From Leeuwenhoekiella aestuarii (GTDB taxonomy: Bacteria; Bacteroidota; Bacteroidia; Flavobacteriales; Flavobacteriaceae): DNA of 64,000 nt. The notes under the pieces are model-generated. The model saw only the letters and a program-made list of their open reading frames with translations. It was not told where the DNA came from and made no database searches. The stretch lies in contig NZ_QOVJ01000003.1 of assembly GCF_004104055.1 (NCBI RefSeq), forward strand, positions 186,001 through 250,000, given 5' to 3'. This document shows, one piece after another, positions 1 through 64,000 of the stretch. A program made the position numbers and the translations under genes. Position 1 is the stretch's first letter, and each line of letters starts with the position of its first letter.

Positions 1-1451
1 AGATTGATACGCTGCGATTCTCCCCCGGAAAGGGTGTTGGATTTTCGGTTTAACGTGAGGTAATTCAACCCCACTTTTGAAAGAAACTCTAATCTGCTTT
101 CAATCTCGGTCAACAGACGTTTTGCTATTTTGGTATCGTGTTCGCTCAGCTCTAACTGTTTGAAGAAGTCTGCTACTTTATCAAGCGGTAAACCTACCAG
201 ATCTGTGATCGTGGCGCCTCCAATCTTAACGTAATTGGCTTCTTTCCGCAGGCGTTTGCCCCCACAGGTTTTACAACGGGTTTTTCCGCGATAGCGCGAA
301 AGCATTACCCGATTCTGAATCTTATAAGCTTTTGATTCTAAAAATTCGAAGAATGAATGTAAGCCTTCAAAGTGTTTGTTTCCGTTCCAGATCAAATCTT
401 TTTGATCATTAGAAAGTTCGAAATACGGTTTATGTATCGGGAAATCAAATTTATACGCGTTATTCACGAGTTGGTCTCTATAATAACTCATACTATCCCC
501 ACGCCACGGAAAAATCGCATTTTCATAAACTGAAAGTGCCGTATTGGGGATTACCAGATCTTCATCGATACCTATAACATCACCATACCCCTCACAAGTA
601 GGACAAGCCCCATACGGATTGTTAAAACTGAATAGGTGCACATTAGGTTCGAGAAAACTCATCCCGTCTAACTCAAAACTGTTGCTGAAATGCCGTTGTT
701 TATGCGTAGTAAGGTCCTCTATAAAAGCTTCGCCTTTACCTTCAAAAAATGCCGTTTGTACGGCATCTGCCAGCCGGTTGTAAAAGTCTTCATCCTCTTT
801 TTTAATGATTCGGTCAACAACCAAAAAGAGTGTATCTGTTTTTTGGATGCTTCCGGCTTCTTCAATACGCACCACCTTGTCGTTAACTTTAATGCGTGCA
901 TACCCTTGTTGCTGCAGGATATTGAGTTTTTCTTCAACCTTTCGCCCTTCTTCAACAATAAATGGAGCCAACAATAACAATTTACTGCGCTCTTCAAAAG
1001 CACGTACATATTCAACAATATCCGTGACAGTATCTTTTTTGACTTCGTCTCCAGAACTAGGAGAGTAGGTCTTCCCGATGCGTGCAAAAAGTAATTTGAG
1101 ATAGTCATAAATCTCAGTAGAAGTTCCCACGGTCGAACGCGGGTTGGTACTGTTAACCTTTTGCTCAATAGCGATAGCAGGGGCAATACCTTTTATATAG
1201 TCAACCTTGGGTTTGTTTAAACGCCCTAAAAACTGGCGGGCATACGAAGACAAACTCTCCACATAGCGGCGTTGTCCTTCGGCATAAAGTGTATCAAATG
1301 CAAGGCTAGACTTACCTGAACCCGATAAACCGGTAATTACAACCAGTTTATTACGGGGGATTATGGTATTTATATTTTTTAAGTTGTGAAGCTTAGCCCC
1401 TTTAATGATGATATTCTGTTTAGGGTCCGCTTTAGAAACGTCAATGATCAT
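1..1451 (-). CDS. uvrA: UvrA excinuclease subunit A, N-terminal half (runs off the window)
   Basis: ATPase and damage-recognition subunit of the UvrABC nucleotide excision repair nuclease. About 483 codons are visible against roughly 940 for the family, and the 3' half lies beyond the left edge. Seen in the translation: Walker A GLSGSGKSSL near residue 35, the UvrA-typical YAEGQRRYVESLSSYARQF just after it, a CPTCEGYG zinc module, a second CKTCGGKR zinc strand, and the ABC signature LSGGESQRI at the very edge. The chosen ATG follows a good TAnnTTTG promoter by about 20 bases and gives the usual short N-terminus before the ABC domain. The gene is divergent from an ECF sigma factor. No frameshift was seen. 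The identification is secure; the absent C-terminal half cannot be judged. Confidence 0.96.
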   Translation of the reverse strand, partial: MIIDVSKADPKQNIIIKGAKLHNLKNINTIIPRNKLVVITGLSGSGKSSLAFDTLYAEGQRRYVESLSSYARQFLGRLNKPKVDYIKGIAPAIAIEQKVNSTNPRSTVGTSTEIYDYLKLLFARIGKTYSPSSGDEVKKDTVTDIVEYVRAFEERSKLLLLAPFIVEEGRKVEEKLNILQQQGYARIKVNDKVVRIEEAGSIQKTDTLFLVVDRIIKKEDEDFYNRLADAVQTAFFEGKGEAFIEDLTTHKQRHFSNSFELDGMSFLEPNVHLFSFNNPYGACPTCEGYGDVIGIDEDLVIPNTALSVYENAIFPWRGDSMSYYRDQLVNNAYKFDFPIHKPYFELSNDQKDLIWNGNKHFEGLHSFFEFLESKAYKIQNRVMLSRYRGKTRCKTCGGKRLRKEANYVKIGGATITDLVGLPLDKVADFFKQLELSEHDTKIAKRLLTEIESRLEFLSKVGLNYLTLNRKSNTLSGGESQRIN

Positions 1452-1470
1452 AGCAATAAGTATAGGTGTG

Positions 1471-1504
1471 CAAAGATAATTTATAGTATGGATAACCCAT
1501 CAAA
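1471..1504 (-). promoter_or_regulatory. Bacteroidota-type promoter of uvrA
   Basis: On the minus strand a TTTG box and a TATCTTTG box lie 22 bases apart, matching the -33 TTTG / -7 TAnnTTTG pattern of Bacteroidota housekeeping promoters. The -7 box lies about 20 bases upstream of the uvrA ATG. Confidence 0.6.
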
Positions 1505-1548
1505 GATTTGCCCAACGTCCTGTTAATGTTAAAATTGTAGAAGGGGTG

Positions 1549-1580
1549 TTGTTTATTTGGAATGAAAGTTGTTATATTTG
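1549..1580 (+). promoter_or_regulatory. Promoter of the first ECF sigma factor gene
   Basis: TTG, 21 bases, then TATATTTG: a close match to the Bacteroidota housekeeping promoter. It lies about 100 bases upstream of the sigma factor ATG, leaving a long 5' leader. Confidence 0.55.
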
Positions 1581-1681
1581 ACTCAATATTAACAAATAGC
1601 GAAAGGCCTATATCTGAAAATTACTTTTTAAAATTTTGACCGATCCCCAAAGGATCAACTTTAACCTACAAAAGTAATTAT

Positions 1682-2266
1682 ATGGAAGATATGTTAATAA
1701 CTGACGCAGTCCTGGTCAGCAACTACATACAGGGCGATGAAGCGGCACTTTCTGTTTTAATATCGAGACATCAACAACGCATATATAGTTTTATTTATTC
1801 TAAGGTTTACGACCGGGATGTAACTGAAGACATTTTTCAAGACACCTTTATCAAAGTAATTCGCACCTTAAAACGCGGCGGATATAACGAAGAGGGAAAG
1901 TTTTTACCCTGGGTGATGCGTATTTCGCACAATCTGGTGATTGATTATTTTAGAAAGAACAAGCGCATGCCGAAATTTGATAATACCGGCGATTTCAACA
2001 TATTTTCTGTTTTGGGAGATCCCGATCTAAACGCCGAAAAGCGTATTATTAAAGATCAGGTAGAAGAAGACGTGCGTAAACTCATTGAGGAATTGCCTGA
2101 AGATCAACGTGATGTTCTTTTGATGCGTATCTATAAAGACATGAGTTTTAAAGAAATCGCAGAGCGTACCGATGTAAGCATCAACACGGCATTGGGGCGC
2201 ATGCGTTATGCGTTGATCAACCTGAGAAAGGTGATTGAAAAAAACAATATAATTTTAACAAATTGA
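1682..2266 (+). CDS. ECF-type sigma-70 family RNA polymerase sigma factor
   Basis: A 194-residue sigma factor with region 2 (about residues 25-95; the EDIFQDTFIKV and FLPWVMRISHNLVIDYFRK segments are typical of regions 2.2-2.4) and a region 4 helix-turn-helix (about 130-185; LPEDQRDVLLMRIYKDMSFKEIA). There are no region 1 or 3 domains, so it is of the ECF group. No recognisable anti-sigma gene follows; the next gene is a 48-residue protein ending at a strong terminator, so any control must come from elsewhere or from the small protein. The gene is divergent from uvrA. Family assignment is firm, while target genes and signal cannot be read from sequence. Confidence 0.93.
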   Translation: MEDMLITDAVLVSNYIQGDEAALSVLISRHQQRIYSFIYSKVYDRDVTEDIFQDTFIKVIRTLKRGGYNEEGKFLPWVMRISHNLVIDYFRKNKRMPKFDNTGDFNIFSVLGDPDLNAEKRIIKDQVEEDVRKLIEELPEDQRDVLLMRIYKDMSFKEIAERTDVSINTALGRMRYALINLRKVIEKNNIILTN

Positions 2267-2324
2267 GATAAACTAAATCTAAAAAGTGTGCGTTATAGGT
2301 AGACTATTAACCAAACGTCATTTG

Positions 2325-2471
2325 ATGGAAAACATTTACTCCAAGAAATCGTGTGATCACGATAAAAACTTACAACCTTCTAAAGAGACGGTTAACCGCA
2401 TTTTAAATTATTCTAAGGCTTTAAGTGTTATGAATACCAAATTTGGGAAGATTGAGAACCTTCTCAATTAA
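2325..2471 (+). CDS. Small hypothetical protein downstream of the sigma factor
   Basis: A 48-residue, hydrophilic, lysine/asparagine-rich protein with no membrane segment and a single cysteine. The internal ATG is preferred over an upstream non-ATG start because the upstream extension has no support. It follows the sigma gene by about 60 bases on the same strand and ends a few bases before a strong terminator, so the two are probably one transcript. Function is unknown; a small regulator of the sigma factor is only a guess from position. Confidence 0.6.
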   Translation: MENIYSKKSCDHDKNLQPSKETVNRILNYSKALSVMNTKFGKIENLLN

Positions 2472-2480
2472 AACTGAAAA

Positions 2481-2506
2481 GCCCCGCTAAACAGCGGGGC
2501 TTTTTG
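2481..2506 (+). terminator. Rho-independent terminator after the sigma factor operon
   Basis: Perfect 7-bp GC-rich stem (GCCCCGC/GCGGGGC), 6-base loop, then TTTTT. Confidence 0.92.
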
Positions 2507-2530
2507 ATTTAAGGTTATTAAGATCATTTT

Positions 2531-2896
2531 TTAAGACCGAGGCAATTTAAAACGACTTAAAACTTTATATACATTTTCAGGGTCATCTTGAGCGTGATAG
2601 TTAAAATGAATTTGTTTAATATTTACTTCATAGGTTTCGCCCGAATATGGATATTCTGGCATGCAAATCAATTTGGGTTTGAATTTCGTTTCTTGAGTGA
2701 GAATAGCTATAGGATTTTCAATAGCTACACTCCAAGTTGCTTTGCCACCGCTTATTAAGGGGAGGTAGTTGTTAAGAATAATGTGTTTGATGATATCTGA
2801 TATTTTCCAATTGGATTGAATTGTGATCTCTTGTAAATGAGAATCTATATCATCTCCTGCAGCTACACTGTCTCTATTAATTTTTATAGTTTTCAC
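2531..2896 (-). CDS. Hypothetical protein downstream of nth
   Basis: A 121-residue cytoplasmic protein without signal peptide or membrane helix. It begins one base after the stop codon of endonuclease III, so it is very likely translated from the same message. No motif was recognised; the sequence alternates predicted strands and short helices. It converges on the sigma factor terminator. Coding status is supported by tight spacing and an uninterrupted frame; function is not known. Confidence 0.7.
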   Translation of the reverse strand: MKTIKINRDSVAAGDDIDSHLQEITIQSNWKISDIIKHIILNNYLPLISGGKATWSVAIENPIAILTQETKFKPKLICMPEYPYSGETYEVNIKQIHFNYHAQDDPENVYKVLSRFKLPRS

Positions 2897-2897
2897 C

Positions 2898-3554
2898 CTA
2901 TTTCTTCCCTTTATAATATTCTTTTAAAACACTTTTGCGACCTATGGTTGCGGTGATGATATCTTTATTGAGATCCCATCCGCGGGCCGGACTGTATTGC
3001 CGCCCGTACCAAATGATTTGCAGGTGTAGTTCGTTCCAAAGATCTTTAGGAAAAAGTCGCTTGGCATCTTTTTCGGTTTGAACTACGTTTTTACCGTTGG
3101 TTAAATTCCAGCGGTACATGAGCCGGTGTATGTGTGTATCTACCGGAAATGCCGGTATATTAAACGCCTGTGCCACAACAACGCTCGCCGTTTTATGACC
3201 TACAGCCGGTAATTGCTCCAGTTCTTCAATACTTTCAGGAACCCTTCCGTTGTACTTGTCAATTAAAATATGGGAGAGGCCGTGTATACCTTTTGCTTTC
3301 ATCGGCGACAAGCCCACCGGTTTGATGATCTCCCGTATTTCTTCCACAGAAAGCTTTATCATATCGTACGGATTATCTGCAACTTCAAATAAAAGCGGTG
3401 TTATTTGATTTACTTTCACATCGGTACTTTGCGCACTCATCAAAACAGCGATGAGCAATGTATATGGATCTTTATGATCTAACGGGATGGGAATTTGCGG
3501 ATACAAACGCTTTAACGTATCTATAACAAAGGTTACCTTATCAGCTTTAGTCAT
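2898..3554 (-). CDS. nth: Endonuclease III-type DNA glycosylase/AP lyase lacking the iron-sulfur cysteines
   Basis: Base-excision repair glycosylase of the HhH-GPD superfamily (218 residues). Seen: helix-hairpin-helix LPAVGHKTA with the catalytic lysine at residue 121, and the conserved aspartate at 139 in VDTHIHR. Classical Nth carries a C-terminal Cys-X6-Cys-X2-Cys-X5-Cys [4Fe-4S] cluster just after the HGR motif; here the equivalent segment YGRQYSPARGWDLNKDI has no cysteine, and the whole protein contains none. The fold and catalytic residues are intact, so it is a cluster-free Nth rather than a broken gene. Divergent from the thiol peroxidase gene. Confidence 0.93.
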   Translation of the reverse strand: MTKADKVTFVIDTLKRLYPQIPIPLDHKDPYTLLIAVLMSAQSTDVKVNQITPLLFEVADNPYDMIKLSVEEIREIIKPVGLSPMKAKGIHGLSHILIDKYNGRVPESIEELEQLPAVGHKTASVVVAQAFNIPAFPVDTHIHRLMYRWNLTNGKNVVQTEKDAKRLFPKDLWNELHLQIIWYGRQYSPARGWDLNKDIITATIGRKSVLKEYYKGKK

Positions 3555-3584
3555 TATCTGTAATTTTAGGGTCTGATTGCAAAA

Positions 3585-3598
3585 GAAGCACGTGCTTC
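3585..3598. promoter_or_regulatory. 14-bp perfect palindrome between nth and bcp
   Basis: GAAGCACGTGCTTC is a perfect inverted repeat in the 82-base gap between two divergent stress-related genes, where both promoters must lie. The position suits a shared operator, but no known regulator site was matched. Confidence 0.4.
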
Positions 3599-3636
3599 AT
3601 TATAAATTAGCGTAATAATACTAAAATTAAACCGAT

Positions 3637-4086
3637 ATGAACATGCTTAAAGAAGGAGATCAAGTACCAGATTTTACAACAACAGATCAGGACGGTAACG
3701 CAGTTACATGGAGTGATTATGCAACTAAAAAAGTTGTGGTGTTCTTTTATCCTAAGGCTTCTACACCGGGTTGTACAGCTGAAGCGTGTAACCTGAGAGA
3801 TCATTACAAAGAGCTACAAGCTGAAGGTTACGAGCTGTTGGGAGTAAGTGCAGATTCAGAAAAACGCCAAAGTAATTTTAAAACAAAATATGAGTTTCCT
3901 TTTCCGTTATTAGCAGATGAAGATAAAACAGTTATCAATGCTTTTGGGGTATGGGGACCTAAGAAATTTATGGGGAAAGAATACGACGGGATTCATCGCA
4001 CCACATTTATTGTAGAGAATGGAACGGTAACACGTGTCATCGGAAAAGTAAAAACAAAAGATCACGCTGCGCAGATTTTAGAATAA
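3637..4086 (+). CDS. bcp: Thioredoxin-dependent thiol peroxidase (Bcp/PrxQ)
   Basis: Peroxiredoxin that reduces hydroperoxides in the cytoplasm. The 149-residue length fits the family. The active-site segment PKASTPGCTAEACNLRD has the peroxidatic cysteine at 46 and the resolving cysteine at 51, the five-residue spacing of the atypical 2-Cys Bcp/PrxQ group. The first ATG is used; an in-frame ATG two codons later is equally possible. It is divergent from nth and ends at its own terminator, so it is monocistronic. Confidence 0.95.
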   Translation: MNMLKEGDQVPDFTTTDQDGNAVTWSDYATKKVVVFFYPKASTPGCTAEACNLRDHYKELQAEGYELLGVSADSEKRQSNFKTKYEFPFPLLADEDKTVINAFGVWGPKKFMGKEYDGIHRTTFIVENGTVTRVIGKVKTKDHAAQILE

Positions 4087-4115
4087 TAGAATTTTATTTT
4101 AAATAAATAATTGAA

Positions 4116-4142
4116 AGACTGCTTATTAGCGGTCTTTTTTTT
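4116..4142 (+). terminator. Terminator after bcp
   Basis: Stem AGACTGC/GCGGTCT (one G-U pair), 6-base loop, followed by a run of T. Confidence 0.85.
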
Positions 4143-4321
4143 TGTTATCCGTTAGATCTCATTAACACAAGTCTTTAGAACAGGTTTAAATAGTGATGTT
4201 TAGGTAACCTTTTTAATATTCAATTAATTCAAAGTTAATTCAACCACGATACTGAATTAACCTTCTTGACGCGTCATAAGAATAGATTTGTTTGAAACTA
4301 AAAATCAAACTTTATTTAAAA

Positions 4322-5881
4322 ATGACTACACTAAAAAAACTTCTTTTTAATCTGATGATACTCGCATCACTAGGTATTGTATTTATTGCTTGTGAAGGCG
4401 AAGACGGTCTTGATGGAGCAGACGGAGTTGATGGCGTTGATGGAACCGACGGCATTGACGGTGAGGATGGTGAAGATTTTACCCCAACTGCAGCAATGTT
4501 TGCAAACAAATCAAGCTTAGCTCCACTCGTACAAATGTCACCGGCTTTTAACTTTGTTAAGCCTTATTCGTTGATCAGTACTTCTGATGTGATCGGGGAA
4601 ACTAACTTTCAAATGGCAGGTTCTGCTGATGGAGCAGGATTTTTAAAAGATCCTAACAGCGATGGGTATATCTATGTGGTGAATAATGAAGATCACTATG
4701 CTGTTTCACGTATTTTCTTAGATGAGAATTTGATTCCTGTAAAAGGTGATTACTTGTTAAACTCAGGTGTTTCAGACTGGGCACGTCAATGTAGCGCTAC
4801 GATGTGTGAAGCCGCCATTCACGGTGGAGCTAAAGATATTTTCTTATCCGCATCAGAAAGCTACAGTAATAAAGTAAAAGCGATAGACCCTTTAGTTGAG
4901 ACTCCAACGCCCACTGCAGATTTTGGTCTGGCAGCATTGGGAGAGTTTTCCTGGGAGAATGCAGTACCATTACCTAAAGACGCTTATAGCGGTAAAACCG
5001 TAATTATAGGTGGTGATGATGACTCTAGTGGTTCTGAAGGCCAGGTAGTGTTGTATTACTCAGAAAACGGTGATGCCGATTTAGAAGGAGGTAATGTATA
5101 TGTTTTAAAATTAAAGCAGGTTTCTGATGGTAACGGTGGTATTGTTGATGTTGCTGCAGATCAGATTTACAATGAGGGTGATCTTGATTTTAGAGCTAGT
5201 TATGATGTGGAGTTTGTAGCGATTCCTAATGCTTCTTCTTTGAGTGTGAGTGAGATGGAAGACGCTTGTGTAGCGGTTGGTGCTTCTGCTTTTATGCGTG
5301 TTGAAGATGTAGATTATCAGAAAGGTTCTGCGGCAAATAACCGCAATGTATATTTTGCGGTAACCGGTAGAGGTCCGGGTGCAGGTACTTATAATGACTG
5401 GGGAACACTCTATAAATTAGAATTGGATGAAGCTGCTCCTTTAACCGGAAAACTGACTCAGGTCGTAAGTGGTAACACGGATACCAATAATGCAGATGGT
5501 AACCTGTCTAGCTTACAAAGTCCAGATAATATTTGTGTGACTGAAAACTATGTATACTTTCAGGAAGACCCTAACTCATTCTCTAGAAATCACAACTCCT
5601 ACATCTACCAGAGTGATCTAAATGGTGATAACATCGATGTGGTTTTACGTTTAAAAGTTGATCAAAATTTAGCTGAAGATCCCGGCGTTGTGTATAACGG
5701 AGAGTTTGGTTCTTTAATTGATGTTTCTGATAAAGTAGGAGTAGCGGGTACTTTTATTTTGGCGCTACAACCGCATTATTGGACTGATGATTTCTTTAAG
5801 GGATTAGATGGGCACATCATAGACGGTCGTGAGAACAGACAAGGTTCTCAGGTAATCTTATTGCAAGGTTTACCTAGATAA
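4322..5881 (+). CDS. Collagen-like, PhoX-like (DUF839-type) secreted lipoprotein
   Basis: The start is placed at the ATG that yields a lipoprotein signal (hydrophobic core ending VFIAC); an upstream TTG would bury it. Directly after the lipidated cysteine come about eight Gly-X-Asp/Glu triplets (about residues 22-48), a short collagen-like stalk. The remaining about 470 residues resemble the beta-propeller PhoX/DUF839 family: a cysteine-bearing RQCSATMCEA stretch, the FSWENAVPLP and VIIGGDDD segments, and the GNVYVLKLKQ strand are in the family order. PhoX enzymes are calcium/iron phosphatases, but catalytic ligands could not be confirmed here. The next gene on the same strand is a di-haem peroxidase, with a terminator-like hairpin between. 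Confidence 0.65.
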   Translation: MTTLKKLLFNLMILASLGIVFIACEGEDGLDGADGVDGVDGTDGIDGEDGEDFTPTAAMFANKSSLAPLVQMSPAFNFVKPYSLISTSDVIGETNFQMAGSADGAGFLKDPNSDGYIYVVNNEDHYAVSRIFLDENLIPVKGDYLLNSGVSDWARQCSATMCEAAIHGGAKDIFLSASESYSNKVKAIDPLVETPTPTADFGLAALGEFSWENAVPLPKDAYSGKTVIIGGDDDSSGSEGQVVLYYSENGDADLEGGNVYVLKLKQVSDGNGGIVDVAADQIYNEGDLDFRASYDVEFVAIPNASSLSVSEMEDACVAVGASAFMRVEDVDYQKGSAANNRNVYFAVTGRGPGAGTYNDWGTLYKLELDEAAPLTGKLTQVVSGNTDTNNADGNLSSLQSPDNICVTENYVYFQEDPNSFSRNHNSYIYQSDLNGDNIDVVLRLKVDQNLAEDPGVVYNGEFGSLIDVSDKVGVAGTFILALQPHYWTDDFFKGLDGHIIDGRENRQGSQVILLQGLPR

Positions 5882-5906
5882 GTCAGTTTATAATTTAACG
5901 TCTTTA

Positions 5907-5933
5907 AACCTCCACAAACATGTGGAGGTTTTG
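5907..5933 (+). terminator. Terminator or attenuator between the PhoX-like gene and the peroxidase gene
   Basis: Perfect 9-bp stem (AACCTCCAC/GTGGAGGTT) with a 6-base loop and only a short T tract, so some read-through into the peroxidase gene is plausible. Confidence 0.7.
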
Positions 5934-5963
5934 TCATAAATACAAACAGCATCTTTTTTTAGT

Positions 5964-7784
5964 ATGAAGCGTATTTTAATAACCGGTATTCTCATTGCAT
6001 CATTTGTTACTTCATGTAAGACCGAAACCAAAGATCAGGATCAACTCACCGCTTTGGTAGACTGGCAACCTGCTCAGGAATATTATAAAAATCATCTGGA
6101 TACTGCTATACAGTATTTAGATTCTCTGGCACTAACGCCTATTGAAGATCCTAAGACTAAAACATACTTCAAAAAAGCTCGTGTTGCTTTTAAAAAAGCA
6201 GAACCCTATGCATCGTATATAAATCCTGAAGTAGGACATCGCGCTAACGGACCGGCCTTGCCTTTTTTGACCGACGATTCTCAGAAAGTTCTGGAGCCTG
6301 TTGGTTTGCAAAAACTGGAAGAGTCTATTTACGAAGGTGTGGCGAATGCAGCGATTTATCAAAATGAATTGCGGCTTACCAAAGGACTTTTAGAAATTTT
6401 AAAAGGCAATATCACCCAGCGCGAACTCAATGCAGAACGTTTTTTTATCGCTACGCATCAGCAATTGATGCGTATGATAAGTTTGGCGATTGCCGGTTTT
6501 GATACGCCGGTAAGCGGTTTGGGGCTCGCAGAAACCCAACAATCCTTGCAAAGTTTGCAACGTGTTTATGAGTTGAGTATTGCTGAGCGTATTGTTGAAA
6601 ACGATGCCCAATTAGATCAGGAATTTAAATATCAGATTCAGGATGCGATTGCATTTATTGAGACAAATGTTGATTTTGAGACTTTTGACCGTTATACGTT
6701 TATCAGAGATTACTTCAATCCCATAACGCGCAGTTGGGTTGCTATTCGCAAAACTTCCGGTTTATGGGAGCCTGTGTTGAATAAGCCCTTCAATTTTGAT
6801 GCACCCACTTTTTTTGAAGAAGATTCTTTTAATATAGAATACTTCAGGGCGATCACCAATCGCAATCCTTCCGAAGCTAAAATTGCATTGGGCAAACGCT
6901 TGTTCTTTGATAAGAACTTATCTCAGGCGAAGGATATGGCTTGCGTGACCTGTCACAATCCGAAGTTGGCTTATACAGACGGACTCGTAACCAATCTGAA
7001 TAACTCGGGTAATCCGTTAAAACGCAATTCACCTACCTTGGTCAATGCTATCTTTCAACGTGGTTTTTTCTGGGATGGCAGAGCCGAGACTTTACTGGCG
7101 CAAATTTCGGGCGTGTTCACCAATAAAGAGGAATTCAACAGCAGTGTTCATGAATTTTCTGATGAGGTCCTGAAAGATTCTACGTATTATAAAGCTTTTC
7201 AAGAAGTATTTGGTACGCGCCGTAAATGGAGTAATGACGAAACCATAAAAGCACTTTCGGCTTATATATCTACGCTTAACGGTTTCAGTTCTAAATTTGA
7301 TAAGAATATCAGAGGCGAAGTAGACACGTTCACAGCGTCTGAAAAACTGGGTATGAACTTGTTTATGGGAAAAGCTTTGTGCGCAACATGTCACTTTATG
7401 CCCTTGACCAGCGGAACCGTTCCGCCATTTTTTACCGATACTGAAAAAGAAGTTATAGGGGTTCCGGAGACTGTTGCTAATAAACAACTTGATGATGATC
7501 TGGGTTTTTATTTTATGTATAATGAGCCTATACAATTAGGAATGTTCAAAACCCCTACGGTACGTAATGTGTCGCTTACCGCGCCGTATATGCATAACGG
7601 CGTATATCAAAGTTTAGAAGAAGTTATTGATTTTTACAATAAGGGAGGCGGTGGTGGTCTGGGCTTTGATTTACCGCACCAGACTTTGCCCTTTGATGCT
7701 CTCAATCTTACTGATACTGAGCAAACAGCTCTGGTAGATTTCTTAAAAACTCTTACAGATGTCCCTCAGGAAACCGAATATTAG
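5964..7784 (+). CDS. Di-haem cytochrome c peroxidase lipoprotein with extra N-terminal helical domain
   Basis: The 606-residue exported lipoprotein has a lipobox ending VTSC at residue 18. Residues about 20-265 are a helical region absent from classical CcpA/MauG proteins; its LEPVGLQKLEE motif recalls the imelysin/EfeO-like domains often fused to Bacteroidota peroxidases, an inference. Residues about 295-600 are the di-haem peroxidase with two haem c sites, CVTCH and CATCH, and a candidate distal Met ligand in APYMHNG. Such enzymes take electrons from cytochromes to reduce H2O2 or oxidise protein substrates in the periplasm. It lies 82 bases after the PhoX-like lipoprotein gene. Confidence 0.9.
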   Translation: MKRILITGILIASFVTSCKTETKDQDQLTALVDWQPAQEYYKNHLDTAIQYLDSLALTPIEDPKTKTYFKKARVAFKKAEPYASYINPEVGHRANGPALPFLTDDSQKVLEPVGLQKLEESIYEGVANAAIYQNELRLTKGLLEILKGNITQRELNAERFFIATHQQLMRMISLAIAGFDTPVSGLGLAETQQSLQSLQRVYELSIAERIVENDAQLDQEFKYQIQDAIAFIETNVDFETFDRYTFIRDYFNPITRSWVAIRKTSGLWEPVLNKPFNFDAPTFFEEDSFNIEYFRAITNRNPSEAKIALGKRLFFDKNLSQAKDMACVTCHNPKLAYTDGLVTNLNNSGNPLKRNSPTLVNAIFQRGFFWDGRAETLLAQISGVFTNKEEFNSSVHEFSDEVLKDSTYYKAFQEVFGTRRKWSNDETIKALSAYISTLNGFSSKFDKNIRGEVDTFTASEKLGMNLFMGKALCATCHFMPLTSGTVPPFFTDTEKEVIGVPETVANKQLDDDLGFYFMYNEPIQLGMFKTPTVRNVSLTAPYMHNGVYQSLEEVIDFYNKGGGGGLGFDLPHQTLPFDALNLTDTEQTALVDFLKTLTDVPQETEY

Positions 7785-7854
7785 CTTTCTTTAAAGCGCG
7801 TTTGAGGCTCATTATATTTAAATGTGGGTGGCTGTGTAAAATAGTTCAAACTTT

Positions 7855-7881
7855 AGCAACAACTTAACAGGTTGCTGTTTT
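7855..7881 (+). terminator. Possible terminator after the peroxidase gene
   Basis: AGCAAC, a 10-base loop, GTTGCT, then GTTTT. A short stem with a modest T tract. Confidence 0.45.
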
Positions 7882-7888
7882 AACTTTG
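7881..7888 (+). promoter_or_regulatory. TAACTTTG -7 box just upstream of a start codon
   Basis: TAACTTTG ends eight bases before the ATG of the next gene, predicting a transcript with almost no 5' leader. The -33 box is poor. Confidence 0.4.
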
Positions 7889-7896
7889 TGCCTGTA

Positions 7897-8268
7897 ATGA
7901 AGGCATTTATCTATTCTGTATGTATGTTCTTGTTCCTGCTTTTTGGAGTAGGGCAGACGACGTATGGTTTTTCTTCAGAAACGACTTCTTTACAAAAACA
8001 CGATACCTCAAACCATACGGCGGTTATTGAGCGTGCCAATGACAAAGCGGTTACCGTTGAGCAACTCACGCTTGAAGAGCAAGAAGTTTCGGTAAGTGTT
8101 GAACTGCACCAACAGCAGGCAGATCGCTTTAGTAATTTTAGTGGCTCAGGAAAGCATCCTTACCTGTTTACGTTATCGGCTTATTCCAACTATTTAGAGC
8201 GATCTCTACTCATCAATCCGTCGTGTGCCAGGCTGGTGCTTATATTTCCATTCCATTTATTTCCGTAA
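7897..8268 (+). CDS. Small exported hypothetical protein
   Basis: 123 residues starting at an ATG; an in-frame GTG three codons earlier is less likely. It has a clear N-terminal hydrophobic signal segment (about residues 4-20), a polar Ser/Thr/Gln/Glu-rich middle, and a second hydrophobic patch at the extreme C-terminus (LVLIFPFHLFP). No family was recognised. Its own TAnnTTTG box lies directly upstream, so it is probably transcribed separately from the peroxidase. Confidence 0.6.
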   Translation: MKAFIYSVCMFLFLLFGVGQTTYGFSSETTSLQKHDTSNHTAVIERANDKAVTVEQLTLEEQEVSVSVELHQQQADRFSNFSGSGKHPYLFTLSAYSNYLERSLLINPSCARLVLIFPFHLFP

Positions 8269-8374
8269 TCTGTATTCTTTTTTAAAACTCACGTATGCAG
8301 TTTGTTAATCTGTAATACGTCTTTGTGATGCTTTGCATCCCTTCACTATTTTAAAAACAGCATACCTTATTATT

Positions 8375-8881
8375 ATGAAAATAGATATGATTTTGGTTTT
8401 CGCCATTGTGGTGGGAATCGTTGCAGTACCTTATATATTCTTTATCTTTTTTGGATCAAACACCACCAAAAAGATCAACGCTAAATTTAAAGAAGAGGCC
8501 TCTAAAAATGATTTGTCTTTCGCGCAAAGCGAAAAGTGGAACGGTCGTCAAATAGCTATTGATCCGACTAAAAATGTTTTATTGTATGGTCAAATCATAC
8601 AAGATAAACTCATTTTTGAATACCTGGACCTTACTCAATTCAGTCAGGTGAATATCCTTGAAGATTTAAAAACCAAACGCATTGACGGAAAGGTATCCAC
8701 AACTTTAGAGCATCTTGCTTTAACCTTGACTCCTCAAGGAACTGGAACTCCTGTAACACTTAATTTTTACGATTCACTTTTTGATGCGTCTCAAAACTTT
8801 GAACAGAAACGCGCTCAGCAGTGGAAAAATACCATTGCTCAGCAACTCCATATTAAAACAGCTCACCATGTAGCTGCTTAA
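8375..8881 (+). CDS. Hypothetical single-pass membrane protein
   Basis: 168 residues from the ATG that directly precedes the membrane segment; an upstream TTG would add 14 unsupported residues. One transmembrane helix (about residues 4-24, aromatic-rich end FFIFFG) is followed by a soluble domain of about 140 residues with alternating beta-strand and helix character, probably cytoplasmic. No catalytic motif was seen. It follows the small exported protein on the same strand and ends at a terminator that opens a repeat cluster. Confidence 0.7.
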   Translation: MKIDMILVFAIVVGIVAVPYIFFIFFGSNTTKKINAKFKEEASKNDLSFAQSEKWNGRQIAIDPTKNVLLYGQIIQDKLIFEYLDLTQFSQVNILEDLKTKRIDGKVSTTLEHLALTLTPQGTGTPVTLNFYDSLFDASQNFEQKRAQQWKNTIAQQLHIKTAHHVAA

Positions 8882-8904
8882 TTTGCCTTTCCCCCTATAT
8901 AGGC

Positions 8905-8939
8905 AAAACCTCGGTCTTCTAAGAAGCCGAGGTTTTTTT
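8905..8939 (+). terminator. Terminator at the head of the repeat cluster
   Basis: AACCTCGG(T)CTTCT pairs with AAGAAGCCGAGGTT with one bulged base, followed by seven T. The right arm is also the start of the first repeat unit. Confidence 0.75.
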
Positions 8940-9178
8940 ATTGGCGCCGCCAATGGGTTTTACTATCCCAAGGCTTGCCTAGAAATTGAACATTTGTTTC
9001 TAATGAATGTTTCGTGGTCTTGCCCCCGAGGTTTTTTTATTGGCACCGCCAATGGGTTTAAATATCCCAAGGCTTGCTTAGCAATTGAACATTTGTTTCT
9101 AACAAATGTTTCGTGGTCTTGCTCCTCGAGGTTTTTTTATTGGTACCACAAAGGGTTTACTATCCCAAGGCTTGCCTT
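8928..9178. repeat. Tandem cluster (about 2.5 units) of a dispersed about 100-bp intergenic repeat
   Basis: Units begin at 8928, 9027 and 9127 (99 and 100 bp apart), each opening CGAGGTTTTTTTATTGG. They share a small palindrome (TTGGC-GCC-GCCAA), then GGGTTTA, TATCCCAAGGCTTGC, AATTGAACATTTGTTTCTAA and TTTCGTGGTCTTGC. The third unit is cut after about 50 bp, next to the 3' end of the dipeptidyl peptidase gene. Related single copies occur at about 12.9 and 21.75 kb. No inverted terminal repeats or open frame of a transposase were seen. Confidence 0.85.
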
Positions 9179-9187
9179 CAAACTAAT

Positions 9188-11440
9188 TTATTTACCGTTA
9201 TGACTGAATAAATAATTAGTCAGTAACGTATATAAGTGTCTGCGGGTGTTAGCGCCTTCATAAATACCATGTGAACGGTTCGGGTAGGCCATCATCGTAA
9301 ACTGTTTATTGTTTTCGATGAGTTCGTTTACCAGATACTCCATATTTTGATAATGCACATTATCATCACCGGTACCGTGAACCACCAATAAATTACCTTC
9401 TAGATCTTTTGCATAGGATGCAGGCGAACCCTCGATAAAATCTTCTTTGTTTTCCTGCGGAAGTCCCATATAACGCTCTTGATAAATGTTATCGTAAAAC
9501 AGCTGATTGGCTACAGCAGCTACAGCCATTCCGGTTTGATAAAGTTCAGGATATCTAAACATCAAGTTTAATGTCATCGAACCGCCGCCGCTCCAGCCCC
9601 ATACCGAAACGCGGTCTTCATCTAAGAAGCTCCATTTTTTCAAAAGAGCTTTTGTCGCCATCGCCTGGTCGCGAGAATTGACCACACCTACCTTTCGGTA
9701 GATAGACTTTCGCCAGTTACTTCCTTTTAGAGAAGGTGTACCGCGGTTATCCATATTGATAATCACAAAGCCATTTTGCGCTAAAAAGATGTCGTATAGA
9801 CCTATGAAATTATCGGTGGCCATTTGCCCCCAGGGTTCACCGTAAACGTGAAACAATACCGGGTATTTTTTAGAAGCATCAAAATCTGTTGGCTTCGTAA
9901 TACGACCTTCAACCACAATACCGTCTTCGGTCTCTATCTGAAAGAACTCAGTTTCCGGTATGGTTAAAGTTGCCAGTTTGTCTTTTAGTTCTTGATTGTC
10001 AACTAAGGTTTTAATGGTTTTATGCTTGGGTAAACTTATCAAACGTGTTGTAGTTGGTGTAGTTACATCGGTATGATTGTGAATAGCATATTTTCCGTTA
10101 GGAGCGATTTGATACGTATTGATTCCTTCAAATGTTGACGGAGTCAAACGCTGAGGTTTTCCTTTTCCACTTAGTGATGCTTTAAATAAATAGCGTTGCG
10201 CAGGGCTTTCTGGCGAAGCCGAAAAGAATACTTCTTTATCTGTTGCAGTATAAAAAGCCGCTACATCATAAGCACCGGGCGTCAACAACGTCTTTTTACC
10301 ATCTTTAAGACGCACTTTATAAATGTGTCTCCACGCGTCATTCTCGTTCATTCTTAAAAAAGCCGACTGATCATCGGTGAGTAACAAGTCGTTTTTACCC
10401 CATTGATTGGCGGAAACATCAGGATAACCCAGATCAACCCATGTGTCTTCTGTTTCGGTATACACGTTTTTAATCGCGTCTGTAGAAGGTATATAGGTAA
10501 AGATCTTAAGTGTGTTTTGCTTGCGGTTTAGTTGCTGAATCAATAAGAGGTCTTCATGAATCCATTGTATAGCAGGAATGTAATGTTGCACGGCATCTCC
10601 CGGTACAGCGATCCAATGGGTCTTTTGAGTTTCGGTATTAACAATACCTACTTTAGCCGAAGACGGATCGTAACCGGTTTTAGGATACTGCAAGGGAATA
10701 GGCTTAGCATACACCGAATCTGTATTGTTTATCATATAAAACGTGCCTATTTCTGAAGCATCCAGTTGCCAATACGCAATGTGTTTTCCATCAGGATTCC
10801 AACGAAAACCATCACGAGCCCCAAATTCTTCTTCATAAACCCAGTCAAAAGTTCCGTTGATGATATCACCGGTTCCATCTTTGGTAAGCTGCGTTACTTC
10901 ACCCGTTTTGAAGTCTTCTTCGTATAAATTGAACCCCGAAACATAAGCGACATTTTTGTTAGCATCCGAAAACTTGGCGAACATCAGCGAAGAGGAGGGA
11001 AGCTCGGTTCCGAGTTGCTTCAGCTTTTTAGTATCCAAATCATAAACCCAGTAATCGCCTTTTGTATTAGAACGCCACACCCGACTGGTATTGGTGAAAA
11101 TCAATACTTTGCTTTCATCCTTAGAAAGGCTGAAATCTGCTACACGCAAAGCTTGACTTGCTCCGGAAGGTGTAAGCGCCTCGGCACTTAAAAAGACTGC
11201 CTGATCGTTAGATTTACTCTCATATCTGATCAATTGATCTTCTCCAGAATCCGTACGCTCTATGGTTACAAAAGCGTCACCATCGTTAATCCAGCTGATG
11301 GAGCGGGCATTGTCACCGTTAAATTCAGATGAGTAAATTCGATCTAAAGTGAGTTTAGCAGGATCTTGCTCCTGAGCGGTAGCAGAAAGCCCTATATGGG
11401 CTACCACTAATACAACGAATAGGTGTTTTAAAATTCTCAT
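9188..11440 (-). CDS. Dipeptidyl peptidase IV-type exopeptidase (S9B)
   Basis: Exported serine peptidase releasing N-terminal dipeptides, usually X-Pro, from peptides. The 750-residue precursor has a Sec signal peptide ending near the TAQEQ sequence. Residues about 40-480 form the beta-propeller, including the double-glutamate motif DWVYEEEFG that binds the substrate N-terminus and marks true dipeptidyl peptidases. The C-terminal alpha/beta hydrolase domain carries the nucleophile in GWSGGGS (serine about 617), the acid in HGTGDDNVHY and the histidine in RSHGIY. The Xaa-Pro aminopeptidase gene ends three bases upstream on the same strand, so the two form an operon for proline-rich peptide breakdown. 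Confidence 0.95.
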   Translation of the reverse strand: MRILKHLFVVLVVAHIGLSATAQEQDPAKLTLDRIYSSEFNGDNARSISWINDGDAFVTIERTDSGEDQLIRYESKSNDQAVFLSAEALTPSGASQALRVADFSLSKDESKVLIFTNTSRVWRSNTKGDYWVYDLDTKKLKQLGTELPSSSLMFAKFSDANKNVAYVSGFNLYEEDFKTGEVTQLTKDGTGDIINGTFDWVYEEEFGARDGFRWNPDGKHIAYWQLDASEIGTFYMINNTDSVYAKPIPLQYPKTGYDPSSAKVGIVNTETQKTHWIAVPGDAVQHYIPAIQWIHEDLLLIQQLNRKQNTLKIFTYIPSTDAIKNVYTETEDTWVDLGYPDVSANQWGKNDLLLTDDQSAFLRMNENDAWRHIYKVRLKDGKKTLLTPGAYDVAAFYTATDKEVFFSASPESPAQRYLFKASLSGKGKPQRLTPSTFEGINTYQIAPNGKYAIHNHTDVTTPTTTRLISLPKHKTIKTLVDNQELKDKLATLTIPETEFFQIETEDGIVVEGRITKPTDFDASKKYPVLFHVYGEPWGQMATDNFIGLYDIFLAQNGFVIINMDNRGTPSLKGSNWRKSIYRKVGVVNSRDQAMATKALLKKWSFLDEDRVSVWGWSGGGSMTLNLMFRYPELYQTGMAVAAVANQLFYDNIYQERYMGLPQENKEDFIEGSPASYAKDLEGNLLVVHGTGDDNVHYQNMEYLVNELIENNKQFTMMAYPNRSHGIYEGANTRRHLYTLLTNYLFSHNGK

Positions 11441-11443
11441 GAT

Positions 11444-12835
11444 TTAGTTGTTTCTTAGTTTTTCAATATCTGCTACAGTTTTTGCAAGTGGCTCCCCTAA
11501 AAGCTCACTGCCTTCTTTTGTGATTACAAAATCTTCTTCAACGCGGATACCGCCAAAGGTTTTGAACTTTTCCACTTCCTCATAATTCACAAAATCCATA
11601 TACTTATTTTGAGCTCTGCGCTCGTCAATCAAAAACGGATTGAAATATAGGCCCGGTTCTACAGTAAGCACAAAATCTTCTTGGAGTTCTTTACCCAGAC
11701 GTAAAGATTTTAAACCAAATTCTGTACTTTTTTTAAGTTCTGGCGTGTACCCTACATACTGCTCGCCCATATTTTCCATATCATGAATATCAAGCCCCAT
11801 CATATGGCCTAATCCACATTGAAAGAACAAGGTGTGTGCTCCTGCAGCAACAGCATCATCTGCATTCCCTTTCATCAAACCTAAATCAGTGAGCCCCTCT
11901 ACTAACTTCTTAGAAGCTAAGAGATGCACCTCTTTAAAACGAATTCCCGGTTTTAAAGCTTCAATTGCTGTATTATGAGCGTTGAGCACAATATTATAGA
12001 CGTCTTTTTGAAGTGGGGTGAAGGTTTTGCTTGCAGGGAAGGTACGGGTCATATCCCCCCCATAACCCATTTTGTTATAGGCACCACTATCGCATAAAAC
12101 CAGATCACCTTCATTCAGTTTTGCTGTTGTCGCGTGGTTGTGCAGGTATTGTCCGTTTTTAGTTAAAATAATAGGAAAGGCAAGACCACCACCGCCACTT
12201 ACTGCTATACCATTTAAAGCACCGGCTACTTCCATTTCGGTCATTCCGGGTTTTGTATTTCTAATGGCATACTCGTGCATTTTACGCGTGATGTTTACCG
12301 CTTCGTGCAGTTCTACAAGTTCTTCAGCAGATTTACGTTCGCGCTGTGCTACAATAGCTTGTATGAGTGCAGTTGATTTGTTCGCTTCCACTTCTGCAAG
12401 GGGAATGTTTAATAAGTTACTAACTGCAATCTTTTGAGCTCCGCGATACGGGGGCAAGTAATGTACGTGTTGGCCTTTATCTAACTGGGTTTTTAAATAA
12501 GAAGCAACCTGATCTAAAGGCTTTACAGTATTGAAGCCTGACTTTTCAGCGAAGCTTTCCAATTTTTCCGGTGAGCCGATCCAAACCTTTTCTTCGGGAG
12601 TCGCATTGTTTCCAAAAAGGATTTCTTCGCCGGTATCTATATTGATCAGAAAATAGAGATCTGGAATGTGATCAATCCCGGTATAATATAAAAAGCTGCT
12701 GTCTTGCTTAAAGGGGTACCAGTTGTCGGCATAATTCATCGAACTTTCTCCGTTACCTGGTAACAGTATGATGCCACTTTTTAGGGTTTGTTTTAAGATG
12801 TTTCGTCTGTTGACGTATGTGTTTTTAGGGAACAT
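11444..12835 (-). CDS. pepP: Xaa-Pro aminopeptidase (M24B)
   Basis: Metalloaminopeptidase removing N-terminal residues preceding proline; cytoplasmic, with no signal peptide. The 463-residue length fits the PepP family. An N-terminal aminopeptidase P domain (about 1-170) precedes the pita-bread domain, whose dinuclear metal ligands are visible in order: aspartates in LCDSGAYNKMGYGGDMTRTFP-type strands, histidine in GLGHMMGLDIHD, and glutamates in TVEPGLYF and GIRVEEDF. It is the first gene of a two-gene operon with the dipeptidyl peptidase; together they could process proline-containing peptides inside and outside the cell. Confidence 0.95.
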   Translation of the reverse strand: MFPKNTYVNRRNILKQTLKSGIILLPGNGESSMNYADNWYPFKQDSSFLYYTGIDHIPDLYFLINIDTGEEILFGNNATPEEKVWIGSPEKLESFAEKSGFNTVKPLDQVASYLKTQLDKGQHVHYLPPYRGAQKIAVSNLLNIPLAEVEANKSTALIQAIVAQRERKSAEELVELHEAVNITRKMHEYAIRNTKPGMTEMEVAGALNGIAVSGGGGLAFPIILTKNGQYLHNHATTAKLNEGDLVLCDSGAYNKMGYGGDMTRTFPASKTFTPLQKDVYNIVLNAHNTAIEALKPGIRFKEVHLLASKKLVEGLTDLGLMKGNADDAVAAGAHTLFFQCGLGHMMGLDIHDMENMGEQYVGYTPELKKSTEFGLKSLRLGKELQEDFVLTVEPGLYFNPFLIDERRAQNKYMDFVNYEEVEKFKTFGGIRVEEDFVITKEGSELLGEPLAKTVADIEKLRNN

Positions 12836-12856
12836 AAAGGTGTAAAAGTTTTAAAA

Positions 12857-12970
12857 TTTATTGGCAACGCCAAAGGGTTTAATATTCCGTCCCGATAGGT
12901 ATCGGGATGCCTTGAAATTGATAATTTGTTTCTAACGAATCCTCGTGGACTTGCCCCGAGGTAGTTTACG
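12857..12970. repeat. Dispersed intergenic repeat, second locus
   Basis: A single copy related to the cluster at 8.9-9.2 kb: TTGGCAACGCCAA palindrome, AAAGGGTTTAATAT, AATTGATAATTTGTTTCTAACGAAT and CCTCGTGGACTTGCCCCGAGG followed by TAGTTTA. It contains an extra palindrome CCCGATAGGTATCGGG. It lies upstream of the pepP gene. From its end to the next gene (12971-13253) nothing further was recognised apart from AT-rich DNA. Confidence 0.8.
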
Positions 12971-13253
12971 TCACCGGTTTGAAGATTTCTGTGAATATAG
13001 AGCGCCAAAAACCGGGCATGGGCTGCTAAATTATTAAAATGCATCGGGACTGAATAAACAGCAATTGCCCTATTGTATGCACTTATTAGCTAAAACCTTT
13101 ACAAAACCTATTATTGATGTGTAATTCATACTAAAAACCTTAACATTTTGAGAGTTTAAGGTTAAAATAGTATCAATTGAGAAGACATTAACGGATTTTG
13201 GTGCATTCAGTTGATAGCTTGGCTTTACTTAATAACCTTAAAAATAACTAAAG

Positions 13254-13832
13254 ATGAAAAAATTAATACTTCCAATCGCAGTTGCAACTATTCTATTTAC
13301 AAGCTGTGATGTCACAAAAAAAGATAGTGCTGAATTACCAGAAGTAGATGTAGATGTTGATGCTGAAGCTGGTGAATTACCCGAATATGATGTGGATTGG
13401 GCAGATGTAGATATTAGCACACGTACTGAAACTGTAGAAGTTCCTAAACTCGTTGTAGTGATGGAAGAAGAAGAGGTAGAAGTTCCAACTATCGATGTCA
13501 ACATGCCTGACGAAGAAAACATCGAGCGCAGTCTCGTTGTAGAAGCAGAAATTGCAGATACCGAAAAATCATTAGACATTCAAGAAGTTCGTGCAAGTAA
13601 TAAAATGTTATTTGTAATCGCAAAGCTTGAAGATATGGGAACTGATCTGCAAGACAAAAAAATGCGTATTCAGGATCAGGTTAACTTAAATGCTCCTGAT
13701 ATGAGTGTAAAATATATCATTATTGGAGAACGCCCTGACCGTGTATTTAATAATATGAATGCTTACTATAATGCCATGGAGGATTTACCTCAAAATGTAA
13801 AAGATGCTGATGTGATTTATAGCAGAAGCTAA
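13254..13832 (+). CDS. Acidic repeat lipoprotein of unknown function
   Basis: 192 residues with a lipoprotein signal (LFTSC, cysteine at residue 19). Residues about 25-110 are extremely acidic and valine-rich, with recurring EVDVDVD, PEYDVDWADVD, VEVP and EEEEVEVP elements that look like a low-complexity spacer. The C-terminal about 80 residues are of normal composition and probably fold. No family was recognised. The gene stands alone between a repeat element and a terminator. Confidence 0.75.
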   Translation: MKKLILPIAVATILFTSCDVTKKDSAELPEVDVDVDAEAGELPEYDVDWADVDISTRTETVEVPKLVVVMEEEEVEVPTIDVNMPDEENIERSLVVEAEIADTEKSLDIQEVRASNKMLFVIAKLEDMGTDLQDKKMRIQDQVNLNAPDMSVKYIIIGERPDRVFNNMNAYYNAMEDLPQNVKDADVIYSRS

Positions 13833-13863
13833 AATTTACAGCCCTTTATCATTAATATTTAAT

Positions 13864-13888
13864 AGAGGCCCGCAAGGGTCTCTTTTTT
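13864..13888 (+). terminator. Terminator after the acidic lipoprotein gene
   Basis: Eight-bp stem AGAGGCCC/GGGTCTCT closed by a GCAA tetraloop and followed by T6. Confidence 0.9.
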
Positions 13889-13908
13889 ATTTTTAAGGAA
13901 TTTTGAAA

Positions 13909-14298
13909 TCAGTCGTCCAGTCTGTCTTTAACGTATTCGATTTCTGTTTTACCGTGCGGTTTGGCGTTACCGTTTTCATCCAGACCCACCATAACAATTT
14001 TATCTATGGTAATAATGGTTTGTCGGGTCATTTTATTACGGACTTCACATTTCAACGTCAGTGAAGCAGAGCCAAATTTCACCGGTTCAATACCTATTTC
14101 TACGATATCACCTTCTCGGGCACTGGCTTTAAAATCTATTTCGCTGATATACTTAGTCACCGTACGCGGATTCTCTAATTGAATGATTGCGTACAAAGCA
14201 GCTTCTTCGTCAATCCACTCTAAAAGCCGACCTCCAAAAAGGGAACGGTTGGGGTTTAAATCTTGTGGTTTGATCCATTTTCGGGTGTGGAAATTCAT
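13909..14298 (-). CDS. Acyl-CoA thioesterase (hotdog fold, YciA-like)
   Basis: A 129-residue cytoplasmic hotdog enzyme hydrolysing acyl-CoA. The N-terminal signature N-(x)n-LFGGRLLEWIDEEAALYA is the conserved helix of the YciA/acyl-CoA hydrolase group, with the aspartate that acts in catalysis; the strand DFKASAREGD matches the second conserved block. Single domain, normal length. It sits alone, upstream of sbcC on the same strand but with about 100 bases between, so joint transcription is uncertain. Confidence 0.9.
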   Translation of the reverse strand: MNFHTRKWIKPQDLNPNRSLFGGRLLEWIDEEAALYAIIQLENPRTVTKYISEIDFKASAREGDIVEIGIEPVKFGSASLTLKCEVRNKMTRQTIITIDKIVMVGLDENGNAKPHGKTEIEYVKDRLDD

Positions 14299-14404
14299 GA
14301 TATGTGTCTTTAAAATTTCTATTGTAAAGTTAGGATTTATACCTCCTAAATTTGGCTAAACACAGCTCGTTTCCTCTATGGGATAATAGAAATTTTAGAT
14401 AGCG

Positions 14405-17400
14405 TTAAACCACCTTTAAGGTGCTGTATCCCTGTCCGTTTTGGGTAAGCTGAATTTGAGTCGCGATGCGTTCTTTTAAACTGTCTACGTGACTGATGAC
14501 GCCGATCATCTTAGCCGACTCGGCTTGCAGCACCTCAAGCGTATCTAAAGTCTGATCTAAGGTCTCAGGATCGAGTGTGCCAAAACCTTCGTCGATGAAG
14601 AGGCTGTTGATTTCAATATTTCGCGAAGCGAGATCAGATAAAGCCAGCGCCAGAGCCAGGCTCAGGATAAAGGTTTCTCCACCGCTCAGGGTTTTGATCG
14701 AACGGCGTTGTCCGCCCATATGCTCGTCAATTGCAACCAGACTGTCGTCTTCATCGCCTGTGGGTTGATCGATACGGTAGCGGTCGGTAAGCTGTTCCAA
14801 CCGTTTGTTAGCAAGTTGTAATAATTGAGCAAGGGTTAAATCCTGTGCAAAATCATTAAACTTATTTCCGGTGGCATCGCCGATGAGCTCAAACAAAATT
14901 TGCCAGTGTTTAGACTGGTCAAGTTCGTTCTCGATCTGCTCTTGCAGCTCCTTGATTTTTTGAAGATTTTCTTTGTGGTTTAAAACCGCACGGGAAACTT
15001 CCTGAGCCCGTTTTTCTTTTTGGTCAAGCGTTTCAGCCTTGGTCTGGCGTTGTGCGAGCAATTCCTCAAGCGGTAACGGCCCCGCAGTTTCTTTCAAAGT
15101 TTTCAGTTCGTCAATCAGCTTCTGTTGCAGTGTTTTTAAACGAACGCCGTTGTTTTGCAATTGCTGTTGTTCATGCGTCCAATTTTGAGCGGTTGAAGCA
15201 TCTAATCGTTCCTTCAGGGCATCTTCAATGCTTTCATATCCTTTTTGGCGGAGCTGTTCGAGTAGGGAAGTGGTAAGTGCCTGAATTTGTGTTTTTAAAG
15301 ATACATTCGTTTTTTCCGCCTCTTTAAAAGTCCGACTTTGCTGCGTCAGGATTTGCTCGTTGCGATTCCAGGTGTTTTCTGCAGTACTGATTTCAGATTC
15401 GAAATTTGACCCGTTAAAGCGAGTTTTAATGGCCTCGGCTTTTTGGGTTCCCTGAGTCAACAACTCCAATAAAGCTTCCGTTTCGTTTTTTAAATTTTGA
15501 AGCAGCACTAACTCTTCCTGTACTCTTTTAGCCTGAGTCAGTTTCTGTTCCTGCTCTTCCAGGTCTTTTTCCAGTTCTGAAAAAGCCTGATCCTGTCGCT
15601 CTTGAAGCACGGCTGCAAATTGAGTGTTGAAATCGATTTCCGCGGTTTTGAGTTGGTCTGTGAAAACCTGTATTCTTTTTTCTAAGGCTTCAGCATCAAC
15701 CTTTTTTTGATTGAACGAAGTCTGAATTTCAATCTGTTTTGAATTCAGACTTTTAAGTGCTACTTCCAGTTGTGTTACCTCGGTTTGGAGTCCGTTTTCT
15801 ATTTCCGGCAAATGTTCTGCATACGGATGATGCAGGGCCCCGCAAAGTGGGCAGGGCTCTTCATCTTTTAAATCCCGACGGTAATCCTCCAGCTTTTTTT
15901 GCAATTGCTCGACCTCCAGGCTTTTTTTCTTGGCCAGTAGCTGCGCTTCTTTCAGTTCGATTTTTGCAGCGATTTCTTTGAGTTGATCGGGTAAACCGGA
16001 TTTTTCTTTGTCAATCTTTTCAAGCTCGGTTTGCCGCTCCTGAATTTGGCTTTTAAGATTCTTTAAATCGGTTTCTGCCTTTTCTGCCAGTCGCAGTTGT
16101 TTCAGTTTTTGCTGTAAGTTTTCCTGAAGCTGGGTTATTGAATTATTTTGCAAATCAAAGTCGGTGGCAAGTTTGGAATACATCACTCGCTTACTTTCCT
16201 GCTCTTTGATGACTTCTCTCTGAAAGGTCTCCGGTTTGGCTAAGGTCTCCTCAAGTTGCAGAGGCTTAGCAAGACTTTCAATGTGATTTTTGGTTGTTTT
16301 ATAGGTGGTCGCAATCTCAGCACGCGCATTAATCAGCTCCCGGACTGCTGCTTTGTAGCGTTCTGTTTTTTCTTGAAAATCAGCCGGACTAATCGCTAAA
16401 TTAAACGTTTCTGCAAATTGCTTTTTGAGAACCTCGTGCTGCGCTTCGGCTTTATTTATTGCAGCTTTAGCTGTGGTGATTTCTTGTTGTTTTTCAACGC
16501 TCTTTTCCTGTAGACTTTGCCAGCGGTTGAGGTCATCAGCATACAACTGAATTTCCTGGTGCTTTTTGAGTTGCGCTCCTTTTTCGGTATCAAATTGTTT
16601 TTGCTGCAGCGCAAGTTGACTGAGTTCTTCAGTGGTTTTTTGAAGTTCGTGTTCTTCTTTTTGAAGCTTGTTTTTCAGTTCAATCTCTTTGACTAAGCGT
16701 TCTAATTCCTGCTGCAGTTGCTTCTTTTCGGCACTTAAGTTTTCGGCTTCCTGTTGCTTTTCGGTATACCTATTTTCATCAAGCAGTTGCTCTTTAAAGG
16801 TTTCAATTTTAGCCTTTTTGGCTTCAATTGCTGTTGCACGTTCTTTATGCTTCAAATACACTTCCTGCCCGATGCGCCGGTAGATTTCGGTACCCGTTAT
16901 TTTTTCCAATAAAGCTCCACGCTCTTTTTTGGGTACCTGCAGAAATTTAGCAAATTCGCCCTGCGCCAATACCACAGACTTAATAAACTGATCGTAACTG
17001 AGTCCGATTAATTCTTCATTTTTAGTAGGAACGTCAGACTTTTTCAGGTCCAAAATGGTTTCGGTTTCCAGATTGGAGATTTCCATATGATAATCCCGCA
17101 GATTACCCGTGCGTGCGGTAGAAATTGACCAGGTACTGGCGAAAATTCCGGTTTTACACTGGTAGGTGATACGAGCGTAAGCTTCACTCTGATTGCGGGT
17201 AAGAATGGCTCCTTTTTTCAGGATTTCACCTGTACTCATTTTACCCAGACGCGGCACCTGATTAAACAGTGCCAGCGAAATCACATCAAGAATGGTCGTT
17301 TTCCCACTACCCGTAGGACCCGTGATGGCAAACAAGGTATTCTGCAAAAAAGGCTCTTGCGTAAAGTCGATATGATGCTCCCCGCGTAGCGAATTGATAT

Positions 17401-17428
17401 TCTGAAAGTCTATTTTTAAAATTTTCAT
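14405..17428 (-). CDS. sbcC: SbcC exonuclease subunit (SMC-like ATPase, Rad50 homologue)
   Basis: ATPase subunit of the SbcCD nuclease, which cleaves hairpins and processes DNA ends. The 1007-residue protein has Walker A GPTGSGKTT at residues 37-45, two long glutamine/glutamate/lysine-rich coiled coils separated by the zinc hook CPLCG near residue 525, and a C-terminal ABC half with signature LSGGETFIL and Walker B SLFIDEGFGTLD. Length and order match Rad50/SbcC. It begins three bases after the end of sbcD on the same strand, so the two subunits are co-translated. Confidence 0.97.
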   Translation of the reverse strand: MKILKIDFQNINSLRGEHHIDFTQEPFLQNTLFAITGPTGSGKTTILDVISLALFNQVPRLGKMSTGEILKKGAILTRNQSEAYARITYQCKTGIFASTWSISTARTGNLRDYHMEISNLETETILDLKKSDVPTKNEELIGLSYDQFIKSVVLAQGEFAKFLQVPKKERGALLEKITGTEIYRRIGQEVYLKHKERATAIEAKKAKIETFKEQLLDENRYTEKQQEAENLSAEKKQLQQELERLVKEIELKNKLQKEEHELQKTTEELSQLALQQKQFDTEKGAQLKKHQEIQLYADDLNRWQSLQEKSVEKQQEITTAKAAINKAEAQHEVLKKQFAETFNLAISPADFQEKTERYKAAVRELINARAEIATTYKTTKNHIESLAKPLQLEETLAKPETFQREVIKEQESKRVMYSKLATDFDLQNNSITQLQENLQQKLKQLRLAEKAETDLKNLKSQIQERQTELEKIDKEKSGLPDQLKEIAAKIELKEAQLLAKKKSLEVEQLQKKLEDYRRDLKDEEPCPLCGALHHPYAEHLPEIENGLQTEVTQLEVALKSLNSKQIEIQTSFNQKKVDAEALEKRIQVFTDQLKTAEIDFNTQFAAVLQERQDQAFSELEKDLEEQEQKLTQAKRVQEELVLLQNLKNETEALLELLTQGTQKAEAIKTRFNGSNFESEISTAENTWNRNEQILTQQSRTFKEAEKTNVSLKTQIQALTTSLLEQLRQKGYESIEDALKERLDASTAQNWTHEQQQLQNNGVRLKTLQQKLIDELKTLKETAGPLPLEELLAQRQTKAETLDQKEKRAQEVSRAVLNHKENLQKIKELQEQIENELDQSKHWQILFELIGDATGNKFNDFAQDLTLAQLLQLANKRLEQLTDRYRIDQPTGDEDDSLVAIDEHMGGQRRSIKTLSGGETFILSLALALALSDLASRNIEINSLFIDEGFGTLDPETLDQTLDTLEVLQAESAKMIGVISHVDSLKERIATQIQLTQNGQGYSTLKVV

Positions 17429-17431
17429 AGT

Positions 17432-18649
17432 CTATGCGGGATCTGCGGTATTGAGCTGTTCTACAATCTGCTGAAAAGCCTGTCCCACCTGTGCTTTGGT
17501 ATCGGGATCGTAACTGTGCTGCTCCAGCATTTTAGCAAAAACTTCCTGGGGTTTTAAATCTTCCAGATGCTGATGGGTTTCAAAAAGCTGACCGGTTTGT
17601 TTCAATCGGTTTTTAAAAGTCGCACGGTGTTTTACAATTTCAAGACCCGGTGTGTTAAAGCCGGTCACCAGCTCATCCAGCCGAGCGATTAGATTGGCGT
17701 CAAAATGATCTTCGAGCAGTTCGACTTCTATCAAACTTGTCAATTCTCCGGTTGGGGCAAGCGCGTTTAATTTGGCTTTTAGGGTTTCCAGATCGCCACT
17801 CACTTTATATAAGGCCCTAAACGTGGGAATGGGTATGCTTTTAGGTTCAAATCCGTTTTTGGTATCCAGAATCAACACCCGTTTTTCGTCTTTACGTTCG
17901 CTAAATGAAAGCGGAAGCGGCGAACCGCTGTAAAACGTAGGAATCGTAGCGCTTACACGTTGGGGCTTATGAATGTGTCCCAGCGCCACATAACTGAAAT
18001 AATCCCCAAACTGACTCGCCTGAAAAGCCGCCTGATTACCGATCTGAATATCGCGTTCGCTGTCTGAAGGTTCGATGCCTGCGGCATACACATGTCCCAT
18101 AGCGACCACAGGCAGATCGGGATAATTTTGATTACACAGGTCTGCTGCCTGTGCAAACGTGGCTTCAATACCTTTGCGAATGGCTTCAATACGATTGTCA
18201 TAGGTGACGCCTTCTTCCGCAGCACGCAGGTCGCTATCCCGTAAAAACGGAATCGCCGCGACCACAAGTTCGGTTTCACCAGTTTTATTGGGCACGGGGA
18301 TGAGACAGTCGGTAAGATTTTGCGGCAGACCGCCAATGATGTGTACGTTAAGGGCTTCGAGGATTTCGCGGGGTGCGTCTAACATCGTGGGCGAATCGTG
18401 ATTCCCTCCCGTAATGATTATTTTGCAATTGAGCGAACTCAGTTTTTTAAGCGCGAGGTAGTACTGCCGGCGGGCTTCGGCAGACGGATTGGCCAAATCA
18501 AATACATCCCCAGAAATCAATAATAATTCGATTTCTTTATCACGCATAAGCGGAATGAGCCAATTGATAAAGCGCTCAAAGTCTGCGTGTAAATAGTGTT
18601 TATGTAATTTTTTACCGATGTGCCAGTCGGCGGTATGCAGGATTTTCAT
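17432..18649 (-). CDS. sbcD: SbcD nuclease subunit (Mre11 homologue)
   Basis: Metallophosphoesterase nuclease subunit of SbcCD. The 405-residue protein begins MKILHTADWHIGK, the first metal-binding motif (DxH), followed by SGDVFD (GDxxD), TGGNHDSP (GNHD) and GHIHKP. A C-terminal about 120-residue capping/SbcC-binding region follows. First gene of the sbcDC operon; about 200 bases of non-coding DNA with no recognised feature lie upstream. Confidence 0.97.
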   Translation of the reverse strand: MKILHTADWHIGKKLHKHYLHADFERFINWLIPLMRDKEIELLLISGDVFDLANPSAEARRQYYLALKKLSSLNCKIIITGGNHDSPTMLDAPREILEALNVHIIGGLPQNLTDCLIPVPNKTGETELVVAAIPFLRDSDLRAAEEGVTYDNRIEAIRKGIEATFAQAADLCNQNYPDLPVVAMGHVYAAGIEPSDSERDIQIGNQAAFQASQFGDYFSYVALGHIHKPQRVSATIPTFYSGSPLPLSFSERKDEKRVLILDTKNGFEPKSIPIPTFRALYKVSGDLETLKAKLNALAPTGELTSLIEVELLEDHFDANLIARLDELVTGFNTPGLEIVKHRATFKNRLKQTGQLFETHQHLEDLKPQEVFAKMLEQHSYDPDTKAQVGQAFQQIVEQLNTADPA

Positions 18650-18846
18650 GTGCCCGATTTTAGTCGCGTAGGAGGAAAGCCGAAGTTACAAAAATTGATA
18701 AGTAGAACGGAAAGGTTGTTCAAGGTTAAATGTGAAAAAGTTGAAAGCTATAATCGCTAATTGCTTCTACCCGAATATTAAGCGAATAGTATATTAGCTA
18801 AAGAAAACTTAGTGTCAGAAACTTTAGAATGACATTGTGTTAAACA

Positions 18847-19665
18847 TCATTTATACTGAGACATAATAATCTTTTCATAAATCCCATCGCCTAGCCATTT
18901 GCGTAAGGCCATTGCAGGTTTTGCCATAAAACCTTTTGCATATCGGCGTTTTGGGTTTCCTACTGTTGCTGCCTTGGCAATGGTTTTTCCTAAAACTCCA
19001 ACATCAGTTAAGCGATCACTGGTGTAAGCATTGTGCATACTGTTTGCAGCAGCATTGGCAAAGTCAGCATAAGCACCAGACCCTGAATTTTCTTTCAGGT
19101 TTTTAGCTGCAATGGTTCCCCAATCGGTTTTTATAGCACCCGGTTGGATGATCACCACATCTATATCAAAAGCTTTCAATTCGAGGCGTAAACAATCGCT
19201 CCAGCCTTCAAGTGCGTGTTTTGTAGCGTGGTACCAGGCGCCAAAAGGGGTATATATTTTACCTGCCATTGATGAAACATTTACAATACGCCCCTGCTTA
19301 TTTTTTCGCATACCTGGGAGTACTAATTGTGTTATGCGCGCCAATCCGAAAATATTCACTTCAAACTGACGTTTTGCTTCTTCAATAGCAACATCTTCTA
19401 TGGCTCCGTAAGATCCGTAACCGGCATTGTTGATCAGCACGTCAATACGTCCTTCTTTTTCAAGAACAGTATTTACACAAGTTTTTATAGATTCTTCATC
19501 GGTCAGGTCGAGAAACTGCGTATGCATTCCTACTTTTTCGAGATCTTGCATTTTTTCAATTCTGCGTGCTGCCCCATAAACGGTGTGGCCTTTTTCAAGT
19601 AAATTTTTGGCAGTAGACTTTCCTATACCTGAACTCGCCCCGGTGATTAAAATAACTTTTTGCAT
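18847..19665 (-). CDS. Short-chain dehydrogenase/reductase
   Basis: NAD(P)-dependent classical SDR, 272 residues. The chosen ATG gives the usual start just before the first strand; an upstream TTG would add eleven residues. Seen: cofactor motif TGASSGIGKS at about 9-18, NNAG at about 80, catalytic serine in NVSSMAGK, and YHATKH as the YxxxK pair. A long C-terminal helix region follows. Substrate cannot be predicted. Single gene. Confidence 0.92.
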   Translation of the reverse strand: MQKVILITGASSGIGKSTAKNLLEKGHTVYGAARRIEKMQDLEKVGMHTQFLDLTDEESIKTCVNTVLEKEGRIDVLINNAGYGSYGAIEDVAIEEAKRQFEVNIFGLARITQLVLPGMRKNKQGRIVNVSSMAGKIYTPFGAWYHATKHALEGWSDCLRLELKAFDIDVVIIQPGAIKTDWGTIAAKNLKENSGSGAYADFANAAANSMHNAYTSDRLTDVGVLGKTIAKAATVGNPKRRYAKGFMAKPAMALRKWLGDGIYEKIIMSQYK

Positions 19666-19814
19666 AGTAGCTTTACTTTTTCTTTTGAAGGTACTCAATA
19701 ATGCAGCACTTTCGGTTTTAGGGTATACTTTAAATTAAATAACCTTAAATACTATATGTTTTTGTTTCAGATTGAGGTGAGATTTGACAGCTAATTTTAC
19801 ACGATAATCTGTAT

Positions 19815-21002
19815 TTAAAAAGCTTCACCAATACTTAAATAGAAATTATTTCCGTCTGGAGTAAACGCATAATCAAAGCGTAAATAAATATCCTTTTTCT
19901 GAAAGAGTAAAAAACGGGCACCGGCACCGGCAGACCATTTTAGATTGCTCATTTTGATTTCATCAAACCCATCAAAAACTTCACCTATACCGGTAAATAC
20001 TGTAGCTCCAATACGATTCGTAAACCCTAATTTGAGCGGTAAGAAACGATACTCGATTTGAGCAGCAAGCTGATTCTGATCTCTATATCTCCCTTTAAAA
20101 TACCCCCGCATCATATTCTCTCCTCCCATAAAGGAGAGCTGGTTAAACGGGACATCACCTCCAAAATTAAACTCACCCAAAAGCTGTGCAGCAAGCACAT
20201 CGTTTTTTCCTATTTTTTTGAAAAATCGATTATCAGTAGTGATGATTTGATATTTTACATCACTTTTCCAGAACGGATTGTAGTTGATATAGGCAAACTC
20301 ACTGAAAAATGCATCGCGCTCATTCAATACATTATGCCGCTCGTCATAAACCAATCCTAATCCCATACCAAAACTGGTCGTGCCTTCGGCTCCGAATGGT
20401 AAATCAAAATCAACTAAAGATTCTTCTTCACCCGGACTTTTAAAGGTTATGTTACTCAGACTTCTAAAATCAGTTTCTAAACCGACATAAAAGTTTTTTG
20501 CTACGTTTCTCAAAACCCGCTCTTTGATCCGTATTTGGGTTGCATCAACTAAAGCGATATTCTCTTTAGGAACCGTATTGCCAATGCCATAATATTTAAG
20601 CGGAAATTGTTCAAAATCTAAATCACCCAGAAAGAACCACTTGTCCTGATCAGCATATACAGCGTGATTGATACGAAGACCGTATTGACCATTTAACGTA
20701 AAAAAAGCATACGCATTTATTTCACTAAGTCTGTTGTTTACATCTTCATTAGCATAGAAGACATACAGCGGAACGACTCCAAATTCAACACCTGTTTCCG
20801 GGCGGTACCCCATTACCGGATAAATTAAGAATTGTGCTTTTTCTTTTGAGACAGTGTCGTTAAAGATGTTGTTGATGTAACGGGAAATAAATCCTCTTTT
20901 TGGTTGTTCAGCTTTAGATTCTGTATCCTGTGCTTGCATCTTGAGACCCAAAAAGAGAACTAAGCTAAGCTTTAGAATTAGGAAACATAATTTTCTCAGC
21001 AT
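19815..21002 (-). CDS. BamA/TamA-family outer-membrane beta-barrel protein
   Basis: 395-residue exported protein with a signal peptide ending near MQAQ. Most of the chain is alternating amphipathic strands typical of a 16-strand barrel, and the MRGYFKGRYRDQN segment corresponds to the conserved VRGY/F motif of the L6 loop of Omp85 surface antigens. There are no POTRA domains: only about 40 residues separate the signal peptide from the first strands, so it is a barrel-only member and not BamA itself. The C-terminal residue is phenylalanine, as usual for outer-membrane barrels. Confidence 0.85.
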   Translation of the reverse strand: MLRKLCFLILKLSLVLFLGLKMQAQDTESKAEQPKRGFISRYINNIFNDTVSKEKAQFLIYPVMGYRPETGVEFGVVPLYVFYANEDVNNRLSEINAYAFFTLNGQYGLRINHAVYADQDKWFFLGDLDFEQFPLKYYGIGNTVPKENIALVDATQIRIKERVLRNVAKNFYVGLETDFRSLSNITFKSPGEEESLVDFDLPFGAEGTTSFGMGLGLVYDERHNVLNERDAFFSEFAYINYNPFWKSDVKYQIITTDNRFFKKIGKNDVLAAQLLGEFNFGGDVPFNQLSFMGGENMMRGYFKGRYRDQNQLAAQIEYRFLPLKLGFTNRIGATVFTGIGEVFDGFDEIKMSNLKWSAGAGARFLLFQKKDIYLRFDYAFTPDGNNFYLSIGEAF

Positions 21003-21125
21003 AGTAAGTTTTCAGGTAAAAATAGCCTTTTACAAGCTGAAAAAAACCAACTCAATATCTAAGGATATCCTAATTTTTAAGCTGAATTACCCTATATCCT
21101 GATTGATTAAATACAGAATTGCAGT

Positions 21126-21662
21126 CTATTTAAAAAGTAACCACCCCAAGCGAAAGCCTAAAATTGGAGAGAAATACGCTTTATTATAATCAGTAAAACC
21201 AAGACCGCCTCCTAAATTGAGATCTAACTTAAACCCGCTCTTGTAATATCGTTGCAATCCCCAGATTGGCCCAATCACGCCAAAGTAATCTTCATAATAC
21301 TCCAGATTACCAATTATAGGTTTGCCAGTTTGTAATGCACCACTTAAAGCCAAGTAATTAGCGCTGTTATTTGTAGTGTTTCTGTCTTTATTATTCCTTT
21401 TTTTAAAATTGTAATAATAGCGGTATTGTATGTTAAAAATAGGGTAAACACCATATCCTTCTCCAAAAAAGCCTTTGCGATACGCGAAGCCAGTACCTAA
21501 TCTAAGATCTAATGTGGTTGTATTGGTTAGCCCAACTTCGTATTCTAAGCCCGGAGTCAAAATGTTTACTGAAAACAGCCTTTTTTCTACACCGGATTGT
21601 TGTTGAGCATTTAGTGTAAAAAGAGTACAAAAAGAAAAGCTAAGGAGTAAAATGTATTTCAT
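21126..21662 (-). CDS. Small outer-membrane beta-barrel-like protein
   Basis: 178 residues with a signal peptide (hydrophobic core then LNAQQ). The mature part alternates aromatic/hydrophobic and polar residues, with glycine-rich turns, and ends in RLGWLLFK, suggesting a small barrel of about eight strands. No specific family was recognised. It lies upstream of the Omp85-like gene on the same strand, separated by about 120 bases. Confidence 0.7.
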   Translation of the reverse strand: MKYILLLSFSFCTLFTLNAQQQSGVEKRLFSVNILTPGLEYEVGLTNTTTLDLRLGTGFAYRKGFFGEGYGVYPIFNIQYRYYYNFKKRNNKDRNTTNNSANYLALSGALQTGKPIIGNLEYYEDYFGVIGPIWGLQRYYKSGFKLDLNLGGGLGFTDYNKAYFSPILGFRLGWLLFK

Positions 21663-21740
21663 TGGAGAATAATAACTATTTGATTGATAAGGTAAATATA
21701 TAAAAGCATACCTTATTAGTCGTGATTATATTTTTATGAG

Positions 21741-21856
21741 TAACCCAAAGGGTTTAATACCCCGAGACTTGCCGCGAAATTGAAAATTTGTTTCTAATAA
21801 ATGCCTAGTGGGCCTGTCTTTGTCAGCAGACACGCTTACCCCGAAGTAGTTTACTC
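21741..21856. repeat. Dispersed intergenic repeat, third locus
   Basis: Contains CCAAAGGGTTTAATACC, GACTTGCC, AAATTGAAAATTTGTTTCTAA and CCTAGTGGGC...CTTACCCCGAAGTAGTTTAC, matching the 12.9 kb copy in order. A 25-base insertion (around GTCTTTGTCAGCAGACAC) interrupts the last block. It directly abuts the methyltransferase pseudogene. Confidence 0.75.
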
Positions 21857-21869
21857 TTTTACTGCTCTC

Positions 21870-22230
21870 TTAGTTCTTTTTTGTAGCGATAATGATACCG
21901 GTTGACCAATTCATTTTTGTGAGGTTAAAGTTTTTTCTGTTTTCTAAATATTCAACGAGTTGATCTACATTGTCCTGAAGCCCTTCAGGTCAATTGGGTT
22001 GTGCCTTCCTATCGTCAATAATATAGAAACCACCCATTTTCACAAGTTCTAAAATTTGATCTATTTCACTGTATTTTTCTGGCCAGGCATCTGCAAAAAT
22101 CAGATCAAACTTTTCGCCGTTATAGTTTCTTATTCACGTTGATTCATCAGCACAAATCAATTCTACTCGTGCGTCTTGAGCAAAAAAATCTTCAGCTCTT
22201 TTGATGAGCTCCGGGTTGTTATCAATCGAT
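21870..22230 (-). pseudogene. SAM-dependent O-methyltransferase pseudogene (5'-truncated, two in-frame TGA)
   Basis: Translating the minus strand gives a continuous methyltransferase-like frame: TSIDNNPELIKRAEDFF, then KFDLIFADAWPEKYSE, then KMGGFYIIDD, QPN-stop-PEGLQDNV and a C-terminal strand ending in TAA. It resembles small O-methyltransferases, but SAM motif I is missing because the 5' part is absent. Two in-frame TGA codons occur, each where a tryptophan is expected (QPNWPEG is typical of the family), as from TGG to TGA changes. The 5' break abuts a MutS fragment on the other strand. Confidence 0.82.
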
Positions 22231-22380
22231 GTTATTTTTGATTACAAACTCAAGGCCGGAAAACTTAAAAACCGCAATGCAATTCGCATATTAGCGTTGA
22301 ATAGATATCCTGTTACACTTATTGAGGAAGCTAAAAAGTTAGCTGCTGAATTTGATGATTTTAAGAATATTTCAGACTAA
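22231..22380 (+). pseudogene. 3' fragment of a MutS-family ATPase gene
   Basis: Fifty codons on the plus strand read VIFDYKLKAGKLKNRNAIRI, then LNRYPVTLIEEAKKLA, and stop. The FDYKLK-G-RNAI pattern is the conserved C-terminal strand and helix of MutS-related ATPases. No start codon or upstream ATPase motifs exist, and the fragment is joined head to head with the methyltransferase remnant. It is probably left from a deletion that removed everything between two genes. Confidence 0.65.
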
Positions 22381-22398
22381 TGTCAAAATAGTTAGATC

Positions 22399-22430
22399 TT
22401 AAAAATGCGATCACCCGCAGGTGATCGCAT
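22399..22430 (-). terminator. Terminator of the TonB-dependent receptor gene
   Basis: Perfect 11-bp stem ATGCGATCACC/GGTGATCGCAT with a 4-base loop. On the minus strand it is followed by TTTTT, so it serves the receptor gene. Confidence 0.9.
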
Positions 22431-22460
22431 CTAAAGTCTAGAATAAAGAGCAAATAAATT

Positions 22461-24776
22461 CTAAAACCTATAATTTAAACTGAGTCTGAAATTACGCCCC
22501 GGCTCACTTTGCCAGTATACATAAGAACCATAATCGGCACCACTGTATAGGTATTCATTCAACACATTGTTGATGTTAAGCGCCACACGGAATTTGCTAT
22601 TTTCCCAAGACAATGCGCCATCCATTCTAAAGTAATCCGGGAGATCGGTTTCGCCGTCAGCGCCCCAAGCCCAGGTTGAACGCTCTACGAGGTATTGATA
22701 ACCTAACGAAACTCCAAATCCTTCTAAAGCACGTTCTTGAAATTTATAGTTGAACCATCCGTTGGTGATGTGTTTGGAGAAGCCTACCACTTTGTTTCCG
22801 TCTCCGTCTTCTACATTGGTATTCGCATAGTTCAGCACCACCCCCAGACCGTTGAGGATTTCTCCTCTCAGGTCAAATTCGAAACCTTTTGAAGTCACAT
22901 CGCTGTCGATTTGAATGGAATAGTTAGGATCTGGTCCCGGTACTAAGATTTTATCTTTTTGAATGTTGAAATACCCTGCGGTAGCATTCCACTTTCCATC
23001 GCCGAACTCATATTTAAACCCTCCTTCAATATCTTGAGCAGTAACCGGATCAAAAGCATTTCCATCGGCATTTGCTCCCTGAGTAGGTAAGAACGACTGG
23101 TCATACATGGCATATGCACTTAACTTATCGAATATTGAATACGAAGCAGCTATACGCGGGGTAACTACTTTGTCTGTAGAAGTAGAGCCGTAAGAATTGG
23201 TTTTCATTTCGGTATATCTACCCGCCAGGGTTAGTCTTAAATCATCATTAAAAAATCCGAGCTCATCCTGAACATAATACGCCAGGTACTCGCTGCTGAT
23301 AAAGCCTGCGGTACGCTGTGTTAAAGGTACAGAGCGGTCAAAGACTGGTGCTACAGCGAGCGGCTGCGGATTGTAAATATTATATGGATTTTCTTCTGTA
23401 TCAATATTGATCGCCTGTGACCAGTCTGCTATATATTCATTCTTACCAAAATCCAGTCCACCTAAAATTTTATGACTTACCGCACCGGTCTTAGCTTTAC
23501 CATTTATGAAAACCTGTCCCAATTTTTTTTCTTCTTTAGCGTCCCAGATACTTAGGCTACGTATTAAATCACCATTTTCCTGAACGCCAAAAGTACCGTC
23601 AAGCCATAAACTGGAACCGCTGTGCTGGTAATTAAGATAAGCTAATTGGGCATTTACAGTCCAGTTGAGATCCAATTGATGTTCAAAATTTACCAGTCCG
23701 TAATGTTCTTGCATAATAGCCGGACCTAACTTAGGATCAGACAGGGTGAAATCACGGTCAAGACTGGCATACTCACTGGGAGCGAAAACGTAAGCCGAAC
23801 CTATTAAACGCGTTTTATAATATTGATAGGTGTACTGAGCGGTAACCGAAGTTTTTTCATCGATTAAATATTTTACCGAAGGCGCAAGCGTGTAACGATT
23901 TTGTTCTTCAAATGCACGATGTGCCTCCTGAGTAGTTCCTGCACCTACAAAACGGTATTGTAGTTTGTTGTCTTCAGAAAGTTTACCTTCTACATCAAGG
24001 GTGGCGCGTAAGGTGTTGTAACTTCCGGTCATCAGGCCAACTTCTCCTTGAGAAACTCCGGTTGGTTTCTTAGTCACCACATTGTAAAGTCCACCGGGTT
24101 CTCCGCTGGACAACATAAAAGCAGACGGACCTTTTACCACTTCAATACGCTCTACCAGCGCCATATCTTCGGCGAGTGGCCCCCAAGTAGAAAGTACGTT
24201 TTGGCCATTTCTAAAGGGAGGAATTCTGAAACCACGCATATTGATACGGGCAAAATTCCCCCAGTGTTCAATCATCTGGGCGCCACTTACATTCCGTGTA
24301 ATGTTTTCCATCATACTGATGGCTTGCTGATCTTCTATAACGTCAGCGCTAATAACCTGAATGTTTTGCGGTACTTTATTAAGGTCTTGTTTTAAACGCA
24401 GCGAAGGTGAAGGATTGCGTTCTACATATTGGGTCTTACCGTGACCGGAAATAAGTACGTCATCTAATGCGCTTACATCTTCCTGAAGTTCTACATTAAA
24501 AGTAAGATCTCCATTTACGTTAATGTTTGCTTTTCGCAAGGTTTTAAAGCCCATTTCAGAAATGATAAGTGTATAGGTTCCCGGCTTTACATTGCTCAGC
24601 TTGTAAAATCCAGAAGCATTTGTTGAGGTACCATAATTGGTATTTTCGAGATATACATTGGCGTTGTTCAGCGCATTAGCATTAGCATCCAGCACCTTAC
24701 CAGAAAGCGTGTGAGACTGCTGTGCAAAGAGGGCTGTTTGCAGGAGAATCAGCAGCATGAGTATTGATTTGTTCAT
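22461..24776 (-). CDS. TonB-dependent siderophore-type outer-membrane receptor
   Basis: 771-residue receptor for uptake across the outer membrane, energised by TonB. Signal peptide (1-18), a carboxypeptidase-regulatory-like beta-sandwich (about 24-105), a plug domain (about 125-240) with NMRGFRI and ERIEVVKGPSAFMLSSGEPGG, typical of FhuA/FpvA-type ferric siderophore receptors, and a 22-strand barrel ending RLSLNYRF. A 6-3-6 inverted repeat upstream could be an iron-responsive operator. Ligand is not predictable, but the GEPGG form of the plug motif favours ferric siderophores. It is transcribed alone. Confidence 0.92.
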   Translation of the reverse strand: MNKSILMLLILLQTALFAQQSHTLSGKVLDANANALNNANVYLENTNYGTSTNASGFYKLSNVKPGTYTLIISEMGFKTLRKANINVNGDLTFNVELQEDVSALDDVLISGHGKTQYVERNPSPSLRLKQDLNKVPQNIQVISADVIEDQQAISMMENITRNVSGAQMIEHWGNFARINMRGFRIPPFRNGQNVLSTWGPLAEDMALVERIEVVKGPSAFMLSSGEPGGLYNVVTKKPTGVSQGEVGLMTGSYNTLRATLDVEGKLSEDNKLQYRFVGAGTTQEAHRAFEEQNRYTLAPSVKYLIDEKTSVTAQYTYQYYKTRLIGSAYVFAPSEYASLDRDFTLSDPKLGPAIMQEHYGLVNFEHQLDLNWTVNAQLAYLNYQHSGSSLWLDGTFGVQENGDLIRSLSIWDAKEEKKLGQVFINGKAKTGAVSHKILGGLDFGKNEYIADWSQAINIDTEENPYNIYNPQPLAVAPVFDRSVPLTQRTAGFISSEYLAYYVQDELGFFNDDLRLTLAGRYTEMKTNSYGSTSTDKVVTPRIAASYSIFDKLSAYAMYDQSFLPTQGANADGNAFDPVTAQDIEGGFKYEFGDGKWNATAGYFNIQKDKILVPGPDPNYSIQIDSDVTSKGFEFDLRGEILNGLGVVLNYANTNVEDGDGNKVVGFSKHITNGWFNYKFQERALEGFGVSLGYQYLVERSTWAWGADGETDLPDYFRMDGALSWENSKFRVALNINNVLNEYLYSGADYGSYVYWQSEPGRNFRLSLNYRF

Positions 24777-24827
24777 TGAATATTAATTAGATTGATTATA
24801 AATAACGATGCGAATGTACTGAATGTT

Positions 24828-24842
24828 TTTATTTAGAATAAA
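24828..24842. promoter_or_regulatory. Candidate Fur-like operator upstream of the receptor gene
   Basis: TTTATTTAGAATAAA is a 6-3-6 inverted repeat (TTTATT-TAG-AATAAA) 52-66 bases upstream of the receptor start. Its AT-rich dyad is compatible with a Fur site, but low-complexity AT DNA makes chance occurrence likely. Confidence 0.3.
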
Positions 24843-24984
24843 TAAAAATAAATATATTTTATATAGGAGTTTATAACAGGCACGACCGTAGGAGGTTAAT
24901 CCTAATTTTTTCGGATGCTACAGCTGTAACACTACCTTAAAAGTTTAAAATCTGACTTAATTTTAAACTTTTAAGCTTCAAATT

Positions 24985-25420
24985 ATGGCTTCACTCCATC
25001 CACACACTTCTTTTAAGGGTCATTAAGAAGAGGTGTTTAGTTTTAAAAAATCGGTATTGGGTGAAGCATTAAAGGAGAGGTACTTTAAAGATTTACCCGA
25101 AGAATCCTGATTTACCACTTAGTGCAGAACATGCAAACCGCAAGATTCCTATCACATTGCTTATTAACAGAATTATATCTTAATAACACGCGTTATTCAC
25201 CCTTGGCTAGGGCATTAAAATTCATTAAAACTGAAGTACAATCGCAATCAGTCAAAACCCAAAAAGAGACCGAAACTTTATTTAAAGCTTTTTTTAAAGG
25301 TGGAAGGGATACGTGTTTGTTGACCAAGTATTTTGGGGTTCGTATTTTGAGGTGTTCTGTGATACATATGGGATGGAGGGGATGGTATTTTTTGATCCCA
25401 AATTTCAGGATAACTTATAA
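24985..25420 (+). pseudogene. VOC/PhnB-like protein pseudogene, paralogue of the gene at 27.6 kb
   Basis: The start (MASLHPHTSFKGH) aligns with MASINPYIHFDGN of the intact gene 2.6 kb downstream, and the DNA stays alignable past AATCCTGATTT. The end, in another frame, reads VFWGSYFEVFCDTYGMEGMV then FFDPKFQ, matching SFWGSYFGMFRDKYGIEWMI then DYDPKYQ. Between them are an early TAA, a TGA and at least one frameshift. It is a full-length decayed duplicate or displaced homologue. Confidence 0.85.
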
Positions 25421-25508
25421 AAGATAGGCTTTAGGGCGATTGTATCACACATTGATATTAGACGTTGTTACCCAAAACCTTGGTACGACCTCTGGTCATG
25501 TGGCGGTT

Positions 25509-25624
25509 ATCTATTAATGATCTATGCGTTATCTATGCTCTATCTATGCCTTATCCATAGGGTATGTATGGGTAAACCACGGGTGAACTATGGGTGAACT
25601 GCGGGTGAACCTCGGGTGAACGTA
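25509..25624. repeat. 11-bp-period minisatellite with two unit families
   Basis: Six units of the form ATCTATNNNNN start at 25509, 25520, 25531, 25542, 25553 and 25564 (the last two variant). They run directly into five units of GGGTGAACNNN starting at 25570, 25581, 25592, 25603 and 25614. The period is exactly 11 throughout, and the last three bases of each unit vary. Not coding. Confidence 0.9.
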
Positions 25625-25962
25625 TTTTTTTAGGAAGTTTATAAAACCATAGTGACCACTGAACTCACCATACACTGATGCTTAAACGTGCGTAGTGGTT
25701 TGATTTTGAATTGTGTATGGCTAATATACTACAAGTTGTGTCTTATGTCAAGAGGAAAGTATTTATCATACCGTTTTATACATGTTTAGTACGTGATGCA
25801 ATTGTGCGGCGACAAGAGGATATTTGAGTTGGCCAAAGCCTATATGTTTCATCAGGTTGATTTTCAGCGGTAGATAACGTATTCTGACAGGGATTCTACC
25901 TCGTAATCAACTGAGGGATCATTTAGTTTTATGAACACTTTTAATAAAATGTATACGGACTT
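25625..25962. other. Non-coding stretch upstream of the alpha/beta hydrolase gene
   Basis: Nothing recognisable: no open frame of credible composition, no hairpin with a T tract and no repeat. It must contain the promoter of the next gene, but no good TAnnTTTG box was found. Confidence 0.6.
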
Positions 25963-27426
25963 ATGAGACTTTTTGAAATCATTCTGTTAATCACACTTAC
26001 CCTGTTGCCTTTTTTATGGAAAAGATTCGCACTGCGCTTTAGTGTAAAATTTATACTCATTGGCTTGGTCACTGTAGTCATGCTTCAACTTGTGTTAGAA
26101 GGCTATCGCTGGCAACTCCTTCCGGCTTATGTTTTGGCAGTGATCTTAGCTATTCGAATATATACAGCAGATGTTTCTAAAGTGTTTAAAATTTCTGTTT
26201 TAAGTGTTTTGCGCTTTGTACTGTTTCCGCTTTTACTAATTCCTGCCTGGATCTTACCGGCTGCGCTTCCGGTTTTTGATTTGCCCGAGCCTCGGGGTCC
26301 TTATGCCGTGGGTACAGATACGGTTTATGTGGATACTAACCGTGACGAACCCATTACAGCCAATCCTAACGACACCAGAAAACTGGTTTTAAAAATTTGG
26401 TATCCCGCAGATTCAATTGCTGCAGATGCCAAACGCGATACGTATGTAGATCCCGTAAGCCGGACTGGTTTTGCAACCAAATATGGTTTGCCTGCTTCGG
26501 CGCTAAATTATCTGGATTACGTAGATACCTATGTCTATCCTAAAGCAGCAGTTGCAAATGGGGCGTTTCCGGTGTTGTTATTTTCACATGGCTATGGTTC
26601 TAAAGCAACCGGTTATTATGCCTTGCTCAGCGAAGTAGCCAGCCAGGGGTATATCGTGATCAATATGAATCATACCTATGAGAGTCTGGGTTCTGCTTTT
26701 CCAGATGGCGAAGCAGGATATTTTAATTATGCTTACCAGCAGCAAATTGCAGCAGATCAGATGCAAACCATAACGCCTATTCAAGAGGTTTTTAAAAGGG
26801 GGCTTGATTTTGAGCAGCGGCATCCTATCGTACGTGATGCGATACAAGATTATTTTGAAAACGATATACAGAACCGCTGGGTCACAGATATGCAGGACAT
26901 TTTAGATAGATTACCGGCTTGGAATGCAGACGGATTTTTTGAAGGAAGTATGCGGTTGGATCAACTTGGCGTATTTGGACATTCGGTAGGTGGGGGCGCG
27001 GCGGGGAAGCTTGCTCTTACAGATGAGCGCATTAGGGCTGGAGTTAATTTAGACGGAATACAATGGGGCACTAAGATCGATACGGTGTTTCAAAAACCTT
27101 TCCTGTATATATCAGCAGACTGGCCGGCTGAGCACGAAGACATCAACGCGCACATCTACAGCAAAAAGAGCACCGATTATTTTTATGAGGCCAAATTATT
27201 GAATTCGGGTCATCCCAATTTTATGGATATCCCGTTTATGGTCCCGGTTCCGGCATTGGCGGGCACCGGAAGCATCGATGCAGAAGAAGGAATCGAAATT
27301 GTTAGCGATTTGGTGACGCGGTTTTTTGACTTTCATCTTAAAAAGAAGCCCGAAGCTAATCTGCAAGACTTTGAAAAATCAGGCCTGCTGGAGTTTCAGG
27401 TTTTTAAGGGGGACAGCGTTCAGTAA
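25963..27426 (+). CDS. Membrane-anchored alpha/beta hydrolase (PAF acetylhydrolase-like)
   Basis: 487 residues. The first about 110 are hydrophobic with three to four membrane helices. The rest is an alpha/beta hydrolase: LLFSHGYGSKATGYY (oxyanion region), nucleophile elbow GHSVGGG, and a late SGHPNF histidine. The order and the long insert before the nucleophile resemble platelet-activating-factor acetylhydrolase/lipase proteins (PF03403-like). It probably hydrolyses an ester near the membrane; substrate unknown. It stands between a decayed and an intact VOC gene and has no obvious operon partner. Confidence 0.85.
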   Translation: MRLFEIILLITLTLLPFLWKRFALRFSVKFILIGLVTVVMLQLVLEGYRWQLLPAYVLAVILAIRIYTADVSKVFKISVLSVLRFVLFPLLLIPAWILPAALPVFDLPEPRGPYAVGTDTVYVDTNRDEPITANPNDTRKLVLKIWYPADSIAADAKRDTYVDPVSRTGFATKYGLPASALNYLDYVDTYVYPKAAVANGAFPVLLFSHGYGSKATGYYALLSEVASQGYIVINMNHTYESLGSAFPDGEAGYFNYAYQQQIAADQMQTITPIQEVFKRGLDFEQRHPIVRDAIQDYFENDIQNRWVTDMQDILDRLPAWNADGFFEGSMRLDQLGVFGHSVGGGAAGKLALTDERIRAGVNLDGIQWGTKIDTVFQKPFLYISADWPAEHEDINAHIYSKKSTDYFYEAKLLNSGHPNFMDIPFMVPVPALAGTGSIDAEEGIEIVSDLVTRFFDFHLKKKPEANLQDFEKSGLLEFQVFKGDSVQ

Positions 27427-27634
27427 GGTTTGCAGTTGCGTGATTCAATTACATCAGAATTCATCTGGTTAAGCGCCGTCAATTTTTTCGGGTAATTGAA
27501 AGAAAACAAATGCTTACTAATCGGAAGCGTTCTATTTATTGAGAAACTTCGATTAACCGTATCAAAATCTTCATTATTTTAGAGTAGCAGTATTGCTGAT
27601 TTTGAGTTTAGTATCAATCAATTTCTTAAACATT

Positions 27635-28078
27635 ATGGCTTCAATCAACCCATACATTCATTTTGACGGAAATGCCGAGGAGGCATTCCATTTTTACAAA
27701 TCGGTTTTTGGAGGGGAGTTCGCAATGGTGATACGCTTTAAAGATATGCCGCCCAATCCTGATTTTCCGTTTAGCGCGGAAGATGGCGACCGCGTTATGC
27801 ACATCGCGTTACCCATAGGTCAAGACGATATTTTAATGGCCAGTGATATTCACCCTGCCCTTGGACCTTTAAATCTGAAGGAAAACCGAAGTAAAATCTC
27901 AATCAGTGCAGCCAGCAGGGAAGAAGCAGACCACCTGTATAACGGACTGTCTGAAGGCGGAAAGGTTGAAGTGCCACTCGCCGATAGCTTCTGGGGTTCT
28001 TATTTTGGGATGTTTCGCGACAAATATGGGATCGAGTGGATGATTGACTACGACCCGAAGTATCAGGGGAAGGGTTGA
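27635..28078 (+). CDS. VOC-superfamily protein (PhnB/glyoxalase-like)
   Basis: 147 residues from the ATG giving the canonical start MASINPYIHFDGNAEEAF; an upstream alternative start adds 14 unlikely residues. Two beta-alpha-beta-beta-beta modules typical of vicinal-oxygen-chelate proteins are visible, ending FWGSYFGMFRDKYGIEWMI. This subgroup (PhnB-like, 3-demethylubiquinone methyltransferase-like) usually lacks a known substrate. A decayed paralogue lies upstream of the neighbouring hydrolase gene. Confidence 0.9.
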   Translation: MASINPYIHFDGNAEEAFHFYKSVFGGEFAMVIRFKDMPPNPDFPFSAEDGDRVMHIALPIGQDDILMASDIHPALGPLNLKENRSKISISAASREEADHLYNGLSEGGKVEVPLADSFWGSYFGMFRDKYGIEWMIDYDPKYQGKG

Positions 28079-28172
28079 TTCTTAATTAAAATACGATTAA
28101 TACCTGCGCGATTGTATCGCGCTTAGCTTATTCTATCTTTTTCGAGTTAATAACGGCGCAGCAAAAGGTGTG

Positions 28173-28204
28173 AAAAAATAAGCCTACACATTTCATGTAG
28201 GCTT
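28173..28204 (-). terminator. Terminator after the 84-residue protein gene
   Basis: Perfect 9-bp stem AAGCCTACA/TGTAGGCTT with a 7-base loop, followed by a T-rich tract on the minus strand. Confidence 0.85.
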
Positions 28205-28253
28205 AGCTTAAGTTCTGGTTGGCAGATAAAGAGTATCTGAGCGTTTCTTGCTA

Positions 28254-28508
28254 CTAACTCTCTTCTTCACCTACTTCTTCGGCTTGAGTGGTTACAGATC
28301 CTGTACTGGCGTTTCCATATACCGGGGTTTCGTTTCTAAGGATATCGATAACCCGGGCGAAATTTTCTGCGGTCATATACGGAGTTTCCTCTCGTTTTCC
28401 CTGAAAGGTGGTAAAATAGAATTTACCCAAATCAATTTTAGGATCCCATAGGGCCTGATACCCTTTTAATTTTGTCCATCCTGAAGTTCCCTGTGCATAA
28501 TGTGGCAT
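28254..28508 (-). CDS. Small hypothetical protein
   Basis: 84 residues, soluble, with an ordinary composition and an acidic disordered tail (EEVGEEES). The start MPHYAQGTSGW and internal aromatic residues suggest a small folded domain. It has its own terminator. No family name could be assigned. Confidence 0.7.
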   Translation of the reverse strand: MPHYAQGTSGWTKLKGYQALWDPKIDLGKFYFTTFQGKREETPYMTAENFARVIDILRNETPVYGNASTGSVTTQAEEVGEEES

Positions 28509-28777
28509 AGCTTAAAAGTTTTAATGATTAATACTGTTAAGCAAACTTAATGCGGCTATAGGTTAGATAATCAGTGTAGTTAACCCTTTTTAAAAAGGTA
28601 ATCTCTCTTATTTTTTATAGGAAATGCCCCTAACTCTATAGGGCTTATATTGCTCCAGATGAAAAGTTAGGATATGTCTTTATTCGTTTTATCACGCACT
28701 ACAATTCCAAATATGCTTTGGGCCAGGTTGCGGAAACACGTGCTTGGAGTGTTTTTGTTTTTTGATTTGAAATCTTA

Positions 28778-29026
28778 CTAAAAAATAAAGAGTATTAATA
28801 GAGCTAATACTAGTGTAAAAAATACAATACCTCCAATTAGTGCATTAGTTGTCTCATCTTCATCTGCAAATGAATGATCTGGATTTGGGCCGTACAGGTA
28901 TTCTTTAAATGTCAATGGCTTACCATTTGACCATTTAAGTTTACCAAAAGCCCAGCGTAGGGCGGCGCCTATTACTTTAAAAAGGTGACCAAAAAAATCT
29001 CCAATAAGTTCAGTTATAGATACAAG
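28778..29026 (-). pseudogene. C-terminal part of a small membrane protein without a start codon
   Basis: An 82-codon frame on the minus strand reads GDFFGHLFKVIGAALRWAFG, then KPLTFKEYLYGPNPDHSF, and ends in a hydrophobic helix and stop. Composition and the C-terminal membrane helix look real, but the frame meets a stop codon just upstream with no ATG, GTG or TTG between. Its 3' end shares a 16-base identical stretch (AGTATTAATAGAGCTA) with a small frame at 33.1 kb. It is likely a truncated gene. The flanking 28509-28777 shows nothing recognisable. Confidence 0.5.
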
Positions 29027-29167
29027 CGTTTTTTATTGGTGTAATTTCTGTGCCGTTGCGCCTAGTATTGCACTTTGATATTTCTAACGGCCTATTGGGA
29101 GATACAATTCCCTGTGGTCATTGGGACAGGCAGCGCGGCAATAGCGGGTCTTTACCCTCAGAGATAT

Positions 29168-29782
29168 TTATGTGGCACCTGAAGCATTTGCTTTACCCCA
29201 ATGCCATCTTTTTGAATTATTCTTTTTATCAGTTATATAAATTTTTGCTTGTTCATAGACCCGATCAAATAATTCAATCTGATCTTGTAATTCTGCAACG
29301 ATAAAAACATCCTCTAATTTATCGTTTTTCTCAACCAGAGGCGTATCAGTTTTATATACCGGAATAAAATTAAGGTATTTGGATTCGGTAGGAACTGCCT
29401 TTAAATCTTTATTGTGTGGAATGAATGTAGCAGAGGTTTTAGTTCTGATATTTTTCTTAATCGATTTTTGATTGGCAATTTTATCTCCAAGTGTTAATTC
29501 AATGAAATTTTTTAATTCAACAGTTTGTGTTTTTTCAGACAGACAATGCGTGAATTGAGCTACTTCAGTTTCAGAATTATAGGAGAAAAATTCGCTGCCA
29601 ATATTTACTAAGAACAAATCACGATTGGTAAAACTATGATCTTTTGATTGCTCTATTACTTTTACAATTCTTTTTTGACACAAAAAGATAAGAGATTGAA
29701 TAAAATATAGTTCCAAAGAGAGTTTTCCGGACGAGCGTAGCTGATTTAAATCAGTAAGATTAATTTCAGTTTGCTTTTTCAT
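29168..29782 (-). CDS. Hypothetical protein, third gene of a cassette-like run
   Basis: 204 residues, lysine-rich, no signal peptide or membrane helix, no recognised domain. Predicted mainly helical at both ends with a strand-rich centre. It lies on the same strand as the acetyltransferase and the 181-residue protein upstream, with an imperfect palindrome in each gap. AT content is higher than in nearby core genes, fitting an accessory gene. Confidence 0.65.
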   Translation of the reverse strand: MKKQTEINLTDLNQLRSSGKLSLELYFIQSLIFLCQKRIVKVIEQSKDHSFTNRDLFLVNIGSEFFSYNSETEVAQFTHCLSEKTQTVELKNFIELTLGDKIANQKSIKKNIRTKTSATFIPHNKDLKAVPTESKYLNFIPVYKTDTPLVEKNDKLEDVFIVAELQDQIELFDRVYEQAKIYITDKKNNSKRWHWGKANASGAT

Positions 29783-29789
29783 TTTTTGA

Positions 29790-29885
29790 TCTTAGCCCTA
29801 CAAGTTAGTAATTACGCGAAGATATTTCTAACTGCTTACCACGCAATACTATCACTTGGCAACGAGCGATAAGCAGACAGATCAT
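29790..29885. repeat. Cassette-like imperfect palindrome between same-strand genes
   Basis: CTGCTTA and TAAGCAG pair perfectly around an interior with CGC/GCG and unpaired bases. It is preceded by CTAAC and, further left, GTTAG. The 16-base start CTAACTGCTTACCACG recurs one gene away as CTAACTGCTTATCACG. The shape (short arms with extrahelical bases, TAAC edge) is reminiscent of integron attC sites but does not fully fit the core consensus. Confidence 0.45.
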
Positions 29886-29911
29886 TCAATTAGCTACAGC
29901 TTGTTTTGAGT

Positions 29912-30319
29912 TTAATGTTCGTTACCCTTGTAAATCCACATCGGGACTGTTTGTCCCGCTTTTTCAAAGCCTACTTTTTTATAAAAGTCAATGGCTTTCC
30001 CATCTGCGGTTAGCATTTGCATATGAAAATGGTTATAGATTTCTTGAAATTTTGCTACAATCATTTTACCGATTCCCTTGCCCTGGTATTCCGGGTGAAC
30101 CAGTAAATACGGATAATAAACAACAAGATAACCGTCTGAAATGGCGTTGCCTAGTCCCACTAATTTATCACCGTCCCAGGCCGTTAAAAGTGTATGCGAA
30201 TTTAATAGCGCATTTTTCAATGCTACTGGCTTATCAGCAGAACTCCACGTATTGGCTTTATACAATTCCAGTAGTTGTGTGGTATCAATTTGCTTTTCTT
30301 CTGAAAGTTTAATGTTCAT
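29912..30319 (-). CDS. GNAT-family N-acetyltransferase
   Basis: 135 residues, cytoplasmic, transferring an acetyl group from acetyl-CoA to an unknown amine. The acetyl-CoA loop HPEYQGKGIGKMI (Q/R-x-x-G-x-G) is followed by the IDFYKKVGFEKAG segment near the end, the standard C-terminal GNAT motif. It is the second of three same-strand genes separated by palindromic spacers. Confidence 0.9.
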   Translation of the reverse strand: MNIKLSEEKQIDTTQLLELYKANTWSSADKPVALKNALLNSHTLLTAWDGDKLVGLGNAISDGYLVVYYPYLLVHPEYQGKGIGKMIVAKFQEIYNHFHMQMLTADGKAIDFYKKVGFEKAGQTVPMWIYKGNEH

Positions 30320-30354
30320 TTCGTTCTTATTTATGAACCCTATATTATCGGTAT

Positions 30355-30480
30355 ACTAACTGCTTATCACGAGATAGAATTGCGCGTTAACAACTTTGTG
30401 TTCCTTGATGAGCTTTTTATGCTTTCTGCTCTAATTTTAATTACTTATCACAGCACAAAATCGTGTGGTAACTTAGGAAA
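30355..30480. repeat. Two further cassette-like palindromes
   Basis: One begins CTAACTGCTTATCACG (near 30357), with GCTTATCA pairing distantly to TGATGAGC. The second, at about 30440-30472, is TTATCACAGCAC-AAAATC-GTGTGGTAA, a stem with a bulge of three bases. Both lie between the acetyltransferase and the 181-residue protein genes. Confidence 0.4.
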
Positions 30481-30488
30481 TCAAAGTG

Positions 30489-31034
30489 TCATTCTTTCCA
30501 AATTAATTTTCCATCAGAGTCTCGTTTGGGCCTGACTGCTACGAGGCAAACACAGCCTGTATTCCTTGAGCACATATCATAAGGAATCGTATTATTTAGT
30601 AAAGCCTGCTCTTTCGTAATTGGTTTATTTGAGATTCGTTCACTTTGTTTACAATCATTCACGCCAACTATCAAAAATTCAATTTCTAGATTTGAATCCT
30701 TCATTGATTCTAAGTCAAGATTTATTTGATTAAAGTTGTACGCTTTTTGAATCTCATTAGCTTTTTTATTTTCAAACTTTCTCCTAAATGAAATCATTTG
30801 AGAATAAATTCTTGCATTTCGCTTATAAAAATCTATTAGTTTAGTTGACTGTTTAGAATTTTCATCTAGTAGAGTATTGAATAAATACCATAAATAATTT
30901 TCAATACTTGCCGAGCCTTCTTTTTTCCAAAATTCATAATGACTGACAATGTTTTTCTCGGTCATACCAAATTCATTGAAGAAAGGCATATAGTTTTTGA
31001 TTAGCCAATCCAGATTCTTTTTCTTTTTAGTCAC
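30489..31034 (-). CDS. Hypothetical protein with C-terminal cysteine cluster
   Basis: 181 residues beginning at a GTG. The N-terminal about 110 residues are helical and rich in lysine and aromatics. The C-terminal part has DMCSRNTGCVCLV, three cysteines in a short span that could bind metal. No signal peptide and no recognised family. First gene of the three-gene cassette-like run. Confidence 0.65.
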   Translation of the reverse strand: MTKKKKNLDWLIKNYMPFFNEFGMTEKNIVSHYEFWKKEGSASIENYLWYLFNTLLDENSKQSTKLIDFYKRNARIYSQMISFRRKFENKKANEIQKAYNFNQINLDLESMKDSNLEIEFLIVGVNDCKQSERISNKPITKEQALLNNTIPYDMCSRNTGCVCLVAVRPKRDSDGKLIWKE

Positions 31035-31195
31035 GGTTTATTTATTTGAAGCCGATATTTTCCCATTTATAAAGCCACTATTATATCGCAGGACTTTAAG
31101 CATAATTTAAAACTACCCATTTTAACTATTTAATCTAAATGTTATCAGTGTTTTTAGATAAAAGTTTTCATTGGAAACCTTTCAATTTTTAACAT

Positions 31196-31286
31196 AAAAA
31201 AAAGCAACCACCCATTGAGTGATCGCTTTTAAGTTTTTAGACAACTAATGCTCTTCAGTCGTTATTGACCAGATCGTTTTGATTGC
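31196..31286. repeat. Direct repeat of the clpB 3' end and its terminator (distal copy)
   Basis: Aligns over about 90 bases with the clpB stop codon region. The 37 bases 31250-31286 are identical to 35643-35679, and the adjoining terminator hairpin is about 85% identical. No clpB coding sequence continues beyond it, so it is a displaced gene end. Together with the clpB copy it brackets a 4.4 kb segment. Confidence 0.92.
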
Positions 31287-31310
31287 ATAAAAGAGAAGAT
31301 TCAGTTTCTA

Positions 31311-32441
31311 TTATGGGATATCCAAATTATCCATTTTATTTTGATAATACGAATTTAAATCCAACGTATGCTTTTCTAAATCTTTTGCGGCTAATGAAAT
31401 CAAATTAACCAGTTCTATTCTTTCGTTGAGCGATATATCTTCAACTGTATTTAAAAGATCTGACAAACCAATTATTGTAGTGATGGGTTTTCTAATGATA
31501 TGAGAAATATCAAAAAGTATTTTTTTTAAGGCCGCTTTGTATTCTTTCTCATAGGTGATATTTTTCACCATACCGTGTATTAGCCATTTATCATTTGGCT
31601 TCTTTTCGCTCGAAAAAATAATACGGTACCAGGCACTATCACCGTTTTTGAATTTCTTTAAATATTCAAATTTTAATTCTTTCTCAGACTGCATACTTGT
31701 AAGAAAAGCTTTGGTAAAAGAAAAACGATCTAGTTTACTTAATCTTTTTAAGATAAATAGAGGAGGCACTACTTTTAAATTGGGATCAATATCCGGATAC
31801 AGATGTATAAATCCTGAACTTAAAAAATTAACAAAAAAGAGTTTTGCGTTCCCATCAAAAGCTATCTCAAATAAAGCATTTTCATAATAAGATTCGTGAG
31901 TCGTTTTCTTTAAAAAAAATGACTCTGTATTTTCTAGAATAGATAATTCTTTATAAGATTCCTTTACTGCGCTATTTTGGTTTAAAACAAGTCTATTGCT
32001 ATTCAGCTCAGACATTGCCTTATGGGAAAGTATTTTTAAAGCTGTCAATTCATCTTTATTAAGTTCACCAGGCTCTCGATCCATTAATGAAAAAGTACCA
32101 TAAATAACTCCCTTACAAGAAACAAGTGGAATACCAGCATAAAATCTAACAGCTGGTGTCCCGGTGACTAAACTACTTTTATTAAATCGCTCATCCTTTA
32201 ATGCATTATAAACAAATACGGGTTGATTGTTAGAATTAAACAAGTAATTAGAAAAAGGATTTTCATTTAAAGAATGATTCAGCTCTAAGCCTTTTTGGGA
32301 GATTAACAACTCATTGCCTTGCTCAAATATTGAAATAAAACAGCGTGTTCTTTTAAAAATCTGACTAGCCAGAAAAACCAGATCATCTAACTTTTTTTGA
32401 GTAGATGTATCTATACTATCATAAGATATTCGGGTTTTCAC
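31311..32441 (-). CDS. GAF-PAS-DHp sensor protein lacking the kinase ATPase domain
   Basis: 376 residues beginning at a GTG. A GAF domain (about 10-150; PAVRFYAGIPLVSCKG is typical), a PAS-like domain (about 185-305) and a HisKA-type dimerisation helix with H-box FDISHIIRKPITTIIGLSDLL (histidine at about 318). The protein ends about 50 residues later with no N, G1 or G2 boxes, so it cannot bind ATP as a normal histidine kinase. It follows a single-domain receiver gene by ten bases, suggesting phosphotransfer to or from that receiver, an inference. Confidence 0.82.
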   Translation of the reverse strand: MKTRISYDSIDTSTQKKLDDLVFLASQIFKRTRCFISIFEQGNELLISQKGLELNHSLNENPFSNYLFNSNNQPVFVYNALKDERFNKSSLVTGTPAVRFYAGIPLVSCKGVIYGTFSLMDREPGELNKDELTALKILSHKAMSELNSNRLVLNQNSAVKESYKELSILENTESFFLKKTTHESYYENALFEIAFDGNAKLFFVNFLSSGFIHLYPDIDPNLKVVPPLFILKRLSKLDRFSFTKAFLTSMQSEKELKFEYLKKFKNGDSAWYRIIFSSEKKPNDKWLIHGMVKNITYEKEYKAALKKILFDISHIIRKPITTIIGLSDLLNTVEDISLNERIELVNLISLAAKDLEKHTLDLNSYYQNKMDNLDIP

Positions 32442-32451
32442 AGTTTTTAAA

Positions 32452-32832
32452 TTAAATAGCTACTAATATTTTTTTTAATGTCTCTGGTTCAAGGGGTTTA
32501 TTTAAAAAACCTGAAACAGGATACTGAGTTGATTTTTTAATATCACACTTGTCGATTGAACTTGTAACTATATAAATAGGCATATCATTTAAGTTTACAG
32601 TTGAAGTGATCAGAGAATCTAAAAGGTCCCATCCATTTTTAGTAGGCATATTTATATCTAAAAGTAAAATGTCTGGCAGTTGCTTATTTTTAAGTAAATA
32701 GTTCAAACCTTCTACGGAATCTTGAATATTCCTGATGTTATGAAATCCAATACTTCTTAATAATTTGGTGATCATTAAATGATATATAGGGTCATCGTCT
32801 ATAATTAATATTTTTAAATCTTGATTTAGCAT
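32452..32832 (-). CDS. Single-domain response regulator (CheY-like receiver)
   Basis: 126 residues. Acidic pocket IIDDDP near residues 10-14, phosphoacceptor aspartate in LLLDINMP (about 57), conserved threonine/serine in YIVTSS and lysine in NKPLEP. No output domain. It is the first gene of a two-gene unit with the GAF-PAS-DHp protein; an output by protein contact is likely. Confidence 0.92.
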   Translation of the reverse strand: MLNQDLKILIIDDDPIYHLMITKLLRSIGFHNIRNIQDSVEGLNYLLKNKQLPDILLLDINMPTKNGWDLLDSLITSTVNLNDMPIYIVTSSIDKCDIKKSTQYPVSGFLNKPLEPETLKKILVAI

Positions 32833-33318
32833 AATTCAGATTTAAAAAATACATTTTTAGTGCTTAAAGTTTTGTTTAAGGGCTTGGAGATAAGCATTAT
32901 ATATGTAGAATTTGTTAGTTAAATGCGTGTTTTGAAATCAAAAATTTCAGGATTTATTCAAGAACTGAGTATTTAATATTTGGAGAATTTGATCTCAGTT
33001 TTTAAGTGAATAAGATTTTAAGGCTTTCGGTTTTTTATTGTGGGTTTAATCAACATATTATGTGAAATGGTCTATGATCAAAATGATTAAAATGCGGTTT
33101 TAATTTGAATTGTTTATTCATTGAATTTTGTTTGTTTAAATCTGTGTGCAAAAGTATTAATAGAGCTACACTAGCGTATGTCACATAAACGCCAAATGAT
33201 ATAATATTTACGACAAAATAAAATTGAGTATTTAGGTGTTGTAATTTTTCCGACATTGGGGGACTACGAATGATTTCTTTTATTACTAATTTGATTTATA
33301 AAGGTGATTCAGTGTTTT
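32833..33318. other. AT-rich gap upstream of the receiver gene
   Basis: Only a doubtful small frame (33050-33256, minus) lies here. The rest shows no hairpin, repeat or clear promoter box. Confidence 0.5.
33050..33256 (-). CDS. Doubtful small membrane protein
   Basis: 68 residues with one predicted membrane helix (VVNIISFGVYVTYASVALLIL). The DNA encoding the helix end shares 16 identical bases with the 3' end of the truncated gene at 28.8 kb, and both peptides have ALLIL at the same place. This hints at a shared small membrane protein family, but the C-terminal tail looks random and no promoter is evident. Confidence 0.28.
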   Translation of the reverse strand: MSEKLQHLNTQFYFVVNIISFGVYVTYASVALLILLHTDLNKQNSMNKQFKLKPHFNHFDHRPFHIIC

Positions 33319-34995
33319 TTAGAATTGATTACATTTTTGTTGTAAAGTAGAAGGAGTTAACCCAAATTCTCTCTTAAAAGATTTTGAGAAGTAAGAAGGA
33401 TTTGAAAATCCGGTTTGATATGCGATCTCTGAAATTTTATGTTCATTTTGCAGAAGGAGTTCTTTAGCGCGGTGCAACCGTACCGATGAGATAAGTTGGT
33501 TAGGAGACTTATTTGTAGTGGCTTTAAGTTTGCGTTGTAATTGCCTTTCGCTCATGCCTATTTGCTTGCACAAAAGCTCAACACCAAGGTAATAATCCTC
33601 TAGATGGTTATCAATGATTTTGAGTACATCTTCCAAGAACGAATCATTAGATGGTAATGTGATGGGAATGGGATTCACAATTTCATTTTTCAGACTCAGC
33701 TCATCTTTAATAGCAAATAATGATTCGCCTTCACCTATAGTAGGATCTAATATGATCTTACTCTGTTTCTTAAAACTCAGACCTACTCCAGATAAAAGAT
33801 GTTTTACAGTTTGGGTGACTAAAATTTGATTGGGCAAAGCCACATTAAGTATTTTTTCTATTAGCTTTCTAGTCTCGCTGTTGATGAAATGGGATTCATT
33901 TACGGAACATTCTTTAATGTGTACGCTAATAACAATTTCTGCACCAAATCGTTGTGCCGTTTCAATAAGACCTAAACCACAATTAACTGCTCTGCTGGGT
34001 CCCTCAAAAACAGCTACAAAAAAAGCATCCTCCTTAAGTAAGATTGTACCGCGGTGGTGATTTACATATTCAGAAAGCTGTGCGAGTTCATTATCACTGG
34101 GTCTTTGTTCTGAGATGATCTTTACAGCTCCTATTGTATAGAGCTGTTCTTCATAGAGTTGAAGACTTTCTTGCGTTATAAATTCATGAATGTTTTTGAG
34201 TACTTGTGATGTGTTCCCTATCCAAAATAGATGATCATCACCCTCAAGTTCTACAAATTTAGCATTAGGGATACGTTCTGCAATAAAACGTCCTTCTTCA
34301 ATTTTGACATCAATATCGTTAGTACGTTGTAGGATAAGAGTCGGTACCTTGATAGATCCCAAAATATTAATGATATCCACTTCGGTATTCATTTTGGTAA
34401 GTACAAGTGCTGCACTAGGACTTGCTCCAGACCTAAAGTAGTTTGCAAGCCAATTCATAAACACCGTGTTCTTAGACATAGATGGAGCGAGAGTTGCAAG
34501 ATCTTTTTCTGCACTGCCCCAGTTATTCTCAATCATGTCATACAGCTTTTGACGCTCTTCATCAGAAGGGGCCCACGGGTAGTCTGGTGCATACCGGCGT
34601 TTAGCAAAAATACCAAAAGTTATGAGTGAAATAACACGGTTAGGGTAGGTGGCTGCAAATAATGCAGAAGCAGATCCACCTTCAGAATGACCAAAAAGAA
34701 CAGCTTTTTTGCATCCTACAGCATCCATTACCGCACGTATATCGTCCATACGCTCTTCTAGGGTAGAAATTTCGGTAATCCGATCAGAAAGACCTGTCCC
34801 TCGCTTATCAAATAAGATGACTCTGGTGATTTTACCTAGTTCTGCAAAGAAATAAACCAACTCCGGGCAGTCCCACATGAGGTCAATATTAGAAACCCAT
34901 CCAGGTATGTATACCAGATCTATTGATCCAGATCCAAAAGACTGATAGGCAATATTAAGACAACCACTCTTAGTATATCGCGTTTTAGGCTTCAT
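33319..34995 (-). CDS. Alpha/beta hydrolase - cyclase-homology domain - AraC HTH fusion regulator
   Basis: 558 residues in three parts. 1-275: alpha/beta hydrolase with oxyanion region, nucleophile elbow GHSEGGS (serine 104) and histidine 255 in DDHLFW; a lineage typically fused to class III cyclase domains. 284-430: degenerate cyclase-homology domain, recognisable by FFVAVFEGPSRAV, GLIETAQRFG, and the ILVTQTVKHLLSGVGLSF tail that matches the common VSRTVRDLVAGSGL form; the first metal-binding FTDIV strand is not conserved. 450-555: AraC double helix-turn-helix with AYQTGFSNPSYFSKSFKREFG. No signal peptide. It could sense and cleave a small ester or lactone and act on DNA, an inference. Confidence 0.85.
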   Translation of the reverse strand: MKPKTRYTKSGCLNIAYQSFGSGSIDLVYIPGWVSNIDLMWDCPELVYFFAELGKITRVILFDKRGTGLSDRITEISTLEERMDDIRAVMDAVGCKKAVLFGHSEGGSASALFAATYPNRVISLITFGIFAKRRYAPDYPWAPSDEERQKLYDMIENNWGSAEKDLATLAPSMSKNTVFMNWLANYFRSGASPSAALVLTKMNTEVDIINILGSIKVPTLILQRTNDIDVKIEEGRFIAERIPNAKFVELEGDDHLFWIGNTSQVLKNIHEFITQESLQLYEEQLYTIGAVKIISEQRPSDNELAQLSEYVNHHRGTILLKEDAFFVAVFEGPSRAVNCGLGLIETAQRFGAEIVISVHIKECSVNESHFINSETRKLIEKILNVALPNQILVTQTVKHLLSGVGLSFKKQSKIILDPTIGEGESLFAIKDELSLKNEIVNPIPITLPSNDSFLEDVLKIIDNHLEDYYLGVELLCKQIGMSERQLQRKLKATTNKSPNQLISSVRLHRAKELLLQNEHKISEIAYQTGFSNPSYFSKSFKREFGLTPSTLQQKCNQF

Positions 34996-35589
34996 GAAAT
35001 TGGGGAAATTATATTTTATAAATAAAAATTTGGGTAGTTTATTCTTACTAATTAAATGTTAAAATATTGTTTAATTAGGAATAGTAATATTTATAACTGT
35101 AAATATAAATTTTAATTTTGAATTGTGTTTACCTGTAAGTGTCCGTTTGATGAGTATTTAAGTTTTTTTTGATTCTTTATAAGTTGTGATATAAATAATA
35201 AAGTTGTTTTTTAATTTTTAAATCGCAATACTAATTATGTATTTTAACTTATTATTTTGCATTACAACGTTATATTCAGAAATGTTTTCTAGATTTTAAA
35301 AAAAAAATCATACGTGTTCTAAAAACTATAAAATCAATCTATTGTTGAATTTTGGTCTCTTCTGTAAGGATTAAATCCTCATTTTGATGAAATAACTACT
35401 GTTTGAAATTTTACTCACAATTACTTTAAACCTATAAATACGGTTTATAATCGATAAGTTTATAGTGTTGTCCGACACCATTAATCGGGATGTAAAATGA
35501 GTATTTATAATATGCTAATGAGATAATTAGTTGAGATAAGTGGGGCAACTTTATAATAGGTGTTGAAGCAAGAGAACATCTAAAAATAC
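34996..35589. other. AT-rich non-coding end of the islet
   Basis: About 600 bases with very low GC, no plausible gene, no strong hairpin before the clpB terminator and no repeat. It should hold the promoter of the fusion regulator. Confidence 0.6.
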
Positions 35590-35679
35590 AAAAAAAGCGA
35601 CCACCTATTTAGTGATCGCTTCTAAGTTATTAGACAACCAGAGCTCTTCAGTCGTTATTGACCAGATCGTTTTGATTGC
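35589..35679. repeat. Direct repeat at the clpB 3' end (proximal copy)
   Basis: Covers the last codons and stop of clpB plus its terminator; partner of the copy 4393 bases to the left. Confidence 0.92.
35590..35621 (-). terminator. Terminator of clpB
   Basis: AAGCGATCAC pairs with GTGGTCGCTT (one G-U), 7-base loop, followed by a T-rich tract on the minus strand. Confidence 0.85.
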
Positions 35680-38251
35680 GGAACACGAGTTCGTCATCAA
35701 AGGCATCCAGTAAAATGATACTGTCTGTAGTTACCTTACCACTCAGGATTTCTTTAGAAAGCTGGTTGAGCACTTCTTTCTGAATCGTACGTTTTACCGG
35801 GCGAGCCCCAAACTCTGGCTGAAAGCCTTTGTCTGCGAGATAGGCAATAGCTTCAGAGGTAGCATCTAAGGTGATGCCTTGTTTGCCCAGCATTTTAGTC
35901 ACGCCTTTGAGTTGTAAACCAACAACATTCTTGATGTCTTTTCGCGTAAGCGGTGTAAACATCACAATATCGTCAATACGGTTTATGAACTCAGGCCGTA
36001 TAGTCTGTTTCAGCATTCCCAGCACTTCTATTTTAGCACCTTCCATCGCAGTCTCAGGATCTTTGATGCTCTCAAATTTCTCCTGTATGATATGACTACC
36101 CATATTAGACGTCATAATGATGATGGTATTCTTAAAGTCGGCTAAGCGGCCTTTGTTATCCGTAAGTCGACCTTCGTCCAGCACTTGCAGTAAAATATTA
36201 AACGTGTCTGGATGTGCTTTTTCGATCTCGTCGAGCAAGATCACACTGTACGGCTTGCGACGTACGGCTTCTGTCAATTGTCCACCTTCATCATAACCTA
36301 CATATCCCGGAGGCGCACCTACCAGACGACTTACGCTGTGACGCTCCTGATATTCACTCATATCAATACGGGTCAGGTTGTTTTCGTCATCAAACAGATA
36401 TTCCGCCAGTGCTTTTGCAAGTTCGGTTTTACCCACACCGGTGGTCCCGAGGAATAAGAACGAACCAATAGGTCGTTTTTGATCCTGCAGGCCGGCACGG
36501 CTTCTGCGTACCGCATCACTCACTGCGACAATCGCTTCCTGTTGCCCAACCACACGTTTGTGGAGTTCGGTTTCAAGATACAGAAGTTTCTCGCGCTCGC
36601 TTTGCAGCATTTTGGTCACCGGTATTCCAGTCCATTTTGCGACAACTTCTGCAATATCTTCACTGGTTACTTCTTCCTTGATCAAGGTATTCTCCCCCTG
36701 ACCGGCCAAAGCTACCTGCAATTTCTCAAGTTCTTCCTGAGCTTGTTTGATCTTGCCGTAGCGTAATTCTGCTACCAGACCGTAGTTTCCTTCACGCTCC
36801 GCACGCTCCGCTTCGAGCTTATAGTTTTCAATATCCTGCTTTGCATTCTGAATATTGTCTACCACATCTTTTTCACTTTTCCACTTCGCATTGATCTCGT
36901 TACGCTCTTCTTTTAAGTTCGCCAGATCTGCGTGGAGTGACTTGAGTTTACTTTCATCTTTTTCACGCTTAATCGCCTCGATCTCGATCTCTAGTTGCAT
37001 GATCTTTCGGTCTAAAACATCGAGTTCTTCGGGTTTAGAGTTGATTTCCATGCGCATTTTAGAAGCTGCTTCATCCATCAGGTCAATCGCCTTATCGGGT
37101 AAAAAACGGTTGGTGATGTAGCGTTGCGAAAGCTCCACAGCCGCAATGATCGCATTATCTTTAATTCGCACTTTATGATGGGTCTCGTATTTTTCTTTGA
37201 TACCACGTAAAATGGAAATCGCAGATTCAGTATCCGGTTCAAAAACATTTACTTTCTGAAAACGACGTTCTAAGGCCTTGTCCTGCTCAAAGTATTTTTG
37301 ATACTCGTCTAGGGTCGTTGCACCTATTGCGCGTAATTCACCACGGGCTAAAGCAGGTTTTAAGATGTTTGCGGCATCCATTGCGCCCTGACCGCCGCCA
37401 GCACCCACAAGGGTATGGATCTCGTCAATAAATAAGACGATGTCTCCTGCTGCAGTGGTCACTTCTTTGATCACCCCTTTTAAACGCTCTTCAAATTCGC
37501 CTTTGTATTTCGCACCGGCGATCAACGCACCCATATCTAGCGCCCAGATCTGTTTTTCCTGAAGGTTTTCAGGTACATCTCCGTCAACGATACGGTGGGC
37601 AAGACCTTCTGCAATTGCAGTTTTACCGGTACCGGGTTCTCCTACGAGAATCGGGTTATTCTTGGTACGACGCGATAGAATCTGAAGGATTCGGCGTATT
37701 TCTTCGTCACGGCCAATAACCGGATCCAGCTTTCCGTCACGGGCCAGCTGATTGAGGTTTTTAGCGTATTTGCTTAATGAATTGTACGTTTCTTCTGCAC
37801 TTTGCGAGGTAACGCGGTCGCCTTTACGCAATTCTTCAATCGCTGCTTTGAGATGCTTTTCGGTAACGCCCTGATCTTTTAAGATCTGACCTATTTTAGA
37901 ACTCGATTTAAAAATCGCGAGTATGAGGTGTTCTAACGAAACATACTCATCATTCATTTTTTTGGCGATGTTACCCGCTTCGGTAACCGTTTTACTCGCT
38001 TCTCGAGACAGCATAATATCGCCGCCGCTTACTTTAGGAAAGCTGGTAAGCGTGCTTTCTAAAATCTGTTTGAGCAGATTGATATTCACATCCAGTTTCT
38101 GTAACAGAAACGGAGTAACATTTTCATCAACTTCAAGAATGGCCTTAAAAATATGCTCATTCTCAATTTGCTGATGGCCATACCCCTGAGCAAGCGACTG
38201 GGCCTGCTGTATGGCTTCTTGTGATTTGATCGTAAAATTATTAAAGTTCAT
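35648..38251 (-). CDS. clpB: ClpB disaggregase
   Basis: Hexameric AAA+ chaperone that threads aggregated proteins with DnaK. 867 residues from the ATG giving the usual [18 protein letters not shown]; an upstream TTG would add 21 residues not found in the family. Seen in order: Clp N-domain, first AAA module with GEPGTGKTA and [11 protein letters not shown], the long coiled-coil M domain (about 400-520, Glu/Lys rich), second AAA module with GTTGVGKTE and LLDEIEKAH, and the C-terminal domain. Its 3' end is one of two copies in a direct repeat flanking the adjacent islet, yet the reading frame is complete. Confidence 0.97.
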
Positions 38252-38463
38252 CGTGTTTATATGTTTATACCTCTTGAGAGGATCGTTGTATTGTTTTCGG
38301 GTAAGCAATGGCAACTACTATACCAGTGTACTTAACCGACTTTTCGTCAGTCAAGGAGCTTGATTTCACTGTCTTTTTGTCGGTTATTTTGTTTGGATAT
38401 CCTTAGTACAAAAGCCCACTTGGTTTCCTTAAATTTACGCCGGCCTTCAACTAATGGGCGTTA

Positions 38464-38880
38464 ATGAAATTTAAAAGTTTACGATCAATGGGATTTTTTG
38501 ACAAGTTTAAAAGTGCGAGGGATATCGCAAAAGAAGAGATAAAAGAAATGAACTGGATTCAGCTAGAGCGTGAGCAACAGTTGGATGAGATCGTTGAAGT
38601 TTCTAATGCCGTGCCGGTTTTAATTTTTAAACACAGTACCACCTGTGGAATCAGTAAAATGGCTTTGCGTAGTTTTGAGCATGCGTATGATTATGATAAG
38701 AAGGAGATAGAACCTTATTTCTTAGACTTAAAAGCACATCGTGATATAAGCAGTGCAATATCAGAAAAATTTAATGTACAACATGAGAGTCCGCAAATTT
38801 TACTTATCAAAAATGGAACAGCAGTGTACCATACTTCTCACGGAGCTATTGATGCAGAAAGCCTGCGTTCTAAACTCTAG
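38464..38880 (+). CDS. ytxJ: YtxJ-like bacillithiol system redox protein
   Basis: 138 residues from the first ATG; an ATG eight codons later (MGFFDKF) may be the true start. Thioredoxin-like fold with a single active-site cysteine in HSTTCGISK, followed by DLKAHRDIS and the cis-proline region ESPQILLIKNG. This matches the monothiol bacilliredoxin-like YtxJ family, linked to bacillithiol in Firmicutes and Bacteroidota. Cytoplasmic. Ends at a strong terminator; divergent from clpB. Confidence 0.88.
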   Translation: MKFKSLRSMGFFDKFKSARDIAKEEIKEMNWIQLEREQQLDEIVEVSNAVPVLIFKHSTTCGISKMALRSFEHAYDYDKKEIEPYFLDLKAHRDISSAISEKFNVQHESPQILLIKNGTAVYHTSHGAIDAESLRSKL

Positions 38881-38904
38881 AAATGCACAGTGTATATAAA
38901 TGCA

Positions 38905-38935
38905 AAAACCCGAAGCAAGCGCTTCGGGTTTTTTA
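38905..38935 (+). terminator. Terminator after ytxJ
   Basis: Ten-bp perfect stem AACCCGAAGC/GCTTCGGGTT with a 4-base loop and T6. Confidence 0.93.
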
Positions 38936-39069
38936 TACCTATTAAATGGTTATTTATACAAAGACGGCTAAATCTAATAAACAATAACCGTAGTTTTTAA
39001 CAGGTTGGTTGGTAATATTGTCAAATATGGTGAAAAAAATGATAATATAATAATTTATTTAAAATTTTG

Positions 39070-41517
39070 TTAAAACATTCCGCTATCGTCTTTTACATTG
39101 TCTTCCCGGCTTTTACGTTTTTTCGCACGGAACTTACTATCGCCAAAACGGTAGTTAAATCCTACATAAAACGTATTGCTTTCCCAGTTAAATTGTCCCT
39201 GTAGTGTGTAAGGATTGGTAGCTGTAAAGCGTGCTTTCATCGTATTGAAGATGTCGTTGTAATTTAGACTTACTGTTCCTTTACCTTCAAAAATGGAGTA
39301 GCGGGCGCCTATGTTTGTCATAAACATCGACTTGTTTGAGAACTGTATGCCTTTTCCGGGACCTCTAAACATTGCAAAAGCAGTAAATGTCAATTGTTTT
39401 GTTGCTGTAAAGTTGTTGATCATACGTATGTTATACATCGTATTTTCGATCTCTTTAGTGTTCTGTGTGATGTCTGCAGTTGTTGGGTTTTCAATATTAG
39501 GATCTAAAGATTCTGTGATACCCATTTGTGTTTGATTAAACAAATCAAAACTAGCATTAATACTCCACCATTCTAACGGCTTGTAATTGCTGCTTACCTC
39601 AAAACCATATGCAGTCGTAGCATCAAAATTGTCATTGGTCAACACCATCCGATCCAGATTAAAACGGTCTACATATACTGCCTGATTGATCAGGTCGTCT
39701 ATAATTCGGTAGAAAACGCCGGCTGTAATGCTTCCTTTTTCAAAAGAACGAGTATAGTTTGCTTCAATGGAGTTGGTAAACTGCGGTCTCAGGTTTACGT
39801 TACCATATTCGGTAACCAGAGGAGAACTCCATTCTCTAATCGGATTTACTTGACCAACTCCGGGACGGTCTATACGACGGCTGTAACTTACCTGATATTG
39901 ATTTTTTTCCGAAGGATTAAAGGTCACATAAGCCGAAGGATATAACTCAAAATAGTCATTAGTAAATGCTCTTACGCTATTGGTATCTGCGGCAACGTTT
40001 ACCTGCTCTGCGCGCACGCCTGCCTGATAAGACCATTTTTTATAACTTTTACCATAGGTCACATAAGCCGAATAAATATCTCTGCTGTAATCAAACTGTG
40101 TGTTAGGAGTAGGGATGAGGTTTCCGCTGGAGTTGAATGATTGCCCCGTACTGCTGTAACCAATATCTGTATTGAACAAGATCGCCTGAAGTCCCAATTC
40201 TAACTTTTCACTATCAGATAACGGATTTACATAATCTAGATTTAGAGTCGTTCGGTCTCTTTTAGTATTTACAAAATCTTCATAGTCAGAAAGCTGAGTG
40301 GCTCCTGTAAAATCAAAATAAGTGTCTTCATCAGCATCAAAAGTGTTGTAGTCTGCCTCAAACTCAATATTGTGACCTTCTTTTTCAAAATCAAGTTTAT
40401 AGTCAAAGTTATACTGTTGAGAATAATTGTCCATATCCGCTCCAAAATCCTGAAGCAAATTACGCGTAGCATCATCTTCATACACAATGTTGATGGTTCC
40501 GCCCGGCTCGCCTTTAAAGCTGTTTTGAGAAGTAAATACCGAAATTGTGTTTTTGTCATTTAAATACACATCCAGTCCCACTTTTAATAGATGTGAGTTT
40601 TGATCATTTAGCATATCAAAAAACTGAGTAGAATTATCACCTTCGCGAAAAATAGTACCATAATTAGCGCGCTTTGCGATGGTATTACTGTAATTAGAAT
40701 ATAGGTTGAATTTACCGTTGCGGTAGTTTAGGTTTAAACCGCTGTTGAATTGTGGATTCTTCTCGTAAGCTAATCCGGCACTCACGTCTCCGTTAAAACC
40801 TATGTTCACATTTTTGTGCAATACAATGTTGATGATCCCGCTCATTCCATCAGGATTGTATTTGGCCGAAGGATTGGTGATCAATTCTATTTTTTTGATC
40901 GAATTAGAAGGCAATTGCTTCAATAATTGGTCTGGTGGAATGTTAGATAATTTACCATCAACCATAACCTGTACATTACTGTTTCCGCGCAGGGTAAGTG
41001 CTCCGGATTGCTGATCAAGATTTACAGAGGGAATGTTATTCATAATATCTGCAGCAGAAGCTCCTGCAGTAGTAAGATCTTTTCCCACATTAATAACCTT
41101 GCGGTCAATTTTTTGCTCAATGGTAGTGCGTTCTGCAACAATATTTACCGCGTCTAGTTCTGCTGCAACCGGACTCAAATTGAGTTTGCCCATATCGTGC
41201 TCTCGGTGCTGACGGTCAATTTTTAAGTCACGTTCAAAAGCTTCATAGCCTATAAACTGAACTTTTAGCGTGTAGATCCCTTCCGGTATTTTTTTGATTT
41301 CAAATACGCCATCATCGTTGGTGATTCCACCAGTAAGCGTTTCACCATTTGATTTACTAATGACGATAGTGGCATAAGGAATGGGCTGATTGAGGTCTGC
41401 GTCTATGACAACTCCCGTTACAGAACCGGTGACCACATCTGTAGGTTTGGGCTGTGCAAAAAGCAACGTTGTACATAGAATAAAAAGTAGGCTGAATAGC
41501 CCTTGGTTAGATTTCAT
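39070..41517 (-). CDS. TonB-linked outer-membrane beta-barrel receptor (OMP_b-brl_3 type)
   Basis: 815 residues. Signal peptide ending near LLFAQP, a carboxypeptidase-regulatory-like domain (about 30-115), a plug-like region with LRGNSNVQVMVDGKLSN and IELITNPSAKYNPDGMSGI, then a large barrel (about 240-790) with a basic tail after the last strand. The plug wording and barrel are those of the Bacteroidota outer membrane beta-barrel family rather than SusC. Substrate unknown. The C-terminus beyond the barrel (KFRAKKRKSREDNVKDDSG) is unusual for a barrel that normally ends in an aromatic residue. Confidence 0.88.
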   Translation of the reverse strand: MKSNQGLFSLLFILCTTLLFAQPKPTDVVTGSVTGVVIDADLNQPIPYATIVISKSNGETLTGGITNDDGVFEIKKIPEGIYTLKVQFIGYEAFERDLKIDRQHREHDMGKLNLSPVAAELDAVNIVAERTTIEQKIDRKVINVGKDLTTAGASAADIMNNIPSVNLDQQSGALTLRGNSNVQVMVDGKLSNIPPDQLLKQLPSNSIKKIELITNPSAKYNPDGMSGIINIVLHKNVNIGFNGDVSAGLAYEKNPQFNSGLNLNYRNGKFNLYSNYSNTIAKRANYGTIFREGDNSTQFFDMLNDQNSHLLKVGLDVYLNDKNTISVFTSQNSFKGEPGGTINIVYEDDATRNLLQDFGADMDNYSQQYNFDYKLDFEKEGHNIEFEADYNTFDADEDTYFDFTGATQLSDYEDFVNTKRDRTTLNLDYVNPLSDSEKLELGLQAILFNTDIGYSSTGQSFNSSGNLIPTPNTQFDYSRDIYSAYVTYGKSYKKWSYQAGVRAEQVNVAADTNSVRAFTNDYFELYPSAYVTFNPSEKNQYQVSYSRRIDRPGVGQVNPIREWSSPLVTEYGNVNLRPQFTNSIEANYTRSFEKGSITAGVFYRIIDDLINQAVYVDRFNLDRMVLTNDNFDATTAYGFEVSSNYKPLEWWSINASFDLFNQTQMGITESLDPNIENPTTADITQNTKEIENTMYNIRMINNFTATKQLTFTAFAMFRGPGKGIQFSNKSMFMTNIGARYSIFEGKGTVSLNYNDIFNTMKARFTATNPYTLQGQFNWESNTFYVGFNYRFGDSKFRAKKRKSREDNVKDDSGMF

Positions 41518-41754
41518 AACTGTTCGATTTTGATAGATGATTTAACATAATACTTTGTAATGCATATTAGCAGAAACAAAGTATCCCGTGATTAGCGGTT
41601 TATTAAAAGACGAACATGTGCTAAATCTGTTACAGTAAAATTTACATTTATTTGATAATCTAAATTTTATATATCCTAATATATTGAATTTAAAGGGTTT
41701 GTGAAGGAAGTGAAATTTAAAGTTGCGTATAAAAGTACTTGGTTATAAAATAAA

Positions 41755-41786
41755 GAAAACCCGGGACCGCTAAATCCCGGGTTTTC
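41755..41786 (+). terminator. Perfect terminator-like hairpin in a divergent intergenic region
   Basis: Twelve-bp perfect stem GAAAACCCGGGA/TCCCGGGTTTTC with an 8-base loop. It lies between two divergent gene starts, so it follows no annotated gene. The rest of 41518-41922 shows only AT-rich DNA. Confidence 0.7.
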
Positions 41787-41887
41787 AAGCCTGAACGTTA
41801 GAAATTAACACTAACCATCAAAACTAATTTTAAACGATTCAAACTTGGAAGTCGACTTCTATTACATAGACCATTTAAAAAAAGATA

Positions 41888-41918
41888 TTGTTACACCTGC
41901 CGTAATCATTTAACTTTG
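41888..41918 (+). promoter_or_regulatory. Promoter of the CoA-binding protein gene (near-leaderless)
   Basis: TTG, 20 bases, TAACTTTG, then only four bases to the ATG. Good spacing for the Bacteroidota consensus; the transcript would start at or next to the start codon. Confidence 0.6.
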
Positions 41919-41922
41919 ATTT

Positions 41923-42288
41923 ATGAAAGCAAAAAAAACGCTGGTTCTGGGTGCCTCCTTAAAACCCATTCGTTATTCTTATATGGCGATCAATCGTTTG
42001 GTACAAAAGGAACAGCCTGTAGTTGCAATAGGCTTGCGAGAAGGTACCGTTACGGGGATAACCATTCAAACCGGAAAACCTGATCTGAAAGGTATAGATA
42101 CGGTGACATTGTACCTCAATGCGCAGCGTCAAGAAGAATATTACGAGTATCTGTTAGGGCTTAAGCCCAAACGGGTGATTTTTAATCCCGGTACTGAAAA
42201 CCCGGAATTTTATAAAATTTTGGAAACTGCAGGGATTGAAGCCGAGTCTGCCTGTACTTTAGTGCTTTTGAGTACGAATAGCTACTAG
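41923..42288 (+). CDS. CoA-binding domain protein (Rossmann, CoA_binding_2)
   Basis: 121 residues, single Rossmann-like domain. The N-terminal VLGASLKPIRYSYMAINRL, the central TVTLYLN strand and KRVIFNPGTENPEF are the three conserved blocks of the YccU-like CoA-binding family. Cytoplasmic; role not known. Its last about 30 bases overlap the 3' end of the convergent symporter gene. Confidence 0.9.
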   Translation: MKAKKTLVLGASLKPIRYSYMAINRLVQKEQPVVAIGLREGTVTGITIQTGKPDLKGIDTVTLYLNAQRQEEYYEYLLGLKPKRVIFNPGTENPEFYKILETAGIEAESACTLVLLSTNSY

Positions 42289-43704
42289 GCCCAAAAAGGT
42301 TAGTAATCCGTTGAGGATTAAAATAAAGAAACCAAATTCAAAATTGAGATACTGCATACTCAGATCGCTGATTATATAGCCTAATATAGGACTGGCTATT
42401 GCGGCTAGTGGAACCCATTTATCTTTTACATTCCATTTTGTAAAAAGACCGAAAGCGTACAACCCTAATAATGGGCCATACGTATAACCTGCAAAAACAA
42501 AAAGTTTTGCGATCACGCTTTCATCTGCTATTAAATATTTAAATCCAATAATTACCAGCACCAGAATTACTGAAGCAGCGATGTGAATCTTTTTTCTGAT
42601 GGCTACCTGCCTGGTCTGATCGTATTTCTTTTCGATACCTAAAATATCTATACTGAAAGAAGTGGTAAGCGAGGTGAGCGCACTATCTGCACTAGAATAT
42701 GCAGCAGCAATAAGCCCCAGAATAAAACAAATAGCAATCCCAAAGCCAAGTCCGCTTTTTGTTGCTATAAAAGGGAAAAGATCATCTTTAGAAGCTTCAA
42801 TCCCATTCTTTTGTGCATAAACGGTAAGCAGCACACCCAGAGCAAGAAAAACAAAGTTTACTACCGTAAGAACAAGTGTAAACCAGAACATGTTTTTCTG
42901 AGCATCTTTCAGGCTTCGGCAGGTGAGGTTTTTTTGCATCATATCCTGATCAAGACCAGTCATTACAATTGCAATAAAAGCTCCACTAATAAACTGCTTA
43001 AAAAAGAAATCCTGACTCTTCCAGTCGTCAAAAAAGAACATTTGACTCCTATTGCTTTCGGCAATAAAATCGAATATAGACCCGGCATTTAATCCTAAAT
43101 CTGCAGAGACAAAATAGATTGCTACTCCTAGCGCTGTCAGCATAAATAAGGTTTGCAGGGTGTCTGTCCATACAATGGTTTTAATTCCGCTTTTAAAGGT
43201 GTACAACCAGATGAGTAAAATCGTGATGGTAACCGTAACCCAAAATGGGACGCCCATACTGTCAAAAACCAACAATTGCAACACATTAGCCACGAGATAT
43301 AGCCTAAAACTTGCACCAACTACCCTACTCAATAAAAAGAAGGAAGCGCCGGTTTTATAGGATGCAGTACCAAAACGACCTTCTAAATACGTATAGATAG
43401 AGGTTAAGTTGAGTCTGTAATACAGCGGCAGCAATACTAAACTGATCACTGCATAACCCACTGTATATCCCAGGACCACCTGAAAATAGCTAAATTGAGA
43501 GGCTTCTACCCAACCCGGAACTGAAATAAACGTAACACCTGAAAGCGAAGCGCCAATCATTCCGAAAGCGACTAAATACCACGGCGATTGTTTACTTGCT
43601 TTAAAAAAGTCTTCGTTAGATCCTCCTTTACCGGTAAAATAAGAAACCAGCATTAAGGTGATAAAGTAGCCTGCAATGAGTAGCAAAATGGTTGTGGGCT
43701 GCAT
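42259..43704 (-). CDS. Sodium:solute symporter (SSS family)
   Basis: 481 residues with about 13 membrane helices, an inner-membrane Na+-coupled transporter. The early GGSNEDFFKASKQSPWYLVAFGMIGASLSGVTFI-type region (second helix and loop) and the AAAYSSADSALTSLTTSFSIDI stretch of helix 8, which forms part of the sodium site, are typical. Substrate cannot be named. Ends inside the convergent CoA-binding gene. Alone on its strand. Confidence 0.92.
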   Translation of the reverse strand: MQPTTILLLIAGYFITLMLVSYFTGKGGSNEDFFKASKQSPWYLVAFGMIGASLSGVTFISVPGWVEASQFSYFQVVLGYTVGYAVISLVLLPLYYRLNLTSIYTYLEGRFGTASYKTGASFFLLSRVVGASFRLYLVANVLQLLVFDSMGVPFWVTVTITILLIWLYTFKSGIKTIVWTDTLQTLFMLTALGVAIYFVSADLGLNAGSIFDFIAESNRSQMFFFDDWKSQDFFFKQFISGAFIAIVMTGLDQDMMQKNLTCRSLKDAQKNMFWFTLVLTVVNFVFLALGVLLTVYAQKNGIEASKDDLFPFIATKSGLGFGIAICFILGLIAAAYSSADSALTSLTTSFSIDILGIEKKYDQTRQVAIRKKIHIAASVILVLVIIGFKYLIADESVIAKLFVFAGYTYGPLLGLYAFGLFTKWNVKDKWVPLAAIASPILGYIISDLSMQYLNFEFGFFILILNGLLTFLGLVAIRTQKH

Positions 43705-43860
43705 AAAACGTAAAAAAATAGGATTTGTAAAACTGTGGACGAAGATAAGATATAAAACTTCATCTTATTTATTTGTGATCAAGTGAGGCAACGCTGTATG
43801 ATATTCATAGAATTTTTGCTTGAGATGTAGACTGATCAGTTCGTATTAAAATCTTGATTA

Positions 43861-43893
43861 TTGGGTGAATTCTGTAAACTAAACTTACCTTTG
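43861..43893 (+). promoter_or_regulatory. Promoter upstream of the 43.9-46.0 kb gene set
   Basis: TTG, 22 bases, TACCTTTG. It lies about 100 bases before the first gene of a compact same-strand set. Confidence 0.45.
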
Positions 43894-43994
43894 CAGTCCC
43901 ATTTCTGATTCGTGTTTTTTATCAGCAATGGAAACGACAACAGCAATTGAATACTTCGCTGGTCTGGCGATTATTTAACAATAACAATTTAACT

Positions 43995-44225
43995 ATGGAA
44001 CTTCCTAAGTTTATACTGGGCGATAATACAGATTATCCCGAATCTATTTTTGTTTTACACACCGATTTTCCACGATTTATAATCGATTTGAAAACCGATG
44101 ATGTAGAGTGGTTTGAAGATTTTGATAAAAATGATGAGGATGAACTCGCAACAGAAGCAGAAGGATTAATTCAGGCAGCAACAGATTTTTACGACAGGGA
44201 GGTTGCACGCTACGAAGAAGAGTAG
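43995..44225 (+). CDS. Small acidic hypothetical protein
   Basis: 76 residues from the ATG before LPKFILGDN; an upstream TTG is less likely. Strongly acidic, with an aromatic-rich core (FVLHTDFPRFIIDLKTDDVEWF) and an acidic helical end. Its stop is directly followed by the ATG of the PAP2 gene, so they are co-translated. Function unknown. Confidence 0.75.
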   Translation: MELPKFILGDNTDYPESIFVLHTDFPRFIIDLKTDDVEWFEDFDKNDEDELATEAEGLIQAATDFYDREVARYEEE

Positions 44226-44798
44226 ATGAACGTGTTGAAGCAACTGGACTACGAACTGTTTCTTTACCTCAATAATCTGGGGACAGAGACTTGGGATCCG
44301 TTTTGGCTTTTTCTTACCGATAAATGGTCGAGTATCCCGCTTTATGCAGTTTTATTGTTCTTGATTTTTAAACGTTTTGGTCTTAAAGGAACACTCCTCA
44401 CTTTAGTAACAGTCGCTTTATTGATAACAGCTACAGATCAACTTGCTAATGTTTTTAAGCATGGTTTTGAGCGTTTGCGTCCCTGCCGTCAAGAAGGCAT
44501 TATGGAGCAAGCGCGCTTTATAGCAGTTCGTTGTGGGAGTTTTGGGTATTTTTCGGCACACGCTGCAAGCTCAATGGCTTTAGCTGTTTTTGTAGGTTTA
44601 TTACTTAAGGCAAAATACAAATGGATCTTCCCGGTATTGTTGTTTTGGGCAATTTTAGTTGGATACAGTCGTATTTATGTGGGAGTGCATTATCCCGGAG
44701 ATGTTCTAACGGGGGTGTTGATCGGTGCGCTCATCGGCTGGTTGATGCAACTGTTGCATCGTTTTAGCTACGCTAAATTTTTAAAAGAAACGTATTAG
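44226..44798 (+). CDS. PAP2-family phosphatase
   Basis: 190-residue inner-membrane phosphatase with about five to six helices. The three catalytic blocks are present: KHGFERLRP (KX6RP, about 78-86), FSAHAAS (PSGH-like, with alanine where serine is usual) and SRIYVGVHYPGD (SRX5HXXXD). Likely substrates are undecaprenyl diphosphate or phosphatidyl phosphates. It starts at the stop of the preceding small gene and ends one base before the epimerase gene. Confidence 0.92.
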   Translation: MNVLKQLDYELFLYLNNLGTETWDPFWLFLTDKWSSIPLYAVLLFLIFKRFGLKGTLLTLVTVALLITATDQLANVFKHGFERLRPCRQEGIMEQARFIAVRCGSFGYFSAHAASSMALAVFVGLLLKAKYKWIFPVLLFWAILVGYSRIYVGVHYPGDVLTGVLIGALIGWLMQLLHRFSYAKFLKETY

Positions 44799-44799
44799 T

Positions 44800-45744
44800 A
44801 TGAAAGCATTAGTAACCGGTGCAGCCGGTTTTATAGGTTCGCATTGTGCCGAACGTTTAAAAAAAATGGATTTTGAAGTAGTGGGAATAGACAACTTCTC
44901 ACCTTATTACAGTCCGGATTTAAAGGATCGAAATGCCAAGGATCTTAAGGAAGCAGGAATCCCAATTGTGATGGTAGATCTGCGGGAGCCTAAAGATTAT
45001 AAAAAACTGGATACTGATTTTGATTACATCTTTCACTTTGCAGCACAACCCGGTATAGCAGCGACTTCTAGTTTTGAAGATTACCTGATGAATAACCTGG
45101 TAGCGACCAAGAATCTGATAGATTTTGCATTAAAATGTGAAGGATTAAAGCTGTTTACTAATATATCTACTTCTTCTATATATGGTTTACGTGCAACCTT
45201 AACTGAAGATGCAGCACCCGAGCCAGCTTCTTTTTATGGTGTTACCAAGCTTGCTGCTGAGCAAATCGTATTGTCTAAAACACGGGAGCAAAAGATGAAA
45301 ACCTGTTCGTTGCGTTTATTTTCAGTTTACGGTCCACGAGAGCGGCCTGAGAAATTGTATACCAAGTTGATAGGCTGTGGTTTTTTTCATCAGGAATTTC
45401 CTCTATTTGAAGGAAGTGAAGCGCACGTGCGCAGTTTTACCTTTGTAGATGATATTATAGACGGCGTGGTAAGTGTGATTGGTAAAGAAGATGCCATTGA
45501 TGGCGAAGTGATCAATCTGGGGACAGAGCAGGAGCACACTACTGCGGAAGGTTTTGCAATTGTTGAAGAATTATTAGATACAAAGATCCGTAAAGATATT
45601 GTACCTAAACGTGGCGGAGACCAGATGTTTACCAAAGCCAATATTGAGAAAGCCCGCCGTTTGCTGAATTACAATCCGTCTACTACATTGAAGGAAGGTT
45701 TAGAAAAGCAGATTGCCTGGTACCGTAAAGAATTTGTAGACTAG
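44800..45744 (+). CDS. NAD-dependent sugar epimerase (extended SDR)
   Basis: 314 residues, cytoplasmic. Cofactor motif GAAGFIGSH at about 7-15, substrate-site SIYG followed by FYGVTKLAAE (YxxxK), and the LRLFSVYGPRERP segment of UDP-glucuronate/UDP-glucose 4-epimerase-like enzymes. It probably makes an activated sugar for cell-surface glycans, a role consistent with the adjacent PAP2 phosphatase. Third gene of the operon. Confidence 0.9.
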   Translation: MKALVTGAAGFIGSHCAERLKKMDFEVVGIDNFSPYYSPDLKDRNAKDLKEAGIPIVMVDLREPKDYKKLDTDFDYIFHFAAQPGIAATSSFEDYLMNNLVATKNLIDFALKCEGLKLFTNISTSSIYGLRATLTEDAAPEPASFYGVTKLAAEQIVLSKTREQKMKTCSLRLFSVYGPRERPEKLYTKLIGCGFFHQEFPLFEGSEAHVRSFTFVDDIIDGVVSVIGKEDAIDGEVINLGTEQEHTTAEGFAIVEELLDTKIRKDIVPKRGGDQMFTKANIEKARRLLNYNPSTTLKEGLEKQIAWYRKEFVD

Positions 45745-45770
45745 TTCTGAAATTAAAGAGGTTAGTACGT

Positions 45771-46040
45771 ATGAGATTGAGTGAGAAAGACCGGAAGTTC
45801 ATAAAAGATTGGCAAGTAAAACGCGCGTCTAAAGTATCCTTTTTCTTAGGTGTAATTCTCCAGATCGTACTGCTGACCGTGACTTATAAATTAGTTCTCA
45901 CTTTTATCTTTAAGGAAATTTTTGATCTGTATATATTTTTAGAATTTGCGATCTTTGGATTGGTTTTAGGACTGGTAATGGCATTTTTAAAATATCGTAT
46001 GAATGAAAAACGGTATAAAAGATTGAAGTCCGGCAAATAA
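45771..46040 (+). CDS. Small two-helix membrane protein
   Basis: 89 residues with basic ends and two hydrophobic helices (about 25-48 and 55-75). No family recognised. It follows the epimerase gene by 26 bases on the same strand and converges on the meaB gene. Confidence 0.7.
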   Translation: MRLSEKDRKFIKDWQVKRASKVSFFLGVILQIVLLTVTYKLVLTFIFKEIFDLYIFLEFAIFGLVLGLVMAFLKYRMNEKRYKRLKSGK

Positions 46041-46045
46041 TAATT

Positions 46046-47086
46046 TCATTTAGCTTTTTTCAACAATTCCTGCGCAGCCTGAAAAGCGGTAATTTTACCG
46101 GCATTTAAATCATTTAGAAGTTTCTGTAATTGATCCTGAACTTCGGTGTTTGCATAAAAGTCATCTTTTAACGCATTTTCAATACTAGTCTGTAACCAGT
46201 ATTTATTCTGATTTTTTCGATTTTCATTGAAGAACTGATTCGCTTTAACAGTGCTGAGGTATTCTTCAATAAGCTCCCAGATGCTTTCAATGCCTTGATT
46301 TTCGAGAGCGCTACATAAAGCAACCTGCGGTTGCCAACTACTCTCTTTTGCCGGAAACAGATGCAAGGCTTTGGCAAATGCCGTTTTAGCTTTTTTAGCA
46401 GCAGCTAGATTTTCTCCATCTGCTTTGTTGATGATAAGCGCATCTGCCATTTCTACGATTCCGCGTTTGATGCCTTGTAATTCATCACCCGCTCCGGCTA
46501 ATTTCAGCAGTAAAAAGAAATCAGTCATATTGTGAACTGCCGTTTCGCTCTGACCTACACCTACGGTTTCGATAAAAATAACCTCATAACCGGCTGCTTC
46601 ACAAAGTATGATGGCTTCCCGGGTTTTGCGGGCTACACCGCCCAGAGAATCTCCCGCAGCAGAAGGTCTGACAAAAGCATTTGGGTTTGTAGCGAGTTGT
46701 TCCATGCGGGTTTTATCGCCAAGGATACTTCCGTGAGTGATTGAGCTGCTAGGATCTATTGCTAAGACCGCAAGCTTTTTCCCGGTGTTGATGCAATGCG
46801 TGCCCAGTGCTTCGATAAACGTACTTTTACCCACGCCGGGAACACCTGTAATCCCTATGCGTACTGAATTACCGGAAAGGGGTAGACAACCCTTTAAAAC
46901 CTCTTGTGCTACTTGCTGATGCTTAACAGCAGTACTTTCAATAAGGGTTATTGCCTGACTCAAAGCTGTGGTGTTTCCGCAGCTTATTTTTTGGATAAGA
47001 TCTTCAGCCTGAAGGGCCTTTTTGCGTGTGGCAATTATTTTTTTTGCAGATGCGGAATAGATATGTTCAGGTTTTTTAGGTTTCAA
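46046..47086 (-). CDS. meaB: MeaB/ArgK-type G-protein chaperone of methylmalonyl-CoA mutase
   Basis: 346 residues. GTPase that guards loading of adenosylcobalamin into methylmalonyl-CoA mutase. Walker A GVPGVGKST near 80, followed by IDPSSSITHGSILGDKTRM (switch region), VETVGVGQSE (Walker B/switch) and NKADGEN (base recognition). The start is a TTG because no ATG lies upstream of the conserved N-terminal helix. Its presence implies B12-dependent metabolism, of interest because an ethanolamine ammonia-lyase is also encoded in this window. Confidence 0.93.
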   Translation of the reverse strand: MKPKKPEHIYSASAKKIIATRKKALQAEDLIQKISCGNTTALSQAITLIESTAVKHQQVAQEVLKGCLPLSGNSVRIGITGVPGVGKSTFIEALGTHCINTGKKLAVLAIDPSSSITHGSILGDKTRMEQLATNPNAFVRPSAAGDSLGGVARKTREAIILCEAAGYEVIFIETVGVGQSETAVHNMTDFFLLLKLAGAGDELQGIKRGIVEMADALIINKADGENLAAAKKAKTAFAKALHLFPAKESSWQPQVALCSALENQGIESIWELIEEYLSTVKANQFFNENRKNQNKYWLQTSIENALKDDFYANTEVQDQLQKLLNDLNAGKITAFQAAQELLKKAK

Positions 47087-47347
47087 GTTTGATGTATTTT
47101 ATGCAGTATAAAGGTAGGAGAAATTTGAAATACGAAGTATTGAAGGCAAAGTACAAATTGTAAATTATAAGAAGTTTCCGGTTATAAGTTAATGAAGCTA
47201 GGAGCGAAGTGAAAATAGAAGTCAATCAACAAAACCTAAACATTAGAACTCTAAAAACCGACTTTTGGGAAATCTTTAAGAATATCGTGTTGATTCCTCA
47301 AAGCAGTATTGGTATCTTCAACTATTAATTCATGAAAAATTCTAGAT

Positions 47348-47773
47348 ATGAAAGCTTTATATAAAGCGAAGGCTACCGCAACCGGTGGTCGCGACAGCAG
47401 TGTTTCATCAGACGACGGAACTTTAGACTTTAATTTATCTGTGCCTAAAGGACTTGGTGGTGCAGGAGGAGAAGGTACTAATCCTGAGCAGCTTTTTGCG
47501 GCTGGTTATTCTGCTTGTTTTGGAAGTGCACTAGCACACGTAGCACGCGGGAAAAAAGTAGATCTTGGTGATTATACTGTGACTGCAACTGTAAAAATTG
47601 GGAAAAACGAAGAGGAGATGTTTCAATTAGCGGTTGTGTTAGATTGCTACCTGCCTATGGTAGATGTAGAAGAGGGCGAAGAGCTTGTGAATGAAGCTCA
47701 TGAAGTTTGCCCATATTCTCGTGCTACGATGGATAATATTGATGTGACTTTAAACTTGCTTTTAGACGAGTAG
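47348..47773 (+). CDS. Ohr-type organic hydroperoxide resistance protein (OsmC family)
   Basis: 141 residues, cytoplasmic, homodimeric thiol peroxidase for organic hydroperoxides. The two catalytic cysteines are in GYSACFGSAL and VCPYSRAT, and the preceding GTNPEQLFAAG block is the conserved Ohr loop. Single gene with its own terminator. The 260 bases upstream show no clear feature. Confidence 0.95.
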   Translation: MKALYKAKATATGGRDSSVSSDDGTLDFNLSVPKGLGGAGGEGTNPEQLFAAGYSACFGSALAHVARGKKVDLGDYTVTATVKIGKNEEEMFQLAVVLDCYLPMVDVEEGEELVNEAHEVCPYSRATMDNIDVTLNLLLDE

Positions 47774-47796
47774 TTTAAGTACATTCCTAAAATTAA

Positions 47797-47823
47797 AAAC
47801 CCGCTCAAAAAGCGGGTTTTTTT
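47797..47823 (+). terminator. Terminator after the Ohr gene
   Basis: Nine-bp stem AAACCCGCT/AGCGGGTTT, 5-base loop, T7. The T tract runs into the stop codon of the convergent lipoprotein gene. Confidence 0.92.
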
Positions 47824-48472
47824 ATGGGCTATAATTTTTAGGCATTGGAGGTGGAGGTGGAGGCGGAGGCATGAAATTTGTTCCCATGTAAAGATAGCAA
47901 GGGAGGTGTATTTTTTGTGATTCTTCAATTCGAGTAATCGTTTGAATAATTTTAATGAGTGTCTCTTTAAAGTTTGTTATAGAAACATCTTCTGTATAAG
48001 TAATAGTGATAACTAGTTTATTTTGCTGATCAGACTTATTGTAATCATATTCTTTAGAGATTAAATCCAGTAAATACTCATCTAGTTCAGATAACTCATG
48101 GCTGACTTCGTTATATTCTAAAATAAGATCATTTTCAATATTTATAAAAGTGGTACGGAAGTTACACCCAAAATTTCTACGTTCAGGACATTCTGTGAAG
48201 CTTTTTACATTATAGTCTGTATTTCTTTCTTTAAAACTTATTAGATTGGACTTGCTATTACAGGCTTTCTGCTGTGCAACCTTTAGATATTGAGCAAAAG
48301 TTGTAAAATCAGCCAAATCAGTTATAGAATCAGATGAAAATTGGCTGATTTGTTCTTTATTTGGAAAAAATAAAGTTTGAACTTCTGGTAAAGTGTCAAC
48401 AGCTTCGGTTGGGTTTTCACAAGAATACAAACTTAAAAGCAGTATTAAAATCAGAAAATAAAGTCCTTTCAT
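47822..48472 (-). CDS. Lipoprotein with polyproline tail
   Basis: 216 residues with a lipoprotein signal (LLSLYSC, cysteine near 18). The mature chain holds several cysteines (KACN, TECPERRNFGCN) that could form disulfides in the periplasm. The C-terminus carries eight consecutive prolines (MPPPPPPPPMP) before a short end. No family recognised. The gene stops within the terminator of the convergent Ohr gene. Confidence 0.75.
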   Translation of the reverse strand: MKGLYFLILILLLSLYSCENPTEAVDTLPEVQTLFFPNKEQISQFSSDSITDLADFTTFAQYLKVAQQKACNSKSNLISFKERNTDYNVKSFTECPERRNFGCNFRTTFINIENDLILEYNEVSHELSELDEYLLDLISKEYDYNKSDQQNKLVITITYTEDVSITNFKETLIKIIQTITRIEESQKIHLPCYLYMGTNFMPPPPPPPPMPKNYSP

Positions 48473-48607
48473 TCCATTCTATTTTCGATTTCAGAATCAA
48501 ATAACCTGCCACTCATAGTTTATCTAAATTATTTAATTACAATTTTGCAACGCAGACGAAATCAGTTCGTCTTTATAAAAGGAATTAGCAACTAACCAAA
48601 TACCATT

Positions 48608-49153
48608 TTGCAAATTACCGAAATACTTGAACGATGTAAGCAAAACGACCGGCGGGCGCAGATGCAGCTGTATAACAAATACAGCGAAGGCATGTACTAC
48701 GTGGCGTTTCGGTTTTTGAAGAACTCGTTTGAAGCTGAAGAAGCTATGCAAGAAGGCTTTGTAAAGGCTTTTACCAAGATGCATCAGTACAATGGTGAAG
48801 TAACCTTTGGAGCTTGGTTAAAACGTATCGTGATCAATAAAAGTATCGATATGCTGAAGGCCAAAAAACTAGAACTGGTTGCCATCAACGAACAAGTATT
48901 AGGTACTGTAGATGAGTATAATGACTGGTCTGTAGATGATGGGATTACGCTAGATCAGATCAAAGAAGCTATTGAAGAATTGCCAGAACGGTATCGCTAT
49001 GCTGTGATGCTTTTCTTAATAGAAGGCTATGACCATCAGGAAATATCAGAAATATTAGAAATAACCGAGGTAGCTTCGCGTACGCTGGTTCACCGCGGAA
49101 AGAAAAAATTGCAGGAAAAATTAAAAACAAAATATCATGGCACAGGATATTAG
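48608..49153 (+). CDS. ECF-type sigma factor (first gene of a three-gene envelope operon)
   Basis: 181 residues, beginning at a TTG that gives the expected N-terminus MQITEILERCKQNDRRAQ; no ATG lies suitably upstream. Region 2 (about 20-85; EAEEAMQEGFVKAF, TFGAWLKRIVINKSID) and region 4 (about 120-172; LPERYRYAVMLFLIEGYDHQEIS) are clear. The last 17 bases overlap the next gene, which encodes a single-pass membrane protein, the classical layout of a sigma/anti-sigma pair. Confidence 0.93.
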   Translation: MQITEILERCKQNDRRAQMQLYNKYSEGMYYVAFRFLKNSFEAEEAMQEGFVKAFTKMHQYNGEVTFGAWLKRIVINKSIDMLKAKKLELVAINEQVLGTVDEYNDWSVDDGITLDQIKEAIEELPERYRYAVMLFLIEGYDHQEISEILEITEVASRTLVHRGKKKLQEKLKTKYHGTGY

Positions 49154-49736
49154 AGAACTGTTTAAGAATGATTTAAGCATTCCATCTGAAGGGCTTAAGA
49201 GAGGTCATGAAGCGCGGTTTAATGCGCGGCTTGATGCTAACTTTGGCACACAACAAAAAGCAAAGGCAGAAGGTTATCTCTGGATGAAAATCGCTGCAGT
49301 ACTTGTTGTACTCATTGCAGTAACAGGCTTATTGCTTAAAAACCCGTTGTCTGGTACTACCCAAGAACCAGAACAAGTAGAAGCTAATTCTGTAGCAGCT
49401 ACAGAAACCACTAAGGTTCAACTGAGTGATTTTTCACCAGAATACAAGCAGATTGAAGATCGCTATTTAGCGAGTATTCATATGGAACTGGCCCAACTCA
49501 ACGTAACGGAAGACAACAAAGCAATTGTAGATGCCTTTATGGGGCAGCTAGAAGAATTGAACCAAGAATACGATCGTCTCAACGCAGATTTAGTAGAGAC
49601 CGGAGTAAATGATCAGAACATACAGGCTTTAATAGATAACCTGCAGTTCCGTCTGGATCTTTTGACCAAATTGAAAGAAAAATTAAACGAATTACAAGAA
49701 TCTCAATCTAGTGAGATTCAAACCAACACCCTATAA
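49137..49736 (+). CDS. Single-pass membrane protein, probable anti-sigma factor
   Basis: 199 residues. A short N-terminal cytoplasmic part (about 1-45), one membrane helix (WMKIAAVLVVLIAVTGLLL, about 47-66) and a periplasmic helical part of about 120 residues with coiled-coil tendency near the end. No zinc anti-sigma motif was seen. The role is inferred from the overlap with the sigma gene and the topology. The next gene starts two bases after its stop. Confidence 0.75.
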   Translation: MAQDIRELFKNDLSIPSEGLKRGHEARFNARLDANFGTQQKAKAEGYLWMKIAAVLVVLIAVTGLLLKNPLSGTTQEPEQVEANSVAATETTKVQLSDFSPEYKQIEDRYLASIHMELAQLNVTEDNKAIVDAFMGQLEELNQEYDRLNADLVETGVNDQNIQALIDNLQFRLDLLTKLKEKLNELQESQSSEIQTNTL

Positions 49737-49738
49737 TA

Positions 49739-51460
49739 ATGAGAATCATTGTTAATTTTTATGTAACCCTTTTAGCTGCTGTTTGTGTTATTCCGCAGGT
49801 GATTGCACAGACCAAGACCACGAAGCTTGATGAGCGTTTTTCTACGAGTTCTGATGCTGCGATTATTGCAGATACACAATATGCAGATGTGGTTTTTGAT
49901 GACTGGAACAAAAATGAAGTAGCAGTAGAAGCGATTATAGAATCTGAAGATCTTTCTAAAGAAGAAATCGAAGAGCTTTTAGAAAGCTGGCAAATAAGCA
50001 TTCAGGGCAATAGCTCTGGAGTACGCATCATTAGCAGGGGAGCACCTGCAGCGGTTACTGTAGCCTTAGGCAATACGCAAATGCGTGGAGTAAACGATCT
50101 CATTTCATCTTCTATGCAGATGATGAAACCGGTAATGCAAAATATGATCAGCCCGATGCTTGAGCAGTTTTCTTCAATGCAACTACCCGCTGAATATTAT
50201 AAAGGAATGAATGCGATTTCTTTTGATTACCAGGCGTACAAACGTGATGGCACCAAATATCTGGAGCAATACAAGCGTAAAGTAGAACAGACTTTTGGTG
50301 AAGACTTTGATGTGGTAATGAAAAAGTGGGAGCAAAACAACAAGAAAAAAGTAGCTGCTGGTCAAGGTCTTGCAGGCAGTAGCCTTTTGGGCATGCCAAA
50401 ATCTCCTTTCGGAAAAGAGATGAGTTTTGACAGTGCGCAATATAACAAGAATAAAAAAGCCTATGTAACCGCTATGAATAAGAAATACGGTACTAACGTA
50501 AATCTTGATCAGGTAGAAAAATGGCGTAAGGATATAGAGGACTGGGGAGATGATTTTGGTGATGATATGAAAGCCTGGGGAGAACGCTTTGGTAAGCAGT
50601 TTGGTGGTTCTGCGGAAGCATTAGGAGCTAATTTTGGCCGGGCATTAGAAAGTGATATGGCCGCTATGGGTCAAAATGTAGGTAAAGCAATGCAAGGATG
50701 GAGCAATGATTTTGCTCAAAAACTGCAACAAATGGCAGAAGAGCAAGGCGGGAGTTTAAAGAAAACGGTTACCCGTGATGCTAATGGGAATGTGAGCACT
50801 CAAATGACCTATAGTTTTAGTGGCGATTCTCCTGCTGTGACAGCATCAAAACCAAAAGGTTCATACAAGCGCAAGATAATTGTGCATATGCCTAAAGAAG
50901 CACGCTTAGATCTCAATGTGCGTCACGGTAATATTCAGATTGAGTCGGCTACTAATGCACGTGTGAATCTGGCTCACGGTGATTTTATCGCAGAGACTAT
51001 TTCTGGAGATAAGACCTTGATCAATGTAGCATATAGCCCGGTGGATGTAGCATCTTGGGATTACGGCACTTTACGAGCCAGTTACCTTAAAAATTGTGTG
51101 ATAGAAAAAGTAAAAAGCATCAATATAGATTCTCGTGCAAGTAGTATTGTTATTAAAGAATTAGAAGACACCGCTGTGATCACCGGAAGTTTTGGAGAGT
51201 TATCTATCCCTAAATTAGGCAAGAATTTTAAGACCTTAAATATTAGTGTAGAGAATAGCGATGTGGTAGTTAATCTCCCGGAAACACCGTTCCATTTTAA
51301 TTTTAACGGTGTCCGCAGCCGCTTAAACTACCCTAAAAGTTTAGATGCAAAAGTGATGGAAGGCTATAACAGCAGTATGGTTAACGGTTTTTATAAATCC
51401 CGTAATACAGACAGTATAATTGCAATATCATCTAAGTACAGTGATATTGTTCTTAATTGA
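49739..51460 (+). CDS. Exported protein with amphipathic repeats and DUF4097-like C-terminal beta domain
   Basis: 573 residues with a signal peptide ending near IAQT. Residues about 120-335 are unusual: a Met/Gln/Trp/Phe-rich amphipathic helical region with recurring WG-D-F-G and G-F-G-K motifs (EDWGDDFGDDMKAWGERFG, then GANFGRALESDMAAMG). The C-terminal about 190 residues are parallel beta repeats resembling the DUF4097 adhesin-like fold (VRHGNIQIES, ENSDVVVNLPE). Third gene of the sigma operon, possibly an envelope sensor or target. Ends at a strong terminator. Confidence 0.7.
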   Translation: MRIIVNFYVTLLAAVCVIPQVIAQTKTTKLDERFSTSSDAAIIADTQYADVVFDDWNKNEVAVEAIIESEDLSKEEIEELLESWQISIQGNSSGVRIISRGAPAAVTVALGNTQMRGVNDLISSSMQMMKPVMQNMISPMLEQFSSMQLPAEYYKGMNAISFDYQAYKRDGTKYLEQYKRKVEQTFGEDFDVVMKKWEQNNKKKVAAGQGLAGSSLLGMPKSPFGKEMSFDSAQYNKNKKAYVTAMNKKYGTNVNLDQVEKWRKDIEDWGDDFGDDMKAWGERFGKQFGGSAEALGANFGRALESDMAAMGQNVGKAMQGWSNDFAQKLQQMAEEQGGSLKKTVTRDANGNVSTQMTYSFSGDSPAVTASKPKGSYKRKIIVHMPKEARLDLNVRHGNIQIESATNARVNLAHGDFIAETISGDKTLINVAYSPVDVASWDYGTLRASYLKNCVIEKVKSINIDSRASSIVIKELEDTAVITGSFGELSIPKLGKNFKTLNISVENSDVVVNLPETPFHFNFNGVRSRLNYPKSLDAKVMEGYNSSMVNGFYKSRNTDSIIAISSKYSDIVLN

Positions 51461-51481
51461 GTTTTAGTTTTAATTGTTTTA

Positions 51482-51512
51482 AAGTCCGTTCCTGCCAGAA
51501 CGGACTTTTTTA
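51482..51512 (+). terminator. Terminator of the sigma operon
   Basis: Nine-bp perfect stem AAGTCCGTT/AACGGACTT with an 8-base loop and T6. Confidence 0.93.
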
Positions 51513-51536
51513 TGCCTTATAGTTGTGTGATAATTG

Positions 51537-51544
51537 TATTTTTG
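51537..51544 (+). promoter_or_regulatory. -7 box next to the M23 peptidase start
   Basis: TATTTTTG ends five bases before the ATG, predicting a near-leaderless transcript. No good -33 box at standard spacing. Confidence 0.35.
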
Positions 51545-51549
51545 GCGCG

Positions 51550-52242
51550 ATGGAACACGCAGTTTTTTTAGAACGTTTAGCTAAGTTGACTACTACATTT
51601 ACTCCTGTGGTGGATGCAGCTTATAAGGCTCATACCTATCGTTTTTTAGATCTTTCAGTGACCAATACAATTTTAGAAGAAGTTGATACCACTTCTGCGG
51701 AAGCGATACAGGTTTACATCAAAACTTTTTTAGCTAAGACCGGTGGTCAGGTAGCTTACGGTGGGTATTTAGAGAAAAGAAGCATCTACGACCGAAGCAT
51801 TTATTTTAATAATGATAACCCAGATTTGAAACGAAACATTCATCTGGGGCTTGATGTGTGGTGCGGTGCCGGTACAGCAATTTTAGCACCTTTGGAAGGC
51901 ATTATACATAGTTTTAAAGATAACCGTAACTATGGTGATTATGGCCCGTGTATCGTGCTAAAACACCAATTTGAAGATTTGGTCTTTTATACCCTTTATG
52001 GGCATCTATCGCGAGAATCTATAAATAAATTATCTTTTGGTCAAAAAGTAAAAGCAGGAGCTTTAATCGCTCACCTCGGGGAACCAAGTGAAAACGGTGA
52101 TTACAGTCCGCATTTGCATTTTCAGATCATAAAAGATATCGAGAATTATGCGGGAGATTATCCAGGAGTTTCTACTCAAAAAAAACTGCCTTTCTATCAG
52201 GAGAATTGTCCTGATCCTCAACTATTATTAAAGATCAATTAA
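51550..52242 (+). CDS. M23-family metallopeptidase
   Basis: 230 residues from the ATG; the upstream extension is not expected. LytM-type zinc peptidase fold in the second half: HLGLDVW (HxxxD zinc ligands, about 103), the GHLS strand, and HLHFQI (HxH, about 188). No signal peptide is obvious, so it may act on non-peptidoglycan substrates or be exported by another route. It converges on the AraC gene, and the two stops overlap by a few bases. Confidence 0.87.
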   Translation: MEHAVFLERLAKLTTTFTPVVDAAYKAHTYRFLDLSVTNTILEEVDTTSAEAIQVYIKTFLAKTGGQVAYGGYLEKRSIYDRSIYFNNDNPDLKRNIHLGLDVWCGAGTAILAPLEGIIHSFKDNRNYGDYGPCIVLKHQFEDLVFYTLYGHLSRESINKLSFGQKVKAGALIAHLGEPSENGDYSPHLHFQIIKDIENYAGDYPGVSTQKKLPFYQENCPDPQLLLKIN

Positions 52243-53084
52243 GCTACATTGATACGATAACGCGTGGGCGTAGTGTGCTTAAGCTCTTTAAATTTTCTAT
52301 TAAAATTAGCTATGTTCTGAAACCCACAAAGCTCAGAAACTGCAGAAACAGAGAGCTCCCGCTCTTTATAAAGCAATTTACAGGCATGTTCAATTCGCAA
52401 TTCGATTAAAAACTGTAAAAAGGTCTTATTGGTTCGCTTTTTAAAATAACGGCAAAATGCATTCTTTGTCATATTAGCGACTTCTGCAATCGTGTCTAAT
52501 GTGATGTTTTCCTGAAAATGATTTAGCGTATACTCATAGACATCATTCATTCGTTTTCCTTCGATTTCTGTATATTTTTTGTGGTATACAAAAGAAGATA
52601 GAGGCACTTTATCAGACTGTTGAATGCGGTCAAGTATCTGTAAAAAAGTGGCCAAGCGCTCAATGCGGTTTTGGTTCTTTAAACGGGAGAACTTTCTTAT
52701 CAGTTCTTCAGAATTAGAAGAGATTTTCATTCCGTATTCTGCCTCGTTGAAAAAGTTATCAATTCCGGTAAGATCAGTTAGTTTAAAAAATTCTTTACCA
52801 AAAGAGTTTTTAGTAAAAAAGAGTGTATACATAATTGATTTATCGGTGGCATTGTCATCACTTTTAAAAACGTGTGGAATGTGTTCACCAATAACAAGTA
52901 TGTCATTTTCGTGATATTCATTAATGGTATCACCCAAGATCAAACTGCCAGATCCTTTTGCGATATAGCTTATTTGTATTTCTTCATGTTCATGAAGTTT
53001 GTCATAAAAACGGTCTTCGTGATCTTCTTGATAGACTAGAGCTTCTTTTCCGGGCTTAGGGATTTTAAATGGGAGAACTTTCAT
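52239..53084 (-). CDS. AraC-family transcriptional regulator
   Basis: 281 residues from the ATG; an in-frame TTG four codons earlier is less likely. An N-terminal cupin-like sensor (about 1-150; HEHEEIQISYIAKGSGSLILG is the typical sugar-sensing strand) and a C-terminal double helix-turn-helix (about 180-280; ITLDTIAEVANMTKNAFCRYFK and SELCGFQNIANFNRKFK). It is divergent from the GH51 gene, so control of the arabinoside operon is the natural inference. Confidence 0.92.
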   Translation of the reverse strand: MKVLPFKIPKPGKEALVYQEDHEDRFYDKLHEHEEIQISYIAKGSGSLILGDTINEYHENDILVIGEHIPHVFKSDDNATDKSIMYTLFFTKNSFGKEFFKLTDLTGIDNFFNEAEYGMKISSNSEELIRKFSRLKNQNRIERLATFLQILDRIQQSDKVPLSSFVYHKKYTEIEGKRMNDVYEYTLNHFQENITLDTIAEVANMTKNAFCRYFKKRTNKTFLQFLIELRIEHACKLLYKERELSVSAVSELCGFQNIANFNRKFKELKHTTPTRYRINVA

Positions 53085-53528
53085 GATTTGTAACAATTGT
53101 GCTATAAAGTTTGCACTAAAAATAGATACAGGTCAAGTTTAGGGTTAATATAATATCAATATTGGTTATTTATAGACCATTAGAAGGTCACTTTAACATT
53201 TACAGAATCTTCATTTTGATTAAAACGTTTTATTATAACGTTTTCTGTTTGTTTTGATACATTATTAACTACAACGGAATAGTCATAGGTGATTTTTAGG
53301 TAATATATAACAATCTACAGCTAATATCGGCAAATTTTATTGTTGTAAAAATCTGTTATTTTATCAATTAGATATAATTATGACTAAAAGCAGTCAATAG
53401 ACTTCTCAGTGTAGGGACTTTACTTGATAAGTTATCTTTTATGCGAAGATTATTTATAAGGATTGTTTTAGTGGCAACATGTTATATTGAATATTTAACT
53501 CCAGATGGTACTTATTAAACTGATATTT
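53085..53528. promoter_or_regulatory. Divergent regulatory region of the arabinoside locus
   Basis: About 440 bases between the regulator and the GH51 gene. It holds a direct repeat of AACGTTTT at 53224 and 53237 (13-base step), a spacing suited to two helix-turn-helix contacts, and a TATCTTTT box near 53433. The repeat is a candidate AraC-family operator; unproved. Confidence 0.4.
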
Positions 53529-55868
53529 ATGCGTAAGGCTTTATTTTTTTTGCTATTCTGTTTATTATTGCGTTGTTCTAAGACAGCTGTAACAGATACT
53601 GTACAAATTCTCTCACCAGCCACTACACAAAACTTTAAGAATGCCGATTGGGAAACCGAATACTGGAGTAATCAGGAGAATTACAGTGATACTAGTTTAA
53701 CCGATTCAGAGACCCGTGTTTTGATAATTACACACGATACGCTTCAGGCAGGACGTATATTTAAGAAGGTTAATATTAAACCATATTCCCATTATAAAGT
53801 TACCGGATTTATAAAAACCGAAAATGTATTCGCAGAAAAAACGGGAGCGGGAGCAGGTTTTGATTTGGGGAATTTTGAAATTGAGAACGATACGGTTTTT
53901 ACGGGTACAACAGATTGGACACCTGTAACAATGGAATTTGATTCTGAAGGTGATGATAGTTTTATTATTGCCTGTATATTGGGTAAGAGTGGCCCTGCAA
54001 AAGGTAAAGCCTATTTTAAGGAAATTCAGGTTGAAGAAATCTCTGCTCAAGTTTTGCAACCGACAATTTCGATAGATTTATCAAAAGAAAAAGAGCCCAT
54101 GTCTCCCTATATCTACGGACAGTTTATAGAGCATATGGGTAAATCTATCTATGGTGGTCTATGGGCTGAAATGCTATCTGATCGAAAATTTTATCATAAG
54201 CCCGGAACCAGCGATTCTCCATGGGAAACGACAATAGATACAACCAAGATTGCTTTAGATGCTAAAAATGGGTTTTCAGAAATGCCACTTCCTGTTTTTG
54301 ATATCAAAGATGATTCAGTTCTTATTTATCAGGACTCTATTTCCTTATACGCTGATAAATCTTATAGCGGTCGTATTGTTTACAAAGCAGAAGGTGATAT
54401 TACGGACGTCAAAATTGGTTTAGAATCAACTTATTCAACAATTTCTATAGGTTTAATGAATTCTAATAGTGCAAATTTTATTACCAAAGAATTTGAACTG
54501 AAACCGACTGCAAATTTTGGAGATCTTGCAAAGCTAACTATTTCTTTTGAAGGCGCCGGTAACGTTACAATTGCCGCAGTCTCACTAATGCCTAACGATA
54601 ATATAGACGGCTTCCGCCCTGATGTGATCGCTTTATTACAAGAACTGGATGCGCCTATCTACCGCTGGCCGGGTGGGAATTTTGTTTCCGGGTATGATTG
54701 GAAAGACGGTATAGGTAATCCCGATGCAAGACCTACACGTTATGAACGTGCCTGGGATGGTTTAGAATACAACGATGTGGGAATTCACGAATTTATGAAG
54801 CTTTGTGAAATTCTTAATGCAGAAGCTAATATTGCTGTAAATACCGGTCTGGGAGATGCAGAATTGGCTGCTAATGAAGTCGCTTATTTTAATGGCGATG
54901 TCTCGACAGAGATGGGGAGCTGGCGTGCAGAAAATGGTCATGCAGAACCTTACGATGTAAAGCTTTGGGCAGTAGGGAATGAGATGTTTGGCGATTGGCA
55001 ACTGGGTCATATGCCTGTTGAAGACTATGTGAAAAAGCATAATAAGGTTGCTGAAGCAATGTGGGCTGTAGATCCCGATATAGACTTGATTGCTGTAGGT
55101 TTTCCGGGAGCATGGAATGATATGATGTACTCCCATACTGCAGAAAATACGACCTATATCAGTGAGCATTTTTACCGCCAGGATTGGCACGCAGGGGGTC
55201 TATTGACACATGTAAAACAAATGCCTGATGCGATTAGAGAAATTGCAGAAGAGCACAAACGTGCCAGAAGGGAAATCCCTGAGATTAAAGATCGAACTAT
55301 TAAAATAGCACTAGACGAGTGGAATTACTGGTACGGTTTGCATGAATTTGGTTTGCTGGGAACTAGATATTTTCTAAGAGATGCTCTGGGTATCGCCGCA
55401 GGATTTAATGAATTTTCGCGCCAATCAGATATGTATTTTATGGCAAATTATGCACAAACTGTAAATGTGATCGGAGCGATAAAAACTACAGATACAGATA
55501 GCTGGTTAGAAGGAACCGGTTTGGTTTTAAAAACTTACCGCAAGGAGTTTGGTACGAGACCGGTAGCCATTAGTGGAGCACCACAACCTTTAGAAATTGC
55601 CGCAACCCTAACCGAAGATGGAAATTATTTGACACTTTCGGTAGTTAATGCGACCCATCAGGAATATAGATTGAAACTGGACTTTTTAGAACAACAAATT
55701 GATGATGAAGGACAAGCATTTATCATTACCGGTGAAAATGATATGGTTTATAATGATGTGGCGCATAAAGCGAGTATTTACCTTTTAGAAGAAGCATTTA
55801 AAGTCAATAATAACAGTATTTCGATCAGAAAGGAATCAGCAGGGATTTATAAGTTCAAATTAAATTAG
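53529..55868 (+). CDS. GH51 alpha-L-arabinofuranosidase lipoprotein
   Basis: 779 residues from the second ATG, which places the basic residues directly before the signal core (LLLRCSK, lipobox cysteine near 17); an ATG eight codons earlier is possible. A CBM4/9-like sandwich (about 30-175) precedes the catalytic barrel. IYGQFIEHMGKSIYGGLWAEM is the GH51 opening, the acid/base glutamate is in AVGNEMFG and the nucleophile in ALDEWNYWYG, followed by a C-terminal beta domain. It removes terminal arabinofuranose from arabinan, arabinoxylan or glycoproteins at the cell surface or periplasm. Confidence 0.94.
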   Translation: MRKALFFLLFCLLLRCSKTAVTDTVQILSPATTQNFKNADWETEYWSNQENYSDTSLTDSETRVLIITHDTLQAGRIFKKVNIKPYSHYKVTGFIKTENVFAEKTGAGAGFDLGNFEIENDTVFTGTTDWTPVTMEFDSEGDDSFIIACILGKSGPAKGKAYFKEIQVEEISAQVLQPTISIDLSKEKEPMSPYIYGQFIEHMGKSIYGGLWAEMLSDRKFYHKPGTSDSPWETTIDTTKIALDAKNGFSEMPLPVFDIKDDSVLIYQDSISLYADKSYSGRIVYKAEGDITDVKIGLESTYSTISIGLMNSNSANFITKEFELKPTANFGDLAKLTISFEGAGNVTIAAVSLMPNDNIDGFRPDVIALLQELDAPIYRWPGGNFVSGYDWKDGIGNPDARPTRYERAWDGLEYNDVGIHEFMKLCEILNAEANIAVNTGLGDAELAANEVAYFNGDVSTEMGSWRAENGHAEPYDVKLWAVGNEMFGDWQLGHMPVEDYVKKHNKVAEAMWAVDPDIDLIAVGFPGAWNDMMYSHTAENTTYISEHFYRQDWHAGGLLTHVKQMPDAIREIAEEHKRARREIPEIKDRTIKIALDEWNYWYGLHEFGLLGTRYFLRDALGIAAGFNEFSRQSDMYFMANYAQTVNVIGAIKTTDTDSWLEGTGLVLKTYRKEFGTRPVAISGAPQPLEIAATLTEDGNYLTLSVVNATHQEYRLKLDFLEQQIDDEGQAFIITGENDMVYNDVAHKASIYLLEEAFKVNNNSISIRKESAGIYKFKLN

Positions 55869-55882
55869 AAATCAACATACGC

Positions 55883-58582
55883 ATGAATAACTATAAGAAC
55901 ACTATAAAGAGTTTTCTCTTTGTATTTTTATGTGCTGCAAGCACAGTCAACGCCCAGGGATATTGGGATAAAATTACCGCTAAAGATTCTACTTTAGGTT
56001 TGGAGCAGGGCTTTGAAACCTATGAAACCACCCAGTTTATTTTAAAGTTGGTTAAAGCGTCTCAAACAGTCGCAGCTTTATCCCCAAAAGAAAATCCCGA
56101 TTTTGACTTTACTCCGGGAGATCGCCTGGCTATCAGATCTCGAGATAGCCTATACCAGTTAGGAGATGTGAATTTTAGAATTCGGAATGCAGATTCAGAA
56201 GCGTGGAAATTGTATTCTACCGCATACCAGCGCAAGCCGGTTAAAGCCTTTACAAAAGCAGGAGCACTTGCAGCTGCAGATTTAGCGGCAACTTTGCCAG
56301 AAGGTCTTCCGTTAGAAATTATTAGATATTATAAAGTAGAAGACGGAGATCTGATCTTAGCTTTTGATTTTAAAAATACAACTGATCACAAAATTGAGTT
56401 GGGAGCGCTGGGAATCCCAATGATTTTTAATAACATTTTAGAAGGAAATTCTCTGGAGAAAGCTCACGCTAAAAATGTGTTTTTTGATCCGTATATCGGA
56501 GAGGATGCAGGTTATCTTGAAGTTAAAAAGTTAGACGGAAAGGGTAAAGTGCTTTTAGTGCTTCCTGAAGAGAATATGCCATTTGAAGCCTACCGCCCGT
56601 TGTTAGATGATCTTACACCACGCAGTATTGTTTTTGAAGGTTACCACGAGTGGATGTCTTTAAGTAAAGCTTATGCTACTAACGAGTGGGAAGGTGTAAA
56701 CCAGTGGAACACTCCTACAAGTACAGTTTTAAACCCGGAAGAGACCCGTACGTTCTCCATACGATTAACCTTATCTCCATCTATTCAGCAGGTTTCTGAA
56801 ACCTTGACAGAGCAAGAGATTCCGGTTGCTGTTAGTGCTCCTGGTTATGTACTTCCGCAGGATGTAAAAGCAAAGCTGTTTTTAAAATACAAGGCAGCTG
56901 TCGCTTCAGTATCAATTGAACCTAAAGGATTACTTTCGGTAGAAAAATTAGAGAATACCAAAACCGGTTATATCGTTTACGAAGTTACCGGAAACCAATG
57001 GGGGAGAGCACGTTTAAACTTAACGTATACAGATGGAAAAACGCAAACCATTAATTATAAAGTAATCAAAGCAGAAGAAGAACTCGTTTCTGATTTTGGT
57101 GAGTTCTTATATGAAAAGCAATGGTTTGATGACGATACCGATGTGTTTAATAGAGCACCATCATTAATCTCTTATGATTATGAAAACAAGAGACAAGTAA
57201 CTCAGGATTCTCGTGCCTGGATTGCTGGTTTGAGTGACGAAGGTGGAGCCGGAAGTTGGTTAGGAGGAGCAATGAAAGAACTCATTCAACCTGATCAGGA
57301 ACAAGTAGCAAAATTAGAAGATTTTGTAAATCAAACCGTTTGGGGAGTTTTGCAAAATAATGAGGGCGAGCATAAGTACGGTGTGCGTAAAAGTGTTTTC
57401 TATTACGAGCCAGAAGAGATGCCGGCAGGTACGTATAATGATACAATTAACTGGAAAACTTGGGCTGCCTGGAATAAAGAAGGTGCAGCAGACCCTGGTA
57501 GATCTTATAACTATCCACACGTTGTAGCTGCTTACTGGACGCTTTATCGCTTATCACGATATCATCAAAATCTGGTAACGCAAAAAGACTGGAAGTGGTA
57601 TCTGGAGCAAGCTTATGAAACGACTTTAGCAATGGTTAATCATGCGCCGTATTATGCGCAGTTTGGGCAGATGGAAGGCTCCGTTTTTTTATATGTTTTA
57701 GAAGATCTAAAACGAGAAAATCTTGAAGAAGAAGCGACAGTTCTAGAAGCTGAAATGAAAAAGCGTACTGATCACTGGGAGAGTTTGGCGTATCCTTTTG
57801 GTAGTGAAATGCCATGGGATTCTACCGGTCAGGAAGAGGTTTATATGTGGTCAGATTATTTTGGTTATGATGCAAAAGCAGCAGTGACTTTAAATGCCAT
57901 TTTAGCCTATATGCCAACAATGCCGCACTGGGCATATAACGGTAACGCCCGTCGTTACTGGGATTTCTTGTATGGAGGTAAACTTTCTCGCGTAGAGCGA
58001 CAAATACATCATTACGGTTCTGGCTTGAATGCAATTCCTGTTTTAGATGCTTATCGCGAGAATCCAGAAGATCTACATTTATTAAAAGTAGGTTATGGTG
58101 GTTTACTGGGTTCGGTTGCTAATATTACTAAAGATGGTTTTGGAGCGGCAGCTTTCCACAGTTGGCCTTCTACGTTAGATATTGATTACCTTTCAGGGGA
58201 TTATGGTTCTAATTTTTATGGATATGCCGTTAATTCTTCTGCCTATCTGGTTAAGGATGAAGATTTAGGTTATTTAGCTTTCGGTGGAAATCTTTCTGAA
58301 TCTAAAAATGAATTGAGCATGCAATTAACAACGGCTGCTAAAAATGCAGTGTTCATTCAGCCTTTAAAATTATGGATAACCCTTGATGCCGGAAAGGTTG
58401 AAACGGTGATTTATAATACTAAAACAAAAGAAGTTATACTGAAGCTAGCTGCGAAAGATGTTTATACTTCAGATGCGTATCTAAACCTTCCGGAAGGCTA
58501 TAAGCTCAAGTATAATCAGGTAAGAGGAGCTTATAAAATTCCATTAAAAAACAAAGCGATTAGTATTACTCTAAAACCCTAA
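55883..58582 (+). CDS. DUF5695-type exported protein of the arabinoside operon
   Basis: 899 residues with a signal peptide ending VNAQG. The N-terminal about 320 residues are beta-rich, the central part strand-rich, and about 400-750 looks like an (alpha/alpha) barrel with many aromatic and acidic residues (NYPHVVAAYWTLYRLSRYH, MPWDSTGQEEVYMWSDYFGYD), as in polysaccharide-active proteins. The whole agrees with the DUF5695 family as I recall it. Reaction unknown; the carbohydrate context suggests glycoside hydrolase or lyase activity. It starts 14 bases after the GH51 stop. Confidence 0.75.
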   Translation: MNNYKNTIKSFLFVFLCAASTVNAQGYWDKITAKDSTLGLEQGFETYETTQFILKLVKASQTVAALSPKENPDFDFTPGDRLAIRSRDSLYQLGDVNFRIRNADSEAWKLYSTAYQRKPVKAFTKAGALAAADLAATLPEGLPLEIIRYYKVEDGDLILAFDFKNTTDHKIELGALGIPMIFNNILEGNSLEKAHAKNVFFDPYIGEDAGYLEVKKLDGKGKVLLVLPEENMPFEAYRPLLDDLTPRSIVFEGYHEWMSLSKAYATNEWEGVNQWNTPTSTVLNPEETRTFSIRLTLSPSIQQVSETLTEQEIPVAVSAPGYVLPQDVKAKLFLKYKAAVASVSIEPKGLLSVEKLENTKTGYIVYEVTGNQWGRARLNLTYTDGKTQTINYKVIKAEEELVSDFGEFLYEKQWFDDDTDVFNRAPSLISYDYENKRQVTQDSRAWIAGLSDEGGAGSWLGGAMKELIQPDQEQVAKLEDFVNQTVWGVLQNNEGEHKYGVRKSVFYYEPEEMPAGTYNDTINWKTWAAWNKEGAADPGRSYNYPHVVAAYWTLYRLSRYHQNLVTQKDWKWYLEQAYETTLAMVNHAPYYAQFGQMEGSVFLYVLEDLKRENLEEEATVLEAEMKKRTDHWESLAYPFGSEMPWDSTGQEEVYMWSDYFGYDAKAAVTLNAILAYMPTMPHWAYNGNARRYWDFLYGGKLSRVERQIHHYGSGLNAIPVLDAYRENPEDLHLLKVGYGGLLGSVANITKDGFGAAAFHSWPSTLDIDYLSGDYGSNFYGYAVNSSAYLVKDEDLGYLAFGGNLSESKNELSMQLTTAAKNAVFIQPLKLWITLDAGKVETVIYNTKTKEVILKLAAKDVYTSDAYLNLPEGYKLKYNQVRGAYKIPLKNKAISITLKP

Positions 58583-58585
58583 ATT

Positions 58586-60259
58586 TTGAGAATAAAGAAA
58601 TTAATAGTCATTACAAGTCTGAGCCTCTGTTCCCTTGCAGGTTTTGCTCAGCAATTTACAAAAGCAGATACTTTACGCGGGAGTATAACACCAGAGCGCG
58701 CTTGGTGGGATGTAATGCGTTATGATATCGCTGTAAAACCGGTTTATAAGACTAAATATACCAGCGGATATAATGAGATAACTTATAAGGTGGTTCAGGA
58801 AGAGCATCCAGATGTGATGCAACTAGATTTGCAAGAACCGCTTGTTATAGATCGTATTCTTTTTGACGATTCAACAGAGCTTACATTTAGGCGAGAAGGA
58901 AATGTGTATTGGGTAATTACCGAGCCACAGCAATTGAATTCTGAGCATACAGTGAAAGTGTTTTTTAGTGGGAATCCGCATGTTGCAGTGCGTCCGCCTT
59001 GGGATGGTGGTTGGTCGTTTTCCGAAGATAAAGAGGGGAGACCTCTAATGACCGTTACCTGTCAGGGGCTTGGTGCATCTATCTGGTATCCTAATAAAGA
59101 TCATCAGAGTGATGAACCAGACCGTGGAGCATCATTAACAATGCGTGTGCCCGGTGAGCTTACCGCAATCGCAAATGGAAGATTATTGAATAAAACCGAG
59201 CATAAGGACGGTACAACCAGTTACAAATGGGGTGTAGAGAACCCAATTAGTAATTATACACTCATACCCTATATTGGCCATTATGAGAATTTTAAAGAGG
59301 TTTACCCGGGAGTTAAGGGTGATCTGGATCTCAACTATTGGGTGTTGGACTACAATCTGGATAAAGCTCAAGACTATATGCCAAAAGAAGTGCATAGTAT
59401 GCTTAATGCTTTTGAATACTGGTTTGGACCGTATCCGTTTTACGAAGACGGTTACAAGCTTATAGAAGTTGATAATACCGGGATGGAACATCAATCTGCA
59501 GTTTCTTACGGAAATTACTATGCAGGTGGATATCGAGGTCGTGATGGATCTGGTACCGGTCTGGGCTTGACTTGGGATTTTATAATCATACACGAGAGTG
59601 GTCACGAATGGTTTGGTAACAACATTACCACAAACGATCTCGCTGATATGTATGTACACGAAAGTTTTACCAATTACAGCGAGACACTTTTTATAGATTA
59701 TAATTACGGGCCAGAAGCTGCAAATGATTACAATTACGGCATCCGTCAGGGAATAGGTAACAAAACACCAATTATTCCAGCATATGGAGTGAATGCACAA
59801 GGTAGTGGAGATATGTATCCAAAAGGCGGGAATATGCTGCATAGCATTCGTCACAGTATTAATAATGATCCGCTATTTCGTAATATACTGGCGGGTTTGA
59901 ATCAGACCTTTCATAACCAAACTGTTGATGGCAAACAGGTGCAGGAATATGTTTCCAGAAAAGCCGGGTTTGATTATTCGCATGTTTTTCAACACTATTT
60001 AACCACAACTGATATTCCTACTTTACAACTGTATGTTGATGCAGAGCATCACGAAATTAAATACAGGTATGTAAATTCTTTACCTGAATTTAATCTTCCG
60101 TTGAGTTTGGTTGGTACTTCAGAAGAGCTTAAAATTTATCCTGTGGCGAACAAATGGAAAAGCACACCTATTACCAATAAAAATCAATATTTGTTTACAC
60201 CAGCACGTATTGAGTATATGTACTATTTAAACGTTGAACTGGTAACTAAGCTTGATTAA
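58586..60259 (+). CDS. M1-family zinc metallopeptidase
   Basis: 557 residues beginning at a TTG that yields a good signal peptide (LCSLAGFAQQ). N-terminal beta saddle (about 25-240), substrate-binding GMEHQSA in place of GAMEN, zinc site HESGHEWFG with the third ligand in VHESFTNYSE, and a helical remainder. Shorter than classical aminopeptidase N because the C-terminal domain is reduced. It starts three bases after the DUF5695 stop and ends at the operon terminator, so a peptidase is co-expressed with arabinosidases. Confidence 0.93.
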   Translation: MRIKKLIVITSLSLCSLAGFAQQFTKADTLRGSITPERAWWDVMRYDIAVKPVYKTKYTSGYNEITYKVVQEEHPDVMQLDLQEPLVIDRILFDDSTELTFRREGNVYWVITEPQQLNSEHTVKVFFSGNPHVAVRPPWDGGWSFSEDKEGRPLMTVTCQGLGASIWYPNKDHQSDEPDRGASLTMRVPGELTAIANGRLLNKTEHKDGTTSYKWGVENPISNYTLIPYIGHYENFKEVYPGVKGDLDLNYWVLDYNLDKAQDYMPKEVHSMLNAFEYWFGPYPFYEDGYKLIEVDNTGMEHQSAVSYGNYYAGGYRGRDGSGTGLGLTWDFIIIHESGHEWFGNNITTNDLADMYVHESFTNYSETLFIDYNYGPEAANDYNYGIRQGIGNKTPIIPAYGVNAQGSGDMYPKGGNMLHSIRHSINNDPLFRNILAGLNQTFHNQTVDGKQVQEYVSRKAGFDYSHVFQHYLTTTDIPTLQLYVDAEHHEIKYRYVNSLPEFNLPLSLVGTSEELKIYPVANKWKSTPITNKNQYLFTPARIEYMYYLNVELVTKLD

Positions 60260-60302
60260 GTTTAAAAACTAACTTTTAAATTGTCGGTTTATATTTTGAA
60301 GA

Positions 60303-60337
60303 GCCCTAAAACTGTAATAGTTTTTAGGGCTTTTTTT
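60303..60337 (+). terminator. Terminator of the GH51-DUF5695-M1 operon
   Basis: AGCCCTAAAACT pairs with AGTTTTTAGGGCT with one bulge; T7 follows. Confidence 0.88.
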
Positions 60338-60477
60338 GTTTAAATGAGGTTTTAAATTTCATATATGATAATACAGACGATCTATTTTATAAAATCCACA
60401 AAATCAGATCGATTTAACGCATTACAAACAAAGCCCGATTACTTTTTAGCTAACTTTAAGTAGATGAACAATTTACT

Positions 60478-62817
60478 ATGGAAGCAATTTCTAGAAAGAA
60501 TTTTTTAATTCAAATGGGTCTTATGAGCACGGCAACACTACTTTTTAATGGATGTAATTTTGCAGGAGAACAAGGTGAGTCTTTAAATTCTGTAAAGCTT
60601 GATCCAGCAAAAAATGGTGAAGATATTTTCAGTTACATTCAGCGAAATCAAGATAAATTAGATTTTGAATTGTATCGAAAAATAATTGGTGCAGCAAACG
60701 AATTTAAAGAAGGCGACCTCACTTTAGGTCTTGCAGCGGCGGATGAAGAATCTCGAAGAACGGCTCGTGAACTCTTGGGTAATACCAAAGTTAAGGCCAT
60801 AGATGCACACTTAATCTACGAGGATGACTTGTATAACCTAGTGCAACAAACTACACAGATTCCTTCTTCAGCACTTCAAGAGTTCACTTTAGGAGAATTA
60901 AAAACCTTTATTTTAGAACAACCGGAAGCTGAGATCAAGCGTATTATGCCGGCACTTTCTAGCGACGTAATAGGTTGTGTGGTTAAATTGATGTCTAATG
61001 AAGAATTGATTCTGGTTGGTCAGAAAGTGTTCAACCCTTTAGCGGGAAGTAAGATTGGGAGTAAAGGCTACTTGAGCGCGCGCGTACAGCCTAATTCTCC
61101 AACAGACCACCCGGATGACATTGCATGGCAGGTTTTTGATGCCTGGTCTTATGCGGTAGGTGATTTAGTTCTGGGTACTAATCCGGTATCAGGTGATCCG
61201 GTTTCTGTAGCAAAAATTGAAGCTACTCTTTATGATATTTTGCAAACGTTCCGTTTAGAAGAAACGCTTTCTAACTGCGTACTTTCTCATATAGATGTGC
61301 AGGCCAAAGTAGAACAAAGTCAACCCGGGACCACAGGTATTTGGTTTCAAAGTCTTGCCGGTACAGTAGCAGCCAATAAAACTTTTGATGTGACTATAAA
61401 AAAGATGCAGAAGTATACGAAGCTGCGTAACGCGCAATATGGCTTGTATGCAGAAACCGGTCAGGGAGCTGATTTTACAAACGGTCATGGAGCCGGTTTT
61501 GATATGGTTTTACACGAATCTAGAAAATATGGCTTTGTTCGGGCTTTGCAAGAACAACTCAAACAACAAACCCCGAAAGGACCCCAACCCTGGGTTCATG
61601 TAAATGATGTTGCAGGATTTATAGGTCCTGAAGTTTTTAAGACTAGAGAACAATTAGTACGTTGTTGTTTAGAAGATACAGTGATGGGTAAGTTACACGG
61701 CCTTACTATAGGTCTCGATATTTGTTCAACCTTGCATATGGACATTTCGCTAGATGATTTGAGTTGGTGTATTGAGCAGCTGATGCCCGCTAATCCTGCA
61801 TATCTGATGGCACTACCCACTAAAAATGACCCTATGTTGAGTTATTTGACGACCTCCTTTGCAGATCACGTACGCATACGCGAAAAATTTGGTTATAAAG
61901 TAAATGATGCGATGTGGGAATTCTTTAAAGAGCTAGAAATTATAGATGCTGAAGGAAAGCCCACTGAACATTTTGGAGACCCAAAATGGGTGTATTATAA
62001 GTTTAGACAAGCAAAAGGTGATTCCAGAAGCAAAGCTAAAATTGATCAGGAAGCGTCACTTCAACTCCAGAAAATACGAAATCGTGGTGTATCAATTGCA
62101 GAAGGATATGGAGACCAAATTTGGGATTTAGATCCACAACTCGAAGCTGAGGTTAAGAAGCTTTATGAGGATGCTAAAGAAAGCTTATGGACGCCAATGG
62201 CTGAACAATTTGCAAATAGTATTGAAAATGCATTATTGATCACCACACGATCTGAAGATCGCAAAGACTATGTATATCATCCCGAGAGTGGTGAAGAACT
62301 ATCCTTTAATGCCACAAGCAAGCTCAAAAAATTACGACAAAGTTGGTCTGCAGTTCCAGATGTACAAATCATCATTTCTGATGGTTTAAATGCTCGAGCT
62401 TTGATGGATGAAGGTCATTTAAAACCTTTTTTGATTACACTAAAAGAAGAATTGAAAAATGCTGGTTTAAGCATCAGTACTAAAAATCTGGTCGTAACCC
62501 ATGGACGCGTACGTGCCGGTTACGCCTGTGGAGAGCATTTATTTGGAACTAGTAGAGGCCGGCAAAATAAAGCCATTGTGCACATCATAGGTGAGCGCCC
62601 CGGCAGCGGACATCATAATTACTCAGCCTATCTCACAGCGGCACCTCCAAAAAGTTGGTCACAAAAGCGTTGGGTAGATCACGATATTACCCGTGTGGTA
62701 TCTGGTATTTCTGATACAGCACTTGATCCTGAATTAGCAGCACAACAAACAGCAACTATTTTAACAAGTTTGCTGAAAAAGGATTTTAGAGAGCTGAAAG
62801 CGATGAAGAGTGCGTAG
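60478..62817 (+). CDS. Ethanolamine ammonia-lyase, EutB-EutC fusion with export-type N-terminus
   Basis: 779 residues combining both subunits of the adenosylcobalamin-dependent enzyme that converts ethanolamine to acetaldehyde and ammonia. EutB part about 45-500: SARVQPNS (catalytic arginine), LGTNPV, YAETGQGA (glutamate) and GLDICSTLHMD (aspartate) match the enteric EutB active site. EutC part about 565-779: VPDVQIIISDGLNARAL, VTHGRVRAG and IGERPG. The N-terminus SRKNFLIQMGLMSTATLLFNGC resembles a Tat or Sec lipoprotein signal. No permease, reactivase EutA or shell genes are adjacent. Fusion and active-site residues are directly seen; export is inferred. Confidence 0.92.
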   Translation: MEAISRKNFLIQMGLMSTATLLFNGCNFAGEQGESLNSVKLDPAKNGEDIFSYIQRNQDKLDFELYRKIIGAANEFKEGDLTLGLAAADEESRRTARELLGNTKVKAIDAHLIYEDDLYNLVQQTTQIPSSALQEFTLGELKTFILEQPEAEIKRIMPALSSDVIGCVVKLMSNEELILVGQKVFNPLAGSKIGSKGYLSARVQPNSPTDHPDDIAWQVFDAWSYAVGDLVLGTNPVSGDPVSVAKIEATLYDILQTFRLEETLSNCVLSHIDVQAKVEQSQPGTTGIWFQSLAGTVAANKTFDVTIKKMQKYTKLRNAQYGLYAETGQGADFTNGHGAGFDMVLHESRKYGFVRALQEQLKQQTPKGPQPWVHVNDVAGFIGPEVFKTREQLVRCCLEDTVMGKLHGLTIGLDICSTLHMDISLDDLSWCIEQLMPANPAYLMALPTKNDPMLSYLTTSFADHVRIREKFGYKVNDAMWEFFKELEIIDAEGKPTEHFGDPKWVYYKFRQAKGDSRSKAKIDQEASLQLQKIRNRGVSIAEGYGDQIWDLDPQLEAEVKKLYEDAKESLWTPMAEQFANSIENALLITTRSEDRKDYVYHPESGEELSFNATSKLKKLRQSWSAVPDVQIIISDGLNARALMDEGHLKPFLITLKEELKNAGLSISTKNLVVTHGRVRAGYACGEHLFGTSRGRQNKAIVHIIGERPGSGHHNYSAYLTAAPPKSWSQKRWVDHDITRVVSGISDTALDPELAAQQTATILTSLLKKDFRELKAMKSA

Positions 62818-62914
62818 AGCTATATTTCTAGAAAAGATTTTAGGTTTTGTTAAAAAGGTTAACTTATGTTTAATACCGGTTTAGATTATATGATTTTTTG
62901 ATTTAGAAGCCTGT

Positions 62915-62922
62915 TAATTTTG
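62915..62922 (+). promoter_or_regulatory. -7 box upstream of the secreted protease gene
   Basis: TAATTTTG, 28 bases before the ATG; the -33 box is weak. Confidence 0.35.
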
Positions 62923-62950
62923 AAGTGATTCAATCAATAACAGCTGATAT

Positions 62951-64000
62951 ATGAAAAAAATTAACGGAACTCTTACATTATTTGTTTTAGTCTTTAGTCT
63001 TTGGTCTTGCACAGTAGAATCTTTTGAAGAAGATGAAAATCCACAAGAGCCACCTGTGGAATCAGATTTTGAGATATACAAACCTCAAGAGTTTGGTGAT
63101 ATGGATTATGAAGATGATTCCAGTACATGGAGTTTTGATCGCAGCCGCGAGTCTGAACATTTCATCATCTTTTGGGACGCAAAATATAATGATGTAGACC
63201 CTGGCTCAACTACAATCCCTGAGCAATACCGTGTTAACATTGACAATCTTCTGGAAAAGGCCGAAGTGTTTTATACCTTAAATGTAGAGCAGCTCAAATT
63301 TGCAGATTTGAATCTGGAAAACACCAAGCTCAACACCTACAAGATGATGATTTTCCTTTACTATCAGGATGAGTGGCTGGCAACAGGAGCTGGTTATGAT
63401 GATGTTATTGGTGCATTATGGATTAGTCCCGGGACTACACAACCCGCAGGACATACATTGGCCCATGAGATAGGTCACTGTTTTCAATATCAAGTGTTTG
63501 CCGATTTAGGTAATGGTCACGGTTTTCGTTATGGTTTTGGAGGAAATGGTGGCAATGGCTTCTGGGAACAAACGGCCCAGTGGCAGGCATTTAAAGCTTT
63601 TCCGTCACAGGTTTTTACAGCTTATGATTTTAGTGTTTATATCGAGAATTACAATAAACACCTTCATCATGAAAACTACCGGTATGCCAGTTATTTCATC
63701 CATTATTACTGGACTCAATTGCATGGGCAGGATTTTATAGGCCGTTTATGGCGTGAAGCCGAACAGCCCGAAGATCCGATTCAGGCTTATATGCGCTTAA
63801 CCGGTATTGATACTGAAGCCTTAAATGATGAGATCTACGATGCAGCATCCAAAATGGTTACCTGGGATCTTGACGAACTCCGCGATTTAGGAGAAGATTA
63901 TATAGGAACTCAAAAATTTGATTACACCACAGGCGAAGATGGTACGCATATGGTGGCTAAAACCTATGCCCCGCAAACAACCGGATATAATGTGATTCCA
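62951..64000 (+). CDS. Secreted zinc metalloprotease-like lipoprotein (3' end beyond the window)
   Basis: 350 codons are visible. Lipoprotein signal ending SLWSC, an acidic linker, then a domain with the zinc motif HEIGHCFQ (HExxH) at about 177 and a glutamate in GFWEQTAQWQAF about 20 residues later that could be the third ligand, as in gluzincin-like DUF6055/DUF4859-type proteins. Probably a cell-surface protease. The C-terminal part and any substrate-binding module lie outside. The gene follows the ammonia-lyase gene by about 130 bases and has its own -7 box. Confidence 0.85.
   Translation, partial: MKKINGTLTLFVLVFSLWSCTVESFEEDENPQEPPVESDFEIYKPQEFGDMDYEDDSSTWSFDRSRESEHFIIFWDAKYNDVDPGSTTIPEQYRVNIDNLLEKAEVFYTLNVEQLKFADLNLENTKLNTYKMMIFLYYQDEWLATGAGYDDVIGALWISPGTTQPAGHTLAHEIGHCFQYQVFADLGNGHGFRYGFGGNGGNGFWEQTAQWQAFKAFPSQVFTAYDFSVYIENYNKHLHHENYRYASYFIHYYWTQLHGQDFIGRLWREAEQPEDPIQAYMRLTGIDTEALNDEIYDAASKMVTWDLDELRDLGEDYIGTQKFDYTTGEDGTHMVAKTYAPQTTGYNVIP

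Follow-up and report, generated by a model that had tools for sequence, protein, structure and literature searches.

The window, a stretch of 64,000 nucleotides from Leeuwenhoekiella aestuarii, contains an ATG-initiated gene that joins the large (EutB) and small (EutC) subunits of ethanolamine ammonia-lyase (EAL) behind a signal-like N-terminus (Table 1). The fusion described in the initial annotation was confirmed by Pfam, which placed both domains in the same chain. With NCBIfam, the EutB model scored 585 bits, above its cut-off of 554, and the EutC model 82 bits, far under its cut-off of 230; both models matched 22 of the 22 members of A1 (search at E ≤ 10). Sequence searches of the PDB returned five distinct chains at E ≤ 0.001, each of them an EAL. 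In its own genome (4.43 Mb) the window protein matched itself alone (E ≤ 0.001), and the same kind of search elsewhere did detect a conventional EutB (G100). The nearest relatives were found in Leeuwenhoekiella polynyae (L002, 95% protein identity) and L. blandensis (L008, 81%). The EutB-EutC proteins of the usual kind are separate subunits that lack an export signal, and the window protein, fused and signal-bearing, does not belong among them. Judged by its sequence, the gene is an EutB-EutC fusion with a signal-like N-terminus and belongs to a distinct fused family.

Table 1 Features of the EutBC locus; residues are numbered on the window protein
Feature	Position	Strand	Basis
Hairpin and T run resembling a terminator, downstream of the preceding gene	60300..60337	+	z −4.8; L. 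marinoflava counterpart z −6.0
Single-chain EutB-EutC protein with N-terminal signal, 779 aa	60478..62817	+	ORF translation, Pfam, NCBIfam
Residues 1-26, signal-like: SRKNFL in the n-region, a moderately hydrophobic stretch, then LLFNGC	60478..60555	+	Family comparison
SRKNFL, Tat-like motif, residues 5-10, RK not RR	60490..60507	+	Sequence reading
Cys26, lipobox-like	60553..60555	+	Cys here in 11/14 members of the window's clade
EutB (large subunit) domain, residues 63-497	60664..61968	+	Pfam E 2.8e-134
R202 and Q204 (E. coli R160, Q162)	61081..61089	+	46/46 rows
N235 (E. coli N193)	61180..61182	+	Alignment
E326 (E. coli Glu287)	61453..61455	+	Alignment
C396 and C397, family-specific cysteines	61663..61668	+	Cys in 45/46 and 46/46 family rows; 0/30 conventional
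D414 (E. coli D362)	61717..61719	+	Alignment
C431, family-specific cysteine	61768..61770	+	45/46 family rows; 0/30 conventional
EutC (small subunit) domain, residues 539-768	62092..62781	+	Pfam E 2.2e-33; motifs SDGL, GRV..GE, GERPG

The EutBC gene follows a gene for an M1-type peptidase, has secreted-looking proteins on its flanks and is probably a transcription unit of its own, since the terminator-like hairpin, which was absent from the pattern-scan listing, parts it from the peptidase gene. Promoter scans were uninformative, and none of 16 sources contained a cobalamin riboswitch that reached the Rfam gathering score. As stated initially, no eut genes adjoin (none among the four neighbours scanned), and a MeaB gene lies elsewhere in the window (46046-47086, reverse strand). 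Bacteroidota loci outside Leeuwenhoekiella had neighbours in common in pairs of loci only, and a shared Bacteroidota neighbourhood was rejected; the exception was an M1-type peptidase in L014, more than 4 kb from the EutBC gene.

To assess the active site, we used R160, Q162, N193, E287, F329 and D362, which we take to be the active-site residues of E. coli EAL; their equivalents in the window protein, counted on the alignment, are R202, Q204, N235, E326, F381 and D414. None of the six varied among the 46 family rows, L061, L062 and L094 included, so that the conservation claimed from the window protein extends to the family. Glu287 of the E. coli enzyme is described, in the part of the paper covered, as key for or helping radical-pair formation (PMC4413051). 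The EutC motifs were conserved among the family rows inspected. Sixteen positions (L061, L062, L084 and L094 left out of the count) were invariant in the family yet carried another amino acid in no fewer than 85% of the 30 conventional EutB, for example T334, A379, C396, L419 and M421; the substrate range may therefore differ from that of conventional EutB. Two of the family-specific cysteines, C396 and C431, were absent together, and only in the outlier L094. A C396-C431 disulfide peculiar to the family is an idea, not a result, and the fact that the signal-less L061 and L062 keep both cysteines counts against a tight link between such a bond and export.

The AlphaFold model of the window protein, built from 21 sequences, had a mean pLDDT of 75.7, with several active-site loops below 50. 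Its Foldseek matches included 3abo_A (E 1.1e-23, TMt 0.84, 29% identical) and 3abo_D (E 4.6e-10, TMt 0.73); EutC chains were 23-25% identical, and the next-best matches after the EALs were diol and glycerol dehydratases. The conventional enzymes of E. coli (3abo) and Listeria (2qez) thus share both domains, the active-site residues and, as far as the predicted model goes, the fold with the window protein (TMt 0.80-0.84 for EutB and 0.70-0.77 for EutC), but they consist of two separate chains that lack export signals and are about 29% (EutB) and 24% (EutC) identical to it. We infer that the window protein would bind adenosylcobalamin (AdoCbl) and turn over ethanolamine.

The N-terminus had been likened to a Tat or lipoprotein signal, and this comparison stood in part. 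An export-type signal with SRKNFL and Cys26 is present; the motif has RK where the twin-arginine pattern S/T-R-R-x-F-L has RR, and the stretch after it is only weakly hydrophobic, with 1.28 as its highest Kyte-Doolittle mean over 12 residues. Read as a lipobox, LLFNGC has the Cys and the G at −1, with an F at −3 that is atypical of the consensus. The Tat models of Pfam and NCBIfam (PF10518, TIGR01409) did not match the window N-terminus, and the three places that TIGR01409 found in the own genome did not include it. However, these public models are a weak witness here: PF10518 matched 3 of 10 N-termini, all three among the five RR ones tested, and TIGR01409 matched 2 of 8, both among the five RR ones tested, in every case below cut-off.

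Homologues proved to have conserved N-termini of this kind. Sorted by eye and by Kyte-Doolittle hydropathy, with no trained predictor, 46 of 48 distinct fused members carried an export-type N-terminus; the 48 comprise the window protein, 44 fused rows (outlier L094 left out) and L118-L120, with L117 counted together with L012 as an identical piece. Unlike the fused family, all 30 conventional EutB sampled were without such a signal. The only homologues starting downstream of the signal, which the initial annotation had regarded as speaking against export, were the planctomycete members L061 and L062; L094 had no signal either. Twenty of the 46 are twin-arginine (Tat-like RR-x-F/V), 14, which make up the window's clade, have R followed by K, T, D or E, and 12 are Sec-like, strongly hydrophobic and ending near an AxA-like site. 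Cys at the place of residue 26 occurred in the window's clade except for L018, L021 and L024, and in one aligned row elsewhere (L077). The lipobox-like Cys is thus characteristic of this clade and not of the whole family, and lipoprotein anchoring is likely for this clade alone. Hydropathy alone does not cleanly part exported-type from conventional rows, the former reaching down to 0.88 (L018), 1.12 (L021) and 1.16 (L060) and the latter staying at or below 0.79 except for L068 (1.07, via an alternative upstream start). Export of the fused family is well supported by the comparison of its members. Since 12 of them have Sec-like signals, the initial proposal that the cofactor is loaded in the cytosol and the enzyme then exported by Tat did not hold as a general arrangement.

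The family occurs in Bacteroidota, Planctomycetota and deltaproteobacterial genomes. The genome scan yielded 21 loci, namely 20 full-length genes and a 3′ remnant (L022). In samples that overlap in part, the fused family was present in 5 of 149 genomes of the taxonomic family to which the window's organism belongs (its own genome is among the five; G100 also matched, with the conventional EutB), 6 of 395 genomes of its class, 9 of 246 from the phylum of a planctomycete member, 11 of 247 from the phylum of a Desulfobacterales member, and 7 of 22 genomes of one class, which gave three partial matches in addition. The gene is dispensable, because its occurrence is patchy and it is deleted in L. 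marinoflava, where the equivalent of about window positions 60422-62469 is gone and a 3′ remnant remains.

Scored against the family model, conventional EutB reached at most 296 bits and members more than 1000, with the outlier L094 (G866) at 511. In a 59-row tree, for which 15 of the 30 conventional EutB rows were used and L094 as well as L084 (cut by a contig end) were excluded, a 100/100 branch separated the fused family from conventional EutB; a 75-row tree, likewise excluding L084, gave the same split (100 SH-aLRT). The RK-type rows of the window formed one clade of 14 in the 59-row tree (98/96), with 11 Flavobacteriaceae or same-family rows and three from other orders of the class. As this clade groups with RR-type Bacteroidota rows (100/99), we read the window signal as the descendant of a Tat signal, one that may by now depend on Sec or on a weakened Tat route. 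The Sec-type rows grouped together (97/64; weak by SH-aLRT). The RK-type group required two changes in the 75-row tree and one in the 59-row tree because L033 (MRREEFI, with RR one place out of register) was labelled RR in the former and RK-type in the latter.

Seven Sec-type loci with flanks were available (L012, L016, L095-L099). An ABC ATPase gene lies downstream of EutBC in six of them; a gene for a multi-helix membrane protein, D2, stands between the two in five, and a sixth (in L096's genome) has a 47-residue piece of it. In four of the seven, genes for a periplasmic binding protein and a FecCD permease come next, the contigs of L012 and L097 ending earlier, and an aldehyde:ferredoxin oxidoreductase-type gene adjoins EutBC in four. 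MoxR and DUF58 genes follow in L016 and L095; they are missing at L098, and the L096 stretch ends before their place. The genes of L016 and the oxidoreductase of L095 were run against Pfam, in which the L016 copy of D2 had no match; the predicted structure of D2, from two sequences, had a mean pLDDT of 38.5, too poor for use. The best NCBIfam models were the vitamin B12 permease BtuC for the L016 permease (282 bits, cut-off 461), a corrinoid ABC transporter ATPase for its ATPase (227 bits, cut-off 537) and a PGF-CTERM-anchored binding protein for its binding protein (88 bits, cut-off 325). Although these scores lie under the curated cut-offs, the transporter likely serves corrinoid transport.

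D2 is closely associated with the Sec-type enzyme. Among 247 genomes from the phylum of a Desulfobacterales member it was found in eight, that is, in 7 of 8 genomes with Sec-type EutBC compared with 1 of 239 others (Fisher p 6e-12, overstated since the test ignores kinship). The two exceptions are G957, with D2 but without EutBC, and G949, which has no D2 and in which EutBC is truncated at the end of a contig; in G930 and G1027, D2 and EutBC lie on different contigs. None of the three Tat-type genomes of the same phylum had D2.

Searches for functional partners covered the 12 genomes holding the fused family, some of them drafts. TatC (PF00902) was found in all 12, over cut-off in 11 (E 2.3e-67 in the own genome), and a PduO-type adenosyltransferase (PF01923) in 10, including the own genome and excluding G150 and G153. 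The EutA reactivase was found in none (0/12). The EutA model PF06277 did give matches over cut-off in 9 of the 12 genomes and none in the other three, but they spanned just 48-133 of its 475 positions, and all nine apparent EutA were identified as FtsA (PF14450, E ≤ 3.5e-42; TIGR01174, 365-381 bits against a cut-off of 176). The ethanolamine permease model TIGR00908 matched 7 of the 12 genomes at E ≤ 0.001, one of them over cut-off, and had no match in the own genome.

Parts of this arrangement have precedents. Pelobacter carbinolicus was reported in 2012 to have fused EutBC1 and EutBC2 (Pcar_0491, Pcar_0467) and no eutA (PMC3543383, as far as its text was covered), so fusion and missing EutA are not new as such. 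Its EutBC cluster, with an aldehyde oxidoreductase, a multitransmembrane protein, a corrinoid-type ABC transporter, VWFA proteins and an ATPase, resembles the Sec-type loci, and from this context its proteins would belong to the family; the authors propose substrate uptake, with no mention of enzyme export in the text covered (PMC3543383). According to the portion covered of a study on Acinetobacter baumannii, its EAL works without EutA and without a microcompartment, an EutA independence like that proposed for the fused family, and its EutC is without the N-terminal signal sequence discussed for microcompartment targeting, export not being mentioned there (PMC9426561). The corrinoid enzyme PceA, a reductive dehalogenase, is synthesised with a Tat signal peptide and provides a precedent for that combination, but it belongs to a separate class of cobamide enzymes and is not an adenosyl-radical enzyme (PMC5500849, portion covered). 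No report of an exported EAL was found among the matches listed (titles and abstract openings, with most subscription journals outside reach), and no paper combining MoxR/VWA with ethanolamine.

Taken together, we consider it fairly likely that the window protein represents a separate single-chain EAL family whose members work outside the cytoplasm. An export-type signal is kept in at least three phyla, be it as a twin-arginine signal, as an RK-type signal that mostly has a lipobox-like Cys, or as a Sec signal. The localisation, cofactor loading and activity of EutBC are inferred from these comparisons, with confidence declining from the export route in L. aestuarii through the lipid anchor and the cofactor path to the substrate.

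The proteins might be exported and yet not be EALs in practice: their substrate would be an amino alcohol other than ethanolamine, for example choline or 2-aminopropanol, or they would bind or store corrinoids in the periplasm. The identity of about 30% to conventional EutB, the 16 deviating family-invariant positions, the corrinoid-uptake-like genes adjoining the Sec-type genes, and the fact that choline was raised for one of the two P. carbinolicus fused copies in the text covered (PMC3543383) would all agree with this. On the other hand, a mere binder would have no need for six invariant active-site residues, among them the Glu287 equivalent, and the oxidoreductase-type gene at four of the seven Sec-type loci fits an aldehyde product. 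We therefore regard this explanation as rather unlikely.

A cytosolic enzyme is improbable in our view. The N-terminus would then be an uncleaved anchor or tether that leaves the catalytic part inside, near AdoCbl and ATP, and this agrees with known systems, which make AdoCbl, reactivate EAL and oxidise the aldehyde in the cytosol. Furthermore, the window motif is no true twin arginine and is followed by a weak hydrophobic stretch, sister proteins have RT, RD and RE variants, and two members (L061, L062) lack any signal. However, the three signal types keep export-like layouts (RR-x-F/V with a weak h-region, a strong h-region with an AxA-like end, or a Cys after the h-region) that go beyond the needs of a tether, and no conventional EutB among the 30 has such an N-terminus. 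Finally, we rejected as scarcely credible a misannotated start codon with translation truly beginning past the signal. Upstream of the EutB domain, codon 1 is followed by only two in-frame ATG, GTG or TTG codons, ATG 13 and ATG 16, and a start at either would fall within the signal; TTG 65, which comes next, is already just inside the EutB match. The extension is kept in nearly all members. In addition, codons 1-26 look selected as protein: the comparison with L. blandensis gave 5 synonymous and 2 nonsynonymous differences there, against 9 and 9 in codons 27-47.

If the family does work outside the cytoplasm, the signal in L. aestuarii would send EutBC across the inner membrane, and Cys26 would probably make it a membrane-anchored lipoprotein on the periplasmic side. 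In this position it would bind AdoCbl at the EutB-EutC interface and split ethanolamine, whose sources could include phospholipid debris, to give ammonia and acetaldehyde; these would diffuse or be carried into the cell. Because the own genome has a PduO-type adenosyltransferase, AdoCbl could be made in the cytosol and loaded before Tat export. In the Sec-type relatives, AdoCbl uptake would have to follow export, and the BtuCDF-like transporter, D2 and, in two loci, MoxR/DUF58 could stand in for EutA by supplying or renewing AdoCbl. More tentatively, the whole family may consist of extracytoplasmic AdoCbl radical enzymes: Sec-type apoenzymes would be exported unfolded and charged or recharged in the periplasm by D2, the BtuCDF-like transporter and MoxR/DUF58, elsewhere Tat would carry the loaded enzyme or a lipid anchor would hold it, and a C396-C431 disulfide would fit. 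This broader scheme is possible, though we doubt that it holds in full.

Adenosyl-B12 radical enzymes are thought to be cytosolic, as the cytosol is where ATP is spent on making, fitting and renewing their cofactor, and to our knowledge no enzyme of this type would be expected outside the cell interior. The need for AdoCbl outside the cytoplasm and for its renewal without ATP counts against the export view. With an exported family that spans several phyla and uses three kinds of signal, the cytosolic-only assumption can be tested: either the cofactor crosses the membrane inside the enzyme, or the envelope has an AdoCbl pool and a renewal system. The family also points to D2 as a linked membrane protein for function tests. 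If export is true, marine bacteria could take nitrogen from ethanolamine without importing ethanolamine.

The membrane protein D2, a multi-helix protein of about 260 amino acids, co-occurs with Sec-type EutBC, i.e., with those fused EutB-EutC proteins that carry strongly hydrophobic, Sec-like signals: it was present in 7 of the 8 Sec-type genomes versus 1 of 239 others. A Pfam search with the L016 copy gave no match at E ≤ 0.1. In L012, the gene directly upstream of Sec-type EutBC encodes a secreted-looking HAD-type phosphatase, which showed a weak NCBIfam match under the cut-off and no Pfam match; perhaps this phosphatase releases ethanolamine or choline from a phosphate ester.

Coordinates of the features described
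Feature	Location	Strand
D2	L016:2630-3412	
D2	L098:8622-9419	
D2	L097:9306-10094	
D2	L095:5364-6191	(-)
D2	L012:4085-4915	
HAD-type phosphatase	L012:275-1711	
DUF5695 protein, 899 aa	window 55883-58582	(+)
In-place EutBC deletion, Leeuwenhoekiella marinoflava	L022:7866-8620	
Distant EutBC-like paralogue (L094)	G866:C277, ORF ~6104-8275	

An M1-type peptidase lies beside the DUF5695 protein in the window, as does an arabinofuranosidase-like protein; this set is syntenic with its counterparts in three named Leeuwenhoekiella genomes. In Leeuwenhoekiella marinoflava, EutBC has been deleted in place, with ~0.37 kb of its 3' end remaining.

The ordinary FtsA proteins behind the apparent EutA matches (L136-L144) reach the gathering score of the Pfam EutA model PF06277 over ~80-100 positions. 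EutA calls based on this score alone can therefore be false.

A distant fused EutBC-like paralogue (L094, 511 bits) has no signal and lacks the family-specific cysteines C396 and C431; its genome also holds the exported form. Two further EutB-EutC fusions, L112 (G605) and L113 (G1010), with open frames of 734 and 705 amino acids and no export signal, fall inside the conventional EutB group, and therefore the family is not defined by fusion alone.
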